Shown here: positions 1-64,000 of the stretch, piece after piece | Numbering within the stretch: position 1 is the first letter of the stretch | Layout of the letters: each line of letters starts with the position of its first letter | Origin: Kangiella aquimarina DSM 16071 | GTDB taxonomy: Bacteria; Pseudomonadota; Gammaproteobacteria; Enterobacterales; Kangiellaceae | NCBI RefSeq assembly: GCF_000374105.1 | Contig: NZ_KB893651.1 | Span: forward strand, 397,838-461,837 | Length of the DNA: 64,000 nt | Reading direction: 5' to 3' | Translations under genes and position numbers: made by a program | The notes under the pieces: generated by a model | The model's database searches: none | What the model was told of the DNA's origin: nothing | The model's input: the letters and a program-made list of their open reading frames with translations, nothing else

Positions 1-1
1 T

Positions 2-259
2 AAACTCGGTTTTGGTGGGGCCATGACCTATCCAAGAGCCGTAAAACTGCGTGCATTGGCAGCTGAATTACCTTTATCTGATATAGTTCTGGAAACCGAC
101 GCGCCAGATATGAAGCCTTATAATTACACTAAAGATCATAATACACCTCTGAATATATTCCAGAATTTCAATACCTTAGTTGAATTGCGGGAAGAGCCAG
201 CGCATGAAATCGCCACAGCAACGACTCGAAACAGTAAGCAGATATTGGGTATCCACTAA
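2..259 (+). CDS. TatD family metal-dependent hydrolase (3' part)
   Basis: This is the C-terminal end of a TatD-family DNase or deoxyribonuclease-like metallohydrolase; the 5' part lies outside the window. The open frame runs in from the left edge, so the internal ATG at 23 is not taken as the start. The visible sequence has the family's final metal-site motif LETDAPDM near residue 36 of the visible part, followed by the usual NTPLN loop and a terminal T-x-N-x-x-x-ILG helix. TatD proteins are cytoplasmic TIM-barrel enzymes that act on DNA ends or small phosphoester substrates. Which paralogue this is (TatD, YcfH or YjjV type) cannot be decided from the end alone. Confidence 0.85.
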   Translation, partial: KLGFGGAMTYPRAVKLRALAAELPLSDIVLETDAPDMKPYNYTKDHNTPLNIFQNFNTLVELREEPAHEIATATTRNSKQILGIH

Positions 260-296
260 TAAAATCTCATTATTTCACATTTATCTAAAACCCCTG

Positions 297-325
297 TTGT
301 TATTGGTTAAGTTTTAAGCTATAAC
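297..325 (+). promoter_or_regulatory. Probable sigma-70 promoter of the TonB-dependent receptor gene
   Basis: TTGTTA (297-302) and TATAAC (320-325) are separated by exactly 17 bases; they match the -35 and -10 consensus at 4/6 and 5/6 positions. The receptor gene starts 82 bases downstream. No experimental start site is known. Confidence 0.45.
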
Positions 326-331
326 AATTCG

Positions 332-356
332 CGGTTTGCCTTTAGAAGGCTAACCG
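332..356 (+). other. Hairpin in the 5' leader of the TonB receptor mRNA
   Basis: CGGTT and GCCTT (332-342) pair with AAGGC and AACCG (346-356) around a 3-base loop, with a single T-T mismatch. No T-run follows, so it is not an intrinsic terminator of tatD. It lies between the predicted promoter and the start codon and could be a 5' UTR stabiliser. Confidence 0.35.
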
Positions 357-407
357 TCCTATAGCTGAAATATAACTAAACATAAACTAACAATAACGGG
401 GTTTAAA

Positions 408-3296
408 ATGGATAAAAAATCTATTTTCCCGCCTGTCAAAAAGCTGATGATAGCCACTGCAGTACTTTCTGCGGTGAGCTTTAATAATGCTGTTTTGGCG
501 GCAGAAGAGGAAGAAGCGGAGAGCATTGTTGTTACAGGTTCTCGTATTCGTCAGGCACAAGCTGAAGGTGCTAATCCAGTAACGGTTCTGGGGCGTGATT
601 ACCTAGAAAATACAGGCGCTAAATCCGTAGGCGATATTCTAGCGCGCTTACCAACTGCAGGTTCAGCACTAAATACCAGATTTAATAGTAGCGGTAACTT
701 CGGATTTCCACCAGACGGCGGTGGTGTTGGAGCTGGCGCAGCACAAGTTTCACTGAGACATCTAAAAGCCAAGCGCACGCTTGTTCTGGTAGATGGTATT
801 CGTTGGGTCAATGGCTCCTCTGGTTCAGGTGTTTCAAATTCAGTGGACTTGAATACTATTCCTATCAGCATCATTGATCGTATTGAAATTTTGGAAGATG
901 GTGCTTCATCGATTTATGGTTCTGACGCAATTGCTGGCGTTGTAAATATCATCACACGTAAAGACTTCGAAGGTATGGAGTTTAATGCATACCACGGTAT
1001 GTTTGATGAAGGTGATGGAGAGACTTCTCAATTTGATTTAGCGTTTGGCGCAAGTGGTGACAAACATCGGGTATTCTTTAGTCTAAGTCACTTCGATCAA
1101 GAAGCTGTTGACTCTTTAGAGCGAGAGCTTTCTGCTGTTCCTGTGCCAAATACTGGATTGACACGTGGTAGTTCAGGTACACCACAAGGTCGTTTTGTAT
1201 TTATAGATCCTAATGACCAAGTTAATGACCTAACGATTAATAATGGTGTTACTGGCATTCCTACCTATGATTTAAGCAATCCTGGTGGGCCTAATGATGA
1301 TTTTCACGTATTTACCAACAATGATCGATTTAACTTTGCCGCATACAACCTCTATGTAACTCCAAGTAAGCGCACATCGATTTTTGGACAGGCTGATTAC
1401 CAATTATCAGACAATGTTAATTTTTATACTAAGGCATTGTTCAACAATCGGGAATCTGTAAATCGAGCTGCGCCAGAGCCATTGTTCCTAGGACCTGATG
1501 CGGGTACTGGTGGATTGGCGGATACCGTTAGTATTCATGAGACTAATCCATACAATCCATTTGGTTTTACTCTGGATGAGAACAATTTGATTTTTATCGG
1601 TCGTCGTCCGTTGGAAGGTGGTCCTCGTGTTTTCAAACAAAATGTAGATACGGTCTATGTAGGTTTTGGCTTGAACGGTGATTTTGCTGCGGGAAATAAC
1701 AGTTATTTCTGGGACATTAACTACACCCACGGTAAGAATGAAGCTAAACAGACCACTTATGGTAGCTATAATATCAGACATATTAAAAATGCATTAGGAC
1801 CATTGGCTGACTGCCAGGCGCTAGAGGGCTGTGTACCGCTGAATATCTTTGGCGGACAAGGTGATGGTTCTGGCACGATCACACAAGAAATGTTGGATTA
1901 TATTCAGCCGGTAATGACTGATCAGAGCGAAAACGTTATTGATACTCTTTCTGCGAATATTTCTGGTGACTTATTTGAGATGCCTGCGGGTTACTTTGCT
2001 TTTGCGGCAGGTGTAGAGACACGTGAGTATAGCGGTTTTTATCAGCCTGACGCGATCGTTGTAGCGGGTAATAGTAACGGCGTTCCATCGACACCTACGA
2101 GTGGTTCTTATGATGTAGACGAATATTACGCCGAGTTTAAGGTTCCATTATTGAAGGATATGGCTGCAGCAGAAGAGTTAACGCTTACTATGGCTGCACG
2201 AAACTCTGATTACAGTACTTTCGGTTCCGAGACTACAACTAAATTTGGTTTGCTATGGCGTGTCACTGATGAGCTAGTGCTTCGTGCGTCTCAATCAGAG
2301 GGTTTCCGAGCACCTAGTATAGGTGAGCTATTTGTTAGCGATTCACGTTTTGATGAACCACTTACGGATCGCTGTAGTAATTATCTAGGTACTCAATATG
2401 AATTTAACTGTCAGACTCTCGGGGTTCCAGATACCTACCAGCAGATCAATCAACAGGTCTCAGTTATTACGGGTGGTAATCCTGATTTAGACGCTGAAAA
2501 ATCTGATAGTAGTATGTTTGGCTTTGTATACAGCCCAGCTTGGGTAAATAATATTGACTGGATGAACAGCTTTGACATCAAGGGCACCTATTACTCGCAT
2601 GAAGTCAGAGATGCTATTGAACCTGAAGATGCTCAATTTAAAATTGACCAATGTGTAGCCAATCCGACTTCATCTTATTGTGATGATATTACTCGTACCG
2701 CTGGAGGCACAATTAGTTCGATTGATAACAGACTGGTTAATATTGGAACAATTGATACATCAGGTTACGATATCACTTTTAGTTATGCTAGTCCTCAATA
2801 TGACTGGGGTAGACTATCAGTTAACTGGAGCAATACCTTCGTAAATGAATATGTAGAGGATGGGCGAGAGTTAGTTGGTAAGGAGCAAAATAATACCGGT
2901 ATCCCAGAGTGGAAGTCGTCCATGAATATAGGTTGGGCTCTAGAAGACTGGGCAGTAAACTGGACCGTTCGCCACGTTGACAGCTTGACCGAGTCTTGCA
3001 GTGACTTCCTTGATGGTACACCTGATAGCTTAACGGCTTTAGGTTTGTGTTCGAATCCAAACACTGCTGATGAGTCATTATCGACTAATAAGTTGGATGC
3101 AACCACTTACAGTGATATCCAAGTAAGCTACTTCCCAGAAGTGGATGGAGTAGATATGGAGTTAACATTCGGTATTAATAATGCTTTCAATGCTAATCCA
3201 CCAGCATGTTATAGCTGTTCTCTGAATGGTTATGATCCATCTGTATATGACCCTGAAGGAAGCTTCAGTTATTTATCTGTGAAGATGAAATTTTAA
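408..3296 (+). CDS. TonB-dependent outer membrane receptor
   Basis: This 962-residue protein is a TonB-dependent transporter of the outer membrane. An N-terminal signal peptide with a hydrophobic stretch at residues 12-31 ends at an Ala-rich cleavage site near residue 31. The acidic segment after it leads into a TonB-box-like [10 protein letters not shown], then the plug domain (about residues 45-175, with the typical DGIR and [17 protein letters not shown] motifs), then a long beta-barrel ending in the aromatic C-terminus KMKF. Such receptors import siderophores, vitamin B12, carbohydrates or peptides using proton-motive force through TonB-ExbBD. The substrate cannot be read from sequence and no uptake genes flank it. 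It stands alone between its own promoter and a strong terminator. An ATG preceded by GGGG is used as start. Confidence 0.9.
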
Positions 3297-3334
3297 TTAG
3301 GCTCGCAATGGTCTAGTTAATAAGACCGTAGGGA

Positions 3335-3358
3335 ATGGGGCTTCGGCCCCATTTTTTT
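3335..3358 (+). terminator. Intrinsic terminator after the TonB receptor gene
   Basis: ATGGGGC and GCCCCAT form a 7-bp stem closed by a TTCG tetraloop and followed by seven T residues. It sits 38 bases after the receptor stop codon. Confidence 0.9.
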
Positions 3359-3438
3359 GTCTTGATGAAGTTGAACATTGGAATATTAGGCGGTTTGGTT
3401 TAATCTGAGGTCATTCTACAGCAATTACTAATGGCATC

Positions 3439-5202
3439 ATGTCCTCAACTTTATCCTCGTTTCAATTATTGGACTTACTAAAAAAAGCAAACTGGATTTC
3501 CGAGGAGCAATTTCAGGCGTCCAGAATTCACTTACGACAAGTGAATCCTAAACTGCATCCTATCGAGCAAGTTGCCGATCTTTCCTTAACCCGTCATGAC
3601 GATCACCGAAGCATCATTGATGAGGAGCTGCTCACCCAGTTTGTAGCCAAGCTCTACAAATTACCCTATGAAAAAATTGATCCCCTAAAGATCGATGTGG
3701 ATGGTGTAACCAGAGTGATGTCTCTGGCGTATGCGCAGCGACATAACATTCTGGTTATTCATGTTGATAAGGATGCCGAGGTTGTCAAAGTCGCAGTGAT
3801 GTATCCTGAAGACTTGTCTTGGCGTGAAAGCCTTGAGCAGGTTTTGCGCATGAAGATTATGCCTGTGATGGGTAATCCTGCGCTTATTAAGCGCTATCAG
3901 AAAGAGTTCTATTTACTTTCAGCTTCCGTAAAAGGAGCCAACGATATAAAGCTGCAGAAGGATAATACGGTAACTAACCTTGAGCAGTTGATCGAATTAA
4001 AAGGGGCTGAAGAGGCTGATGCTAATGACCAGCACATTGTCCAGATTGTTGATTGGTTATTGCAGTATGCATTTAAGGAGCGGGCCAGCGATATTCATAT
4101 AGAGCCGAGACGAGAAGTAGGTAGAATACGTTTCCGTATTGATGGTGTTCTACATAAGGTTTATGAACTACCTATATCGATAACTCATGCTGTAATTTCA
4201 CGGCTAAAAATTCTGGGGCGCATGGATCTTGCCGAGCGTCGCAAGCCTCTGGATGGCCGCGTAAAAACCAAAAGCCCTGATGGTTCAGAAATTGAGTTAC
4301 GCTTATCGACCTTACCAACTGCGTTTGGCGAAAAATTTGTCGGGCGGATTTTTGATCCTACTGTGCTGACGCGTAATTTTGATGAGCTTGGCCTAGAAGC
4401 AGAAACAGAAGCAACCTGGCGAGATTTGATCAGCCAGCCAACAGGAATTGTTCTGCTCACAGGGCCAACAGGGTCAGGTAAAACAACAACCCTGTATACA
4501 TCTCTTAAACTGCTGGCCACACCTGAAGTTAATATCTGTACCATTGAAGATCCTATTGAAATGGTCGATCCGAATCTTAACCAGATGCAGGTTCATCATG
4601 ATATTGATTTGGACTTTGCGGCGGGTGTTAGAGCTTTGCTTCGTCAGGATCCCGACATCATTATGATTGGTGAGATCCGTGATAAAGAAACAGCCCAAAT
4701 GGCGGTGCAGGCTGCTTTGACCGGACACCTTGTAATTTCAACTCTGCACACGAATGATGCTCCTTCAGCGATGACTCGTCTGATCGAAATTGGCGTTGAG
4801 CCCTATTTGTTAAATGCAACCATGCTCGGGGTGATGGCGCAGCGCCTCGTTCGTACATTGTGTAAATATTGCAAAGAAGAAGTCTCAACCGATCCATTGG
4901 CGTGGAAAGCAATGGTAGGAGAAAACCAAAAAGTACCAATGCCGGAAAAAATATTTCATCCCGTTGGCTGTGATCGTTGTCGTCATACCGGCTATCAGGG
5001 TCGGCAGGGCATTTATGAGTTATTAAAGGTTACCGACGATCTTAAAACATTGGTGTATGAAGGGGCTCAAATTCGTCAATTACGAAAACAGGGTATTGAG
5101 GATGGTATGAACTTGTTAAGAGTTAGTGGCGCCTACAAGGTGGCTGCGGGTTTGACAACCATTGACGAGGTTTTAAGAGTAGCTCCTAGAGATACCAAGT
5201 AG
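3439..5202 (+). CDS. GspE/PilB-family secretion or pilus assembly ATPase
   Basis: This 587-residue protein belongs to the type II secretion/type IV pilus traffic ATPase family. The N-terminal third (to about residue 160) matches the GspE-II/MshEN-type domain. The core ATPase carries Walker A GPTGSGKT (342-349), an Asp box including a TIEDPIE segment, and a Walker B-like DPDIIMIGEIRD (404-415). A C-terminal zinc knuckle has Cys475, Cys478, Cys511 and Cys514, typical of GspE, PilB and MshE. These enzymes form hexamers at the inner membrane and power pseudopilus or pilus extension. No other secretion or pilus gene is nearby, so the partner system must be elsewhere, and the choice between GspE, PilB and MshE is left open. 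Confidence 0.88.
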   Translation: MSSTLSSFQLLDLLKKANWISEEQFQASRIHLRQVNPKLHPIEQVADLSLTRHDDHRSIIDEELLTQFVAKLYKLPYEKIDPLKIDVDGVTRVMSLAYAQRHNILVIHVDKDAEVVKVAVMYPEDLSWRESLEQVLRMKIMPVMGNPALIKRYQKEFYLLSASVKGANDIKLQKDNTVTNLEQLIELKGAEEADANDQHIVQIVDWLLQYAFKERASDIHIEPRREVGRIRFRIDGVLHKVYELPISITHAVISRLKILGRMDLAERRKPLDGRVKTKSPDGSEIELRLSTLPTAFGEKFVGRIFDPTVLTRNFDELGLEAETEATWRDLISQPTGIVLLTGPTGSGKTTTLYTSLKLLATPEVNICTIEDPIEMVDPNLNQMQVHHDIDLDFAAGVRALLRQDPDIIMIGEIRDKETAQMAVQAALTGHLVISTLHTNDAPSAMTRLIEIGVEPYLLNATMLGVMAQRLVRTLCKYCKEEVSTDPLAWKAMVGENQKVPMPEKIFHPVGCDRCRHTGYQGRQGIYELLKVTDDLKTLVYEGAQIRQLRKQGIEDGMNLLRVSGAYKVAAGLTTIDEVLRVAPRDTK

Positions 5203-5229
5203 CTTTTGACTGGATACTGATTAGATTAG

Positions 5230-5262
5230 AAAGGCTGATGCAGGTATCAGCCTTTTATTTTT
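5230..5262 (+). terminator. Intrinsic terminator between the ATPase gene and mltF
   Basis: AAAGGCTGAT (5230-5239) pairs perfectly with ATCAGCCTTT (5246-5255) around a 6-base loop, followed by TATTTTT. It ends the plus-strand ATPase gene; its 3' arm touches the stop codon of the convergent mltF gene. Confidence 0.8.
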
Positions 5263-6772
5263 CTGTGTCATCTTCAGGTTTGTCGCTTTCCGTTTCAGCA
5301 ATAGCTTCATCAGTACCCACTACATTTTCTCCATCCTGACGATGGTCTCCAATGTCTTCATCTTCCTGCATTGATTCTGTTTCAGGGTCTACCAGCTCCG
5401 AACCACCTGCTTTAGGTTCAGCGACTTGTTTAAGTACCTGATAGTACATGCGGATATTGTTCACGTATTTAACTGGCTCATCACCTCGAGCATATCCATA
5501 GCGGGTTCTGGAATACCATTTTTTCTGCCGCAGCAGAGGCAGGTATTCTTTTACATCCAGCCATTTATCAGGATTGGCCCCATCCCCTTCAGCCAGGCGA
5601 CGTGCATCTTCAAGGTGACCGTACCCAACATTATATGCAGCCAGTGCAAACCAGGTACGATCCGGCTCTTCAATGCGATCAGGTATTTTTTCTTTCACCA
5701 GACGGAGGTAATCGGCTCCACCCAAAATGCTCTGCTCGGCATCCAGACGATTTTTGACACCAAGTTGTTTAGCGGTATTGAGGGTTAGCATCATTAAACC
5801 GCGTACACCGGTTGGAGAGCGGGCGTGAGGCTCCCAGTGAGATTCTTGATAGCCCATAGCTGCCAATAAACGCCAGTCCAGGTCATTCGCAGCTGCTTCA
5901 TAGAAATAGGGACGATATTTATCCAGTTTGTCTTCTATGGCTCGGAGAAACTCTCGGTTGCCAACATAGTCGAACTTCGACAAGTGACCATAGTAACGTT
6001 CTGTTAAATAAGCCAGAGTTCCGTCGCCACGTATTTTTGAGAAAAACTCAATTGCTTTGATATATAAGCTATTGTCTGAGTCCTTAGGGAAGGCCCAGGC
6101 CAATGGTTCAGGTTCAGTTATGCTAAAAGCTACGGCCAGCTCTGGTTGTACCTGGCGCGCTAATTGAAGTTCATTAGAGTCCACTATGGTGTAATCGAAT
6201 GTACCGTCCAATACACCATCCAGTAAGTCCTGAGGCGTTAAATCAGAACGCTCAGTCCAGCTTAAGTTGGGGTAATCTTTTTGCGCTTTCAATAGTTCCT
6301 CTGAGTGTGAACTATTGGCGACGACGGTCAGGTTTTTATCAACCTGACTGAAGTCGCGAGGACGATCATTGCCTTGCTTGTAAACAAGCTTGCTGGTGAT
6401 TTCCTGATAAGGAGGGCCAAAGCGGAGAAATTCTTCACGCTGCTGGGTAACCGTTAAACCAGCGGCGGCAAAATCAGCTCGACCACTGGAAACTTCACGC
6501 AAAATCTTGGCAATATCATTTTCGGTAACGATTTGAACGCGTACGCCAAGCTCATCCGCGAATAACTTTACCAGATCATATTCAAAGCCACTGAAACCCT
6601 CTTCACCGACATACATAGTGGTGGGAGATATGCGAGTATAAACTTTGATGTAACCCTGCTGCTGAACGCGTTCCAGCTGGTTTTTGGGTTCTTCGGAACA
6701 GCTTGTCAGAAACAAAGCAGACACGATAACTAGCGCTAAACCGAGTAACTTAATTGTAAGGCCTTGATTCAT
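5255..6772 (-). CDS. mltF: Membrane-bound lytic murein transglycosylase F
   Basis: This 505-residue protein cleaves peptidoglycan glycan strands non-hydrolytically, giving 1,6-anhydromuramyl products. It has a signal sequence ending in a lipobox-like LTSC with Cys25, an N-terminal solute-binding protein family 3 domain (about 35-270), and a C-terminal SLT domain (about 285-420) with catalytic Glu310 in YQESHW. This two-domain layout is diagnostic of MltF. The acidic tail after residue 455 (runs of Glu and Asp) is extra to the enzyme core. The gene is transcribed alone, convergent with the upstream ATPase gene and divergent from purL. In other bacteria MltF is anchored in the outer membrane; a lipoprotein anchor here is inference from the lipobox. 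Confidence 0.92.
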   Translation of the reverse strand: MNQGLTIKLLGLALVIVSALFLTSCSEEPKNQLERVQQQGYIKVYTRISPTTMYVGEEGFSGFEYDLVKLFADELGVRVQIVTENDIAKILREVSSGRADFAAAGLTVTQQREEFLRFGPPYQEITSKLVYKQGNDRPRDFSQVDKNLTVVANSSHSEELLKAQKDYPNLSWTERSDLTPQDLLDGVLDGTFDYTIVDSNELQLARQVQPELAVAFSITEPEPLAWAFPKDSDNSLYIKAIEFFSKIRGDGTLAYLTERYYGHLSKFDYVGNREFLRAIEDKLDKYRPYFYEAAANDLDWRLLAAMGYQESHWEPHARSPTGVRGLMMLTLNTAKQLGVKNRLDAEQSILGGADYLRLVKEKIPDRIEEPDRTWFALAAYNVGYGHLEDARRLAEGDGANPDKWLDVKEYLPLLRQKKWYSRTRYGYARGDEPVKYVNNIRMYYQVLKQVAEPKAGGSELVDPETESMQEDEDIGDHRQDGENVVGTDEAIAETESDKPEDDTEK

Positions 6773-6866
6773 TTAGGAAATTATAATCTCAGCGGTTGTT
6801 TGCCAACATTATGACGGCAATGAGCCAAAAAGTGCAAATTAAAGCATTCAATTTTCCCTTTGGGAC

Positions 6867-6895
6867 TTATCAATAACAGCCATTTAGAGTAAAAT
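6867..6895 (+). promoter_or_regulatory. Probable purL promoter with GC-rich discriminator
   Basis: TTATCA (6867-6872) and TAAAAT (6890-6895) are 17 bases apart. The -10 is followed by TTGCGCTCTT, almost identical to the stretch at the predicted rpsP promoter. A GC-rich discriminator after the -10 is the usual mark of promoters under stringent (ppGpp) control; that regulation is inferred. Confidence 0.45.
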
Positions 6896-6939
6896 TTGCG
6901 CTCTTTCGCAATTCCTCCAGATTTACAGTCGAGATTGGT

Positions 6940-9900
6940 ATGCTCATATTACGCGGTAACCCTGCCTTTTCTAATTTTCAAAAAGCACATTTACTCAAAG
7001 AGTCTTCTGCAATTAGCTCACAAGTTATTGATATTTATGGTGAATACGTACATTACGTCGACACCAATAGCGAATTGACAGATGAAGAATTGAAAATTCT
7101 TGAACGATTATTGGAATACGGCCCAAGTCGACCTGCCAGTGAGCACTCTGGACAGCGCCTGATTGTGGTTCCTCGCCCAGGCACCATTTCTCCCTGGTCA
7201 TCTAAAGCGACCAACATCGCGCAAAACTGTAGTCTGGACAAAATTGAGCGTATCGAGCGTGCAGTTGCGGTCTATTTCAAGACCAAAGATGGCGCTGAAC
7301 TGGATGCTGATGTGATAGAACAGTTAAAGCCTCTTATCCATGACCGCATGACTCAGTCGGTATTTACCGAGCACAGTCAGGCCGAAGTCTTATTTGAACA
7401 GCACCAGCCCAAGCCACTGGCTCATGTCGATATTCTAGGTGGTGGCCGTGAAGCTTTAGTTAAAGCTAACAGCGAAATTGGCTTGGCTTTAGCCGAAGAC
7501 GAAATTGATTATTTGGTCGAAAGCTTCATCAAGCTGGGGCGTAATCCATCAGACGTCGAGCTGATGATGTTTGCCCAGGCAAACTCTGAACACTGCCGCC
7601 ACAAGATTTTTAACGCATCCTGGACTATCGATGGCATCGAGAAAGAAATGTCATTGTTCAAGATGATCAAAAACACCTATCAGGTTAACTCTGAAGGTGT
7701 ACTGTCAGCTTATAAGGATAACGCGGCGGTTTTTGAAGGTTTTACCGCACATCGTTTCTTCGCCAACGCAGAAACTCATGAATATCAATATCATTTAGAG
7801 CCGGTACATGTTTTATGTAAGGTCGAAACCCACAATCACCCAACCTGTATTTCGCCTTATCCCGGCGCTTCGACTGGCTCCGGTGGTGAAATTCGTGATG
7901 AAGGCGCAACCGGTATTGGCGGCAAACCGAAGGTTGGCCTGACTGGCTTTACGGTTTCAAACTTGAAAGTGCCCGGTTATATCCAGCCTTGGGAAACGGA
8001 TTATGGTAAACCTGAGCGTATCGTCACTGCGTTGGATATTATGCTTGAAGGTCCAATCGGTGGCGCCAGCTTCAATAACGAGTTTGGTCGTCCGGCAGTG
8101 AACGGTTATTTCCGTACTTTTGAAGAAGAGTTTGATTTTGAGTATGGAAAGGAAGTGCGTGGCTATCATAAGCCAATCATGATTGCCGGCGGTATGGGTA
8201 ACATCCGTGAGCAGCATGTTGAAAAGAAAGAAATTAAACCGGGTTACAAAGTGATTGTGCTTGGTGGTCCAGCGATGTTGATTGGTCTGGGCGGTGGTGC
8301 AGCATCATCGATGGCCTCGGGCTCCAGTCAAGAAGATTTGGATTTTGCTTCAGTGCAGCGTGATAACCCGGAAATGGAGCGTCGTTGTCAGGAAGTGATC
8401 GACCGTTGCTGGGCAATGGGTGAGAAAAACCCAATTGAATTTATTCATGACGTTGGTGCTGGTGGTCTTTCTAACGCGATTCCAGAGTTAGTGCATGACG
8501 GTGAGCGTGGCGGCAAGTTTGAACTACGCCGTGTACCGAATGCTGAAAAAGGTATGGCACCTGTAGAAATCTGGTGCAATGAAGCGCAGGAGCGTTATGT
8601 ATTAGCGGTTTCTCCTGACAGCTTGGCAAAGTTCGAAGAAATTTGTGGTCGTGAGCGTTGTCCATTTGCAGTGGTTGGTGAAGCAACAGAAGAGTTGCAC
8701 CTTGAACTAAATGACCAACACTTCGGTAACAAACCTGTGGATTTACCAATGGATATTCTGTTCGGTAAGCCACCAAAGATGCATCGTGAAGCGGCTACAT
8801 TGGCAGCACCGTCAACAGCTCTTCCTCAAGTTGATGATATCAACGAAGCCGTTGACCGTATTTTGGCATTGCCTGCGGTTGCGGATAAAACCTTCCTTAT
8901 CACCATTGGCGATCGTACCGTTGGCGGTATGGTGTCGCGTGATCAAATGGTTGGCCCCTGGCAGGTTCCGGTGGCTGACTGTGCAGTAACTACTTCGACT
9001 CATAATAGCTACACAGGCGAAGCTATGGCGATGGGTGAACGCACCCCAGCAGCATTGCTTGATAGTGCAGCTTCCGCGCGTATGGCGGTTGGTGAAGCGG
9101 TTACCAATATTGCCGCTGCCAAGATTGACGACATCAAAAAGATTCGTCTTTCGGCAAACTGGATGGCCGCTGCTGGCGCTCCAGGCGAAGATGTGAATCT
9201 TTATAAAGCCGTTGAAGCGGTTGGCATGCAGCTTTGTCCTGAACTGGGCATCACCATTCCGGTAGGTAAAGACTCAATGTCGATGAAAACCGTCTGGGAA
9301 GACAACGGTGAAAAGAAGAGTGTGACTGCACCGCTTTCATTGATTATCACTGCTTTTGCACCGGTAACGGATGTACGCAAGAGTTTGACGCCTCAACTAC
9401 GTATGGACAAAGAGGCAACTGAGCTGTTGCTATTAGATTTAGGTCGCGGTAAAAACCGTCTTGGCGCAACAGCCTTCACTCAAGTCTATAAATTACTTGG
9501 TACAGAGCCAGCCAACGTTGATTCAAGCGATGATCTACGTAATTTCTTTAACGCTGTTCAAGCACTCAATCATAACGATCTGGTTCATGCCTACCATGAC
9601 CGTTCAGATGGTGGTTTGTTAACAACCTTGATTGAAATGGGCTTCGCTGGAAACTGTGGTGTGAGCGTGGACTTGTCAGAGCTTAATGGCACAGCCGAAG
9701 AAATTCTATTCAACGAAGAACTGGGTGCTGTACTACAGGTTCCCGCTGATAAGCGCGAGCAAGTAGAAGCCATTCTTGCAGAGCACAAGGTCAATGACTT
9801 TGCACACTTTATCGGTGAGCCTGCAGAAACTAAAACATTCAGCGTTACCAAAGACGGTAACGACGTTATCTCTCGTGACATGAAAGACTTACGCGCCATA

Positions 9901-10836
9901 TGGTCTGAATTAACCTATCGCATGCAGGCCATGCGTGATAACCCAGAATGCGCGCAACAGGAATTCGACACTAAGCTTGATCTGGATAACCCAGGCATCA
10001 AGCCAGTAGCGACCTATAATGTTGATGAAAACATCGCCAAGCCACTGATCGCTTCTGGCGCACGTCCGCGTGTCGCAGTGTTAAGAGAGCAGGGTGTTAA
10101 CAGCCAGCTAGAAATGGCGGCCGCATTCACCAAAGCAGGCTTTGAATGTATTGACGTTCACATGAGCGACATCCTGTCAGGACGCGTGAGTCTACAGGAC
10201 TTCACTGGCGCAGTTGCCTGTGGTGGTTTCTCATACGGTGACGTACTGGGTGCAGGTGAAGGCTGGGCAAAATCGATTCTCTTCAACTCAAGAGCGCGTG
10301 ATGAATTCGAAGCCTTCTTCAATCGCCAGGATACCTTCAGTTTGGGTATCTGTAACGGTTGTCAGATGATGTCAAACCTCAAAGAATTGATTCCGGGCGC
10401 AGACCACTGGCCACACTTCGTGCGCAACCAGTCAGCGCAATTCGAAGCACGTTTTGCCATGGTTGAAGTGGCAAAATCACCGTCACTATTCATGACCGGT
10501 ATGGAAGGCTCACGCCTACCAATCGCCGTATCACACGGTGAAGGTCGTGCAGAATTTAAATCTGAACAACTGGCAAACCAAGTCAACGAATCAGGTTTAG
10601 TCACAGCACGCTACATCAACAACTACGGCAACATCGCAGATACCTATCCAGCCAATCCAAACGGCTCACCATTTGGTATTACCGGCCTCACCACAACCGA
10701 TGGCCGCGTCACCATCATGATGCCGCACCCAGAACGCGTAGCGCGTACGGTGCAGAATTCATGGAGACCGGATGAGTGGAGAGAGGATGGAGCTTGGCAG
10801 CGGATGTTCTATAACGCCCGTAAGCACATAGGGTAA
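6940..10836 (+). CDS. purL: Phosphoribosylformylglycinamidine synthase
   Basis: This is the large, single-chain PurL (1298 residues) that converts FGAR, glutamine and ATP to FGAM in purine synthesis, in the cytoplasm. The start [13 protein letters not shown] matches the family N-terminus. Recognisable landmarks are [17 protein letters not shown], the metal and substrate segment KVETHNHPT, the ATP-binding core (about 200-980) and the C-terminal class I glutaminase domain, with nucleophile Cys1138 in GICNGCQMM and the HGEGRAEF strand. It is monocistronic. Downstream sequence begins at its stop codon with a structured repeat element rather than a simple terminator. A second purine gene, purT, lies about 8 kb away. 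Confidence 0.97.
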
Positions 10837-10957
10837 AATTGCCTTTTTCTCCCTATACTTTGTTGTATCAAGATTTTAATCAGGTCATTCACAAAAGCGT
10901 GAACTCCCCTCTTAAAATCTTGATACGCCGCGTCTAGGAAGAAAAATTCTAATTTTA
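10834..10957. repeat. Structured intergenic palindromic element, copy A
   Basis: The element starts on the purL stop codon. Outer arms TAAAATT (10834-10840) and AATTTTA (10951-10957) pair; inside them TTTTTCTCCCTA and TAGGAAGAAAAA pair imperfectly. The main arms (10865-10879 and 10912-10926) form a perfect 15-bp stem. The loop holds a core GGTCATTCAC (10883-10892), six bases, then GTGAACTCCC (10899-10908), in which TTCAC pairs with GTGAA. The same plan, with different arms, recurs after rlmD. It may act as a terminator-like 3' structure or be a non-autonomous mobile palindrome. Together with the hairpin at 11104 it fills the gap between purL and the next gene; nothing else was seen there. Confidence 0.75.
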
Positions 10958-11103
10958 CGGTGAGGACAACTAGTCCACTCCGCGAGCTAAAAAGCTGCAA
11001 GCCTTGTTTTAGGTAAAAAATCTTAGTTTTCTCCTGATTGAAATAAGTTTTAAGTAAAATTGTCTTTGGACCGCCTAGAGATGGCGTGAATATATTAAGG
11101 GAC

Positions 11104-11126
11104 GTAGGGTGCGTTGTGACGCACCG
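11104..11126. repeat. Short GTAGGGTGC hairpin repeat, copy 1
   Basis: GTAGGGTGCG is followed by a perfect 7-bp hairpin, GGTGCGT and ACGCACC with a TGTG loop. It is followed by ATAAATTGAAA. Similar GTAGGGTGC...GCACC repeats occur in many bacterial intergenic regions (from memory). A diverged copy lies at 13337. Confidence 0.55.
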
Positions 11127-11194
11127 ATAAATTGAAACCTCTACTCAAGTACAGTCTTTTCGAAGTTACTTGGTTATTAACCATAGATATGCTT

Positions 11195-11803
11195 TTATAA
11201 AATGCTTTGAATATAGGGAAGGACTATATCTTTATTCAAAAATACTATGTAAGCAATACTGTTAATAAAAACGGTTATCCAAAAAATAGCTTTAAATGCT
11301 TTTTTATTTGTTTTATGCCGAAGTTTTTCTTGCGCAATCAATGCTCCGGGCCATCCTCCAAGCAACGATAAAAAATGAAGTGATTGTTCCGATGTACGCC
11401 AAGCTTTATTTTTAGCTGCGCTCTTATCTTTACAATAAATCAAAAAGGTAATTAAACTAGTTATGACATATAGCGTCAAAATCGATAGTGGTATTTTACC
11501 AGCTAGGAATGATAGAGCGACAAACCCAAAGGCAATAATCGCAACTGTAACCCTTATATGATTTGTTTTTGACTGAGACCGTTTAGGTAAGCTGTCACCG
11601 GCCAGCCGCGCTTTCGTAGCACATACACGCCCCTTGTTATCTTGAGATAATTGATAGGTAACAATTTCGTTCGTCTGTGGCCTGCGATTTCTATTTGCAA
11701 AGGCTGAGATATGGATGAAAACTCTTTCTCCTCCTTGTAGAGGAGTTATAAATCCATAGCCTTTGCTATCATCCCAAGTAGTGATTTTTCCTTTTGTTCT
11801 CAT
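11195..11803 (-). CDS. Cold-shock domain plus DUF1294 membrane protein
   Basis: Residues 1-65 form a cold-shock (OB-fold, RNA/DNA-binding) domain with the RNP1-like KGYGFI and RNP2-like VFIHIS motifs. The C-terminal half is a DUF1294 membrane domain with about three or four hydrophobic segments and the family motif LGGWPGALIAQ followed by HKTNKKAF. This CSD-DUF1294 pairing is common in gammaproteobacteria, but its role is unknown. I chose the ATG five codons inside the longest frame because AGGA lies six bases before it, while the outer ATG (at 11818) has no ribosome binding site. The gene heads the accessory block downstream of purL. Confidence 0.8.
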   Translation of the reverse strand: MRTKGKITTWDDSKGYGFITPLQGGERVFIHISAFANRNRRPQTNEIVTYQLSQDNKGRVCATKARLAGDSLPKRSQSKTNHIRVTVAIIAFGFVALSFLAGKIPLSILTLYVITSLITFLIYCKDKSAAKNKAWRTSEQSLHFLSLLGGWPGALIAQEKLRHKTNKKAFKAIFWITVFINSIAYIVFLNKDIVLPYIQSIL

Positions 11804-11865
11804 ATTAGTTCCTGACATTGGGTAATGAACTAGACTGTTTAAGTTAAACCATCATAGTGGTTCGC

Positions 11866-12768
11866 TTAATCCTTGTCCCAAAGTTCAGGCTTAGGTGCCC
11901 AGTTGCCTTCTCCCATCATGGGTTCAATCAACTCCTGTGGGCTTACTCCAAAATTCTCAACCAAGGATTTTTCTCCACCATCTTCAAAAGAGGCTTCATT
12001 GCAGAAGTTAGTGAATGCGTCATAAGACCTGGCAAGCTTTCTTATTAAAAATTGTGCAAGGTTATAACTAAGTTCAGAGCCTTCATCGGGTCTTGAGAAT
12101 GAGTGTCCATTCCAGAACTCTTGTATGGTATCTTTATTCCAAAAGTTAGCATGTTTATAAGCAATCTCCTGATCCATTATGAGAGGACAGCTACCCCACA
12201 TCATATCTTCTATGTTAGTTGCCAGCCCCTCATTAATCCATTTGGGTAGTGCTAGATGGCTGACTAGTGCATGTGTCATTTCATGACTTACTACTGGGAA
12301 GTTTGTATGATGATTAACGTGTGTAAATATAAAATGTCCTGCACCTCCTCCAATAAACATGCCCGAGCTAAGGCTGAACTCTCCGTCTGGGTAAAAGTGT
12401 GAGGTGTATCTATAGTAGTCATCTTGGGACGCAGCAATGATGGCAACTAGTTTTTCCTTTTCGTATTTGTAAGCTATATTTCTCAAGCTGGAAAGAATTT
12501 TTCTTAAGCTATCTTCGCAACAGCTTATATATTCTTTAAGCTCATCATCATTAAAATCAGTAATTATGATGAAATTATCAGTTTCTACTTTTCGATAAGT
12601 TGGTCCGAATTCGTCATTTAATGTATCAGTCCAATGATGAATGATGTCATCCCAGACAGCATCAATTTGTTCTTCTGGGTAAGCTTTTTCGACGTATGTC
12701 ATAACCTCTAGCCAGTCGGGGTAGGTGTGCTTGTTATGCTTTTGATAGTGTTTGGTAAGCCATTCCAT
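11866..12768 (-). CDS. Putative cytoplasmic zinc metallopeptidase (HExxH, peptidase MA-like)
   Basis: A 300-residue protein with no signal peptide or membrane segment. Its clear signature is a gluzincin zinc site: HEMTH at 162-166 with a third ligand Glu180 in WINEGLA, in the spacing seen in peptidase MA-like and DUF1570-type families. Residues 66-130 form an alpha/beta segment (FIIITDF...VAIIAASQDDYYRYT) typical of the domain preceding the zinc helix in those families. The N-terminal 60 residues and the acidic C-terminus are unplaced. The substrate is unknown. It lies between unrelated small genes, and its base composition is more AT-rich than the conserved genes around it, consistent with an accessory gene. 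Confidence 0.65.
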   Translation of the reverse strand: MEWLTKHYQKHNKHTYPDWLEVMTYVEKAYPEEQIDAVWDDIIHHWTDTLNDEFGPTYRKVETDNFIIITDFNDDELKEYISCCEDSLRKILSSLRNIAYKYEKEKLVAIIAASQDDYYRYTSHFYPDGEFSLSSGMFIGGGAGHFIFTHVNHHTNFPVVSHEMTHALVSHLALPKWINEGLATNIEDMMWGSCPLIMDQEIAYKHANFWNKDTIQEFWNGHSFSRPDEGSELSYNLAQFLIRKLARSYDAFTNFCNEASFEDGGEKSLVENFGVSPQELIEPMMGEGNWAPKPELWDKD

Positions 12769-12910
12769 AGTTTTATAATACTTGTTAAAAATGTTGTTTT
12801 ATTCAATTTTGAAGGGTAAATCAAGTTTCTTTTAATATCACTGTAAACTCGATGCAATTATCTCAACCAAAGCTACATTCATATCCATTTTAGTATTGCT
12901 ATTTGCAAAT

Positions 12911-13267
12911 TTATCTCATGGTTGGTTGATAATGATTTTCCGGATTGAAATCATCCGAGAAATCAGGTTCTGTAAAAAAGGTGATTGGTAAATTATATTT
13001 GATGACCAAATCAATTACCTGTATTGCTCCATCAGGTGCTTTTGCAGAGTTTGGGCTTTCCCTGTAATAATAAACCGTACCATTACTCTTTTTAAGAACT
13101 CTAAATGCAGATTCAATAAGTGATATATCAGACGGCTCACCATTGAGTAATAACTCTCCTGAAGAGAGAACACTCACTCTAGCGACGTTATCTCCTGCAG
13201 TTAAAGAGTGTACGCTTAAACTACCAAAAAGGAACGTGAGTATTAGAAGAAACTTTGTTGTATTCAT
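12911..13267 (-). CDS. Small secreted protein, weakly ExbD/TolR-like
   Basis: This 118-residue product begins with a signal peptide (MNTTKFLLILTFLFG then a small-residue site near residue 21). The mature part (VARVSVLSSGELLLNGEPSD...VIDLVIKYNLPITFFTEPD) has the pattern of the periplasmic beta-domain of ExbD/TolR: strand, LNG turn, helix, then a VIDL helix and a T-rich strand. It lacks the N-terminal transmembrane helix with Asp that a true ExbD has. I start at the internal ATG because the signal peptide begins there; the longest frame adds ten residues (start at 13297), and neither site has a good ribosome binding site. Function unknown. Confidence 0.5.
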   Translation of the reverse strand: MNTTKFLLILTFLFGSLSVHSLTAGDNVARVSVLSSGELLLNGEPSDISLIESAFRVLKKSNGTVYYYRESPNSAKAPDGAIQVIDLVIKYNLPITFFTEPDFSDDFNPENHYQPTMR

Positions 13268-13336
13268 AGTTATTATATTTGAATCAAATTTTAACATTCT
13301 ATTTTCAAAACACCACTATTACAAGTTGAGTTAAAT

Positions 13337-13360
13337 GTAGGGTGCTTGGTGATGTACCAA
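13337..13360. repeat. Short GTAGGGTGC repeat, copy 2 (diverged)
   Basis: GTAGGGTGC is followed by TTGGTGATGTACC and then an A-rich stretch ending in TTTCAAA. It aligns base by base with the copy at 11104, including the following A-rich AAATT/TTCAAA region, but the hairpin has decayed. The copies are in the same orientation about 2.2 kb apart. Confidence 0.4.
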
Positions 13361-13400
13361 ATAAAAAATTTCAAATACTGAGCTCAACACTTGTGATTAA

Positions 13401-13763
13401 TTATTTCTCCAACCACTCTACGGATTTAACAAACCATGTTGTTGGAACAAAACGAACTCTAAATTTTTTGCGCATTTTCTTATTATCTTGCAGGTAAATA
13501 AGGGCGAAATGATTTTTATGCATCTCTACCTTTTTGAACTCTACATTTTGCTCTTTACACCAACTTTGTCCGACAAAGTTGATTGCTCGCTGTGTTAATT
13601 TAAAGTCTATAAATGAGTATATGACAATAGGTAACACAAGTGCGCCAATGCCGACCACTATGTTAATAATTAATCTGATTTCGTTATTAAATTCAATAGA
13701 TGTCACTAGCTTTATTACTAGAAACATCAAGCCATATAAGGCTGCAATGATAAGCGGAGCCAT
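13401..13763 (-). CDS. Small membrane protein of unknown function
   Basis: A 120-residue protein with two predicted transmembrane segments (about residues 3-20 and 32-52) followed by a basic soluble C-terminal domain (FVGQSWCKEQNVEFKKVEMHKNHFALIYLQ, then KKMRKKFRVRF). The C-terminal sheet-rich region looks like a small ligand- or nucleic-acid-binding fold, but I do not recognise the family. It lies between a small secreted protein and another hydrophobic protein on the same strand. AT-rich like its neighbours. Confidence 0.5.
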   Translation of the reverse strand: MAPLIIAALYGLMFLVIKLVTSIEFNNEIRLIINIVVGIGALVLPIVIYSFIDFKLTQRAINFVGQSWCKEQNVEFKKVEMHKNHFALIYLQDNKKMRKKFRVRFVPTTWFVKSVEWLEK

Positions 13764-13833
13764 TTCTATCCCTTAAATAATGGTTTAATAATTATGAAAT
13801 ATAGAGCTGCGGAATTTTGTGAGTGACGAAATG

Positions 13834-14163
13834 TTAAATTCCTGCCAACAAACCCGCCACCAATGCTGTCAGTAATACCATCAATATAACTTGAACGATT
13901 GCAATTAGAACAGCTTTCAAGAAGGTCGTGCCGAGTACCAGCATGTAGGCTAGGGCGGCTACTGGAACGGTAACAATCCAGCCATAGGTTTGGTCTAAAC
14001 CAGGGAATACTTGATTAAAACCATATTGAAAGAGCGCTGATACAATCAGGGCGAACAAACAGGAGAAGAAGCCTGTGTTTTTGGCGCCGATAAATTTGGC
14101 GGCGAATTTTAGTGGTAAGACTAAAAGTAGTACGACGATGAGTAGACTGATTAAGGTGTCCAT
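13834..14163 (-). CDS. Small hydrophobic integral membrane protein
   Basis: 109 residues, nearly all hydrophobic, with about three to four transmembrane helices (residues 3-22, 30-50, 62-80, 83-107). No catalytic motif is seen. The arrangement with IGAKNTGF between the first two helices recalls small conserved marine gammaproteobacterial membrane proteins, but the family is not identified. It starts 71 bases upstream of the minus-strand neighbour at 13763 and follows the EAL gene at 14215 in the same direction. Confidence 0.5.
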   Translation of the reverse strand: MDTLISLLIVVLLLVLPLKFAAKFIGAKNTGFFSCLFALIVSALFQYGFNQVFPGLDQTYGWIVTVPVAALAYMLVLGTTFLKAVLIAIVQVILMVLLTALVAGLLAGI

Positions 14164-14214
14164 GGTGGTTAGTTCCTTGTTGTTTTATTTTAAAGTGGTT
14201 TGTAAATTTTAAGC

Positions 14215-14973
14215 TTATTTCGGAAAATTTATCTGCGCAACGCCCTCAAATTGTGGCTTTGCAAAGTAGTATCCCTGGAAAAGCTCAACACCAAAGTCTC
14301 TGAGTGTGGCCCATTCTTCGTAGGTTTCGATTCCTTCAGCTATGACTTCTGAACCCAGATCTTTGCAGACGGTTAAAATACCTTTAACGATGGCTTGTTT
14401 GCTTTTGTGATTGTTGATATTTCTAATGAGAGCCATGTCTAACTTAACAATATCGGTTTGGATTTCACTAATAAGAGTCAGTCCCGCATAGCCAGCACCA
14501 AAGTCGTCAATTGCTGTTAGAAAACCTCTGGATTTATAGTAAGTAACAATATTTTTTAGATGCTCCAGATCATCTACTTTTTCGCCCTCGGTAATTTCAA
14601 ATATGATTTTATCAATTGGGAAATTATATTTTTCTGCTGCGGCTAATGTTGTGCGCAAACATAACTCCGGCTGATAAATGGCGTTGGGCATGAAGTTGAT
14701 ACTTAGTTTCTGATCAAAATTTAGCTTTGAAGCAAGCTCTATGGCTTTTGTTCTACAGGTTTGATCGAAGGGATAGAGATTGTCCGCATTAACGTTCTTA
14801 AATACTTCATGAGCTGACTCAGCATTAGTGCCTCTGACGAGTGCTTCGTGGGCGAATACTGTTTGGCTGGCGGTGTTAATGATCGGTTGGAAAGCCATTG
14901 AGATATCAAACCCTAACGCTTCTTTGTCATTGCAGCGAGAGCATCCGAAGTTGTTATCCAGGCTTTTACTCAT
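14215..14973 (-). CDS. EAL-domain cyclic-di-GMP phosphodiesterase
   Basis: This 252-residue protein is essentially one EAL domain. It degrades c-di-GMP to pGpG, a step that shifts cells away from biofilm. Active-site motifs are complete: HEALVRG (the EAL signature), SINFMPN, FEITEGE, DDFGAGYAG, VKLDM and AEGIET. A short N-terminal extension carries a C-x2-C pair (GCSRC), seen in a subgroup of stand-alone EAL proteins. I start at the ATG preceded by AAGGAAGG with a 4-base gap (minus strand), not at the longest frame, which would add 29 unlikely residues. No GGDEF or sensory domain is attached, so input must come from a partner. Confidence 0.9.
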   Translation of the reverse strand: MSKSLDNNFGCSRCNDKEALGFDISMAFQPIINTASQTVFAHEALVRGTNAESAHEVFKNVNADNLYPFDQTCRTKAIELASKLNFDQKLSINFMPNAIYQPELCLRTTLAAAEKYNFPIDKIIFEITEGEKVDDLEHLKNIVTYYKSRGFLTAIDDFGAGYAGLTLISEIQTDIVKLDMALIRNINNHKSKQAIVKGILTVCKDLGSEVIAEGIETYEEWATLRDFGVELFQGYYFAKPQFEGVAQINFPK

Positions 14974-15138
14974 AGTGCCTTCCTTAAAGATTCTGTTTCT
15001 TAGTTCGTTTAAATCTAAGTGCTGGCTCCTCGCCAGTCTGGCTTTCCATACTACTGACAAGATTATTTATTGTAAACTTTATAATGACTTAGCCCTGTGG
15101 CATAGTATTGGCTGCTCAATTCACACTGAATCTATTAT

Positions 15139-16707
15139 ATGCGTGACCCGAAACTGGATCGTGACGCTTTGGCGTTTGTGGAAGGCGAGTTGGCGGATTG
15201 TTTGACTCGTTTGAACCGTGGCATTGAAAAAGAGAGCTTGCGTGTCACGGAGGATGGATACCTATCAACTAAACCTCATCCCAAGTCCTGGGGCTCAGCC
15301 CTGACTAATGAATTTATTACCACAGATTATTCTGAGGCTCTTCCTGAGCTGATTACTCCGGTTAGTAATGAGCGCCTCAAACCGCGCCAGTGGTTGCACG
15401 ATATTCATCAGTTTATCTATCAGCACATGGATGATGAAATTCTGTGGATTGGTAGCATGCCCTGTATTTTGACTAAAGAAGATGATGTCCCTTTGGCGAA
15501 TTATGGTACTTCCAACGTTGGCATGATGAAGCATATCTATCGCCGAGGTCTGGGTTATCGCTATGGGCGTTATATGCAGGTTATTTCTGGCGTGCATTAC
15601 AACTTCTCGCTTCCAGAGGATTTCTGGACAAAATATCAACAGTTCAGGAAAGATAGCGGTAATTTAAAAGATTTTATATCTACTCAGTATTTAGGCTTAA
15701 TTCGTAATTATCTGCGTTATTGCTGGTTACTCCCATATTTGTTTGGCGCATCGCCAGCTATTTGTCGCTCTTTCACGAAAGGCAAGGGTGGGTCACTGCT
15801 GGAAGATAATGGAGATGGCAGTTTGTACGGCAAATATGCGACTTCTTTGCGCATGAGTGATCTTGGTTACCAAAACAATGCTCAGTCTAAATTTTCCATA
15901 CGCCACAATGACTTAGATGAGTATGTGGGTGAGCTGGAACGTGCCATTCGAACTAAAGATGAGTTCTATGAAGAGCTTGGTGTTAAGGTGGATGGAGAAT
16001 ACCGCCAGCTGAATGCTAACTTGTTGCAGATTGAGAATGAATACTACGCAAAAATCCGTCCAAAAAGGGTCATTAATTCAGGGGAAAGACCGACTCAGGC
16101 GCTGAAAAGAGGAGGGGTTCAGTATGTGGAAGTTCGCTCACTTGACTTGAATCCTTTCGACCCAGTTGGTATAAGTCAGTCACAAATTGACTTTTTGGAC
16201 GTCTTTTTGCTCTTCTGTCTGTTTCAGGAGAGCTGTAATCAATCGGATCGTGAGAATGCTGAAAACGACGAAAACTTCCGTCGTACGGTGTATTACGGCC
16301 GAAAGCCTGACCTAGGACTGTTGAAATTTAATCGAGCAGTACCATTACAAGAGGCAGCATTGGCTATCTTTGAGGAAATGCGCCCAGTTGCAGTATTGCT
16401 CGATAAGAGTAATCAGACTAAGGCCTATACTCAGGCTCTCGCTGAGGCGATAGAGATGGCAAAAGATCCAGATAAGACGTTGTCGGGTCAGTTTCTCAAT
16501 AATATGTTGGCGTATGGGAAAGGGTATTTTGGTTACACAATGGACCTTTCTAAGAAAACGCGTCAGCAATTTCTTTCTGAGCACATCAACCCAGAGGTTG
16601 AGGCTCTGTTCGAGCGTGAAGCGGCTCAGTCAATTGAGAAGCAAAAGCAGATTGAGGAGAGCGACTCCTTGTCTTTTGAAGAATATCTCAAGCAATATTT
16701 CGCCTAG
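15139..16707 (+). CDS. gshA: Glutamate-cysteine ligase
   Basis: The 522-residue enzyme makes gamma-glutamylcysteine from glutamate, cysteine and ATP, the first step of glutathione synthesis, in the cytoplasm. Length and motifs match the gammaproteobacterial GshA type: GIEKESLRV, the TNEFITTDYSEALPELITP segment, GSMPC, YRRGLGYRYGR with the following SGVHYNFS, and the VEVRSLDLNPFDP segment. Its gene is divergent from the EAL gene and is followed 43 bases later by putP. gshB is not in the window. Confidence 0.96.
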   Translation: MRDPKLDRDALAFVEGELADCLTRLNRGIEKESLRVTEDGYLSTKPHPKSWGSALTNEFITTDYSEALPELITPVSNERLKPRQWLHDIHQFIYQHMDDEILWIGSMPCILTKEDDVPLANYGTSNVGMMKHIYRRGLGYRYGRYMQVISGVHYNFSLPEDFWTKYQQFRKDSGNLKDFISTQYLGLIRNYLRYCWLLPYLFGASPAICRSFTKGKGGSLLEDNGDGSLYGKYATSLRMSDLGYQNNAQSKFSIRHNDLDEYVGELERAIRTKDEFYEELGVKVDGEYRQLNANLLQIENEYYAKIRPKRVINSGERPTQALKRGGVQYVEVRSLDLNPFDPVGISQSQIDFLDVFLLFCLFQESCNQSDRENAENDENFRRTVYYGRKPDLGLLKFNRAVPLQEAALAIFEEMRPVAVLLDKSNQTKAYTQALAEAIEMAKDPDKTLSGQFLNNMLAYGKGYFGYTMDLSKKTRQQFLSEHINPEVEALFEREAAQSIEKQKQIEESDSLSFEEYLKQYFA

Positions 16708-16750
16708 GGGAATGAACCCTGGACAAATTAATTTAACCTAGTGAGGTGTT

Positions 16751-18340
16751 ATGAACTATACCAAGTTCGATTTTTTGGGGATGACCGTAGGGCCAGTTGA
16801 GATCGCCTTTATGATCTATCTGGTGTTTATGATTGCCATTGGTATCTGGGCTTATAAGCGTACCAACGATTCCAGTGACTATATGCTGGGCGGCCGTGGC
16901 CTTGGTGGTGCGGTAACCGCATTGAGTGCCGGCGCATCGGATATGAGCGGCTGGATTTTGATGGGCTTACCAGGTGCGATTTATTTCACTGGTTTGTCTA
17001 ACTCATGGTTAGCACTTTTCCTGATTATAGGTGCTTATCTTAACTGGAAATTCATTGCTGGCCGTCTGCGTGCATACACAGAAATTGCGGACAATGCTTT
17101 GACATTGCCTGATTATTTCGCCGGGCGATTCCACGATGCAGGCAAAGCGTTACGTATCGTAGCTGTTTTAGTCATGATTGTTTTCTTTGGCTATTACATC
17201 GGTTCAGGTCTTGTTGCTGGTAGTAAGCTGTTTGAATCAAGCTTTGGCTATGATTACAACACTGCGCTATTGGTCAGCTCCATCGTTATTATTTCTTATA
17301 CCTTCCTTGGTGGTTTCCTTGCAGTTTCCTGGACTGATTTTTTCCAGGGACTAATTATCATGACTGCACTTATTGTCGCTCCTATTGTGTTATTGGTCGA
17401 GTACAACGGCTTAAGCGGTATCGTTGAAGCAACACGTGAAATCAAGCCTGAAGCGGTGAGCTTTACCCAAGGTTTCTTTGATGAAAATAACGCCTTTAAG
17501 TGGATTGGATTTTTGTCGCTTGCAGCCTGGGGTCTAGGTTACTTCGGTCAGCCGCATATTCTTGCTCGCTTTATGGCTGTAAAAAGTGTGAATACCGTGC
17601 CGCAAGCGCGTCGCATTGGTATGAGCTGGATGATTATCTGTGTGTTAGGTGCTGTATTCATCGGTTTCGCCGGTATCGCTTTCTTCGGCGGTGACTTCAA
17701 TGCTAAAGCCTATGTCTTATTAACCGCGGAAGATGTGGCGGTACTCAATACGGAACGAGGAAGTGAGAAAGTCTTCCTATTGCTGACCCAGGCACTTTTT
17801 AATCCGTGGCTTGCAGGCTTCTTACTGGCGGCAATTCTTGCTGCGGTTATGAGTACCATTGACTCGCAATTGTTGGCGGTTTCAAGCTCTGTGACCGAAG
17901 ACGTTTATAAACCTTATATGCGTCCTAATGCCTCAGAGAAGGAGCTAGTGTGGGTTAACCGTTTTGTAGTGATTCTGGTTGCTGGTATCGGTATTACCGT
18001 CGCTATCTTTGAGCGTGACAGCGTGTTAGATCTAGTTGGTCAGGCCTGGGCTGGATTCGGTGCTTCATTCGGACCAATCATTATCTTCTCGTTATTGTGG
18101 CAGCGCATGACTCGTCATGGTGCTTTAGCGGGTATCGTTACAGGTGCCGTAACTGTTCTGGTTTGGGACTGGTTAGGTAACAACACTGATATTGCAATAT
18201 TCAAGCTGTATGAAATGCTACCTGGCTTTATCCTTTCCAGTATTGCGATTGTGGTTGTCAGCAAACTGACTCAAGTTGCTGAAACAACCTATAACCAGTT
18301 TGACTGGTATCGCAACGAGTTTAAGAAGTATAAAAGCTAA
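16751..18340 (+). CDS. putP: Sodium/proline symporter
   Basis: A 529-residue inner membrane transporter of the sodium:solute symporter family with about 13 transmembrane helices. The start of the first helix, the DYMLGGRGLGG motif, the SAGASDMSGWILMGLPGA segment (sodium and substrate site) and DYFAGRF are characteristic of PutP. It takes up proline with Na+ for nutrition or osmoprotection, which suits a marine lifestyle. A good GTGAGGTG-type ribosome binding site precedes the ATG. Its stop codon overlaps the start of the next gene (TAATG), so the two are translationally coupled. Confidence 0.93.
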   Translation: MNYTKFDFLGMTVGPVEIAFMIYLVFMIAIGIWAYKRTNDSSDYMLGGRGLGGAVTALSAGASDMSGWILMGLPGAIYFTGLSNSWLALFLIIGAYLNWKFIAGRLRAYTEIADNALTLPDYFAGRFHDAGKALRIVAVLVMIVFFGYYIGSGLVAGSKLFESSFGYDYNTALLVSSIVIISYTFLGGFLAVSWTDFFQGLIIMTALIVAPIVLLVEYNGLSGIVEATREIKPEAVSFTQGFFDENNAFKWIGFLSLAAWGLGYFGQPHILARFMAVKSVNTVPQARRIGMSWMIICVLGAVFIGFAGIAFFGGDFNAKAYVLLTAEDVAVLNTERGSEKVFLLLTQALFNPWLAGFLLAAILAAVMSTIDSQLLAVSSSVTEDVYKPYMRPNASEKELVWVNRFVVILVAGIGITVAIFERDSVLDLVGQAWAGFGASFGPIIIFSLLWQRMTRHGALAGIVTGAVTVLVWDWLGNNTDIAIFKLYEMLPGFILSSIAIVVVSKLTQVAETTYNQFDWYRNEFKKYKS

Positions 18341-18822
18341 TGAGTCATTTCGTAATTAGAGAAGCGGTGCGTGCAGACGCGCCGCTTATTCTTGGTTTCA
18401 TCAAAGAGCTTGCTGATTATGAGAAGTTATCTCATGAAGTAGTGGCTACAGTTTCTGATATTGAGCAGACCGTATTTGCTAGCGATGCTAGAGCACACTG
18501 CCTCATAGCAGAATATGAAGGACAGCCGGCAGGATTCGCACTTTACTTTTTTAACTACTCAACCTTTTTGGGTAAGTACGGAATTTACCTCGAAGACCTC
18601 TATGTAAAACCTGAGTTTCGTGGTAAAAAAATCGGTTATGGCTTGCTGCAGAAGTTAGCCAAAATTGCCGTTGAAAAAGATTGTGCCCGTGTTGACTGGT
18701 CTGTTCTGGATTGGAATCAGCCGGCAATTGACTTCTATAAAAGTATTGGTGCAAAACCTATGGACGAATGGACAGTGTTCCGTTTGACCGGTGATGCGTT
18801 AGATGATTTTGCTAAGCTCTAG
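18340..18822 (+). CDS. GNAT-family N-acetyltransferase (SSAT-like)
   Basis: 160-residue acetyl-CoA-dependent acetyltransferase. The GNAT motif A is YLEDLYVKPEFRGKKIGYGL, followed by DWSVLDWNQPAIDFYKSIGA, the pattern of the spermidine/spermine (SSAT1) or thialysine acetyltransferase subgroup. A polyamine or lysine-analogue substrate is therefore possible but unproven. The start codon overlaps the putP stop, so both are cotranscribed; no functional link to proline uptake is evident. A clean terminator follows. Confidence 0.88.
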   Translation: MSHFVIREAVRADAPLILGFIKELADYEKLSHEVVATVSDIEQTVFASDARAHCLIAEYEGQPAGFALYFFNYSTFLGKYGIYLEDLYVKPEFRGKKIGYGLLQKLAKIAVEKDCARVDWSVLDWNQPAIDFYKSIGAKPMDEWTVFRLTGDALDDFAKL

Positions 18823-18836
18823 GCAAGTGACTTCTT

Positions 18837-18864
18837 AAAAAAGCCTCTATGTGAGGCTTTTTTT
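18837..18864 (+). terminator. Intrinsic terminator after putP-GNAT
   Basis: AAGCCTC (18841-18847) pairs with GAGGCTT (18853-18859) around TATGT; A residues upstream and seven T residues downstream extend it. Confidence 0.9.
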
Positions 18865-18951
18865 ATGGGCACTATTTATTGCCTGAATCCAGCCCAATTG
18901 CTACTCTATCGGCACTTAAATTTTTAAATCAGTATTCTGTTGGAATTTGTT

Positions 18952-20133
18952 ATGTCAAAGATCGGCACTCCGTTATCGAAAACGGCTAAGAAAGTGATGA
19001 TGCTTGGTTCTGGTGAACTAGGTAAAGAAGTGGTTATCGAGTTACAGCGCTTTGGGGTTGAAGTGATCGCTGTTGATCGTTATGCCAATGCGCCGGCGAT
19101 GCAGGTTGCTCACCGCAGTCATGTTATTAATATGCTAAATGGTGATGCGTTAAAGCGTGTTATTGTCGAAGAACAGCCGGATTTGATTGTGCCTGAAATT
19201 GAAGCGATTGCTACAGAGACTTTGCTGGAAGTGGAAAAAGAAGGGTTTACCGTTATCCCAACTGCGCGCGCCACTCGGCTAACAATGGATCGCGAAGGTA
19301 TCCGCCGGCTAGCAGCAGAAGTGCTTGGTTTGGAAACGTCGCCTTATCGCTTTGCTGATACCTATGATGAGTATAAGCAGGCTGTTGAAGAGATTGGCTT
19401 ACCGTTTGTTATCAAGCCGGTAATGAGCAGTTCTGGCAAAGGACAGTCTACGGTTAAAACTGAAGAGCAAATTGATGCTGCATGGAAATATTCACAGGCT
19501 GGTGGGCGAACTGGTGAAGGTCGTGTCATTGTTGAGGGCTTTGTCGATTTTGATTATGAAATCACTTTGCTGACGGTTCGTTCGGTCAATGGTACTCAGT
19601 TTTGTGCTCCTATTGGCCATATCCAGGAGGATGGTGACTACCGCGAGTCATGGCAGCCGCAACCAATGTCAGATAAAGCATTGGCTGAAGCTGAACATAT
19701 GGCTAAAGCGGTGACCGATGACCTGGGTGGTTATGGAATTTTTGGGGTCGAGATATTTATCAAAGGCGATAAAGCGATTTTCAGTGAAGTATCACCGCGA
19801 CCACATGACACAGGCTTGGTTACTCTAATATCACAGGATTTATCAGAGTTTGCATTACATGCCCGAGCCATTCTGGGATTGCCTATTCCAGCCATACGTC
19901 AACAGGGACCTTCTGCCTCTGCAGTGATCCTGGTTGAAGGTGAGTCGCAGCAAGTTGAGTTTGGGAATCTGGATAAGGCTATCTTTGAAGCTGATACTCA
20001 GTTGCGCTTATTTGGTAAACCAGAAGTGAGTGGTAAACGCCGTATGGGCGTTGCTTTAGCAAAAGCTGATTCTGTTGAACAGGCTAGAGCAAAAGCTCGT
20101 AACAGTGCTGCAAAAGTGACCATTAAACTCTAA
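18952..20133 (+). CDS. purT: Formate-dependent phosphoribosylglycinamide formyltransferase
   Basis: A 393-residue ATP-grasp enzyme that formylates GAR using formate and ATP, the folate-independent route of purine synthesis. Domain order is an N-terminal Rossmann-like preATP-grasp fold ([12 protein letters not shown]), the ATP-grasp core (about 110-310, with [12 protein letters not shown] and the [10 protein letters not shown] metal site) and a C-terminal lid. The longest frame begins at a TTG (18940), but the ATG four codons later with GGA seven bases before it matches the family start. Together with purL it suggests a complete de novo purine pathway elsewhere in the genome. Confidence 0.96.
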
Positions 20134-20145
20134 GTATCTAAAAGA

Positions 20146-20198
20146 AACTCTCTTGGGTCTAAGTGTCGTTGCTCGAATAAGCAAAACCCAAGAGAGTT
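20146..20198. terminator. Long hairpin between convergent purT and hsp20
   Basis: AACTCTCTTGGGT (20146-20158) is perfectly complementary to ACCCAAGAGAGTT (20186-20198). The 27-base loop contains a second small stem (TTGCT and AGCAA). No T-run is present on either strand, so termination may be factor-assisted; its place between two convergent genes suggests a bidirectional 3' end. Confidence 0.5.
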
Positions 20199-20223
20199 AA
20201 GTTAACTACCTACCTACTTAGCC

Positions 20224-20646
20224 TTAATTAATTTGTATTGATTTTTTAGGCTTTTCACTACCAGCTTTTTTCGGCAAGTGAATGTTTAACATGCCATCTT
20301 TAAACTCGGCTTTGCATTGATCAGTGTCAACATTGTCAGGCAGGGTAAAGCTACGAGTGAAGCTACCATAAAATCGTTCTAATCTATGCTGCTTTTCATC
20401 CTTTTCCTCGTAACGGCGTTCCCCCTGAACGCTTAAGATATTGTTTTCGATATTAATTTTAACGTCTTCTTTCTTAACTTCAGGAAGCTCCGCCTTCACC
20501 AGAAACTCGTCAGATTTTTCAATAAAGTCTACAGCTGGACGCCATTCGTTGCCGAAGCCATTGGACATTTCGTCAAATAGTCCGGAAACGGGGAAGTTCA
20601 TGAAAGATTCAATGTTTGAGAAAGGTTTCCACTTTGATAGTTGCAT
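20224..20646 (-). CDS. Small heat shock protein, Hsp20 family
   Basis: A 140-residue holdase chaperone that binds unfolding proteins in the cytoplasm. The alpha-crystallin domain spans about residues 35-125, with the DEFLVKAELPEVKKEDVKI strands, the GERRYEEK loop and the conserved GMLNIHLPK end; the C-terminal I-x-I-like SIQIN follows. The ATG chosen has a strong TTTGGAGGTG upstream on the minus strand; the longest frame would add eight residues. An FNR-type box lies about 62 bases upstream, in the region shared with uspA. Confidence 0.9.
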   Translation of the reverse strand: MQLSKWKPFSNIESFMNFPVSGLFDEMSNGFGNEWRPAVDFIEKSDEFLVKAELPEVKKEDVKINIENNILSVQGERRYEEKDEKQHRLERFYGSFTRSFTLPDNVDTDQCKAEFKDGMLNIHLPKKAGSEKPKKSIQIN

Positions 20647-20707
20647 AATACACCTCCAAATTATGTACATTGCTATGCTAGACTAAATCTATCAACCTCA
20701 CCCCATT

Positions 20708-20721
20708 TTGATCTGGATCAA
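20708..20721. promoter_or_regulatory. FNR/Anr-type binding site
   Basis: TTGATCTGGATCAA is a perfect match to TTGAT-N4-ATCAA, the consensus of the oxygen-responsive regulator FNR/Anr. It lies between divergent hsp20 and uspA. The centre (20714.5) is 41.5 bases before the start site expected from the uspA -10 box, the usual class II activator position. Confidence 0.75.
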
Positions 20722-20744
20722 AATACTGTAAGGTTGGAATAGGG

Positions 20745-20750
20745 TATAAA
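20745..20750 (+). promoter_or_regulatory. -10 box of the uspA promoter
   Basis: TATAAA matches the -10 consensus at 5/6 and sits 24 bases beyond the FNR-type box. No good -35 element is present, as expected for a class II FNR-dependent promoter. The expected transcript start is near 20756, leaving a short leader with an AAAGGAGAG ribosome binding site. Confidence 0.6.
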
Positions 20751-20780
20751 TAAGACAGTTGTTAGACAAAGGAGAGAGTT

Positions 20781-21236
20781 ATGGGTTCATACCAACAAGT
20801 GTTAGTGGCATTGGATCTTCGTAAAGAAGGCGAGGCCATCATTCAAAAAGCAAAAAATATCCTTGCCGAAGGTGGAGATCTTCATCTGATTCATGTCGCT
20901 GAACCCATTGAAGCCGGCCTTTGGGCGGGTGCACCTTTTGGGGCCGTTATCGTCAATACTGATGATATCGAACAAGAAGCAATAAAAGCTAAAACAAAAC
21001 GTATTAATGAATTTGCAAAGAAGTATGGTGTTGCCGACGACCATTGCCACATTAAGGTTGGTAAACCGTCTCGTGAAATTAAGAAGTATGCAGAAGAGAG
21101 AAACTGCGATGTTATCGTAATAGGAACCCACGGACAGCATGGTTGGGAGCTATTGCTGGGCTCAACCGCCAATGGTGTCTTACATGGTTCGCCCTGTGAT
21201 GTATTGTGTGTTCAAATGCGAAAACCCAAAGATTAG
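20781..21236 (+). CDS. Universal stress protein, UspA family
   Basis: A 151-residue single Usp domain. The ATP-binding signature G-x2-G-x9-G-S-T is present in the GTHGQHGWELLLGST stretch, so it is likely the nucleotide-binding type. Strand one (QVLVALDL) and the C-terminal CDVLCV strand are typical. These cytoplasmic proteins help survival in starvation or anoxia. The FNR-type box directly upstream predicts induction under low oxygen, as known for Anr-controlled Usp proteins in Pseudomonas. Monocistronic, ended by a strong terminator. Confidence 0.93.
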   Translation: MGSYQQVLVALDLRKEGEAIIQKAKNILAEGGDLHLIHVAEPIEAGLWAGAPFGAVIVNTDDIEQEAIKAKTKRINEFAKKYGVADDHCHIKVGKPSREIKKYAEERNCDVIVIGTHGQHGWELLLGSTANGVLHGSPCDVLCVQMRKPKD

Positions 21237-21247
21237 ACTTGATAGTC

Positions 21248-21282
21248 CACAAAAAAGGAGCTCGATGAGCTCCTTTTTTGTG
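21248..21282. terminator. Bidirectional intrinsic terminator
   Basis: Sixteen base pairs (21248-21263 with 21267-21282) form around a GAT loop. The GC-rich stem GGAGCTC/GAGCTCC is flanked by A6 and T6, so it can end both uspA (plus) and the MMPL operon (minus). Confidence 0.9.
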
Positions 21283-21297
21283 TAGTATTTCTATTTA

Positions 21298-23790
21298 CTA
21301 GGCCTTATTAGCTTTAAGAGGTTTTACTGTAACCAGCATCAGCGGAAGCAGGGTTAGGTTCAGGAATAAAGCCACTGCCATTGCAAAACCTGTTAGAAGA
21401 CCAAAATAGATAGACGGAATGAATTCAGACAGTGCCAGAATCGCAAAGCCTACAATAATGGTTACACCTGTGTAGTATATGGCCTTACCAATACTGCCAT
21501 GACAGCGTTCCATAGTTGCCAGATAATCATTGTCTTTTTTGAATTCATTTTTAAAGCGGTGTACATAGTGAATCGAATTATCCACCGCAATTCCTATTAC
21601 AATCGCTGCAATGGTAATCGTCATCATGTCCATGGGTACGCCCATCCAACCCATAATTCCTAGTACCAACGCTGCCGACAGGGCGTTCGGAATGGTGGCA
21701 AGAATAGCTAGAACAAATGAGCGGAATAACACTAGGAACATTAGTAAAATAGCCAGATAAACAACACCTATGGTCATTATCTGAGAGTCAAATAAGCTTT
21801 GCAGCATGTTGTTGTAGAGCACCATCATACCCGTAAAGTGAACATGCTCCTGCTTTACGTTTGTTTCATTAGCGATAAAGTCATTAATGTTTGCGATAAG
21901 ATCAGAGCGCTTGAGCTCCGGGTTTGTTTCCTCTACACGGATATTGATTCGGGTTTGATCGCCGTCCTCTGAAAGGTATGGATCTAAAAGAGTTGCTCGA
22001 ACATCGTCAGGCATTTCCTTGTGGACCAGAGACAGGGTCAATTCATCAGGATACTCCCCTTCATTCATCTCCTTTAGAACTTTAGTTGTAGTTGCCAACG
22101 ACTGAACTTTACCCGTTACCTCGAGACTATCGATGTAGTCATGAATTTGTTCCAGAGTTTCTAGCTTGCTGCGAGTATACCAGTAGCCGGGGTCATAAGT
22201 AGAACTATCAAACTCATCACCAAACTCATCTTCAAATTCATCATCCGCAAATAGCGATTCTTCATTTGGATCTGCATCAATGACAATATCCAAAGGAGTC
22301 GTACCACCCAGCTCCTGATCGATTACTGTCATGCCCTGATAAATTTCAGTGGACGGCTTAAAGTAATCAATAAAGCGGTTTTCGACCTTGAGTTGAGAAA
22401 TACCGTAGCCACTGAACAGTACAAGCAGTACCGCTAAAGTGAAAATAGCTGGTTTGAATTTTACGCTGATGTTGTAAATCCAGTGCGTAATTTTGTAAGT
22501 AATGCTTGAGCCACTTTGATGCTTTTCAGTACTTAGAAGCTGGATAAAGCTTGGGAACACAATAAAGGTAATAACGAAACCCAGCACCAGACCAATAGTC
22601 ATAATCCAGCCAAAGTCGATTACTGGTCGAATGCCACTAATGAGCAGTGATATAAATGCAACGATGGTAGTTAAAGCGGTATATAGACAAGGCCAGTACA
22701 TGGTCTTAATGGTGGCCTTTAAGCGTTCCATCTGCGAGCTGTCAGGGTTGTCGGAAATAAAGTCCCGATAAAAGACTACCAGGTGGACATTTAGCGCCAA
22801 TACAGTAATCAAAAGTATAGAAGGGAAGTTTGAGGATATGACGGTTATTCGCCAATCGAGATAACTCAACAGTCCCGCCAAAACCAGCACTGTGACCAGG
22901 CAGGAAAATAACGGTATCAAGACCCAACGCACTTTGCCGAAGAATACAAATAAGGCAAGCATGATGAATAGTAGGATGCCAATACCAAATACCGTAATAT
23001 CATGCTGAATAAAATCCAACATGTCATTGGTGATCATTGAAATGCCACCAAGATATAGCTCGGCAACATCTCGGTAATCATCCATTATCAATCTGACATC
23101 TGCTATGATTTGGCTGGTGCGCTCTGATACTTCTTTACTGTAGGCATCGAATTCATCTTCCAGCTGCTTCAGTCGCTTTGTTTCTTCATCAGTCAGTTTC
23201 TGCTGGCTACGCTTCTGACGTAGTTCATCGCGAGCATCAAGCAATGAAAAGTAACGTTCATCTCGCTCAAAATTGACCTGTATGGCGCTGGTTTCGCCAT
23301 TGTCGCCAACCAGCAGATTTGTATAGAGTGGACTGCTGGTAAACTCCTCCAGCGCTTTTTGTTTATCAACACCTTCATCCATCAGGGTTGGAATTTCTGC
23401 GGAAAGAGCTTCAGCATCCAGTTTGATGCCATCCAATAATGGAACATTAAGAATACTATTGATATTGGCAACAGTTGGCAGCTGTTGTAAACGACTCACC
23501 AGATCCTGTAACGAGGCCAGCGATTCCTCATCCATTAAACCGGCTTTAGGTTTCCATGTGATAATCAGAAAATCATCTGAGCCGTAACGTTCATTGACCT
23601 GACGGTAATAATTGAGTGATTTATCATTTTCTAGCGTTAATGATTCACCGGATGCATCAAGGCGAAACTTAGGGAGCTGGGTAGCTGCAATAACTGAAAG
23701 AATGATGACCAGCGATAGGACAATTATCGGATGGTTTAAAATGACTTTCTGATATAGCCTGAAAAAGAAATTCTCTTTATTGTGTGTCAT
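21298..23790 (-). CDS. MMPL/RND-superfamily exporter
   Basis: An 830-residue inner membrane protein with the repeated RND plan: one N-terminal helix, a large periplasmic loop (about 40-245), five or six helices, a second single helix, a second periplasmic loop (about 450-650) and a last helix bundle. It is shorter than drug-efflux RND pumps and resembles the MMPL-type predicted exporters (HpnN-like) that move lipids or hydrophobic compounds. A very acidic stretch (about 515-535, rich in Asp and Glu) lies in the second loop. It is the last gene of a minus-strand run with corB and ypjD. The substrate is unknown. Confidence 0.85.
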   Translation of the reverse strand: MTHNKENFFFRLYQKVILNHPIIVLSLVIILSVIAATQLPKFRLDASGESLTLENDKSLNYYRQVNERYGSDDFLIITWKPKAGLMDEESLASLQDLVSRLQQLPTVANINSILNVPLLDGIKLDAEALSAEIPTLMDEGVDKQKALEEFTSSPLYTNLLVGDNGETSAIQVNFERDERYFSLLDARDELRQKRSQQKLTDEETKRLKQLEDEFDAYSKEVSERTSQIIADVRLIMDDYRDVAELYLGGISMITNDMLDFIQHDITVFGIGILLFIMLALFVFFGKVRWVLIPLFSCLVTVLVLAGLLSYLDWRITVISSNFPSILLITVLALNVHLVVFYRDFISDNPDSSQMERLKATIKTMYWPCLYTALTTIVAFISLLISGIRPVIDFGWIMTIGLVLGFVITFIVFPSFIQLLSTEKHQSGSSITYKITHWIYNISVKFKPAIFTLAVLLVLFSGYGISQLKVENRFIDYFKPSTEIYQGMTVIDQELGGTTPLDIVIDADPNEESLFADDEFEDEFGDEFDSSTYDPGYWYTRSKLETLEQIHDYIDSLEVTGKVQSLATTTKVLKEMNEGEYPDELTLSLVHKEMPDDVRATLLDPYLSEDGDQTRINIRVEETNPELKRSDLIANINDFIANETNVKQEHVHFTGMMVLYNNMLQSLFDSQIMTIGVVYLAILLMFLVLFRSFVLAILATIPNALSAALVLGIMGWMGVPMDMMTITIAAIVIGIAVDNSIHYVHRFKNEFKKDNDYLATMERCHGSIGKAIYYTGVTIIVGFAILALSEFIPSIYFGLLTGFAMAVALFLNLTLLPLMLVTVKPLKANKA

Positions 23791-23805
23791 GGATGAGTTC
23801 CAAGT

Positions 23806-25086
23806 TTAGATATCAGTTTCTGGAGCGCGGTAAAGTTTGGGCATGATGCGCACGGTTTTAATTAAGTTGTCTTTTACTTGCAGGATTTCCATTGGATAGC
23901 CATATAAACGTAACCCTGTGGCAGCCTGAGGGATCGTTTCAAGATATTCAGTTATTAGGCCATTCAATGTTTTCGGGCCATCAGTGGGTAAGTACCACTT
24001 CATTGCACGATTGAGCTCACGAATTGTGATGGTGCCATCTACCAGATAAGTACCATCATGCTGCGCTTGAATCTCTTTATTGATGTTCGACATTTCAGTG
24101 GTAAAGTCGCCAACAATTTCTTCCAGAATATCGTCAAGAGTTACCAGTCCTTCAATATCGCCATATTCATCAACTACCAGTCCCACGCGATCGCGCTTGC
24201 GTTGGAACTTCATCAGCTGAGTATGTAAAGGTGTACCTTCCGGCACATAATAAATCGGGTCAAGGTAGTTAAGAATGTCATCAATAGTAGGCTCTTCAAG
24301 CTCTAAAATTCTGCCAAAGTTACGGGCGTGTAAAAAGCCCTGTACCTGATCGATTTCTTCTTTAAACACTAATAGCCTAGTGTGAATGCTGTTTCGTATC
24401 TGTTCTAAAATATAATCCATGTCATCGGCCAGATCGACGCCAGCAATTTCATTGCGCGGCACCATGATGTCATCAACGGTTACCGTTTCCAGATCCAGAA
24501 TACTCAATAGCATTTTCTGGTGACGGCGCGGTATCATTGCTCCGGCCTCATTCACGACTGTTCGAAGCTCTTCCTGACTTAAATGATCTTCTCCTTCGGC
24601 TCCAGCATTGACGCCAAATAGGCGCAGCAAACCATTTGCCAGAAAGCTAATGAGTTTAATTGCTGGGGATAATAATGTTGAAAGAGGCTTAAGAATCGGT
24701 GCTGCAAAAAATGCAATGCGCTCGGGAAATAATGCGGCTAATGTTTTCGGAGTGACTTCTGCAAATATCAGAATAACTACCGTTAACATCAGGGTTGCAG
24801 CAAAGATACCGCCTTCGCCCCAGAAGCGAATAGCAATTACCGTTGCAATGGCCGAAGCCAAAATATTAACAATATTATTACCGAGCAATATGAGCCCGAG
24901 AAGTTTGTCCGGACGCTTGAGCATTTTATAGACCCGCTTTGCGCTTCGATCGCCATTTTTTGCTCGGTGCTTCAATCGATAACGATTGAGAGACATCATT
25001 CCTGTTTCTGAACTTGAGAAAAATGCAGACAGGAATATCAGGAGGCCAAGAATGATAAACAGGGTGCTGGTCGACAGAGATTCCAA
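23806..25086 (-). CDS. corB: CorB-type DUF21/CBS/CorC transporter protein
   Basis: A 426-residue membrane protein of the CNNM/CorB family. The DUF21 membrane domain (about 1-180, beginning with SAFFSSSETGMMSLN) is followed by a paired CBS domain (about 200-330, with DIMVPRNEI and VVDEYGDIEGLVTLDDILEEIVG) and a CorC_HlyC domain near the C-terminus. Family members are linked to magnesium and cobalt efflux. The order ypjD-corB next to ffh is the same as in Escherichia coli (yfjD). It starts three bases after the ypjD stop, indicating an operon. Confidence 0.88.
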   Translation of the reverse strand: MESLSTSTLFIILGLLIFLSAFFSSSETGMMSLNRYRLKHRAKNGDRSAKRVYKMLKRPDKLLGLILLGNNIVNILASAIATVIAIRFWGEGGIFAATLMLTVVILIFAEVTPKTLAALFPERIAFFAAPILKPLSTLLSPAIKLISFLANGLLRLFGVNAGAEGEDHLSQEELRTVVNEAGAMIPRRHQKMLLSILDLETVTVDDIMVPRNEIAGVDLADDMDYILEQIRNSIHTRLLVFKEEIDQVQGFLHARNFGRILELEEPTIDDILNYLDPIYYVPEGTPLHTQLMKFQRKRDRVGLVVDEYGDIEGLVTLDDILEEIVGDFTTEMSNINKEIQAQHDGTYLVDGTITIRELNRAMKWYLPTDGPKTLNGLITEYLETIPQAATGLRLYGYPMEILQVKDNLIKTVRIMPKLYRAPETDI

Positions 25087-25089
25087 AAA

Positions 25090-25881
25090 TTAACCTCGCT
25101 GCAGAATATAATCCAGCACCAGTTTACTGCCAACGTAACCTAACGCGAGGATGACGAAAGCAATAATGCATAGCCGAGCAAACCGAATACCACTTAAACG
25201 GGATAACTTATACCCAAGGTAAAATGTACAGAAGCTGAACCAGGCTAGAGCTGAAAGAACAATTTTGTGTAGCGATTGAGCTCGTAATGCCGTATCGGGT
25301 TGCATAAAGCCTAGTATTAGAGCAACTCCCAGGCTGATAATGCCTGATAGCACTAATGCCGATAGAAACTGCTCCATTTGCATCAATGGCGGCAGAAGTG
25401 GGTGGATGGAGGCCGGGCGACTACGCAATTTTTTATGTAGAAACAACAATAGGATACTTTGGAAAGTAGCAATCAGAAGTAAGCTGAAACCAATCACTGA
25501 AAGCCATATATGCCAGAAAGCAAGGGAATTGCCCTTGAGCATTATGATGTTTGGTTTTTCAGGAGCTATGTTTAATAGAGAAACAAAACCAGCAAAAAGG
25601 CAGGCATATAACATCAAATGCGGGGTTTGATGGTTAAAACGATAAATGGCAATCAGCAACACCATGATCAGCGAAACCAGCGAAAGGGTATTGAACAGAG
25701 ATAGGTTTTGCCCAGCACCGGTTTCAATGGCCAGATAAAGTGCGTACAAATGAAGTGCGATTGGTGCCAGCGGCAGCCATTTTCCCCATTCTGGTACTTC
25801 TTTATCCGGGTGATTAAGGCGGAGAATAAAAAATACCGCCAATACAAGATAAGAAAGTCCGGTAATTATATCGATTAACAC
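25090..25881 (-). CDS. ypjD: YpjD-like cytochrome c assembly (CcsA/HemX family) membrane protein
   Basis: A 263-residue protein with about eight transmembrane helices, matching the CcsA/HemX-type cytochrome c assembly family. The HIWLSVIGFSLLLIATFQSI and HKIVLSALAWFSFC segments carry the conserved family histidines. A direct role in haem handling is assumed from the family, not shown. It is the first gene of the ypjD-corB-MMPL run and is divergent from ffh, as in E. coli. Confidence 0.85.
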   Translation of the reverse strand: MLIDIITGLSYLVLAVFFILRLNHPDKEVPEWGKWLPLAPIALHLYALYLAIETGAGQNLSLFNTLSLVSLIMVLLIAIYRFNHQTPHLMLYACLFAGFVSLLNIAPEKPNIIMLKGNSLAFWHIWLSVIGFSLLLIATFQSILLLFLHKKLRSRPASIHPLLPPLMQMEQFLSALVLSGIISLGVALILGFMQPDTALRAQSLHKIVLSALAWFSFCTFYLGYKLSRLSGIRFARLCIIAFVILALGYVGSKLVLDYILQRG

Positions 25882-26008
25882 TGCCTTAAGGCCTTTTGTT
25901 TGTTGGAATTTTCTTAAACCGCCATTTTAGAGCAAAATAGCACTGAAACAAGCGCTATCTATGAGAAATACTACAACAAATACTACAACACGGAAGCTTG
26001 TATTTCGT

Positions 26009-26014
26009 TATAAT
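26009..26014 (+). promoter_or_regulatory. Probable -10 box of ffh
   Basis: A perfect TATAAT lies 43 bases before the ffh start. No convincing -35 hexamer occurs at 16-18 bases, so the promoter may rely on an activator or on other contacts. Confidence 0.4.
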
Positions 26015-26056
26015 GCCCCTAATTTTATAAAAGCCATTAATTTGAGATAAGCAACA

Positions 26057-27457
26057 ATGTTTGACAGTTTAAGTGATCGTCTCTCCGGTGCCCTGAAAAC
26101 ACTAAAAGGAAAGGGCAAAATCAGTGAAGACAATATTAAGGATACATTACGCGAAGTGCGCATGGCCTTGTTGGAGGCGGACGTTGCTTTGCCTGTGGTT
26201 AAAGCCTTTATTGGCGATGTAAAAGAACGTGCCATGGGCGCCGAAGTGGGTAAGGCGCTTGACCCAGGCCAAGCTTTCATCAAAATCGTAAATGATGAAT
26301 TAATTAAGGCGATGGGCGAGGCTAATGATGCCTTGAACCTGAGCGCTAAACCACCGGTTGTTATTTTGATGGCGGGTTTGCAAGGTGCAGGTAAAACAAC
26401 CAGTGCCGGTAAACTGGCTCATTTACTGAAAACTCGTGAAAAGAAATCGGTAATGGTTGCCAGTGCGGACGTGTACCGTCCTGCGGCAATTAAACAGCTG
26501 GAAACCGTTGCTGGAGAAGTTGGCGCCACCTTTTTCCCAAGCTCAACCGAGCAGAAGCCAATCGATATTGCTAATAACGCCATAAAAGAGGCAAAAAAGC
26601 AGTTTATTGATGTGGTTATTATTGATACCGCTGGTCGCTTGGCGATTGATGCGGTAATGATGGAAGAGATTAAGTCGCTACATGCTGCGATTGAACCCAC
26701 AGAGACTCTCTTTGTCGTTGACTCCATGACCGGTCAGGATGCGGCTAATACCGCAAAAGCTTTCAATGATGCTTTACCTCTAACGGGTGTCATTCTAACT
26801 AAAGCCGATGGTGATGCACGTGGTGGTGCGGCCTTATCGATTCGTCATATTACCGGCAAACCTATCAAGTTCATTGGTATGGGCGAGAAAATCGACCAGC
26901 TTGAACCATTCCATCCAGAACGTGTTGCTTCAAGAATTCTCGGCATGGGTGATGTTTTAAGCTTAATTGAAGAAGTTGAGCGCAAGGTCGATAAGAAGAA
27001 AGCGGAAAAAGTTGCCAAGAAGATTATGAAAGGCAAAGGCTTTGATCTTGGTGATTTCCGTGACCAGCTGTTGCAGATGAATAATATGGGTGGCATGGCC
27101 GGTTTGATGGATAAGTTGCCTGGCATGGGGCAAATCCCCGAGGCTGCCAAGCAAAAAGCCATGAACAATAAAATGACAGACCGCATGATTGCCATGATTA
27201 ACTCCATGACCCCTAAAGAACGCGCTCGTCCAGAGCTAATCAAGGGTTCTCGCAAAAAACGTATTGCCAATGGTTCCGGTACTCAAATTCAGGATGTGAA
27301 TCGCCTCCTCAAGCAATTCAATCAGATGCAAAAGATGATGAAAAAGCTTAAAGGACCCGGTGGTATGATGAAGATGATGCGTGGCATGAAAGGTATGATG
27401 CCGCCAGGCGGCGGAATGGGTGGTGGACCAGGTGGGATGCCTCCTTTTGGTCGCTAG
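26057..27457 (+). CDS. ffh: Signal recognition particle protein (54 homologue)
   Basis: The 466-residue GTPase component of SRP, which binds 4.5S RNA and nascent membrane proteins and docks with FtsY. The N domain (1-90) is followed by the G domain, with P-loop GLQGAGKTTS, DTAGR, TKADGDARGG and the closing GMGEK. The M domain (about 300-430) is rich in Met, and a long Gly/Met tail (MMRGMKGMMPPGGGMGGG) ends the protein. Its own promoter faces ypjD. The start ATG is preceded by a weak TAAGCAAC site. Confidence 0.97.
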   Translation: MFDSLSDRLSGALKTLKGKGKISEDNIKDTLREVRMALLEADVALPVVKAFIGDVKERAMGAEVGKALDPGQAFIKIVNDELIKAMGEANDALNLSAKPPVVILMAGLQGAGKTTSAGKLAHLLKTREKKSVMVASADVYRPAAIKQLETVAGEVGATFFPSSTEQKPIDIANNAIKEAKKQFIDVVIIDTAGRLAIDAVMMEEIKSLHAAIEPTETLFVVDSMTGQDAANTAKAFNDALPLTGVILTKADGDARGGAALSIRHITGKPIKFIGMGEKIDQLEPFHPERVASRILGMGDVLSLIEEVERKVDKKKAEKVAKKIMKGKGFDLGDFRDQLLQMNNMGGMAGLMDKLPGMGQIPEAAKQKAMNNKMTDRMIAMINSMTPKERARPELIKGSRKKRIANGSGTQIQDVNRLLKQFNQMQKMMKKLKGPGGMMKMMRGMKGMMPPGGGMGGGPGGMPPFGR

Positions 27458-27508
27458 TCGTAGTGATAATAATTGGGTAAATACGTCCAAGTTCAAGTAG
27501 AATTAGAG

Positions 27509-27548
27509 GCTTCTATAGGCGCGGGGTAATTTGCCTCGCTACAGAAGC
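27509..27548 (+). other. Two-tier hairpin downstream of ffh
   Basis: GCTTCT (27509-27514) pairs with AGAAGC (27543-27548); inside, GCGGGG pairs with CCTCGC with one G-U. No T-run follows, so it is not a canonical terminator. It lies in the 299-base gap between ffh and rpsP, which otherwise holds only the rpsP promoter and leader. Confidence 0.35.
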
Positions 27549-27635
27549 AAAAATAGCTCTCTTGCTCCCAGTAGTCATGTATTTAAAAAATCCTTGGATT
27601 CATTGCTAAATATAAGGATTTTTTCGGTAAAAACG

Positions 27636-27665
27636 TTTCCAAATGCCGTGTATTTAATGTAAAAT
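27636..27665 (+). promoter_or_regulatory. Probable rpsP operon promoter
   Basis: TTTCCA (27636-27641) and TAAAAT (27660-27665) are 18 bases apart. The -10 is followed by TCGCGCTCTT; GTAAAATTYGCGCTCTT is shared with the purL promoter. The GC-rich discriminator suggests growth-rate or ppGpp control. Confidence 0.45.
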
Positions 27666-27686
27666 TCGCGCTCTTAAAATTTTGAA

Positions 27687-27742
27687 AGCCTTCAAAAGCC
27701 TCGATTTCTGGCGCTTTTAGGGCTGTTTTGTACTTAAAACAG
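27687..27742 (+). promoter_or_regulatory. Structured rpsP leader with hairpin at the ribosome binding site
   Basis: AAAAGC (27694-27699) pairs with GCTTTT (27713-27718), and flanking AGCC (27687-27690) can pair with GGCT (27721-27724). A second perfect 7-bp stem, CTGTTTT with AAAACAG (27723-27742), abuts the AGAGGA ribosome binding site and shares two bases with the outer stem, so the two folds compete. This layout suits ribosomal-protein autoregulation, which is inferred. Confidence 0.4.
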
Positions 27743-27756
27743 AGGATTTGAACGAT

Positions 27757-28002
27757 ATGGTAACCATTCGTTTAGCTCGTGGTGGTTCTAAAAAACGCCC
27801 ATTTTACCATGTAGTAGTTGCTGATGTTCGTGCACGTCGTGACGGCCGTTTCATCGAGCGTGTTGGCTTCTTCAACCCAGTAGCTCGTGGTAATGAAGAG
27901 CGTTTACGCCTTGATAATGACCGTATTCAACACTGGATCGGTGAAGGCGCGCAAACAACTGACCGCGTTGCTGCTTTAATTAAACAAGCTGCAAAAGCTT
28001 AA
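27757..28002 (+). CDS. rpsP: 30S ribosomal protein S16
   Basis: This 81-residue small-subunit protein is recognised from [23 protein letters not shown] and the [11 protein letters not shown] segment. S16 assembles early on the 5' domain of 16S rRNA. The longest frame starts at a TTG three codons earlier, but the ATG here matches the universal N-terminus and lies downstream of AGAGGA. It opens the conserved rpsP-rimM-trmD-rplS operon. Confidence 0.97.
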
Positions 28003-28039
28003 TTAAATCGTCCTAACAGACTGATTTAGTAGGTTTTTT

Positions 28040-28561
28040 ATGTCACAAGCTTTTAAGCCGCTTATTGTCGGTAAATTAAACGGAGCTTCTGGCATAAAAG
28101 GGTGGGTAAAAGTCTATTCTTATACCGACCCAAAGGAGAATATCCTGAATTATAGTCCCTGGTATTTGAAACTGGACGGCCAATGGCAACAGGTTTCAAT
28201 TATCAACGGGCGTGAACAGGGTAAGACTGTGGTGGCTCAGCTTGAAGGTTGTAATGACCGAAATACGGCTGAGAGTTATCGTGGTGTTGAGATTGCGATT
28301 GAGGAATCTCAACTGCCTCAGCTTGAGGAAGGTGAATATTACTGGCGTGATCTTGTCGGATTAACGGTAGTCAATATGGCTGGAGAAGAGCTGGGAACAG
28401 TCAAAAAGATGATGGAAACAGGTGCTAATGACGTATTAGTGGTTAAAACGGCTTCGAAAGAAGATTTGCTAATACCTTATGTGCCTGAGTATAGCGTGAT
28501 GAAAGTTGATCTGGACTCTAAGCAGATTACGGTTGACTGGGAGTTAGACTATCAGTCATGA
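28040..28561 (+). CDS. rimM: Ribosome maturation factor RimM
   Basis: A 173-residue, two-domain 30S maturation factor that binds S19 and assists assembly of the 30S head. The N-terminal RimM barrel begins VGKLNGASGIKGWVKVYSYTD (residues 10-30); the C-terminal PRC-barrel contains YYWRDLVGLTV and LLIPYVPEYSVMKVDL. It is 37 bases downstream of rpsP and 19 before trmD, the usual operon position. Confidence 0.96.
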   Translation: MSQAFKPLIVGKLNGASGIKGWVKVYSYTDPKENILNYSPWYLKLDGQWQQVSIINGREQGKTVVAQLEGCNDRNTAESYRGVEIAIEESQLPQLEEGEYYWRDLVGLTVVNMAGEELGTVKKMMETGANDVLVVKTASKEDLLIPYVPEYSVMKVDLDSKQITVDWELDYQS

Positions 28562-28580
28562 ATGACATGAGGTTCAGCGC

Positions 28581-29348
28581 ATGAACATTCATGTGATTTC
28601 TTTGTTTCCGGCCATGTTCGATGGCGTGATGGAGCAAGGCGTAGTTGGCAGGGCGGTTAAGCAGGGTAAAGTGAACTTTGCGGTAACCAACCCCAGGGAC
28701 TTCACAACGGATAAACATAGAACCGTTGATGACAGACCTTATGGTGGCGGCCCTGGCATGCTAATGATGACTCAGCCACTGACCGAAGCTATACGGTATG
28801 CTGAAACTCGAATGAGTTTGCAGGAACCATCACAACCTGTTTACAAAATATATCTGTCGCCACAGGGACGCAGACTTAATCACCAAGTGGTTAAGGAATT
28901 GGCCGAGAAGCCTAACCTGTTATTAGTAGCAGGGCGTTATGAAGGTATCGATGAACGTATCATTGAATCAGAAATTGATGATGAGATTTCACTCGGTGAC
29001 TTTGTATTAAGTGGTGGCGAGATTGCAGCTATGGCTGTGATCGATGCAGTAGTCAGAATGCAACCGGGTGTACTCGGCCATGAAGACTCTGCAGTTGAGG
29101 ACTCTTTTGCGGAAGGTCTACTGGATCATCCGCATTATACAAGACCTGAGGTTTTCGAAGGTCAACAGGTCCCGCCCATATTGCTCAGTGGCGATCATGA
29201 TAACATTCGTCGCTGGAGGCTGAAGCAATCTCTGGGGAGAACCTGGTTGAGACGTAAGGATTTGTTGGACGCCATGCAATTGAATGACGAGCAACAAAAA
29301 CTCTTACAGGAGTTTATTGAAGAATACGAAGCAAATTTGAGCAAGTAG
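28581..29348 (+). CDS. trmD: tRNA (guanine-37-N1)-methyltransferase
   Basis: A 255-residue SPOUT-class methyltransferase that makes m1G37 in tRNAs, preventing +1 frameshifting. The trefoil-knot SAM site is visible as [15 protein letters not shown] and [16 protein letters not shown]. The N-terminus ([16 protein letters not shown]) and the [13 protein letters not shown] loop fit TrmD exactly. Third gene of the rpsP operon. Confidence 0.97.
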
Positions 29349-29370
29349 TCTTCCAACGATTAATTTTGAA

Positions 29371-29384
29371 CGAGCGAGAGCTCG
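29371..29384 (+). promoter_or_regulatory. GNRA-capped hairpin before the rplS ribosome binding site
   Basis: CGAGC (29371-29375) and GCTCG (29380-29384) form a perfect stem capped by GAGA, a GNRA tetraloop. The rplS ribosome binding site GAGGAG begins four bases later. A small RNA structure with this cap directly before an L19 gene could serve control by the protein; this is inference. Confidence 0.4.
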
Positions 29385-29402
29385 AATGAGGAGCACACAG
29401 CC

Positions 29403-29759
29403 ATGAGTAACATCATCCAGCAATTAGAAGCTGAGCAAATGACTAAAGAAGTACCAACATTTGGTGCCGGTGATACTGTTATTGTTCAGGTTAAAGTTAA
29501 AGAAGGTAACCGTGAGCGTTTACAGGCTTTTGAAGGCGTTGTAATTGCAAAGCGTAACCGCGGTCTTAATTCTGCATTCACAGTGCGTAAGATTTCTTCA
29601 GGTGTAGGCGTTGAGCGTACATTCCAAACTTACAGCCCATTGATTGACAGCATTGAAGTTAAACGTCGTGGTGATGTTCGTAAAGCGAAAATCTACTACT
29701 TGCGTGAGCGTTCAGGTAAATCTGCACGTATTAAAGAAAAATTGGATATTAAAAAGTAA
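29403..29759 (+). CDS. rplS: 50S ribosomal protein L19
   Basis: 118 residues, clear L19: [43 protein letters not shown] and [14 protein letters not shown]19 sits at the 30S-50S interface. Last gene of the rpsP operon; a GAGGAG ribosome binding site precedes the ATG and a strong terminator follows at once. Confidence 0.97.
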
Positions 29760-29774
29760 TATCGATTTCTCGAT

Positions 29775-29805
29775 AAAAAAGCAGCCTATGTGGCTGCTTT
29801 TTTTA
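29775..29805 (+). terminator. Intrinsic terminator of the rpsP operon
   Basis: GCAGCC (29781-29786) pairs with GGCTGC (29792-29797), with A6 before and T8 after; loop TATGT. Confidence 0.92.
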
Positions 29806-29863
29806 TGGCTGAAACTTTCTATTCTGGTACAGTTAAAGAACAAAATAATGTGATAACGGCACT

Positions 29864-30751
29864 ATGAGCGAATCTATAATAGAACAGTTTTGCGATCAGA
29901 TCTGGATGGAGCAGGGTCTATCTGATGCAACATTGTCCAGTTATCGTAGTGATCTTAAATTATTTAACCAATGGTTACAGAAACAGGGCAAAACTTTAAC
30001 TAACTCTGGCGCCTCGGATATTCAACAATATCTTGCTGAACGGTATAGCAAGCAATATAGCAGTCGCTCGACAGCTCGGTTTTTATCTTCTGCACGTAAA
30101 TTTTACCGTTATTTGCTACAGTCTAATCACATTAAAGTGGATCCCACCCAACAGATTGAAAGCCCTAAAATACAACCCCCCGTACCAAAGTCACTGAGTG
30201 AGGATGAGGTTGATAGTTTGCTCAGTCAGCCTGATCTTGATACAGCTCTTGGTTTACGTGACAAAGCTATGTTGGAATTACTCTATAGCAGTGGTTTAAG
30301 GATAACCGAACTTATTTCTGTTGAAATGAATCAAATAGGATTTCAGCAGGGTGTGATGCGAGTGATTGGCAAGGGCAATAAAGAGCGTATCGTACCTATA
30401 GGTGAGGAAGCATTGCAGGCGATAGCACACTACATACGATACGGGCGGGCCGAATTATCCAAAGAAAAAGTAACTGACTGGTTATTTTTAAGTACAAGGG
30501 GTCAGCGAATGACCCGCCAGACCTTTTGGCATCGGATAAAGTTTTATGCCAAAACTGCAGGAATTCGAAAACACCTGTCGCCCCATACCTTGCGCCATGC
30601 TTTTGCTACGCACCTACTCAACCATGGTGCTGACTTAAGAACCTTGCAGATGCTGCTTGGTCATAGTGACTTATCTACCACGCAGATCTACACCTATGTT
30701 GCTAAAGAACGTCTCAAACAACTACATAGCCAACACCATCCCCGAGGATAG
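29864..30751 (+). CDS. xerD: Site-specific tyrosine recombinase XerD
   Basis: A 295-residue chromosome-dimer recombinase acting at dif with XerC and FtsK. The SAM-like N-terminal DNA-binding domain covers about 1-95. The catalytic domain has Arg146 (SGLRITEL), Lys170, His241 and Arg244 (HTLRHAFATHLLNHG), His267 (LGHSDLSTTQ) and nucleophile Tyr276 (IYTYV). Gene neighbourhood (xerD then dsbC and recJ) matches the E. coli xerD-dsbC-recJ order, which supports XerD over XerC. Confidence 0.95.
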   Translation: MSESIIEQFCDQIWMEQGLSDATLSSYRSDLKLFNQWLQKQGKTLTNSGASDIQQYLAERYSKQYSSRSTARFLSSARKFYRYLLQSNHIKVDPTQQIESPKIQPPVPKSLSEDEVDSLLSQPDLDTALGLRDKAMLELLYSSGLRITELISVEMNQIGFQQGVMRVIGKGNKERIVPIGEEALQAIAHYIRYGRAELSKEKVTDWLFLSTRGQRMTRQTFWHRIKFYAKTAGIRKHLSPHTLRHAFATHLLNHGADLRTLQMLLGHSDLSTTQIYTYVAKERLKQLHSQHHPRG

Positions 30752-30771
30752 TCAGGTTATCATTTTAGGGT

Positions 30772-30786
30772 GTAAAAGTTTGTAAA
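30772..30786 (+). promoter_or_regulatory. CpxR-type box upstream of dsbC
   Basis: GTAAA-AGTTT-GTAAA is an exact match to the CpxR consensus GTAAA-N5-GTAAA. It lies in the dsbC 5' region, and periplasmic folding genes such as dsbA are classical Cpx targets. Confidence 0.6.
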
Positions 30787-30799
30787 TCGGCTTAATTCC

Positions 30800-30821
30800 T
30801 TGTCTTCGGCTCGCTAGAATG
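30800..30821 (+). promoter_or_regulatory. Promoter-like element shared by dsbC and mscS
   Basis: TTGTCTT-N5-CGCTAGAATG. The TAGAAT inside it could be a -10 box (4/6 -35 not present). The same words with the same 5-base gap occur upstream of mscS at 34520. Confidence 0.4.
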
Positions 30822-30896
30822 AAAAAACTAATGGTGCGCTCGCAATCTTTGGGTGAACCTTCTTAATATTAATTGACGCCTTGGAGTTCTTATTCA

Positions 30897-31655
30897 ATGA
30901 AAAAGCTGTTTGTTCTTTTAATCGTTAGCTTTTGTATGCCACTTGCTACTGCAGCCACTAAAGCTCTCAGCGAAGAGGAAATCATAGCTATGCTTGAGGC
31001 TCGCTTCCCAGGAGCGGTTATCGAGCATGTGTCTCCATCTGAAGTTGATTCCCTCTATTCTTTCGTATTGCAAGGCGATCTCTATTACATCTCCAATGAT
31101 GGTAAGTATTTGATTGATGGCAAGATGCTCGATATTTCTGAAGAAAAAATTCGTAATATCTCCATGGAACGCATGAGTCAGATTGATCAGATGAAATCAC
31201 CAATGCGCAAGCGAGAAATGGCCAAAGTTAAAGATCAAGATATGGTCATATTCAAATCACCTAATGAAGAGCATGTTATAAGTGTTTTTACGGATATTGA
31301 TTGTGGTTACTGCCAGAAAATGCATCGTGAGCGCGAAGATTATTTAAGTCGAGGCATTACTATCCAATACCTGGCATTTCCCAGAGCAGGTTTAAATTCT
31401 TCCTCTGCTGACAAGCTAAAAGGTATTTGGTGTGCAAAAGATCAGCAGACAGCTATGACGGAAGCCAAAATTGAACGCAAGTATCGAGAAGGCAATTGTC
31501 AAACGCCATTTGCAGAGCAAATGAGTCTGGTTCGTAAATTCGGTATCCGCGGAACCCCAGGGATTATTCTGGAAAATGGTGACTTAATTGGTGGTTATTT
31601 GCCAGCTGAGATTATGCGTCAACGTCTCGACCAGCTAAAGAAAGAGCAAAAATAA
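30897..31655 (+). CDS. dsbC: Periplasmic disulfide isomerase DsbC
   Basis: A 252-residue protein that reshuffles wrong disulfide bonds in the periplasm and is kept reduced by DsbD. A signal peptide (residues 1-20, ending in ATAA) is followed by the N-terminal dimerisation domain (about 22-85) and a thioredoxin fold with active-site Cys136-Gly-Tyr-Cys139 and the cis-proline loop RGTPGIIL. I start at the ATG that begins the signal peptide; the longer frame begins at a TTG eight codons upstream. A CpxR-type box is in the promoter region. It lies between xerD and recJ, although a DUF498 gene on the other strand intervenes. Confidence 0.94.
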   Translation: MKKLFVLLIVSFCMPLATAATKALSEEEIIAMLEARFPGAVIEHVSPSEVDSLYSFVLQGDLYYISNDGKYLIDGKMLDISEEKIRNISMERMSQIDQMKSPMRKREMAKVKDQDMVIFKSPNEEHVISVFTDIDCGYCQKMHREREDYLSRGITIQYLAFPRAGLNSSSADKLKGIWCAKDQQTAMTEAKIERKYREGNCQTPFAEQMSLVRKFGIRGTPGIILENGDLIGGYLPAEIMRQRLDQLKKEQK

Positions 31656-31684
31656 GTTAGCTCGAAACCTGCTGAAAGCCTACT

Positions 31685-31721
31685 AAAAGCCTGCATTGTT
31701 CTTGATAAAGCAGGCTTTTTT
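31685..31721 (+). terminator. Intrinsic terminator after dsbC
   Basis: AAAAGCCTGC (31685-31694) and GCAGGCTTTT (31710-31719) form a perfect 10-bp stem followed by more T residues. Confidence 0.88.
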
Positions 31722-31752
31722 CATTATAGGGGAGCGTTTTATATTTAATGTC

Positions 31753-32121
31753 TTAGGGGTAGAGCAGAGCCAGTACATTCCTGCCATCACTTGCCAGAAT
31801 AGTATAGGTGCGGCAGGCAGCATCGGTTGCCATTACTTCGAGCGGTGTTCCCATCATCTGAGCTACTTCCAGTAAATCCCAGGAAGGAAAGTCCTGTTTT
31901 GCCCCTGTCCCAAGAATAACGACTTCGTAACTTGCAATATCAAGCTCAGTCAAAGTTTGCTTATCCAGCTTTGAGACATTATCTGGCAAAACGTTGGCCT
32001 GTATGTGCTCAAGGTCAAGAACAATTGGGACCTGATATGTCGCATCATTAATGATAATAGAACCATTGCGATAGGATCGTATGGTGTAGCGGCCACTGGT
32101 CTTGTCCTGCGAAAAATCCAT
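31753..32121 (-). CDS. Mth938-like (DUF498) domain protein
   Basis: A 122-residue single-domain protein of the MTH938/NDUFAF3 family. The family pattern is clear: IRSYRNGSIIINDATY near residue 14, the VVILGTGAKQDFP loop around residue 68, and MATDAACRTYTILASDGRNV at the end. The mitochondrial relative NDUFAF3 assists complex I assembly; the bacterial role is not established. It is a single minus-strand gene between dsbC and recJ with no close partner. Confidence 0.88.
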   Translation of the reverse strand: MDFSQDKTSGRYTIRSYRNGSIIINDATYQVPIVLDLEHIQANVLPDNVSKLDKQTLTELDIASYEVVILGTGAKQDFPSWDLLEVAQMMGTPLEVMATDAACRTYTILASDGRNVLALLYP

Positions 32122-32213
32122 AGGTGGTTTTAATCAGTTGTGATGTGTCTCTATAATAGCAACTCATTGAATGCCTGATCAAAGCGTCAATTTCTCAACA
32201 ACTAATAATTAAT

Positions 32214-33941
32214 ATGCAGAAACTCATTCGACAACGCCAGCTCAACCAAGAAGTTCAGCCTCTAACTGCCAGTCCGGTTCTCAATCGGATATACGCCTCT
32301 CGCGGTGTTGAAGATCCTGATGAGCTGGATTACAGCCTAACGAAACTTTTGCCATACCATCAATTGAAAGGAATTGAAGCCGCGGTGAACCTTTTGTTTG
32401 AGGCTATTCATCAGCAAAGGCGCATTTTGATAGTCGGCGATTTCGATGCAGATGGCGCGACCAGCAGCGCTTTGACGAAACTGGTTTTAACCAGTTTTGG
32501 TGCGAAGCATGTGGATTTTCTGGTACCAAATAGATTTGAGTTTGGTTATGGCTTGTCCCCTGAGTTAGTTGAAGTTGCCAAAGAGTCACGACCAGATTTA
32601 ATAATAACTGTAGATAATGGCATTTCTAGTATAGCTGGAGTCAAAGCAGCTAGAGAACATGGAATCAAGGTATTGGTTACTGACCATCATTTAGCAGGTG
32701 AAGAATTGCCAGAAGCGGATGCGATTGTGAATCCGAACCAGCCAGGCGATGCGTTCCCCAGTAAAAACTTGGCAGGTGTTGGTGTAGTCTTTTATGTGTT
32801 ATTGGCGCTGAGAGCTCGATTAAGAGAAGAAAACTGGTTCGAAAGTCAGTCCTTAGAGGAGCCAAATTTAGCGCACTATCTGGATATCGTTGCATTAGGA
32901 ACTGTTGCAGATGTGGTACCTCTTGATGCTAATAATCGGCTTCTGGTTCATAACGGATTGCGTCTGATAAGAGCTGGCCGCAGTCGTCCTGGTATTAATG
33001 CATTATTGCAGTTAGCTAAACGTCAGCTGGCAAAAGTTACCGCCATGGATCTGGGCTTCGCAGTCGGCCCGCGCCTGAATGCTGCTGGTCGATTGGATGA
33101 TATGGCCATTGGCATTGAGTGCCTCTTGGCTGAGGATAAAGCTCAAGCGACTGAACTTGCAGAGATTCTACATAGTCTTAACAGTGACAGGCAGCAGGTT
33201 GAGCAGGAGATGCAGGATGAGGCTCTATCAAAGCTAGATGACATTGATTGGCAGAGTGGAGAGTTTGCTCATTCAATTTGTTTATACGAGCCACACTGGC
33301 ATCAGGGAGTAGTCGGTCTGTTGGCTTCGCGGATTAAGGAGAGAGTGAACAAGCCCTGTATTGTTTTTGCCAATGCTGATGATAACAGCGTGAAAGGTTC
33401 GGCTCGATCGGTTAAGGAAGTGCACATAAGAGATGCTCTAGCATTGGTGGATAGCCGTCATCCGCAGTTGATAGAAAAGTTTGGTGGACACGCCATGGCT
33501 GCAGGTTTGTCGCTGGCTCTAGAAAATTTAGAGCCGTTTCAGAATGCGTTTGAGCAAGCGGTTACCGACCTGTTAAAAGGTAAGCCTATTGAGGACGTTA
33601 TAGAGACTGATGGCGAGCTGAACCCTGATGAGTTGACACTGGACACTGCAATGGAGCTTAGCTTTGCTGGTCCTTTTGGACAGGGGTTTCCGGAACCAGC
33701 TTTTGACGGTGAGTTTGAAGTTTTGAATCACAGGATTGTCGGTGAGAACCATTTAAAGTTAACCTTGAGAAGCCCAGAGCAAGATCATGCGCTGCAGGCT
33801 ATAGCCTTTAGAATAGATGTGGAGGAGTGGTTATCGCAGCCTGCCAGCAAGATTCGGGCAGTCTATAAACCGGATATCAATGATTATTATAATGTGCCAG
33901 AGTTACAGCTACTGATTCAGTATTTTGAACGTCTGGCTTAA
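32214..33941 (+). CDS. recJ: Single-strand-specific 5'-3' exonuclease RecJ
   Basis: A 575-residue DHH-superfamily nuclease that degrades ssDNA from 5' ends in recombination and mismatch repair. Metal motifs are DFDADGATSSAL (about residue 80), ITVDNGISS, the eponymous VTDHH, and VALGTVADVVPL. The DHHA1 domain has the GGHAMAAGLS signature, and a C-terminal OB-fold follows. The start (MQKLIRQRQL) is plausible and length is normal for RecJ. Confidence 0.95.
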   Translation: MQKLIRQRQLNQEVQPLTASPVLNRIYASRGVEDPDELDYSLTKLLPYHQLKGIEAAVNLLFEAIHQQRRILIVGDFDADGATSSALTKLVLTSFGAKHVDFLVPNRFEFGYGLSPELVEVAKESRPDLIITVDNGISSIAGVKAAREHGIKVLVTDHHLAGEELPEADAIVNPNQPGDAFPSKNLAGVGVVFYVLLALRARLREENWFESQSLEEPNLAHYLDIVALGTVADVVPLDANNRLLVHNGLRLIRAGRSRPGINALLQLAKRQLAKVTAMDLGFAVGPRLNAAGRLDDMAIGIECLLAEDKAQATELAEILHSLNSDRQQVEQEMQDEALSKLDDIDWQSGEFAHSICLYEPHWHQGVVGLLASRIKERVNKPCIVFANADDNSVKGSARSVKEVHIRDALALVDSRHPQLIEKFGGHAMAAGLSLALENLEPFQNAFEQAVTDLLKGKPIEDVIETDGELNPDELTLDTAMELSFAGPFGQGFPEPAFDGEFEVLNHRIVGENHLKLTLRSPEQDHALQAIAFRIDVEEWLSQPASKIRAVYKPDINDYYNVPELQLLIQYFERLA

Positions 33942-33970
33942 GTAGAAATTAAGCCAGACAGCTTCGGGGA

Positions 33971-34390
33971 TTACGACTGGCGCTCAGGGATAGCGGCATC
34001 ACAGGCTTCAGGATCGCCTGTCCAGTTAGTTGTTACTACACGTCCCTCCTGGTTATATCCAACCTGTACTCGACAATGAACTTCTTCACGACCACCAAAT
34101 AAGGTTGTGCCTATGCTACCGAAAAAGTTACCACCAAATCCGCCAACTCCTACACGCATAGATGGCTTGTTTTTGATATCGCGGGTATTCCATTCAGCGT
34201 AGGTCAGGTCATTAACCTGTTGCTCTCCAGTTGGCAGACCCCAGGTCTGAATTAAGGTTTCAATTTCTGCACCTTGCCAGGCAGTAAGTTTGCTATCGAT
34301 TTCAGCTGGTTGAGATGTACTACAACCTGATAATGATCCGCTTAGGATGAGGCCGATGACGCTAAGCTTTATAAAGGATTTTGTGACCAT
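33971..34390 (-). CDS. Small predicted lipoprotein
   Basis: 139 residues with a type II signal peptide and lipobox LSGC (Cys23). The mature part resembles SmpA/OmlA-like small lipoproteins in having a WGLPTGEQQ-like segment (as in the 'LG.P' turns) followed by a beta-rich core, including YAEWNTRD and VQVGYNQEGRVVTTNWTGDPEAC. A Gly/Phe-rich stretch (VGVGGFGGNFFGSIGTTLFGG) lies in the middle. The function is unknown; membrane anchoring is inferred. It is convergent with recJ and divergent from mscS. Confidence 0.7.
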   Translation of the reverse strand: MVTKSFIKLSVIGLILSGSLSGCSTSQPAEIDSKLTAWQGAEIETLIQTWGLPTGEQQVNDLTYAEWNTRDIKNKPSMRVGVGGFGGNFFGSIGTTLFGGREEVHCRVQVGYNQEGRVVTTNWTGDPEACDAAIPERQS

Positions 34391-34519
34391 GACAGCTTCC
34401 TGTTTCTGCTCTTAATAAATAAGAGTGTTGCAAAAGTTTCGGCAACTTGCCAGTAATTGCTGTTAATTAAGCCATATATCGTGACACTTTTGTAAATTTT
34501 ATTGAGCAAATTCGCAACT

Positions 34520-34541
34520 TTGTCTTTCCTCCGCTAGAATG
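34520..34541 (+). promoter_or_regulatory. Promoter-like element of mscS
   Basis: TTGTCTT-N5-CGCTAGAATG, identical in both words and in spacing to the element before dsbC. A GTAAAT word lies upstream (34492-34497), ten bases further away than at dsbC. TTCGCA (34511-34516) and TAGAAT (34535-34540) could also be read as a -35/-10 pair with an 18-base spacer. Confidence 0.4.
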
Positions 34542-34581
34542 GCTGGCAGAAATTTACGATATTAAAAACAAGAGGATAGCT

Positions 34582-35421
34582 ATGAAATTACCTGTTGATA
34601 CCGCTGAAATAACTAGCTTTGCCGAAAGTAGTTGGCAAGTGATGATGGATTATGCGCCTAAAGTGATTTCTGCACTTGTGGTTCTGCTCGTTGGTTTGAT
34701 CATTATTCGAATGATTGTGAATGGCGTTCGCAAAGCTTTTGAAAAGAAAAAGTTTGATGTCACATTGCAGCGTTTCCTGGTAAGCATGATCGGTATTTTG
34801 CTGAAAGCAGCATTAGCCATCACTGTTATTGGCATGCTTGGAATTCAGATGACGACCTTTGTTGCCATGTTGGGTGCTGCTGGTTTGGCTATCGGTTTGG
34901 CGCTATCTGGGACATTACAAAACTTCGCAGGAGGGGTCATTCTGCTGATACTACGTCCTTACAGAGTAGGGGACTTTGTTGAAATGCAGGGTCACTCTGG
35001 AACCGTTAAAGAGATTCAGATTTTCAATACTATTTTAACCACCCCAGACAACAAAACTATTATCATTCCTAACTCGCCAATTTCTACAGGCTCAATGATT
35101 AATTACAGCACTCAGCCTAAGCGTCGTGTCGACTTCACCATTGGTATTGGTTATGACGATGATATTGATAAGGCTCGTGATGTTATTTTGGGTGTGATCA
35201 ACAAAGATGAGCGTGTTCATAAAGATCCTGAGCCATTTATCGCTGTATCAGCACTGGCAGATAGTTCTGTGAATTTCGTGCTTCGGGTCTGGGCAGATAG
35301 TGCTGATTACTGGGGAGTGTATTTCGAGAACCTGGAAGCCATTAAAAAGGCGCTGGATGAGAACAATATCAGTATTCCTTATCCACAAAGAGATGTGCAT
35401 TTGCATACTGTTGAAAAATAA
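34582..35421 (+). CDS. mscS: Small-conductance mechanosensitive channel
   Basis: A 279-residue inner membrane channel that releases osmolytes on sudden osmotic downshift. Three transmembrane helices lie at about 28-50, 65-90 and 95-118; the pore helix has the MscS glycine/alanine pattern (MLGAAGLAIGLALSGTLQNFAGG). The cytoplasmic vestibule follows, with FLxRPYxVGDF-like LLILRPYRVGDFVE and IPNSPISTG. Length equals E. coli MscS. AGAGGATAGCT precedes the ATG. The product and DsbC are both envelope-stress related, and the two genes share a promoter-like element. Confidence 0.95.
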   Translation: MKLPVDTAEITSFAESSWQVMMDYAPKVISALVVLLVGLIIIRMIVNGVRKAFEKKKFDVTLQRFLVSMIGILLKAALAITVIGMLGIQMTTFVAMLGAAGLAIGLALSGTLQNFAGGVILLILRPYRVGDFVEMQGHSGTVKEIQIFNTILTTPDNKTIIIPNSPISTGSMINYSTQPKRRVDFTIGIGYDDDIDKARDVILGVINKDERVHKDPEPFIAVSALADSSVNFVLRVWADSADYWGVYFENLEAIKKALDENNISIPYPQRDVHLHTVEK

Positions 35422-35441
35422 ACCATTTTTAATGGTTAATG

Positions 35442-35466
35442 AAGGCACCTCAAGGTGCCTTTTTTT
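35442..35466 (+). terminator. Intrinsic terminator after mscS
   Basis: AAGGCACC (35442-35449) pairs with GGTGCCTT (35454-35461) with a TCAA loop and a T-run. Confidence 0.9.
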
Positions 35467-35594
35467 ATACATGAGGAAAATTCACAGGTAAAAGGTAGTG
35501 CCAATAAAGGCTAGAAACTGTACAATTACCGTCCAAATTTTAGCAGGTAAGGCTGTTGGGTCTTACTAATATCAGTATTACGAGTCAGGTGGTT

Positions 35595-36938
35595 ATGCAG
35601 GTACATTTGAGTGCGCTAGGGTGTCGATTGAATGAGGCGGAGCTTCAGAACTGGGCAAATTCGTTCCAGCGTTTAGGCCTGTCCCTGACTTCGGAGGCTG
35701 ATGCTGCGGATTTAATTGTACTGAATACTTGTGCGGTAACTGCGGAAGCGGCCAGAAAATCGCGCCAGACAGTTCGTCGCTTTCATCGTGCCAACCCACA
35801 GGCCCGCAAGGTTGTTACAGGTTGCTATGCATCATTGGAGCCAGAGGAAGTTGCTCAGATTATGGGTGTTGACCTGGTGGTGGCCAATGAAGATAAAGAT
35901 ATTCTAGTCGAGAAAGCAAAGCAGTTGCTTGAGATTCCGGCAATGCCAGAATTCGCCACTGAACCAGGAGAAAGTGCTTTATTTGCCCGTAATCGTGAGC
36001 GGGCCTTTATCAAAATTCAGGATGGCTGCCGTTATCGCTGTACCTACTGTATTGTCACTGTGGCGCGTGGTGAAGAGAAAAGCCGTACGATTCAGGACCT
36101 GATTGATGAAATTAACCAGTTGCATGCAGAAGGGGTACAGGAAATAGTTTTAGCTGGCGTGCATGTGGGTGGCTATGGTTCAGACATTGATAGCAGCTTG
36201 TATGAATTAGTGGAAACAATATTGGCGGAAACCGAAATGCCAAGAATACGTTTCGCATCCGTCGAGCCGTGGGATCTGGGCGAAAACTTCTTTGAGCTGT
36301 TTGCTAATCCTCGATTGATGCCGCATATGCATCTTCCCATCCAAAGTGGTGCCGATACCGTATTAAGGCGTATGTCACGTCGCTGTAAAACATCATCTTT
36401 TAGCGAGCTGGTCCGTCAGGCAAGAACACAGGTTCCAGGTTTTAATGTAACCACCGATGTGATTGTTGGCTTCCCGGGTGAGACCGACGAAGAGTTCGAA
36501 CAAACCATGCAATACATTGAAGCGGTTGGCTTCGGACATATTCATATCTTTACTTATTCAGACCGTGAAGGCACCAAGGCCGCGCGTCTACCTGGCAAAA
36601 TTAGTAAAGACGTTAAAAAGGAACGAAGCCATCGTTTACATGAGTTGGCGGCAAAATTGAAGGCCAAGGAGTTGGAGCAGCAGGTGGGTATGACAGTGCC
36701 AGTGTTGTGGGAAAGCTCTAATCAGTATACCGAAGATGGTAATCAGCGCTATTTTGGCTACACACCCAACTACCATAAAGTTGCGGTTGAAATTCCATCA
36801 AACCTCAGCCCTGAGCGATTGATTTTGAACACCCGAATTAATGGTGTCGATGCTGAAAATGGTTTCTTGAATGGAGTAATAATTGACGAGGTTCCACAAA
36901 GAGAGTCTCCAGTTATTGATGTGAAAACTATCGCTTAA
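35595..36938 (+). CDS. mtaB: tRNA t6A37 methylthiotransferase
   Basis: A radical-SAM methylthiotransferase of the MtaB family (447 residues from this start). It installs ms2 on t6A37 of tRNAs using two [4Fe-4S] clusters. The N-terminal MTTase domain has Cys in ALGCRLNE, NTCAVT and GCYASL; the radical-SAM motif is CRYRCTYC in the DGCRYRCTYCIVTVARG stretch, with a C-terminal TRAM-like region. The Cys-x3-Cys-x2-Cys and the RG following identify MtaB/MiaB-type enzymes; ALGCRLNEAE favours MtaB. The longest frame starts at TTG 35556, but this ATG has AGG five bases upstream. Confidence 0.85.
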   Translation: MQVHLSALGCRLNEAELQNWANSFQRLGLSLTSEADAADLIVLNTCAVTAEAARKSRQTVRRFHRANPQARKVVTGCYASLEPEEVAQIMGVDLVVANEDKDILVEKAKQLLEIPAMPEFATEPGESALFARNRERAFIKIQDGCRYRCTYCIVTVARGEEKSRTIQDLIDEINQLHAEGVQEIVLAGVHVGGYGSDIDSSLYELVETILAETEMPRIRFASVEPWDLGENFFELFANPRLMPHMHLPIQSGADTVLRRMSRRCKTSSFSELVRQARTQVPGFNVTTDVIVGFPGETDEEFEQTMQYIEAVGFGHIHIFTYSDREGTKAARLPGKISKDVKKERSHRLHELAAKLKAKELEQQVGMTVPVLWESSNQYTEDGNQRYFGYTPNYHKVAVEIPSNLSPERLILNTRINGVDAENGFLNGVIIDEVPQRESPVIDVKTIA

Positions 36939-36957
36939 TACTTTTCGAGAATATATA

Positions 36958-36984
36958 AAAAGGGGCTAATGCAGCCCCTTTTTT
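36958..36984. terminator. Bidirectional intrinsic terminator between mtaB and barA
   Basis: AAAAGGGGCT (36958-36967) and AGCCCCTTTT (36973-36982) form a 10-bp stem with AATGC loop. It is A-rich on the left and T-rich on the right, so it serves both convergent genes. Confidence 0.88.
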
Positions 36985-37003
36985 AATTGTTATTTCGAAC
37001 AGC

Positions 37004-39847
37004 TCAGCTATCAGCTTTTTCCGGTTTTAGGAATCGCTCAGCTTCTTTGTTAACGACTTCAAGTTCTGCTAATAGCTGTTCGTGTAACTCTTCCAGCTTG
37101 TTGTATTGTTGCTTTTTGAGAAGCGTTTCATAAACATTACTGAGGTGCTTCAACTTTGGTGTGCCAACGTAGCAGCTAGCGCCATGAAGTTTGTGAACAT
37201 GTTGTAGTAATTGGTCAAAGTCCTGAGATTGGTAGGCAGCATGAATATTACGGCCTGTATCAAAGTTTGAGTCTACTAGCATTTTCAGCATGTCTATGGC
37301 CAGTTGTTCATTATTGTTAGCCAATTTTAAGCTCAAACTCCAGTCCAGAGATTGATTCCGATTTTCGTCCTCGATCTCCTGCTGTACAGTTGGTGTTGGA
37401 TTGATATCCGAAGCTGCCTGAGTCCATTTCAGAAGCAGATTGACTAAGGCCTGTTCTGAAACAGGTTTAGTCATGTAGTCATCCATACCGGCTTCTAATA
37501 GCTGCTCGCGCTCGCTGGCCATTGCGTGTGCCGTTAAAGCGATGATTGGAGTATTGAGGTTTGTGCGATTTGCTCGGATAGTGCGGGTGGCTTCCAGTCC
37601 GTCCATTTCCGGCATTTGAATATCCATCAAGATAGCGTCGTAAACCTTGTTTTTACTCAGTGATACGGCCTGCATGCCACTTTCTGCTGCATCAACTTTA
37701 ATATTGAGATCCTGAAGCAGGGTAGTGACCAGGCGCAAATTCGCAGGGTTATCATCAACAGCCAGCACATAGATATCTTTTAGCAAACTGGCATCACCAA
37801 CAGGTGCTTCAGCAGGTTCCTTGCCCGAATGTATCGAAGGTGTTTTCAATAGCTCGATTAAAGAGTTATAAAGAGCTCGGTGTGTTACCGGCTTGGTCAT
37901 AGCTCGATTAACGCCTATTGAGTGTAGATGCTCCAGGAAATCTGCATTGCCTGCCGTGGTGAACGTAATGATTGGGCAGTAAAGTTGTGTCTGTGCTTTG
38001 TTACAAATATATTCAAGCTGTTGCTGGCGGCGACGGAAACGCTGGCCCCCAATAATGATTAATTCAATGCTTTTACCACTTTGACTGTAGAGATCAATTT
38101 CTGTCATCAAATCATCAATTTTCTCAAAGGAGCGCACCAACATCCCCCATTCCTCAAGGATTTGAGTAATAGACAAGCGAGTTGATGGGTGAGGGTCAAA
38201 TACCAGCACGGATTTGTTGGCCAGGAACTCACCCGTCAGGCCATCCTCTGGTAAGGCATCGGTACGTTCGCACTGCAGGGTGAACCAGAAAGTTGAACCT
38301 TCACCCTGATTACTGTTAACACCAATATTACCGCCCATTTTTTCCACTAATGATTTGGAAATGACCAGGCCTAGACCGGTGCCACCAAACTCACGCTTGG
38401 TCGAGCTATCGGCCTGACTGAAGGCTTTGAACAGGTTGCGTTGTTGTTCTTGAGTTAGGCCAATGCCTGAGTCTTTGACCTGAATCTTAAGCTTAAGTCC
38501 TTTTTTGTTTTCTGACTCTACTTCTGCATACAGTTCAACGCTGCCCGATTTGGTAAATTTAATGGCGTTGTTGACCAGGTTGGTGATGATCTGTTTGATT
38601 CGAATGGGATCACCCAGCAAGGCTTTAGGCACATCTGAATAGATTAGCGATACAAGCTCGATACCTTTCTTGTTGGCGTTCGGGCCAAGCATGCGGAATA
38701 TGTCGTCAACACATTCGCGTAAGTCGAAAGGGTAGCGTTCAAAGGACATTTTACCGGCCTCGATTTTAGAGTAATCGAGGATGTCATCAATGATTGATAA
38801 CAGGCTGGTGGCGGAACGCTTAATATCAAACAGGAAGTCTTTCTGTTTATTGTTAAGCTCAGTTTTTAACAAGAGCTCGGTGAAGCCAATCACACCATTC
38901 ATCGGCGTTCGAATCTCATGACTCATGTTAGCCAGAAACTCAGTCTTAACTCTACTGGCCTCAAGTGCCTGACGACGCGCGATATCCAGCTCCAGGTTGT
39001 TGACCTCAAGGGTTTCCAACGTTTCACGCAAATCTTCCGTAGCCTGATCAACCGCCAGTTGCATCTCGTCCTGATTGTGCTCCATATTTTCAGCCATCAG
39101 GTTAATACCTTCCTGCAAGGTAAGCAGCTCAGCGTTAGCTTCTGATTCAATACGAGTATCTAAACGACCGTCTTTGATGCGGTTAATGCCCTCAACCATT
39201 TTCTCAATCGGGGTGGTAACGCTCATCGACATTCTGCGCGCCAAGAAACCACCAATCAGCAAACCGATCAAGGTAATGAATAGAGTTGTCAGAATGGTGT
39301 TATAGCGACTGATTGCAGAAAACTCATCAGTCATCATGACCGCGACATAGCCTAAAAGCTGTGCGTTGGCCTGACTATAGTTCTGCCATGATTCATAAGT
39401 TTCGGGAAACTTTGAAATGATAGGAGCATAAAACAGTTTGCCCTGCTCGCTTTCAGCGGTGCGGGCAAAACGCATTAAATTATTGGAAGAGCCTGAGCGA
39501 GCCAGAGAATAAGGGTTATCAATGCTCATTACGCTTAGCGTTTCCGCCGAACCTACTGATGCTAAGACGCGGTTGTTCTGATCAAAAATAGCAACAGCCA
39601 TCAGGTCCTTGTCATTATCCCGCGCAGCCTGAGCCATTTCAGCAAGGTTTTTTTCATCGAGGGTAATGAGGCCATACTCACTAGCAAGGGCTAAATGAGT
39701 TGCAATGGTCTTGCCTCGTGCCGTCAGCGAATATTTACTGTCATTGATATGGTTACTGATGAAAAGGGTTCCTAACAATAAGGCAACCAAAATTGTTGGC
39801 GTTAACGCCAATGTCATAATGCGTTTACTGATTCCCCAATCTTTCAT
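37004..39847 (-). CDS. barA: BarA-type tripartite hybrid sensor histidine kinase
   Basis: A 947-residue inner membrane kinase. Order: transmembrane helix (about 10-32), periplasmic sensor region, second helix (about 183-200), HAMP (about 205-255), coiled coil, HisKA with His310 in FLANMSHEIRTP, HATPase with NNAIKFT, DSGIGLT and GGTGLGLVISK, a degenerate receiver (about 545-670, lacking the acidic pocket), a true receiver with Asp in ILMDIQMPEMDG, and a C-terminal Hpt with His in HKLHGASCYVG. BarA signals through UvrY/GacA to CsrB-type RNAs; uvrY is not in the window. Its ATG directly follows the TAG of the upstream gene, so the two are coupled. Confidence 0.93.
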   Translation of the reverse strand: MKDWGISKRIMTLALTPTILVALLLGTLFISNHINDSKYSLTARGKTIATHLALASEYGLITLDEKNLAEMAQAARDNDKDLMAVAIFDQNNRVLASVGSAETLSVMSIDNPYSLARSGSSNNLMRFARTAESEQGKLFYAPIISKFPETYESWQNYSQANAQLLGYVAVMMTDEFSAISRYNTILTTLFITLIGLLIGGFLARRMSMSVTTPIEKMVEGINRIKDGRLDTRIESEANAELLTLQEGINLMAENMEHNQDEMQLAVDQATEDLRETLETLEVNNLELDIARRQALEASRVKTEFLANMSHEIRTPMNGVIGFTELLLKTELNNKQKDFLFDIKRSATSLLSIIDDILDYSKIEAGKMSFERYPFDLRECVDDIFRMLGPNANKKGIELVSLIYSDVPKALLGDPIRIKQIITNLVNNAIKFTKSGSVELYAEVESENKKGLKLKIQVKDSGIGLTQEQQRNLFKAFSQADSSTKREFGGTGLGLVISKSLVEKMGGNIGVNSNQGEGSTFWFTLQCERTDALPEDGLTGEFLANKSVLVFDPHPSTRLSITQILEEWGMLVRSFEKIDDLMTEIDLYSQSGKSIELIIIGGQRFRRRQQQLEYICNKAQTQLYCPIITFTTAGNADFLEHLHSIGVNRAMTKPVTHRALYNSLIELLKTPSIHSGKEPAEAPVGDASLLKDIYVLAVDDNPANLRLVTTLLQDLNIKVDAAESGMQAVSLSKNKVYDAILMDIQMPEMDGLEATRTIRANRTNLNTPIIALTAHAMASEREQLLEAGMDDYMTKPVSEQALVNLLLKWTQAASDINPTPTVQQEIEDENRNQSLDWSLSLKLANNNEQLAIDMLKMLVDSNFDTGRNIHAAYQSQDFDQLLQHVHKLHGASCYVGTPKLKHLSNVYETLLKKQQYNKLEELHEQLLAELEVVNKEAERFLKPEKADS

Positions 39848-40879
39848 CTATTGTTCCATTTCATAATAAACATTTTCTAACATCTCGATCTGACCAATTA
39901 ACTCGCCTAAAGTCAATTCTGAAAAACCGAGCAACCTGGCAATTCGGCGGTTTGCATCCAGCACAAACTTATCGGGGTATTGATACCGCTCTTTAACCTG
40001 CCCATTTTCAATCTGATAAATCAAACCAGCAGTCTGTTCGCCTATTGTATAGGGCTTGCTGAATAATGCCAGCATCGCCCCTTCCTGCAACATGCTGGGA
40101 GAATTACCAATCACTATCACTCGATGACGGAAGCTGTTGTAGAGCAACGACTTTCTGGAGCGTCCCGGAGGGTAGATTCGGTCTGTGTCATGCAGCATGA
40201 TCCGACAACAGTTGATCAATTGATTGATAGCATCTTGTGTTTGCAGCCTGGGCTTAACAATTAAGGATTTATAGGGCAGATTGAAAAAACGAGCCATTGT
40301 TTGATAGCGGCCTTTCATCTGCGAATTATCCTGACTGAAAAATGTGGCTGTCTGAGCCTGGTAGATATTCAGACTTTTGATGAGTGCAAAGTATCGCAAT
40401 AAAGGTTGTTCATGGGTGATAGCATAAAAGTCATCATGCTGATTCTGGCGCATGGCTTCAATGCTATCGGCAGTATTCATAAGGGCGATAACCGGGCGAT
40501 TAGGCTGCTGCTTCATTATGTGTTCAAGAGCTTCCTGACCGACGGTGATGATATAGTCTGCTTCTGAGTTATTGATATAGTTGGCCCAGTTAGGTTGTTT
40601 CTGCCAAAACAGCAGGTTTTGTTTAAGCCCCAGATCGTACTTTTCTTCCATGGTTTGTCTCAGTCCAAACAACAACTCCTGTTCCTGTGGGCTGGAATAG
40701 GGGCCGAGAACATCCACTGATATGACCTTGCGACTTGGGTGTTCTGCCACAGCCATGGGCACTGCCAATACAAGGGCAAGTATCAAAGAAGCTATGCTGA
40801 ACCAAGGCAAAGATTTCAAGCGGCTATTTCTCCAAGCTTTTTCTGGCAAAGTCGTTATAATGTGGGGCTTTCGTTGCAT
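39848..40879 (-). CDS. ABC-type substrate-binding-like periplasmic protein, barA partner
   Basis: A 343-residue protein with a long N-terminal signal anchor (hydrophobic about 26-45, cleavage near AVAE). The mature domain follows the periplasmic binding fold I pattern of ABC substrate-binding proteins of the YLxxxx/TrpX-like family: SVDVLGPYSSPQEQ, ADYIITVGQEAL, and RHRVIVIGNSPSMLQEGAMLAL. There are no permease or ATPase genes next to it. It abuts barA exactly (stop TAG then ATG) and is cotranscribed, which suggests a ligand-sensing accessory for the kinase. That role is inference. Confidence 0.7.
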   Translation of the reverse strand: MQRKPHIITTLPEKAWRNSRLKSLPWFSIASLILALVLAVPMAVAEHPSRKVISVDVLGPYSSPQEQELLFGLRQTMEEKYDLGLKQNLLFWQKQPNWANYINNSEADYIITVGQEALEHIMKQQPNRPVIALMNTADSIEAMRQNQHDDFYAITHEQPLLRYFALIKSLNIYQAQTATFFSQDNSQMKGRYQTMARFFNLPYKSLIVKPRLQTQDAINQLINCCRIMLHDTDRIYPPGRSRKSLLYNSFRHRVIVIGNSPSMLQEGAMLALFSKPYTIGEQTAGLIYQIENGQVKERYQYPDKFVLDANRRIARLLGFSELTLGELIGQIEMLENVYYEMEQ

Positions 40880-40967
40880 AATCTACCTTGCCCTATGGAT
40901 ATAGGCAAGTAAAGGCCTTTGGCCGAAATGCTACAGGCCGGACAAAGGCAAAAAATAGACCAATATT

Positions 40968-41735
40968 ATGAACATATTTGTATTTGATATCGAAACTATT
41001 CCAGACATAGAAACAGGTCGTTTACTCAATGAGTTTGAAGGTTTGTCCGATGAAGATGTCGTTACTGCAATGGAGCATCTCCGCTATCAACAGACTGGCA
41101 CGACATTTCAGCCTTTGTATCTGCAAAAAGTTGTCGCCATTTCAGCGGTATTTCGCCATGGCGATAAACTGACCGTCTGGTCACTAGGTGACGAGCAGGC
41201 GGATGAAAAAGAGATCATTCAACGCTTTTTTGACGGCATCGACCGTTTCACGCCAACTATAGTCTCCTGGAATGGCTCAGGCTTTGATTTGCCTGTGCTG
41301 CATTATCGCGCCATCAAGCATAACATTGCTGCTCCTAAGTATTGGGATACTGGCGAAATGGATAGTCAGTTCAAGTGGAACAATTACATCAGCCGCTACC
41401 ATAGCCGACATTTAGACCTGATGGACGTCATTGCAAGCTATAATCCGCGCGCTAATGCCCCTCTCGACAAAATCGCCAGTATGTTGGGTTACCCCGGTAA
41501 AATGGGTATGAGTGGTGCCAAAGTCTGGGAAACCTATCATCAGGGCAACCTTAAGGCGATCCGCGACTATTGTGAGACGGATGTATTAAATACCTATCTG
41601 GTGTATCTTCGCTTTGAAGTGATGCGTGGCAACATAAGCCAGCAGGATCTGGAAGTTGAAGAACAAAAGCTTCGTGACTATCTAAAGAGCGAAAACCAGC
41701 CGCATTTTAATGAATTCCTTGAAGCCTGGAGTTGA
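40968..41735 (+). CDS. Predicted PolB-like 3'-5' exonuclease
   Basis: A 255-residue DnaQ-fold exonuclease of the DNA_pol_B_exo2 family. The DEDDy acidic motifs are FVFDIETIPD (start), SWNGSGFDLPVL in the middle, and DYCETDVLNTYLVYLRF with its Tyr/Asp near the end. It resembles the exonuclease domain of family B polymerases but has no polymerase part. Substrate and pathway are not established. It lies head-to-tail with rlmD, and divergent from the barA operon. Confidence 0.85.
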   Translation: MNIFVFDIETIPDIETGRLLNEFEGLSDEDVVTAMEHLRYQQTGTTFQPLYLQKVVAISAVFRHGDKLTVWSLGDEQADEKEIIQRFFDGIDRFTPTIVSWNGSGFDLPVLHYRAIKHNIAAPKYWDTGEMDSQFKWNNYISRYHSRHLDLMDVIASYNPRANAPLDKIASMLGYPGKMGMSGAKVWETYHQGNLKAIRDYCETDVLNTYLVYLRFEVMRGNISQQDLEVEEQKLRDYLKSENQPHFNEFLEAWS

Positions 41736-41803
41736 GCCTTTAAGGCTAGAGAGCAGCAGGCTTCACCTATATCGAATTAAACTAATCACATTGAGAGTTA
41801 ATC

Positions 41804-43150
41804 ATGGCAAGAAGACGTCGTAGAAAGCCGTTACCGACCGAACCCGTAAGAGCAAGTATCCATGCCTTTTCACACGAAGGGCGTGGCATCTGCAGCGTAG
41901 AAGGCAAAACGGTTTTTGTAGACAACGCCCTTAAAGGCGAAGATGTATCCTTCCAGTACACCGAAAAACGCGGCAAGTTCGATGAAGGGGTTGCCATTGA
42001 GATTCACAGCTCTTCTGAGGATCGGGTAACTCCCCCTTGTGAACATGCAGACATTTGCGGTGGCTGCAGTCTCCAACACATGAGTAATCCAGCTCAGATA
42101 CATCACAAGCAAAATGTGCTGGTCGAGCAATTTGAACACTTCGGTGGTTACTCACACAAGAATGGTGATTATGAGTTAGTTGAGCCTTTGCAGGCCGATG
42201 TGTTGGGTTATCGTCGTAAGGCACGTCTTGGTGTGAAATATGTACCCAAGAAAGGTGGTGCCCTGGTCGGGTTTCGTGAGAAGCGTAGTAACTTTCTGGC
42301 CAACATCGATTCCTGTTTAGTGCTTGATCCAAGAGTCGGTCAACTGATTACACCGCTTAAAAACATGATCAGTGAATTAGACAGCAATGATAAAACGGCC
42401 CAGCTGGAAGTCGCCATGGGTGATGACCAGGTCGCATTGGTTGTTCGCCATCTGGTGCCGTTAACCGAAAAGGATCAGAACCTCTGGATCGAATTTGGTA
42501 AAGAGCATGGCCTTTATATTTATCTGCAACCGAAAGGCCCGGATACGGTGCATTTACTGTATGGTCCGGATACTCGTGACTGGTTGTCGTATCGCTTTGA
42601 TGATTATGATGTGGAAATGTTGTTCCACCCGATGGACTTTACTCAGGTTAACGCCAGCATCAATCAGAAAATGGTCAAGCGTGCTATTGAGTGGCTCGAA
42701 CCCAAAGCAGAGGACCGTATTCTCGATCTATTCTGTGGTCTCGGCAACTTCACCATACCTCTAGCCACTCAGGCGCAAAATGTGGTCGGGGTTGAAGGTA
42801 GTGAAGCCATGGTTGAACGCGGACAGATGAATGCAAAGCATAACAATCTGAGTAATGTCGAATTCCACGCGACTAACCTGCAAGATGACTTCACACAGGA
42901 AGAGTGGGCGCAGCAGGGTTTTAATAAAATACTGATCGACCCACCACGAAGTGGCGCACTGGATGTGGTGCAAAACATCACACGCTTCAATCCAGAACGT
43001 ATCGTCTATGTGTCCTGTAATCCTGCGACATTAGCGCGTGATGCCGGTGAGCTTAAAGAAAGAGGGTATAAGTTAGTGAAGGCGGGGGTTATGGATATGT
43101 TTCCGCATACCTCTCACACTGAGTCCATCGCCCTATTTGAAAGGGGCTAA
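41804..43150 (+). CDS. rlmD: 23S rRNA (uracil-1939-C5)-methyltransferase
   Basis: A 448-residue SAM-dependent RNA methyltransferase that makes m5U1939 in 23S rRNA. An N-terminal TRAM domain (about 15-70) is followed by the iron-sulfur cysteines in CEHADICGGCSLQH, and then the methyltransferase core with DLFCGLGNFTIPLA, DPPRSGA and the catalytic Cys in YVSCNPATLARD. Order barA (opposite strand), rlmD, relA is the gammaproteobacterial standard, interrupted here by an extra gene. A structured repeat element begins on its stop codon. Confidence 0.95.
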   Translation: MARRRRRKPLPTEPVRASIHAFSHEGRGICSVEGKTVFVDNALKGEDVSFQYTEKRGKFDEGVAIEIHSSSEDRVTPPCEHADICGGCSLQHMSNPAQIHHKQNVLVEQFEHFGGYSHKNGDYELVEPLQADVLGYRRKARLGVKYVPKKGGALVGFREKRSNFLANIDSCLVLDPRVGQLITPLKNMISELDSNDKTAQLEVAMGDDQVALVVRHLVPLTEKDQNLWIEFGKEHGLYIYLQPKGPDTVHLLYGPDTRDWLSYRFDDYDVEMLFHPMDFTQVNASINQKMVKRAIEWLEPKAEDRILDLFCGLGNFTIPLATQAQNVVGVEGSEAMVERGQMNAKHNNLSNVEFHATNLQDDFTQEEWAQQGFNKILIDPPRSGALDVVQNITRFNPERIVYVSCNPATLARDAGELKERGYKLVKAGVMDMFPHTSHTESIALFERG

Positions 43151-43252
43151 AATAACTTTATGCTTTGTTAAAATTAAAAACTGGCTCGGTCATTTACTCA
43201 TAGTAAACTCCCTTCCCCAGTTTTTAATTTTGCCTCGCCTAAAGCCATTTTA
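43148..43252. repeat. Structured intergenic palindromic element, copy B
   Basis: Like copy A it starts on the preceding stop codon. Outer arms TAAAATAACTTTA (43148-43160) and TAAAGCCATTTTA (43240-43252) pair with two mismatches. Main arms (43170-43184 and 43217-43231) form a perfect 15-bp stem of different sequence from copy A. The core is GGTCATTTAC, five bases, GTAAACTCCC. Flanking words ATGCTTTGTT and GCCTCGCCTA correspond to ATACTTTGTT and GCCGCGTCTA in copy A. In the core, TTCAC/GTGAA of copy A is TTTAC/GTAAA here, a compensated change. Confidence 0.75.
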
Positions 43253-43458
43253 TCTCCCTTTCAGGTTCAATAGTCTGGTCTTGAAATAATAAATCTGCTT
43301 TAAAACCTTGTCGGGAAGGGTGTCGTCTGCTGAGAGAAAATCACTCCGCTCTTTGGCAACTCTTTGCCGCAAACTTAAGCATTTTAGTTCTTTCTGGCCT
43401 GTAAAGGTAATGGTAAGTACGCTGCTAAAACTTATGTAATACCTCATATTATCTTGTC

Positions 43459-43481
43459 ACCCCGTGGTTTAACCACGGGGT
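43459..43481. repeat. Perfect 23-base palindrome (CCCCGTGG type)
   Basis: ACCCCGTGGTT and AACCACGGGGT flank a single T. GTCA before it and TCCAGTGAC after it give the form GTCACCCCGTGG...CCACGGGGTCCAGTGAC, which I recall as a widely dispersed short repeat in several proteobacteria. It lies downstream (3') of the PIN-domain gene. The rest of the 373-base gap between rlmD and that gene holds repeat copy B and nothing else recognised. Confidence 0.6.
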
Positions 43482-43523
43482 CCAGTGACTTTTTATGTAA
43501 GGTGCTTAAGGCCAAGTGCTAAG

Positions 43524-44123
43524 CTATTTCTTCTTTAAATGATATGAAATATTATTGTTGTCGATTGTAATATAACCACTGTTTTGAAGTTCAGTAATAA
43601 TTGATTGAAGTTGTTTCTCTGTAAGTTTTTCGGTGAAAAGGGATTTAATAGTATTGGCGAGAGTCTTTACCTTTCTAGGCCTGGATTGCCCTCTACCTTT
43701 AAGGTTTTTAACGATTGCATCTATTTGTTCTTTGTCTGACTTTGAAGAAGAAATTCTTAATACAGGTATTTCCGCCAAGTCTGATTCCCGTTGAATTTTA
43801 ATTTTATGTTTTTTAAGGTGACTAATTAATGGGTCAAAGCCCTTATCTTTTGTGATGATGTGAAAGTAAGCCTCTGGATTTTCTTTGGCTAAAACTCCTA
43901 TGTAGTAAGAAATATGAAAGTCGAGTGAATTTTTCCCCGAGCCCTCTATTTTAATATACTTGCCTGAGTTACCTAATTCTTGCATTGCAGAAGCCAAGTC
44001 AAAAGAAAGCTTTGATTGATTTGAGCCAACGAACACAAATACTTCAAAAGGATGAGACTTCAATAAACTTATGTTTTTAGGTTGGACATTCTCAAGATCT
44101 ATTAAGACGAAGTTTTTTGACAA
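43524..44123 (-). CDS. PIN-like (NYN-type) domain protein with C-terminal winged-helix-like tail
   Basis: A 199-residue protein. Residues 1-120 are a PIN-like nuclease domain: VLIDLENV with Asp9, Glu11 and Asn12, SLDFHISYYIGVLA with Asp68, and TKDKGFDPLI with Asp93 and Asp97, the expected acidic site for an RNase. Residues 150-199 (TIKSLFTEKLTEKQLQSIITELQNSGYI) look like a small helical or winged-helix segment. It interrupts the standard rlmD-relA order, is AT-rich, and has repeats on one side. No antitoxin-like partner is adjacent, so a toxin-antitoxin role is not supported. Confidence 0.75.
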   Translation of the reverse strand: MSKNFVLIDLENVQPKNISLLKSHPFEVFVFVGSNQSKLSFDLASAMQELGNSGKYIKIEGSGKNSLDFHISYYIGVLAKENPEAYFHIITKDKGFDPLISHLKKHKIKIQRESDLAEIPVLRISSSKSDKEQIDAIVKNLKGRGQSRPRKVKTLANTIKSLFTEKLTEKQLQSIITELQNSGYITIDNNNISYHLKKK

Positions 44124-44428
44124 GGTAGTATCCTAGTGTTGTTAATATTAGTCCCTGTGTGCAAATTTAAACATTATTCTTACTCTTTACAAGCCGATAA
44201 GGATTGAGAGTTTAATCATCTAATAATGATGACTGGCCTGTTTTATAAGTGTGTCAAGGCGCTCCCTACTAATAATGTGAACCTGTCACCCGAACTAAGA
44301 GCATCAAAACAATTCCTTACACCCTTATTACTTTTACCCACTTCCAATAAAAACTAATACTGCTAATATAGCTTTTCCCATATTGTTCATATGAAGGTTT
44401 ATAAACAAGGACTTAATTAGAATCTGTC

Positions 44429-46639
44429 ATGAAACGCAAAGATCACGATATATTTGAGCTGGTTGAAAATTCTCAGTTTTCGTTTGAGCAGTGGCTTGAG
44501 CTGAATCAACTGACTGTTGAGGGTAAGCCGAAGTCGAAGCTTGAGAAAGCGGTGACTATGGCCCAGCAGAATGTATCTGTGACCCCAGTTTTAAAGCTGA
44601 ATACTTTGGCGGCTGGTCTCGAGCTGGCTGAGGTTCTAACGCATTTCAATGCGGATTTTGATACTTTGACGGCTGCAGTTTTATTACCTTCTGTGATTGC
44701 TGGTTCGGTAAAAGTTGAAACCATCAGAGATAAGGTCGGCTCCACTATTGCTGGCCTGGTGGAGGGTGCTGGACAGATGGAGGCTATGCGTAGCCTGCAA
44801 CAACAGACTGGCGCTGAGAATGATCATCAGCAGGTGGAAAGCCTGCGCAAAATGCTTCTGGGTATGGTGAACGATGCGCGGGTGGTGTTATTAAAACTTG
44901 CCGACCGGGTGGTGTCGTTACGTCACATCAAAGATGCCAGTCGTGACATTCAACTGACCTTTGCTCGCGAAACGAAGAATATCTTTGCGCCACTGGCCAA
45001 TCGTCTGGGCATTGGCCAACTTAAGTGGGAGCTTGAAGATCTGGCTTTCCGCTATCTTGAACCCGAAGCTTACCTTTCTATCGCCAAAAGCCTGAAAGAG
45101 AAACGAGTTGATCGCGAACGCTATATTGAGGATGTTCTTCAACTTCTAAAGAAAAAGCTCAAAGAAGAAAATATAAAAGGAGAAGTTTCAGGCCGCGTTA
45201 AGCACATTTATAGCATCTGGAAGAAGATGACCCGCAAAAAGGTGGGCTTTGAAGAAATCTATGATGTACGGGCTGTAAGAATCTTGGTTGAGCGTGTGCA
45301 GGATTGTTATGGTGCACTGGGAATTGTGCATGGTGAATGGCAACATATTCCAAAAGAGTTCGATGATTATGTGGCAACACCAAAAGAGAATGGCTATCGC
45401 TCGATTCATACCGCTGTTGTAGGTCCGGAAGGGAAGATTCTCGAGATTCAAATCCGTACTTTCCAGATGCATGAAGAAGCTGAGAAGGGTATTGCTGCAC
45501 ATTGGGCTTACAAAGAAGGCGCCAATTTAGCCAAGGTTGGAGTGGATGAAAAAATTGCCTGGATGCGGCAGCTTCTTGAATGGCAAAGTGAGCTGGCGGA
45601 TGTTAATGCCGATGAGCTGATGCAGGAATTCCAGAGTTCGGTTTCTGAAGACCGTGTTTTTGTGTTTACACCGCAAGGTAAAGTTATCGACTTACCAGCT
45701 GGCAGCACTCCCATTGATTTTGCGTACCGTATTCATAGCTCGATTGGGCATCGTTGTGTGGGTGCTAAGATTAATGGCAGAATTGTACCGCTGACTTATC
45801 AGGTACATACAGGTGAAGTTATCGAGATTATGACCCAGAAGGAGGAATCTCCGAGCCGCGACTGGTTAATTCCGCATAATGGTTATATTAGCAGTAGCCG
45901 TACTCGCCATAAAATTCAGCAATTTTTTAATAAGCTTGATCAGGAAGATAATGCTAACGCTGGTCGTCAGTTATTGGAAAAAGAGTTATCCCGAAATGAT
46001 TTGGCAAATGTGCCTCATCAGGAGCTGGCACAAAAGCTGCATCTGGCCAGCGATGTGGAAATGTATACCAAAATCGGTACTGGCAACCTCGGTATTACGC
46101 AGGCAATTAATCGTGCTAAAGAGTTGCTTGAATCGAAAAAGCCACAGCGTGATATTCAACCGACCTTACGTAAAAAATCGAAACGTAAATCATATAATGA
46201 TGTGTCGGTGTCAGGTGTTGGGGATTTGCTGACCAGTATTGCCAAGTGCTGTAAGCCAGTACCTGGTGAGGAGATCATTGGCTACATCACACAGGGGCGC
46301 GGAATCGTCATCCACCACAAAGACTGCACCCATGCCAAGAAGGCGTTGCGCGACAAGCCTGAGCGGATTATTTCTGTGCAATGGGAAGCTGAGTCGACTA
46401 ATGCTTATGCTGTTGACCTGGTTATTACTGCACTAGACAGAAAAAGCCTGTTGAAAGATATTACAACCGTGCTGGCCAATGAAAATGCTGGTGTGACTGA
46501 TTTATCAACCAGTAAGCGTGGCGAGCAGGTCCAGATCAACATAGAAGTTGAGTTATCTCAGCTTGAAGATCTTCAGCGCGTTATTACACTGCTCAAGCAA
46601 CTACCGAATATTTTCAAAGTCGAACGACGACGCGGATAA
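44429..46639 (+). CDS. relA: GTP pyrophosphokinase (ppGpp synthetase I)
   Basis: A 736-residue RelA that makes (p)ppGpp on stalled ribosomes. The N-terminal hydrolase domain is degenerate: where the HD motif should be, the sequence reads LLPSVIAG, so it is synthetase-only. The synthetase domain (about 230-370) has the YDVRAVRILVE and ATPKENGYRSIHT motifs. TGS (about 405-465), a helical and zinc-finger region, and a C-terminal ACT domain (SLLKDITTVLANENAGVTDLS) follow. mazG is ten bases downstream, as in related genomes. Confidence 0.95.
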   Translation: MKRKDHDIFELVENSQFSFEQWLELNQLTVEGKPKSKLEKAVTMAQQNVSVTPVLKLNTLAAGLELAEVLTHFNADFDTLTAAVLLPSVIAGSVKVETIRDKVGSTIAGLVEGAGQMEAMRSLQQQTGAENDHQQVESLRKMLLGMVNDARVVLLKLADRVVSLRHIKDASRDIQLTFARETKNIFAPLANRLGIGQLKWELEDLAFRYLEPEAYLSIAKSLKEKRVDRERYIEDVLQLLKKKLKEENIKGEVSGRVKHIYSIWKKMTRKKVGFEEIYDVRAVRILVERVQDCYGALGIVHGEWQHIPKEFDDYVATPKENGYRSIHTAVVGPEGKILEIQIRTFQMHEEAEKGIAAHWAYKEGANLAKVGVDEKIAWMRQLLEWQSELADVNADELMQEFQSSVSEDRVFVFTPQGKVIDLPAGSTPIDFAYRIHSSIGHRCVGAKINGRIVPLTYQVHTGEVIEIMTQKEESPSRDWLIPHNGYISSSRTRHKIQQFFNKLDQEDNANAGRQLLEKELSRNDLANVPHQELAQKLHLASDVEMYTKIGTGNLGITQAINRAKELLESKKPQRDIQPTLRKKSKRKSYNDVSVSGVGDLLTSIAKCCKPVPGEEIIGYITQGRGIVIHHKDCTHAKKALRDKPERIISVQWEAESTNAYAVDLVITALDRKSLLKDITTVLANENAGVTDLSTSKRGEQVQINIEVELSQLEDLQRVITLLKQLPNIFKVERRRG

Positions 46640-46648
46640 GCACATATT

Positions 46649-47461
46649 ATGAGCGATACAACTGTCTTAACCTCACTGCCTCAAACTCATCGTTTACTGA
46701 CTATTATGCAGGCGCTTCGTGATCCTGTGTCTGGCTGTCCCTGGGATCGCAAACAAACCTATGACACCATTGTTCCGTATACGCTTGAAGAAGCTTATGA
46801 AGTTGCCGATGCCATTGAGCGAGGTGACTTTGAAGAGCTGCATGGCGAGCTGGGTGATTTACTGTTCCAGGTCATCTTTTATGCCCAGATTGGGCAGGAA
46901 GAAGGGCGCTTTGATTTTGAGTCGATTGCTGAAAAGGTGTCCGACAAACTGGTCAGCCGTCATCCGCATGTGTTTGGTGATAAGGCATTCTCCACCGATG
47001 AAGAGCTGAAAAAGCACTGGGAGCAACAGAAGCATCGTGAGCGTCAGGGCAAAGATGAATCCAACACCAGTTTGTTGGATGACCTCCCTAAACACTTCCC
47101 AGCTTTGTCGCTAGCTCAGAAAATGCAGAAGCGCGTTGGCAGACACGGTTTCGACTGGCCTGAAGTCAGTGGAGTAATTGACAAGCTAGAAGAAGAAATA
47201 GCCGAGCTTAAGCAGGCTATTGCCAATAATGACCAGCAGAATATTGAAGAAGAAATTGGTGACTTACTGTTTTCTTGCGTAAACCTATCACGCCATCTCA
47301 AAGTTGATGCCGAAGCTGCTTTGCGCAAAAGCGCGCGAAAGTTTGAAGCTCGCTTTAGAAAGTTGGAAGACCATCTTGTTCAGCAGAACTTAACGGTAGA
47401 TACCGCGACTCTGGAGCAGCTTGATGAAGCTTGGAATGCTGCAAAGCAGCTACACAAGTAA
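46649..47461 (+). CDS. mazG: Nucleoside triphosphate pyrophosphohydrolase MazG
   Basis: A 270-residue, two-repeat MazG that hydrolyses NTPs to NMP and PPi and is linked to ppGpp homeostasis. The two all-alpha domains show the metal motif twice: LEEAYEVADAIERGDFEELHGELGDLLFQV (about 50-80) and EEEIAELKQAI...EEEIGDLLFSCVNLSRHL near residue 200. It follows relA after 10 bases with likely co-transcription. Confidence 0.95.
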   Translation: MSDTTVLTSLPQTHRLLTIMQALRDPVSGCPWDRKQTYDTIVPYTLEEAYEVADAIERGDFEELHGELGDLLFQVIFYAQIGQEEGRFDFESIAEKVSDKLVSRHPHVFGDKAFSTDEELKKHWEQQKHRERQGKDESNTSLLDDLPKHFPALSLAQKMQKRVGRHGFDWPEVSGVIDKLEEEIAELKQAIANNDQQNIEEEIGDLLFSCVNLSRHLKVDAEAALRKSARKFEARFRKLEDHLVQQNLTVDTATLEQLDEAWNAAKQLHK

Positions 47462-47483
47462 CTATTGCTGATCCCCGACTCTC

Positions 47484-47927
47484 TTATCCCTTCGCTAAAA
47501 TCCTATCCAGATGATTGGCAAAGTTCATACGATCAGTTTGACTTAAAGGTGGTGGGCCTCCGGTGTGAATGCCACTTGAGCGCATAGTATCCATAAAATC
47601 ACGCATATTAAGCCGACCTCGAATATTATCTTTCGTGAATAGCTCACCGCGCGGACTAAGAGCCTGACAGCCTTTTTCAATCACTTCTGCTGCCAGTGGA
47701 ATATCTGAAGTGATAATGAGGTCGCCTTTTTCGGCACGCTGCACGATCTCATCGTCAGCTACATCAAAACCGGAACTGACCTGAATCGCCTTCAGATACG
47801 GAGAAGGTGGTGTGCGGATGAACTGATTCGCAACCAGCGTCAAATGTGTTTTCGTGCGCTCGGCGGCACGAAACAGTATGTCTTTGATGACTACGGGGCA
47901 GGCATCGGCATCAACCCAGATTTTCAT
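47484..47927 (-). CDS. YaiI/YqxD (DUF188) family protein
   Basis: A 147-residue protein of the DUF188 family. It begins [24 protein letters not shown], contains [25 protein letters not shown] and [11 protein letters not shown], all diagnostic. The family is PIN-like in fold, but its substrate and role are unknown. It is convergent with mazG, single on the minus strand. Confidence 0.9.
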
Positions 47928-49908
<1,981 letters not shown>

Positions 49909-49951
49909 TCAAAAAGTTATCAAGGTTAGATTCTTTAATTAAGGTGTAAGT

Positions 49952-50812
49952 ATGAAATTACTGGATTGGGAAGTAGGACTGGCTCAGCCATTTTTCTTAA
50001 TTTGTGGGCCCTGTGTCATCGAAAGTGAACAACTGGCGATTGATACGGCAGGCTTCATGAAGGAAATGACGGATCGTCTTGGAATTCCCTATATTTATAA
50101 GTCATCGTTCGATAAAGCGAACCGTTCATCCAGTAAAAGTTTCCGTGGGCCTGGTCTGGAAGAAGGTCTGCGTATTCTGCAAAAAGTTAAAGATCAGGTG
50201 GGCGTGCCGGTATTAACCGATGTCCATGAAGATACGCCAATTCAGGAAGTAGCAGACGTAGTAGACGTCATGCAGACCCCCGCGTTTCTGTGCCGTCAAA
50301 CCAACTTTATTCGTAAAGTGTGTGAGCCTGGTATCCCGGTCAATATCAAGAAAGGTCAATTTCTCTCACCATGGGATATGAAAAACGTGGTGGATAAAGC
50401 TCGTGAAACCGGTAACAAAAACATTATGGTGTGTGAGCGTGGCGTATCCTTTGGCTACAACAATTTAGTCTCTGATATGCGCTCACTGTCGATTATGCGC
50501 GATACCGGTTGTCCTGTGGTTTATGACGCGACTCATTCTGCTCAATTGCCGGGTGGACAAGGTTCTTCTTCAGGCGGTTTGCGTGATGTGATCCCAGTGT
50601 TGGCACGTGCTGCTATCGCCGCTGGCGTTTCTGGTGTTTTCATGGAGTCGCACCCAAATCCAGAAGTCGCCAAATGCGATGGTCCTAACTCTTTCCCGAT
50701 GTATCGTATCGAAGAAATGCTGCGGGTCATGAAAGAGCTGGACGACGTGGTTAAGAAGGCTGGCTATATTGAGGACTCGATCCACGAATTTGGCAAGGGC
50801 AACTTGCTATAA
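49952..50812 (+). CDS. kdsA: 3-deoxy-D-manno-octulosonate 8-phosphate synthase
   Basis: A 286-residue TIM-barrel aldolase that condenses PEP and arabinose-5-phosphate to Kdo8P for LPS. Motifs: [49 protein letters not shown] and [13 protein letters not shown]. The N-terminal MKLLDWEVG is a plausible start. It lies between pyrG and eno, and is followed by a terminator. Confidence 0.96.
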
Positions 50813-50817
50813 ATCTC

Positions 50818-50847
50818 AAACACTCCTGTTCTCAGGAGTGTTTTTTT
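50818..50847 (+). terminator. Intrinsic terminator after kdsA
   Basis: AAACACTCCTG and CAGGAGTGTTT pair around TTCT, followed by a T-run. Confidence 0.92.
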
Positions 50848-50909
50848 ATGTCTTTCGTTTTTTATTTAGTGATTAATTTTCTCATTTCGTTTTGGTTGAA
50901 ACAATTTAA

Positions 50910-52196
<1,287 letters not shown>

Positions 52197-52210
52197 TAAA
52201 CTATAGCCTT

Positions 52211-52258
52211 ATGGGGCAAGTAAGTACTATCATTATTGCTTTATTTGCCCCATATTTT
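52211..52258 (+). terminator. Possible terminator between eno and ftsB
   Basis: ATGGGGCAA (52211-52219) is complementary to TTGCCCCAT (52245-52253), but the loop is 25 bases and only ATTTT follows. It is a weak or leaky terminator. Confidence 0.45.
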
Positions 52259-52275
52259 CTGGCATTGTTACGTTT

Positions 52276-52581
52276 ATGAAATGGGTAGCCCTGACATTAT
52301 TGGTTATTTTGACCAGCCTTCAATACCGAATGTGGTTCGGGCAAACCTCTTTTCGCGAAATAAAGCAGCAAGAAGCCAGAATTGAACTGGTCAAATCAGA
52401 AAACGCTGAACTGGCGCTACGTAATCAAAAAATCCTCGCTGAAATCCATGATTTAAGAGAAGGCACTGATGCCATCGAAGAGCGTGCCCGTTATCAGCTG
52501 GGTATGATCAAAGAAGGCGAAACTTTTTTCCGCATCCTCGATTCAAGAGAGGGCTCTCGTCAAGAGACCCCCAAAGACTAG
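52276..52581 (+). CDS. ftsB: Cell division protein FtsB
   Basis: A 101-residue bitopic protein of the divisome that joins FtsL and FtsQ. One N-terminal transmembrane helix (about 3-20) is followed by a leucine-zipper-like coiled coil (about 30-65) and the family segment EERARYQLGMIKEGETFFRI. Position between eno and ispD fits the conserved cluster. Confidence 0.92.
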   Translation: MKWVALTLLVILTSLQYRMWFGQTSFREIKQQEARIELVKSENAELALRNQKILAEIHDLREGTDAIEERARYQLGMIKEGETFFRILDSREGSRQETPKD

Positions 52582-52599
52582 CGTTAAGACTCAAACCCT

Positions 52600-53301
52600 A
52601 TGAATAACAATAAAACCAAGATTTGGGCTCTGATTCCAGCTGCTGGGATTGGTACTCGCATGAAGTCTGAATTACCCAAGCAGTATCTTGAAATCGATGG
52701 TAAAACCATTCTTGAGCACAGTCTTTCCAAGTTTCTTGAACATCCTTCCATTGATAAAGTTGTAGTCGCCTTACACCCTAATGACAATCATTGGGCAAAG
52801 ATCAAAATTGCAAATCACTCTAAAATTATCACCGTTGAAGGTGGTGCGACTCGAGCAGAGTCAGTGCTTAATGGTTTAAAAGCAATTCAACAGCAGCATC
52901 AGCAAGATGACTGGGTAATGGTGCATGATGCAGCCAGACCTTGCCTTGATGCAGGAAGCATCGATGCACTGATACAGGCAGGCAAAGAATCAAAACATGG
53001 TGCTATTCTGGCTATACCTTCAGTGGATACGGTTAAACTAGCAAATGCCAATCAAACGATCGACAAAACGCTTAACCGCGAACAGATCTGGCTGGCACAG
53101 ACCCCTCAATACTTTCCTGTGCAAATTCTGGCTGACGCCATAGAAACAGGATTGGAACAGGGTTTAGCAATCACCGACGAAGCCTCCGCCATTGAAGCTC
53201 AAGGCATGCATCCCGCGTTAGTCATTGGCACTCGTAAAAATATCAAAGTCACTCAGCCGGAAGACATGATGTTAGCATCGGTTTGGTTGGCGGGAATGTG
53301 A
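52600..53301 (+). CDS. ispD: 2-C-methyl-D-erythritol 4-phosphate cytidylyltransferase
   Basis: A 233-residue MEP-pathway enzyme making CDP-ME from CTP and MEP. The nucleotidyltransferase P-loop IPAAGIGTRMKSELPKQYL (near residue 13) and the HDAARPC motif are present. ispF is normally the next gene; here the histidine operon, its leaders and a gap of non-coding sequence separate the two. Confidence 0.96.
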   Translation: MNNNKTKIWALIPAAGIGTRMKSELPKQYLEIDGKTILEHSLSKFLEHPSIDKVVVALHPNDNHWAKIKIANHSKIITVEGGATRAESVLNGLKAIQQQHQQDDWVMVHDAARPCLDAGSIDALIQAGKESKHGAILAIPSVDTVKLANANQTIDKTLNREQIWLAQTPQYFPVQILADAIETGLEQGLAITDEASAIEAQGMHPALVIGTRKNIKVTQPEDMMLASVWLAGM

Positions 53302-53718
53302 TTCTTTATTGTTTTGGGTAGTCCTAAGTACACCCTTTAATCTTAAGTTACTCTTTTAATTAAAGGTCATTAGTTTAATTTGTTGTTTCGCTTTTCAGCG
53401 ACCTTCTTTTTCTTATTCGCGTAAGAAAAAGAAGGCAAAAAGAAGCGCGCCCCGAGATTGAGGTTTCGCTCTGCTCAACTTCCTTCGTATTCACCAAGCC
53501 ACTTAACGCACCGTAAAATACGTTCCATCCTTGGCCCGAATTTTACTATTCAAAACTTCCTGTTTTGAATTGCTATGTCTTGGTTACTACTCAGCTCAAT
53601 CTAAGGGGAATTATTGGAGCAAGCCTGTTAGGGGCCTTGGCTCACCAATTGTGGTGAGGGCTGGGTGTGAGCCCATACAAGCTACCATCAGAACCATTAT
53701 TAAATATTAATGACACTG
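53302..53718. other. Intergenic segment rich in inverted repeats, upstream of the his operon
   Basis: No gene is seen. Three hairpins occur: a perfect 14-bp stem CCTTCTTTTTCTTA/TAAGAAAAAGAAGG (53402-53435), a 9-bp stem ATTCAAAAC/GTTTTGAAT (53548-53570), and CTCACCA/TGGTGAG (53641-53658). GGCTCAC (53638-53644) can also pair with GTGAGCC (53666-53672), so folds compete. The first is typical of a dispersed bacterial repeat that I recall as common in proteobacteria. Confidence 0.5.
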
Positions 53719-53747
53719 TTGACTCTAATCACTGAATAGGTTTTAAT
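53719..53747 (+). promoter_or_regulatory. Probable his operon promoter
   Basis: TTGACT (53719-53724) and TTTAAT (53742-53747) are 17 bases apart, each matching consensus at 5/6. A start near 53754 would place the ATG at 53755 on the transcript end, so the ATG at 53767 may be the real leader start. Confidence 0.55.
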
Positions 53748-53754
53748 CAGCCTC

Positions 53755-53829
53755 ATGAATACAGTAATGACGCAAATTCACCACCATCACCACCATTCAG
53801 ACCGATTGGCGGTGTTGCTTTATGTGTGA
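53755..53829 (+). CDS. hisL: his operon leader peptide 1 (six consecutive His codons)
   Basis: A 24-codon frame reading MNTVMTQI-H6-SDRLAVLLYV, with stop TGA. The His codons are CAC CAC CAT CAC CAC CAT (53779-53796). An alternative start at ATG 53767 gives MTQI-H6..., closer to the E. coli HisL (MTRVQFK-H7-PD). It acts by ribosome-mediated attenuation: slow translation at the His codons under low His-tRNA frees TTGGCGG (53806-53812), which is exactly complementary to CCGCCAA (53859-53865), the 5' arm of the terminator that follows. The peptide itself probably has no other role. Confidence 0.85.
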   Translation: MNTVMTQIHHHHHHSDRLAVLLYV

Positions 53830-53853
53830 AATTTGCTGTTAAGAATTTCTAAG

Positions 53854-53883
53854 AAGCCCCGCCAACCAGCGGGGCTTTTTTTA
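53854..53883 (+). terminator. Attenuator terminator 1
   Basis: AAGCCCCGC (53854-53862) and GCGGGGCTT (53869-53877) form a 9-bp stem with CAACCA loop and T7. Its 5' side overlaps CCGCCAA, the partner of the antiterminator segment in leader 1. Confidence 0.9.
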
Positions 53884-53934
53884 TGCCTACAATTTTTAAA
53901 ACTGATAAATTAACTGATTAAACGAGACAAAAAG

Positions 53935-54021
53935 ATGTTTTTAAACAAGAGCTTACATCATCACCATCATCATACACTGCGCGAGCGACGGTGGTGGTGC
54001 TTATGTTTGAGACTTTTGTAA
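53935..54021 (+). CDS. his operon leader peptide 2 (six consecutive His codons)
   Basis: A 28-codon frame reading MFLNKSL-H6-TLRERRWWCLCLRLL and stop TAA. The His codons are CAT CAT CAC CAT CAT CAT (53956-53973). GAGCGACGG (53983-53991) pairs with CCGTTGCTC (54053-54061) over nine bases with one G-U, and the latter overlaps the 5' arm of terminator 2. GGTGGTGGTG (53990-53999) can pair with the His codons as the 1:2 protector stem. Sequence outside the His run is unrelated to leader 1 and its His codon choice differs. Its ribosome binding site is weak (ACAAAAAG). No promoter was seen between the two leaders, so they are probably in series on one transcript. Confidence 0.8.
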   Translation: MFLNKSLHHHHHHTLRERRWWCLCLRLL

Positions 54022-54048
54022 GAAACAGCTAAGACACCCAGATTTAAG

Positions 54049-54084
54049 AACCCCGTTGCTCCGAAAGGTCAACGGGGTTTTTTA
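54049..54084 (+). terminator. Attenuator terminator 2
   Basis: AACCCCGTTG (54049-54058) and CAACGGGGTT (54070-54079) form a perfect 10-bp stem, 11-base loop, then T6. It is 50 bases before the hisG start. Confidence 0.9.
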
Positions 54085-54133
54085 TTGGTTTAACGATTTG
54101 AAAATTTAAATTTTAGATATTAGGAGAAATGAC

Positions 54134-54982
54134 ATGGCTTTAAAAATGGTAATCCCAAAAGGTAAGTTGTATGACAAGGTTTCTGAGTTGCTGTCGGATA
54201 TTGGTCTGACGCTGGTCGGTGATAGCCGTAACTACCGTCCGCAACTGTTTGGCTGTGATATTGAGGTGAAGTTGCTGAAAAGTCAGAACATTCCAGAGAT
54301 GGTAGCGTTGGGCCAACACGATATTGGGTTTGCAGGTATGGACTGGATTCTGGAACAGGAGGCTGATGTTGAGGTGCTTGAGGACTTAGGATTTAACCCT
54401 GTGAAGCTGGTTTCCTGCATACCCGAAGAGTGGGATTGGAACGAAGTGAAGCAAAGGAAAATCATTGTCGCTTCAGAGTATAAGAAAATTTCGGCTAAAT
54501 ACCTCGATCAACTTGGGGTTCCGTATCAGTTACTTAGAGCTTATGGCGCGACGGAAGTCTTTCCACCTGAAGATGCTGACATGGTTATCGACAATACCAG
54601 TACCGGCTCAACTATACGTGCTAATCGTTTAAAGATTGTCGATACGGTTATGGAAAGCTCAACTCAATTTATCGCCAACAAATCCGTACTGGATGACCCT
54701 GAGAAACGTAAACAGATTGATGATCTTCTGTTGTTGATGCGCGGTGTCTTGAATGGTCGTAAGCGTGTGTTGCTGGAGATGAACTGTTCAGAAGACAGCA
54801 TTGACAAGGTTGTGGATTTGTTACCTGCAATGAGAGCTCCAACGGTTAGTCGCCTTTATAACGCTGATGGCTTTGCGATTAAAGCGGCGATTGAGCGTAA
54901 GTTGATTAAAGACTTATTACCGAAACTGATTACTGCGGGGGCGACCGATATTCTGGAAACGCCAATCCGCAAAGTGCTTTAA
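54134..54982 (+). CDS. hisG: ATP phosphoribosyltransferase (long form)
   Basis: A 282-residue first enzyme of histidine synthesis, condensing ATP and PRPP. It is the long form with an ACT-like C-terminal regulatory domain (about 205-282, IDDLLLLMRGVLNGRK... to ...GATDILETPIRKVL), so feedback inhibition by histidine is expected and no HisZ is needed. The PRPP segment is DADMVIDNTSTGSTIRANRLK. AGGAG is eight bases before the ATG. First structural gene after the two attenuators. Confidence 0.95.
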   Translation: MALKMVIPKGKLYDKVSELLSDIGLTLVGDSRNYRPQLFGCDIEVKLLKSQNIPEMVALGQHDIGFAGMDWILEQEADVEVLEDLGFNPVKLVSCIPEEWDWNEVKQRKIIVASEYKKISAKYLDQLGVPYQLLRAYGATEVFPPEDADMVIDNTSTGSTIRANRLKIVDTVMESSTQFIANKSVLDDPEKRKQIDDLLLLMRGVLNGRKRVLLEMNCSEDSIDKVVDLLPAMRAPTVSRLYNADGFAIKAAIERKLIKDLLPKLITAGATDILETPIRKVL

Positions 54983-55005
54983 GCAACAGGAAAAGGATTA
55001 GGGTC

Positions 55006-56703
55006 ATGAATATGCAAGAAACTCGAATAGAGCCTTTAAAGCTCGATTTTAATGAGCGGGCGGATCGATTCCCAGCCTGGCTTGATATGACTAAGCTAAC
55101 ACCGCAAAACTATTGGCGTTATCCGGACCAGACTGAACTCAAGCAGCAGATGAGTAATCAGTTTGGTCTGCTACCTGAGCAGATAATGGTGACTAATGGT
55201 GGTGATGAAGCGATTGAAATAATGTTTAAGGTTGCCAGTCTTGAGCAGAAAGAGTTGATCATTCCGATGCCGGCATTCAGTCAGTATCTGTCCGGAATTA
55301 AAGTATGGAACAGTAAAGCACAACTTATTCCAGCTCAGGATAATCAGTCAATCGATCTTGAATCGAGCCTCAGAGCTTTAACCAAGAACAGCATTCTGGT
55401 TTTAACCAGTCCCAATAATCCAACCGGTGAAACGCTTGCGTTGGATGTGATCAGAGATGCTTGCCGAAAAGCTAAAGAAAAGGGTGCGGAAGTATTTCTC
55501 GATCAGGCTTACATCGAATTTACGGGACAGGCTGAACAGTCACTTTCTTTGCTTGAAGAATTCGATAACCTCATTCTCCTCCGCACACTGTCAAAAGCAT
55601 ACGGACTGGCCGGTATCCGTTGTGGTTATCTGTTGGGTAGTGAATCCCTCATTAAACGTTTTGCAGATCGCAAGATGCCGTTTAATGTTCCTCGGCCTAC
55701 TTTGGAAATTGCACGTCAGGCATTCTCACCAGAAGCTCAAAATGATGTGGCTGATTTCTGCCAGCAAATTGCTCAAAACCGCGATCAGTTAGTGCAATTG
55801 TTACGGCAAAGAGGGTTGAACGTATTAGATAGCGAAGCAAATTTTATTCTGATTATCGATGCACCCGACCGTTTGAAATTAATAAAAGCAGCCTGTGAGC
55901 TAAATAATATTCAAATTAAAACCGATTTGGTGGGGCTTGAATTAAATAAGCAGGGTTTACCAGAGCAGTCAGCGATTCGTATTGCTATCCCTTATGAGTT
56001 ACAGCCATTACGCCAGGCACTTAGCCTTGCACTTCAACCGGAGCTCATCTGTTTTGATATGGATGGGGTTTTGATTGATACCAGCAAAAGCTATGACGCT
56101 GCCATCAAGCAAACGGTTGAGTATTTTGTGGGTACGCAACCCGCCCAACAGGCCATCGACACATTACGTTCACAGGGTGGATTTAATAATGATTGGGTAC
56201 TGACTTATGAACTGATCAAGCAAAACACCAATGATGCTGTTCCAGAGTATGAGCAGGTTGTAGAACAGTTTCAGACTTTGTATCTAGGCAGCAATGGTGA
56301 CGCAGGTTTGAACCAACTGGAAGAAGGTATTCTCAGCTCAGAGTTGTGCACACAGATTTTTGTGCAGAACAGTAAGTCAATAAAAACAGCAGTAGTCACT
56401 GGGCGCCCGCGTGGTGAGGCAGAAATTGGCTTAGGGTTGCTGGGCATTCGAAATACATTTCTGGTTAGTGATTGTGACGTTATTGAGTCTAAACCTGCAC
56501 CAGAGGGGATCAATCAATGCAAAGCTTATTATGGAGCCACTATCTGCTGGATGTTGGGTGATACTCCCGATGACATTCAGGCTGCAAAGGCGGCTGGTGC
56601 ATTAGCCATTGGCGTTAGCAATAAAGAGAACGAACAAAACTTATATCAAGCGGGTGCCGATCTGGTCGTGGCATCGGTGAATGAATTAGAGAGGTTGTTA
56701 TGA
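55006..56703 (+). CDS. hisC: HisC-HAD fusion: histidinol-phosphate aminotransferase with C-terminal phosphatase
   Basis: A 565-residue fusion. Residues 1-344 are a fold-type I PLP aminotransferase of the HisC type, with SPNNPTGE (about 135-142) and Schiff-base Lys197 in TLSKAYGLAGIRCGY. Residues 345-565 are a HAD-superfamily phosphatase with a cap domain: nucleophile Asp351 and Asp353 in CFDMDGVLID, VVTGRP, the Lys in ESKPAPEG, and LGDTPDDIQAA. The operon has no other histidinol-phosphatase (HisB is the short form), so the HAD part probably does that step. The stop TGA overlaps the hisB ATG (ATGA). Confidence 0.9.
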   Translation: MNMQETRIEPLKLDFNERADRFPAWLDMTKLTPQNYWRYPDQTELKQQMSNQFGLLPEQIMVTNGGDEAIEIMFKVASLEQKELIIPMPAFSQYLSGIKVWNSKAQLIPAQDNQSIDLESSLRALTKNSILVLTSPNNPTGETLALDVIRDACRKAKEKGAEVFLDQAYIEFTGQAEQSLSLLEEFDNLILLRTLSKAYGLAGIRCGYLLGSESLIKRFADRKMPFNVPRPTLEIARQAFSPEAQNDVADFCQQIAQNRDQLVQLLRQRGLNVLDSEANFILIIDAPDRLKLIKAACELNNIQIKTDLVGLELNKQGLPEQSAIRIAIPYELQPLRQALSLALQPELICFDMDGVLIDTSKSYDAAIKQTVEYFVGTQPAQQAIDTLRSQGGFNNDWVLTYELIKQNTNDAVPEYEQVVEQFQTLYLGSNGDAGLNQLEEGILSSELCTQIFVQNSKSIKTAVVTGRPRGEAEIGLGLLGIRNTFLVSDCDVIESKPAPEGINQCKAYYGATICWMLGDTPDDIQAAKAAGALAIGVSNKENEQNLYQAGADLVVASVNELERLL

Positions 56704-57296
56704 GTGACACAAAGAAGCAAAGCTCGATAGTTTCCATTGTCCGTCAGACAAAAGAAACGGCCATTCGTTTGGAGCTTAATGTTTATGGCCAACAGAAACT
56801 GAAGATCAATACTGGTCTACCTTTTTTCGACCATATGCTGACTCAGCTAGCATTGCACGCGGGTTGGGATCTCAACCTTGAAGCCAATGGTGATTTACAA
56901 GTTGATGATCACCACTTAATTGAAGATGTTGCGATTTGTTTAGGTCAGGCATTGCAACAGGCCTGGCGGGAGCAGGAGTCGATAACCCGATATGGCCAGC
57001 GTTTGTTGCCGATGGACGCCAGTCTGATCATGGTCGCGGTCGATGTCTGTGGACGTGGTTATGGCATTACCGACTTGCCTTTTACACGCGAGATGATTGG
57101 CAATATTGCGACCGAAATGTGGAAACACTTCTTCTATACCTTTGCGATTAATGCGCAGATAAGTTTGCACATTAAGGCTGAGTATTTTGACAATAATCAC
57201 CACTTAATCGAAGCCAGTTTCAAAGGACTTGCTTTTGCACTGCGGGAAGCACTTACTCCAAAACAGGGTGCTAATAGTTCTAAGGGTAGCTTATGA
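56700..57296 (+). CDS. hisB: Imidazoleglycerol-phosphate dehydratase (monofunctional)
   Basis: A 198-residue IGPD without the N-terminal HAD phosphatase domain found in enterobacterial HisB. The duplicated metal motif is present: DDHHLIEDV and NNHHLIEASFKGLAFAL. It converts IGP to imidazole acetol phosphate, using Mn2+. It overlaps hisC at the start and hisH at the end (ATGA both times), so translation is coupled along the operon. Confidence 0.96.
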   Translation: MSDTKKQSSIVSIVRQTKETAIRLELNVYGQQKLKINTGLPFFDHMLTQLALHAGWDLNLEANGDLQVDDHHLIEDVAICLGQALQQAWREQESITRYGQRLLPMDASLIMVAVDVCGRGYGITDLPFTREMIGNIATEMWKHFFYTFAINAQISLHIKAEYFDNNHHLIEASFKGLAFALREALTPKQGANSSKGSL

Positions 57297-57901
57297 GCGA
57301 CTCAATGGTGGTAGAAGTGATGCCAAAAGTTGGGGTCATCAATACTGGAGCAGGCAATTTGTACAGTCTGAACGGTTGCTTGAGGCGTATTGGCTTTGAA
57401 CCTGTAACCATTAACTCGCCAGCAGATATGCAAGGTAAGGATATATCGGCTTTGATTATTCCGGGACAGGGTCGCTTCGGTACTGTGATGTCAAACTTGC
57501 GAAACAGTGGACTCGATAAGCTCATCAGTGACTGGTATCAGGGCGACAAGAAAGTGGTCGGTATTTGTGTTGGCCTGCAGGTGTTATTTGAAGAGTCTGA
57601 GGAAGATCCGGGCATCAAGGGACTCGGAATTTTTAAAGGCAAGGTCACTCGTTTAAAAAGCCCAAAGCAACCAATGGTCGGTTGGGCTGATGTGGACTCT
57701 GAAAAAAACTGGCTGGATCAAACAACGCTGTATTTCGTCAACAGTTACGGCGTAACGGAAAGTGAGCAGGCTATAGCAAGTGTTACTTATGGCGAAACTT
57801 TTGTTGCTGCTATCGCGAGTAACCAGTTAGTGGCATTCCAATGCCATCCTGAAAAATCAGGGATCGCAGGCGAAGAGGTGTTAAAGCAATGTCTGAGTTG
57901 A
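57293..57901 (+). CDS. hisH: Imidazole glycerol phosphate synthase glutaminase subunit
   Basis: A 202-residue class I glutaminase that feeds ammonia to HisF. The catalytic triad is Cys92 (GICVGLQVLFE), His185 and Glu187 (FQCHPEKS). The oxyanion-hole strand reads PGQGRFG rather than the usual PGVGAF. It starts in the hisB stop codon; an ATG nine codons in is an alternative (MPKVGVINTGAGN). It overlaps hisF by 13 bases. Confidence 0.95.
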   Translation: MSDSMVVEVMPKVGVINTGAGNLYSLNGCLRRIGFEPVTINSPADMQGKDISALIIPGQGRFGTVMSNLRNSGLDKLISDWYQGDKKVVGICVGLQVLFEESEEDPGIKGLGIFKGKVTRLKSPKQPMVGWADVDSEKNWLDQTTLYFVNSYGVTESEQAIASVTYGETFVAAIASNQLVAFQCHPEKSGIAGEEVLKQCLS

Positions 57902-58692
57902 TCAACAAAATAGAGCAGGGTCTCAAATCACGCGTCATTGTCTGCCTCGATGTAGCACATGGCCGTGTGGTGAAAGGGGTGAATTTCAAAGGCCTGCAGG
58001 ACATGGGTGATCCAGTGGAACTGGCTATTCGTTATCAGGAACAGGGAGCCGATGAGATTGTGTTTCTTGATATCAAGGCAACCCTGGAACAACGAGCTAA
58101 TGCGTTGGAAACCGTTACCCGCGTTGCTGAAAACCTGTCGATACCATTTACCGTCGGTGGCGGACTGAATACCTACACTGATGTTGCTCAGTTTCTGAAT
58201 GCCGGTGCCGACAAAGTGGCGCTCAATAGTGCGGCTGTTAAAAAACCTGAGTTAATCGATCAGATTGCCAAAGGTTTTGGTTCGCAGTGTGTTGTTGTTG
58301 CAGTCGATCTTGATCAAGAAATTGCTGATGGCAATTATCGGGTCTATATCAATGGTGGCAATACATCCACTCAATTGGATGCCATGCAATGGCTTGCGGA
58401 AGTTGAGCAACGCGGCGCAGGAGAAGTCTTATTGACAGCCATGCATCGTGATGGAACTGGAATTGGTTTTGATAATGAACTGATGGGTAGAGTGAGCAAG
58501 CAATTGGGAATCCAGGTTATCGCATCCGGTGGCGCCTGTAAGCCTGAACACTTTACTGAAACGTTTCTGGCCGGTAGTGATGCTGCATTAGCAGCCGGTA
58601 TGTTCCATCGTGGTGAATTTACGGTGGGGCAGGTTAAACAAGAATTGTTCAATAACGGTGTAGCCGTTCGCATTGAAAAGCAAAATGATTAA
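57889..58692 (+). CDS. hisF: Imidazole glycerol phosphate synthase cyclase subunit
   Basis: A 267-residue TIM barrel that combines PRFAR and ammonia to IGP and AICAR. Catalytic Asp21 ([13 protein letters not shown]) and Asp140 (VVAVDLDQ) are present. In the following phosphate loop the usual S-M-D-x-D-G-T reads TAMHRDGTG, with His186 in place of the first Asp; the second Asp (188) is kept. It has a short N-terminal extension of about ten residues. Overlaps hisH. Confidence 0.93.
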
Positions 58693-58704
58693 AGGATAAA
58701 AGTA

Positions 58705-59943
58705 ATGTTAATTCCAAGTATTGATCTTCTCGATGGTAAAGCTGTGCAGCTACAGCAGGGTGATGCCTCTCGGAAAATTGTTGAAAAAGAAAACTTGTTT
58801 GAATTGCTGGAAGAGTTTTCTTTGTATGGAGAAGTAGCCATTATCGACTTAAATGCTGCACTAGGCAGAGGCGATAATAAAATGCTAATAAAGCAGCTGA
58901 TTAAAAAATTTCCGTGTCGCGTAGGCGGCGGCATTCGTAACTATGAAACGGCGCGGGACTACCTGTCTAGCGGTGCTAAGAAAATCATTCTGGGCACCAG
59001 TTGTCGCGAGGACTTTGTCAAAAAGCTACCTCGTGCTCAACTGATTTTTGCCATTGATGCCAAAGGCGATGATTGGGTCACCCACGGTTGGCAGTCTTCT
59101 TCTGATAATAAAGTGGCCGCCATGATTGATGAGCTACAGAGCAACTGCTCAGAGTTTCTTTATACCCAGGTAGAAAAAGAAGGCATGATGCAAGGTATCG
59201 ATCGCGAGCGTATTAAGCAGGTTGTTGAGCAATCGAAAATTCCAGTTACTGTTGCCGGGGGTATTACTGATCTGGATGATATTCAATTCATCAACAAGTT
59301 GGGAGCAAACAGTCAGCTAGGCATGTCGATATATACCGGCAAACTTAAACTGGATGAAGCTGTTATGGCTTGTCTGGATTTTGATAAGGCGCCATTAATT
59401 CCAACCATTGTTCAGGATATTGAAACCGATAAGATTCTTATGCTGGCTTATTCAAATAAGCAATCCTTACAGGCAGCAATGAGCAAGCGCAAGGGGATTT
59501 ATTACAGCCGTTCACGTAACGAATTGTGGGAGAAAGGACTTACCAGCGGCAATCAACAGCAGTTGATCAATATCGACTATGATTGTGATGGCGATACGTT
59601 GATCTTTAAAGTGCAACAACAAGGCAATGCCTGTCACTTTGATCGCTATAGCTGTTTTGCTGGTCAGTCTGCGGATTTTGATTTGGCGACACTCGATCGT
59701 GTTTTCGAACAGCGCATGCAAAGTCAGGAACTGACTAGTTTTAGTCAGAAGCTTCTTGCCAGCGATGATTTGCAGCAGGAGAAATTGCGCGAAGAATGCG
59801 AAGAGCTGATCGAAGCTAATGAGCAGGATGAAGTGCGCTGGGAAGCGGCCGATTTAATATTCTTTGCATTGGCACGAGCCAAATCTAAAGGCGTCGCAGC
59901 CAGCGATATCATCAATGAACTAGGAGCGCGTAATGGCGGATAA
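58705..59943 (+). CDS. hisAIE: HisA-HisI-HisE fusion (trifunctional)
   Basis: A 412-residue fusion of three activities. Residues 1-230 are HisA (ProFAR isomerase): Asp7 in IPSIDLLDGKAVQL, VGGGIRNYETA, and AIDAKGDDWVTHGWQ. Residues 232-325 are HisI (PR-AMP cyclohydrolase): MLAYSNKQSLQAA, DCDGDTLIFKV and the CHFDRYSCF metal site. Residues 330-412 are HisE (PR-ATP pyrophosphatase): EECEELIEANEQDEVRWEAADLIFFALA. HisI-HisE fusions are common; HisA at the front of the same chain is rare as far as I recall. It overlaps hisD by 11 bases. Confidence 0.92.
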   Translation: MLIPSIDLLDGKAVQLQQGDASRKIVEKENLFELLEEFSLYGEVAIIDLNAALGRGDNKMLIKQLIKKFPCRVGGGIRNYETARDYLSSGAKKIILGTSCREDFVKKLPRAQLIFAIDAKGDDWVTHGWQSSSDNKVAAMIDELQSNCSEFLYTQVEKEGMMQGIDRERIKQVVEQSKIPVTVAGGITDLDDIQFINKLGANSQLGMSIYTGKLKLDEAVMACLDFDKAPLIPTIVQDIETDKILMLAYSNKQSLQAAMSKRKGIYYSRSRNELWEKGLTSGNQQQLINIDYDCDGDTLIFKVQQQGNACHFDRYSCFAGQSADFDLATLDRVFEQRMQSQELTSFSQKLLASDDLQQEKLREECEELIEANEQDEVRWEAADLIFFALARAKSKGVAASDIINELGARNGG

Positions 59944-61150
59944 ATCTTTAATACAATGCGCTTCTAACTGGAAGCGTCCGAACCTGACTCAGTCACCAGA
60001 GCTGTTCCAGCAGGTAGCAAAATTATTAAAAGAGATTGAGACCGGTGGTGACTTGGCGATTGATAACCTCAGTAAGCGATTTGATGGTTATCAGCCTCGT
60101 AAAATCACGCTGAAACCTTATCGTGAGTACGAGCTTGAACCGCAACTACTAAACTCGATTGAGCAGGCGGCGCAACGTATTGAAGCTTTTTGCCAGTTAC
60201 AAAAAGACTCATTACAGCCCCAGCAGATTGAAGAAGATAGTGGCGTGTTTGGTTTTCAATATAGTCCAATTGAAGCAATTGGTGCTTATATTCCGGGGGG
60301 GCGTTTTCCGCTGATTTCCACCGCTTTAATGACGTTAATTCCAGCACGAGTTGCAGGCTGTGAACGTCGAGTAGCCTGTTCGCCATCAGTACACCCGGCA
60401 ATTTTAGCAGCTGCCTCTTTAGCTGGAGCGACTGAGTTCTGGCACATCGGTGGTGCCCAGGCGGTGGCGGCAATGGCTTATGGCTATCAAACGATGTTAC
60501 CAGTGCAGATGGTAGTGGGGCCTGGCAATCAATATGTCAACGTGGCAAAGCAACTGTTGCAGAGTCGAATCAAAATTGACGTTGCCGCTGGTCCCAGTGA
60601 ACTGCTGATTCTGGCCAATTCGCAGGCTAATCAGGAATGGCTGATTGCGGACATGGCGGCGCAGGCTGAACATGATCCGCAGGCACAAAGCGTACTGGTT
60701 AGCGATGATGTGGAATTTCTACAAGCCATTGAGCAGCAGCTTGTTGCTGATGATGAATTGAATACGCTTTTACAGAGCGAGCAGATTGTTTTATTGCAGG
60801 CCAATGACAGTGAGGCAATGATCCGCTTCAGTAATCGCTATGCGCCTGAACACCTCTTACTGGCGGATGAACGGATTTCAGCAGAAAGTTTGAAACATTA
60901 TGGTTCACTGTTCATCGGGCAAAACAGTGCCGTCGCTTTTGGAGATTATTGCGCTGGCCCCAACCACACATTACCCACTATGGGGAGCGCCAATCGTTCC
61001 AGCGGCTTATGTGTGCAGAGCTTCATGAATATCCAGTCCTACCAGCAAATTACCGATCAGGGCCGTCGACAATTGGCAGAGATTGGGCGCCCGCTGGCTG
61101 AGGCGGAGCAATTGGTTTGGCATGAACGCAGTATGCAGGTAAGATCCTAA
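59933..61150 (+). CDS. hisD: Histidinol dehydrogenase
   Basis: A 405-residue zinc enzyme that makes histidine from histidinol in two NAD+ steps, the last of the pathway. Motifs are [29 protein letters not shown] and AGPSEL. Zinc ligands appear as Gln and His in [11 protein letters not shown], Asp in [14 protein letters not shown], and a His near the C-terminus (LVWHERSM). The APEHL motif holds the catalytic Glu-His. It is last in the operon; in most gammaproteobacteria hisD follows hisG. A stem-loop begins at its stop codon. Confidence 0.95.
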
Positions 61151-61181
61151 CAACGAATTTTCTTTAAGCGCGATTGTTGGG
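61146..61181 (+). promoter_or_regulatory. Hairpin over the ispF ribosome binding site
   Basis: CCTAACAA (61146-61153) spans the hisD stop codon and pairs with TTGTTGGG (61174-61181), with one G-U. The 3' arm overlaps the GGGA of the ispF ribosome binding site. The fold could tie ispF translation to ribosomes finishing hisD. Confidence 0.4.
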
Positions 61182-61187
61182 ATGGTT

Positions 61188-61676
61188 ATGTTTCGAATTG
61201 GTCATGGTTATGACGTTCATAAATTTGGTGGCGACAGCCCATTAATTTTGGGCGGCGTTGAGTTTCCGGGTGAGCAGGGTTTACTTGCTCATTCGGATGG
61301 CGATGTCGTTTTGCACGCTGTCTGTGATGCCTTGCTGGGAGCTATTGCTAAAGGTGATATTGGCCATCATTTTCCAGATACCGATGAGAAATTCGCCGGT
61401 GCTGACAGTCGCGGGCTATTAGTCGCTGTCATGCAGCAGGTTCAGGACGAAGGTTATGAATTAGGTAATCTGGATGTCACCATTGTGGCGCAAGCTCCTA
61501 AAATGGCTTCAAAAATTCCTGATATGCGTAAAGTTATTGCGGATGTCTGCAAAGTGGAATTAAACCAGGTGAATGTGAAAGCGACCACGACCGAAAAGCT
61601 TGGTTTTGTCGGGCGCAAAGAAGGTATTGCCGTTCATTCGGTATGCTTGCTGCAATCGAAAAGCAGCGCAGCCTAA
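61188..61676 (+). CDS. ispF: 2-C-methyl-D-erythritol 2,4-cyclodiphosphate synthase
   Basis: A 162-residue MEP-pathway trimeric enzyme. The N-terminal metal motif [13 protein letters not shown] and [20 protein letters not shown] are present, plus the [14 protein letters not shown] and [18 protein letters not shown] segments. GGGA five bases before the ATG at 61188 supports this start; the other ATG at 61182 is two codons earlier without a site. Its partner ispD is 8 kb away across the his operon. Confidence 0.95.
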
Positions 61677-61677
61677 G

Positions 61678-62742
61678 ATGGAACTCAAACTATACGACTG
61701 GCCTCGAGCCTATGGCGCTCCTTTAGCCTCAGCGACTTTTCGTCAACAGCTTAGCGACTTTTGTGTAGACGAGGAGCTTCGCTTCGAACCTTCGGGAGAG
61801 GGCGCACACCATTTACTGCTCATCGAAAAGCGGAATATCAATACTGACATCGTGTGTCACAAATTACGTCGCTTTGCTGAAGTTAATACAACCGATATTG
61901 GCTATGCAGGAAAAAAAGATCGCTTCGCCATTGCCAGACAATGGTTCAGTGTTCAATTGCCTTTATTAAAAGAGATTGACTGGACTGAGTTTAATGATGA
62001 TGAAGTGACAGTCCTGAAAGCGACACGTCACGATAAAAAGTTACGCATTGGCGCGGTTAAGCAGAATCACTTCAAAATAACATTACGTGATATTGGCTTT
62101 AAAGAAGGAGCGGATAAGAATTCGCTTGAGCAGCGAATAGCTAAGATCCAGCAACATGGTTTCGCCAATTACTTTGGTGAGCAGCGCTTTGGGCGCAATG
62201 GCGATAACTTGGCGCGTGGCGTCGATTTATTATTGGCCAATAAAAAGCTCAAGAATCGAAACCTACAGGGCCTACTCTTTTCTGCGGTTCGCTCTTTCCT
62301 ATTTAATCAGGTTGTTGCTAAACGTATTGAAGCAGGACAATTCAGCGAACTGCTGGATGGTGATTATGTCCAGCTTGATGGCTCAGAAAGTGGTTTTACC
62401 GTTCAGGACTTATCACAGGAGTTACCGCGCTTTACCGCAAAGGATATTCATCCCACAGCACCCATGCCGGGTCGTGGCCGTTCGCAGGTTTTAGCGAAAG
62501 CAGCTGAGTTCGAGAGTGCTGTTTTGGAGCCGTTTCAGCCGATCATTGATGCACTGGAACGGAAAGGTCTCAATGGGGAACGACGTGCCATTCGTGTATT
62601 CCCTCAAAATGTCATCTTGCAATGGCATAATGAACAAACTCTTGAAATGCGCTTTAGTTTGCCCAAGGGAGCGTTTGCTACCAGTCTGTTGCGCGAATTA
62701 TTTGAACTGAATATTGATAAACCAGATACTTTTAACGATTAA
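61678..62742 (+). CDS. truD: tRNA pseudouridine-13 synthase
   Basis: A 354-residue TruD that makes pseudouridine 13 in tRNA-Glu. The catalytic Asp is in GYAGKKDRFAIARQWFSV (about residue 78). FANYFGEQRFGRNGDN and AVRSFLFNQVV are also family motifs. The true start is the ATG one base after the ispF stop (TAAG-ATG); the longer open frame reaches back into ispF and is not used. ispF-truD-surE is the conserved order. Confidence 0.94.
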   Translation: MELKLYDWPRAYGAPLASATFRQQLSDFCVDEELRFEPSGEGAHHLLLIEKRNINTDIVCHKLRRFAEVNTTDIGYAGKKDRFAIARQWFSVQLPLLKEIDWTEFNDDEVTVLKATRHDKKLRIGAVKQNHFKITLRDIGFKEGADKNSLEQRIAKIQQHGFANYFGEQRFGRNGDNLARGVDLLLANKKLKNRNLQGLLFSAVRSFLFNQVVAKRIEAGQFSELLDGDYVQLDGSESGFTVQDLSQELPRFTAKDIHPTAPMPGRGRSQVLAKAAEFESAVLEPFQPIIDALERKGLNGERRAIRVFPQNVILQWHNEQTLEMRFSLPKGAFATSLLRELFELNIDKPDTFND

Positions 62743-62754
62743 ACAAAGAATGTT

Positions 62755-63525
62755 ATGAAAATATTGCTGAGTAATGATGACGGCTTTTTTGCGCCGGGAA
62801 TTAATGCCTTATACGACCATTTACAGCGTATTGCGCAGGTTACTGTGGTCGCGCCTGACCGTAATCGAAGTGGCGCCAGTAACTCTCTGACGCTGGACCA
62901 TCCTATTCGCGCATGGCAAACCGAGCGTGGTTTTTATGCCGTCACTGGAACTCCAACCGATTGTGTGCACCTGGGCACTCACCATCTAATGGGCGCGGCG
63001 CCTGACATGGTGGTTGCAGGTATCAATACTGGTGCAAATCTGGGCGATGATACGCTTTATTCCGGTACGGTTGCCGCAGCAATGGAGGGGCGAGCTCTTG
63101 GCTATACCGCAGTTGCCGTGTCACTGGTGGGCCATAATTGCCAGCATTATGATACCGCTGCCCGAGTTGCCGTCGAAATTATTGAGGGTTTAATAGAGCA
63201 TCCTTTGGGTAAGGACAGAGTACTGAATATCAATGTTCCAGACCTGCCCTATAATGAATTGAAAGGAATTAAGTTAACGCGCTTGGGAAATCGCCACCGT
63301 GCTGATACTATTATTCCGGATAAGGATCCAAAAGGTCGCCAGGTTTATTGGCTTGGCCCTTTACCCAGCGGGCAAGATATTGGGGAAGGAACGGATTTTC
63401 ATGCCGTTGAGCATGGTTTCGTTTCGATAACGCCTGTGAATGTGGATCTAACTGCGTATAACAGCTTTGATGAAGTGGAAGATTTTCTGGAGGCCTTTGA
63501 TTCGCCTTTAACCTCGAGCACCTAA
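62755..63525 (+). CDS. surE: 5'/3'-nucleotidase SurE
   Basis: A 256-residue metal-dependent nucleotidase and survival protein. [19 protein letters not shown] carries the metal Asp8-Asp9; [37 protein letters not shown] and LNINVPD are also present. In related genomes surE, pcm, nlpD and rpoS form one stationary-phase cluster, and the pcm start follows here. Confidence 0.96.
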
Positions 63526-63594
63526 TTCATTAATAGCTGGCGCAAAACCATAACTATTTTAGTAATAACAACAATATAGAACAGACAGACAACT

Positions 63595-64000
63595 ATGAAT
63601 GCAGCTCATTTTTCTGGCATAGGAATGACTTCAGCAAGAACGCGTGGCCGCCTGGTGCAGCGTTTAATGGCCGAAGGCATTAGCAACCAGCAGGTTTTGA
63701 AAGCCATTGAAGATACGCCTCGTCATGTATTTATTGATGAGGGATTATCCCATCGTGCCTATGAAGACACCGCGCTACCGATTGGCATGGGGCAGACCAT
63801 TTCTCAGCCTTATATTGTCGCACGCATGACTCAGGCTCTGCTTGAATCAGGCCCAATGAATAAAGTGCTGGAAATTGGAACCGGTTGTGGTTATCAAACA
63901 GCCATTTTGTCTAAACTCTGCAAAACCGTCTTTACTGTCGAGCGTATTCGTGCACTCCATATGCAGGCTAGAAAAACACTCGGTCAATTGGGCATTCATA
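63595..64000 (+). CDS. pcm: Protein-L-isoaspartate O-methyltransferase (5' part)
   Basis: 135 codons are visible before the window ends. The translation contains the family landmarks [47 protein letters not shown], and the SAM-binding loop [15 protein letters not shown]. The enzyme methylates isoaspartyl residues to start their repair. The first ATG has no clear ribosome binding site; an ATG ten codons in is also possible. It lies 69 bases after surE. Confidence 0.94.

Follow-up and report, generated by a model that had tools for sequence, protein, structure and literature searches.

The his operon of Kangiella aquimarina DSM 16071 is preceded by two successive units, each having the predicted parts of a histidine attenuator. 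As judged by comparison of sequences, this two-unit architecture is real, is kept across one genus and, within the studied sample, is restricted to that genus. The units are very probably two full his attenuators placed in series on one transcript, so that read-through would be multiplied, and the pair probably arose by duplication of the single leader typical of the family.

Organization of the his locus

The window, that is, the whole analysed stretch of 64,000 nt (G000:C2:397838-461837), comes from a genome of 2.68 Mb. Pfam domains and gene order define the his operon as hisG-hisC::HAD-hisB-hisH-hisF-hisA::hisIE-hisD, ending at 61150. Its first gene, hisG, was assigned from Pfam domains and the list of ORFs and occupies positions 54134–54982 on the plus strand, as do all elements of the leader region described below. 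Two genes are fusions: one (55006–56703) joins a HisC-like aminotransferase to a HAD hydrolase domain, the other (58705–59943) joins HisA to HisIE. The gene order is identical in the four loci from other genera that were examined (L040, L041, L044, L045). The operon is flanked by ispD and ispF in the window (53301–61182) and likewise in G016 (L042); this flanking was not found in G017 (L043) within the 16 kb examined. The minus strand between ispD and the his promoter carries a TwoAYGGAY RNA (RF01731, 53468–53605), which is the sole Rfam match at the gathering level in the window (44.9 bits with the cut-off of 43) and scores 42.6 in the relative locus L002.

The putative promoter (53719–53747) consists of the −35 box TTGACT (53719–53724), a spacer of 17 nt and the −10 box TTTAAT (53742–53747). 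Leader ORF 1 (MNTVMTQIHHHHHHSDRLAVLLYV, 53755–53829) contains its His codons at 53779–53796 and includes segment 2 (TTGGCGG followed by GTG, 53806–53815), whose candidate partners are the His-codon stretch or the 5' arm of terminator 1. The latter is an intrinsic terminator (GCCCCGC...GCGGGGC and seven T, 53851–53882) with pairing conserved in 19 genomes. Leader ORF 2 (MFLNKSLHHHHHHTLRERRWWCLCLRLL, 53935–54021; His codons at 53956–53973) starts after a spacing of 52 nt. Its segment 2 (GAGCGACGG followed by GTGGTG, 53983–53998) has the same choice between the His-codon stretch and the 5' arm of terminator 2, an intrinsic terminator (AACCCCGTTG...CAACGGGGTT and a T run, 54049–54083) indicated by both pairing and covariation. 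The two ORFs upstream of hisG, with six His codons each, and the intrinsic terminator downstream of each had been reported in the original prediction, and our analysis confirms their coordinates. Each leader is a short ORF with a run of cognate codons before the cognate operon, and each combines a predicted terminator with a mutually exclusive anti-terminator pairing, both conserved, as in amino-acid attenuators.

Neither leader reached the cut-off of the Rfam family His_leader (RF00514, 49 bits): leader 1 scored 27.9 bits, and for leader 2 there was no match among those listed. The cut-off was reached in none of 14 related loci either. Therefore we took the comparative route.

Pairings and predicted folds

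The original prediction paired TTGGCGG (53806–53812) with CCGCCAA (53859–53865) in leader 1 and GAGCGACGG (53983–53991) with CCGTTGCTC (54053–54061) in leader 2. Both pairings stand, but their extent was underestimated, as either duplex is longer and continues with more pairs past a bulge. For the anti-terminator duplex, RNAduplex predicts −14.7 (leader 1) and −23.2 kcal/mol (leader 2). To control for chance, the stretch from the His codons to the terminator was subjected to 500 dinucleotide shuffles. For the duplex of the window, 9 of 500 shuffles were as good in leader 1 and none in leader 2. The 19 genomes, which are related and hence not independent, gave medians of 5 (leader 1, range 0–35) and 1 (leader 2, range 0–31) per 500 shuffles.

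When the leaders are folded separately, the minimum free energy (MFE) structure of each is a long hairpin that takes in the His codons, with the terminator downstream of it. Folding of both leaders, proposed earlier as a check, gave structures far better than those of dinucleotide shuffles (z = −5.5 for leader 1 and −5.2 for leader 2; 0 of 200 shuffles in each case). In the fold of the joint transcript, leaders 1 and 2 form separate domains except for a few extra pairs.

Conservation within Kangiella

The genus sample comprised 20 genomes, 19 of them with hisG; the twentieth genome is 55% complete. Both leaders and both terminators are present in all 19 genomes with hisG. Under a strict rule (four His within seven codons of a short ORF), two leaders are found in 18 of the 19, the exception being L018, where leader 2 has HHH. 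The number of His codons is also lower in leader 2 of L024 (HQHHH). The outcome that had been named as damaging to the original prediction, that leader 2 would be missing from all close relatives, did not occur: the search of relatives for two His-rich frames before hisG found both in 19 of 19 genus loci.

CAT and CAC interchange at 11 of the 12 aligned His codon positions while His is retained, a pattern compatible with selection on a translated peptide. In leader 1, each of the six positions has His in 14–19 of the 19 genomes. In leader 2, five positions have His in 17–19 genomes; the first one is an alignment gap in 11 genomes and reads CAT in the remaining eight. As to codon usage, leader 2 is CAT-rich (82 CAT and 19 CAC over 19 loci) compared with leader 1 (54 and 48, respectively); 12 genes of the window contain 35 CAT and 27 CAC.

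The pairing of the terminators is almost complete, with 99.3% of alignment cells paired in terminator 1 and 99.5% in terminator 2 over the 19 genomes. Terminator 1 has two pairs with double changes, a result equalled by 2 of 500 shuffles. In terminator 2, one pair covaries from C-G to A-U in six genomes and to G-C in one, and the covariation score was reached by none of 500 shuffles. For the anti-terminators, 85.8% (leader 1) and 95.8% (leader 2) of cells are paired, versus 33–64% and 34–57%, respectively, when the strands are slid by 1–3 columns. No covariation was detected in the anti-terminators, column shuffles pairing equally well or better in 481 of 500 cases (leader 1) and 453 of 500 (leader 2), because the pairs are almost invariant. 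L024 preserves the leader 1 pairing through other letters, GGGGCT with AGCCCC.

Promoter and translation starts

A promoter-like site before leader 1 matches TTGACA-17-TTTAAT at 9–11 of 12 positions in 18 of the 19 genus genomes and at 7 of 12 in L013. Because the −10 box of the best site ends 6–8 nt upstream of the first ATG (19 of 19 genomes), leader 1 is probably a leaderless ORF, the predicted transcript start being at or beside its ATG. By eye, several sister loci have a −10 box of the TATACAA type immediately upstream of the leader ATG. The gap between terminator 1 and the second ATG varies from about 22 to 67 nt across the genus genomes. No conserved promoter was found between the leaders in the 19 genomes; the best inter-leader sites have 6–9 matches of 12, and their position is not conserved. 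In five genomes with a gap of 22–28 nt, the −35 box of the best gap site would fall within terminator 1. Since the promoter is conserved only before leader 1, the units should act in series, on one transcript. Shine-Dalgarno pairing is absent or weak for leader 1 (+1.3 to −3.2 kcal/mol) and weak for leader 2 (−0.7 to −5.4 kcal/mol), compared with −5.9 to −7.7 kcal/mol for hisG.

Switching modelled with a ribosome mask

The ribosome was represented by a 28-nt mask on the predicted folds. When this mask covers the His codons, upstream pairing of nascent segment 3 is seen in all 19 genomes, both in leader 1 (5–8 of 8 positions) and in leader 2 (6–8 of 8), except for one of six mask positions in leader 2 of L004. 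With no mask, segment 3 of leader 1 is free of upstream pairs in 14 of 19 genomes, and that of leader 2 in only 6 of 19. The mask on the stop codon leaves at most four nascent pairs in all 19 genomes in leader 1; in leader 2, at least five nascent pairs are formed in 10 of 19, that is, segment 2 is left free. In the full-length MFE folds, the terminator is retained in nearly all masked states, with the exceptions of L017 (leader 1) and L006, L007 and L009 (leader 2). Given that the full-length fold at equilibrium favours the terminator, anti-termination must be kinetic.

In this model, leader 1 behaves as expected for a four-segment attenuator. The modelled off state of leader 2 is less clean, and release of the ribosome may be required: as segment 2 is free in 10 of 19 genomes with the ribosome at the stop codon, and segment 3 is often paired without a ribosome, the off state would need ribosome release and formation of the 1:2 hairpin.

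Proposed mechanism

These data strongly suggest that the two units serve as serial gates. A single transcript would begin at or beside the ATG of leader 1. As the sequence shows, each unit comprises a His-rich ORF and the alternative pairings 1:2 (a hairpin including the His codons), 2:3 (the anti-terminator) and 3:4 (the intrinsic terminator). When charged tRNA-His is ample, the ribosome would clear the His codons and RNA polymerase would halt at terminator 1; the polymerases escaping it would reach the second, independently translated unit, and most of them would halt at terminator 2. When charged tRNA-His is scarce, the ribosome would stall on the His codons and segment 2 would capture segment 3 before segment 4 is made, so that the polymerase would pass the first gate, then the second one, and enter hisG. 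The output would be the product of two read-through probabilities, with less leak and a steeper response than those of one trp-like unit; we infer that the second unit lowers the leak. The most detailed form of this model, to which we incline only slightly, is a genus-wide cascade responding twice to the same signal, with a leaderless unit 1 and an internal start in unit 2, where two trp-type switches are multiplied to yield low leak and high gain.

Alternative explanations

Resemblance to attenuators arising by chance has a negligible probability. Runs of His codons do arise in this way: of the four places with at least five consecutive His codons in the 2.68-Mb genome, two are antisense to long open frames. 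The other two are the leaders themselves, and conservation of both leaders in 19 of 19 genomes already refutes this explanation. If leader 2 had its own promoter, some transcripts would meet only the second attenuator and control would not be multiplicative. Candidate sites for such a promoter exist, namely TACAAT at the start of the gap in the window (53889–53894), where the best gap site has 7 matches of 12, and the gap sites with 9 of 12 in L007 and L008. However, the inter-leader sites, with their 6–9 matches, have no fixed position, whereas the upstream promoter has 9–11 matches in 18 of 19 genomes, and in the five short-gap genomes the −35 box would have to lie inside terminator 1. Parallel promoters are hence quite improbable.

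We also regard it as unlikely that one unit alone regulates the operon, the other being a relic or a mere insulating terminator. The reduced His runs in leader 2 of L018 and L024 and the poor stop-codon geometry of leader 2 in 10 of 19 genomes would agree with such a reading, but a relic is expected to lose one of its parts, and the ORF, His codons, anti-terminator and terminator are kept in both units in all 19 genomes. The predicted leaderless start of leader 1, similar to that of rnTrpL from Sinorhizobium meliloti (PMC7298713), suggests another role for this unit: an RNA of about 125 nt ending at terminator 1, or the leaderless peptide, could act in trans, leaving leader 2 as the only control in cis. 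Since leader 1 owns a complete anti-terminator/terminator switch, we consider this very improbable. Two attenuators in series remain the preferred explanation.

Distribution beyond the genus and origin of the pair

NCBI assigns Kangiella to the family Kangiellaceae within the Gammaproteobacteria. In other genera of the family, 17 genomes contain hisG; a single His leader is present in 15 of them and a degenerate one in L034 and L037, and no genome has a pair. By eye, the single leader of L034 and L037 reads HQTHRH, and its terminator is retained. The strict count over the 17 family loci and three other loci of the same order gave 18 with one leader, two with none and zero with two. Among 80 further stretches upstream of hisG (79 from the order and one from the class), 74 have one leader, six have none (five from the order and the one from the class), and none has two. 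No adjacent pair of leaders was found in 30 more loci of the order, which brings the total to 110 non-sister stretches upstream of hisG. The order-level sample consists of 109 stretches from 108 genomes, out of 182 genomes of the order with a match. At the class level, eight of 30 loci have a His cluster somewhere in the locus (one each) and 22 have none; these loci were not counted as evidence of absence. Two or more His clusters share a strand in the order-level loci L197 and L211, but the extra ones are separated from the leader by at least some 700 nt and make no tandem pair. In L196 and L206, the second His cluster is on the opposite strand.

A genome-wide pattern for tandem His runs yielded at least 116 stretches; it recovers only 10 of the 19 genus loci and is thus insensitive, so that the survey of regions upstream of hisG is better. 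The pattern stretches (L046–L161) contain 14 pairs of short ORFs. The peptides of L096, L121 and L145 are those of the genus loci L016, L017 and L013, respectively; the other 11 pairs were set aside, L094 from its context and the rest by their peptides alone. In all 14 pattern loci viewed in their context, L094 among them, the match overlaps an open frame of at least 117 codons on one of the two strands.

With the second leader present in 19 of 19 genus loci and in none of the 17 sister loci, it looks like a genus-level innovation. The original view that the leaders are not a recent duplication is upheld; yet both units resemble the single leader of the sister genera, which makes an old duplication likely. 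An HMM built from 20 single leaders (17 from the family and three from the order) gave 21.8–46.3 bits for leader 1 and 13.3–34.6 bits for leader 2, leader 1 scoring higher in 18 of 19 genomes. On the 80 other upstream stretches, this HMM had a match in 79, with a median of 8.4 and a maximum of 21.7 bits; the lower scores of leader 2 thus overlap the top of the range of unrelated his leaders. Leader 1 likely descends directly from the family leader; leader 2 is probably an old duplicate that arose in the Kangiella ancestor, although the resemblance of the two leaders might instead reflect convergence.

A palindrome, TTGTATATACAA (or its variants TGTATATACA / TTGTCTATACAA), is located about 270–315 nt before hisG in L019, L020, L022, L025, L027, L029, L031 and L039 and may be an operator. 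It occurs upstream of the his promoter in 8 of the 20 sister and other loci versus 1 of 19 in Kangiella. In some loci it adjoins a divergent gene that by eye resembles aroA. The idea that a repressor had been swapped for the second leader was dropped on account of this neighbouring gene. Repeated CCATGGATGG motifs are seen between the his terminator and hisG in L034 and L036.

Comparison with known systems

The enteric his leader (RF00514) likewise has a His-rich ORF, alternative hairpins and an intrinsic terminator before hisG, but forms one unit, whereas Kangiella has two, with four segments each by predicted folds. The his design of Salmonella includes an extra hairpin (PMC1183508); the MFE folds of both Kangiella leaders have one long hairpin and then the terminator. 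According to the modelling in that paper, as given in its available part, basal read-through is high for trp, and the extra hairpin is named as the reason why the his leader of S. typhimurium leaks little. The 1:2, 2:3 and 3:4 pairings driven by ribosome position are shared with the trp-type four-segment attenuator, the differences being the His codons and the presence of two units in series. In Sinorhizobium meliloti, the trpL transcript starts with the leader ATG, as predicted for leader 1, but a single leader ORF is described, for trp rather than his; rnTrpL/peTrpL are reported to act in trans (PMC7298713).

The leader of Salmonella mgtCBR (PMC3641672) is similar in that two attenuators with short ORFs share the leader of a single operon. 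It senses two different signals (ATP and proline), whereas both Kangiella units carry His runs and hence do not form a two-signal leader. Further, the mgtCBR structures are described as unlike intrinsic terminators, in which both Kangiella units end. The available text of the same paper presents a single attenuator as the normal arrangement. RNA units of one type are also found in tandem before one gene or operon in Bacillota, where two or three T-boxes precede thrS genes (PMC12452182), but T-boxes are riboswitches binding tRNA and not leader-peptide attenuators dependent on the ribosome. A second terminator in tandem is reported for the rimP leader (PMC2965389). The his attenuators of several groups are covered in PMC9413887, whose available text contains no mention of a tandem pair. 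A further paper that mentions tandem attenuators (PMC4974804) was rejected, those in its accessible part being the ones of Mg2+ transporters only. In the open-licence literature searched, as far as its available text goes, we found no description of two leader-peptide attenuators for the same amino acid in series, and no paper on both Kangiella and histidine biosynthesis. Tandem arrangement as such has precedents in mgtCBR, whose attenuators sense different signals, and in the T-boxes; what is new is the predicted ribosome-mediated pair with the same signal.

The effect of serial gates on leak and steepness can be tested directly on the conserved same-signal pair, the sister genera with their one unit serving as a natural control. 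If the proposed mechanism is true, it provides a design for layered RNA control. The cascade would then attain by multiplication what the his leader of Salmonella achieves with an extra hairpin, namely low leak and high gain, and his expression in Kangiella would also depend on two separate events of ribosome loading. Kangiella would thus represent a second evolutionary route to a tightly controlled his operon, beside the extra hairpin of Salmonella.
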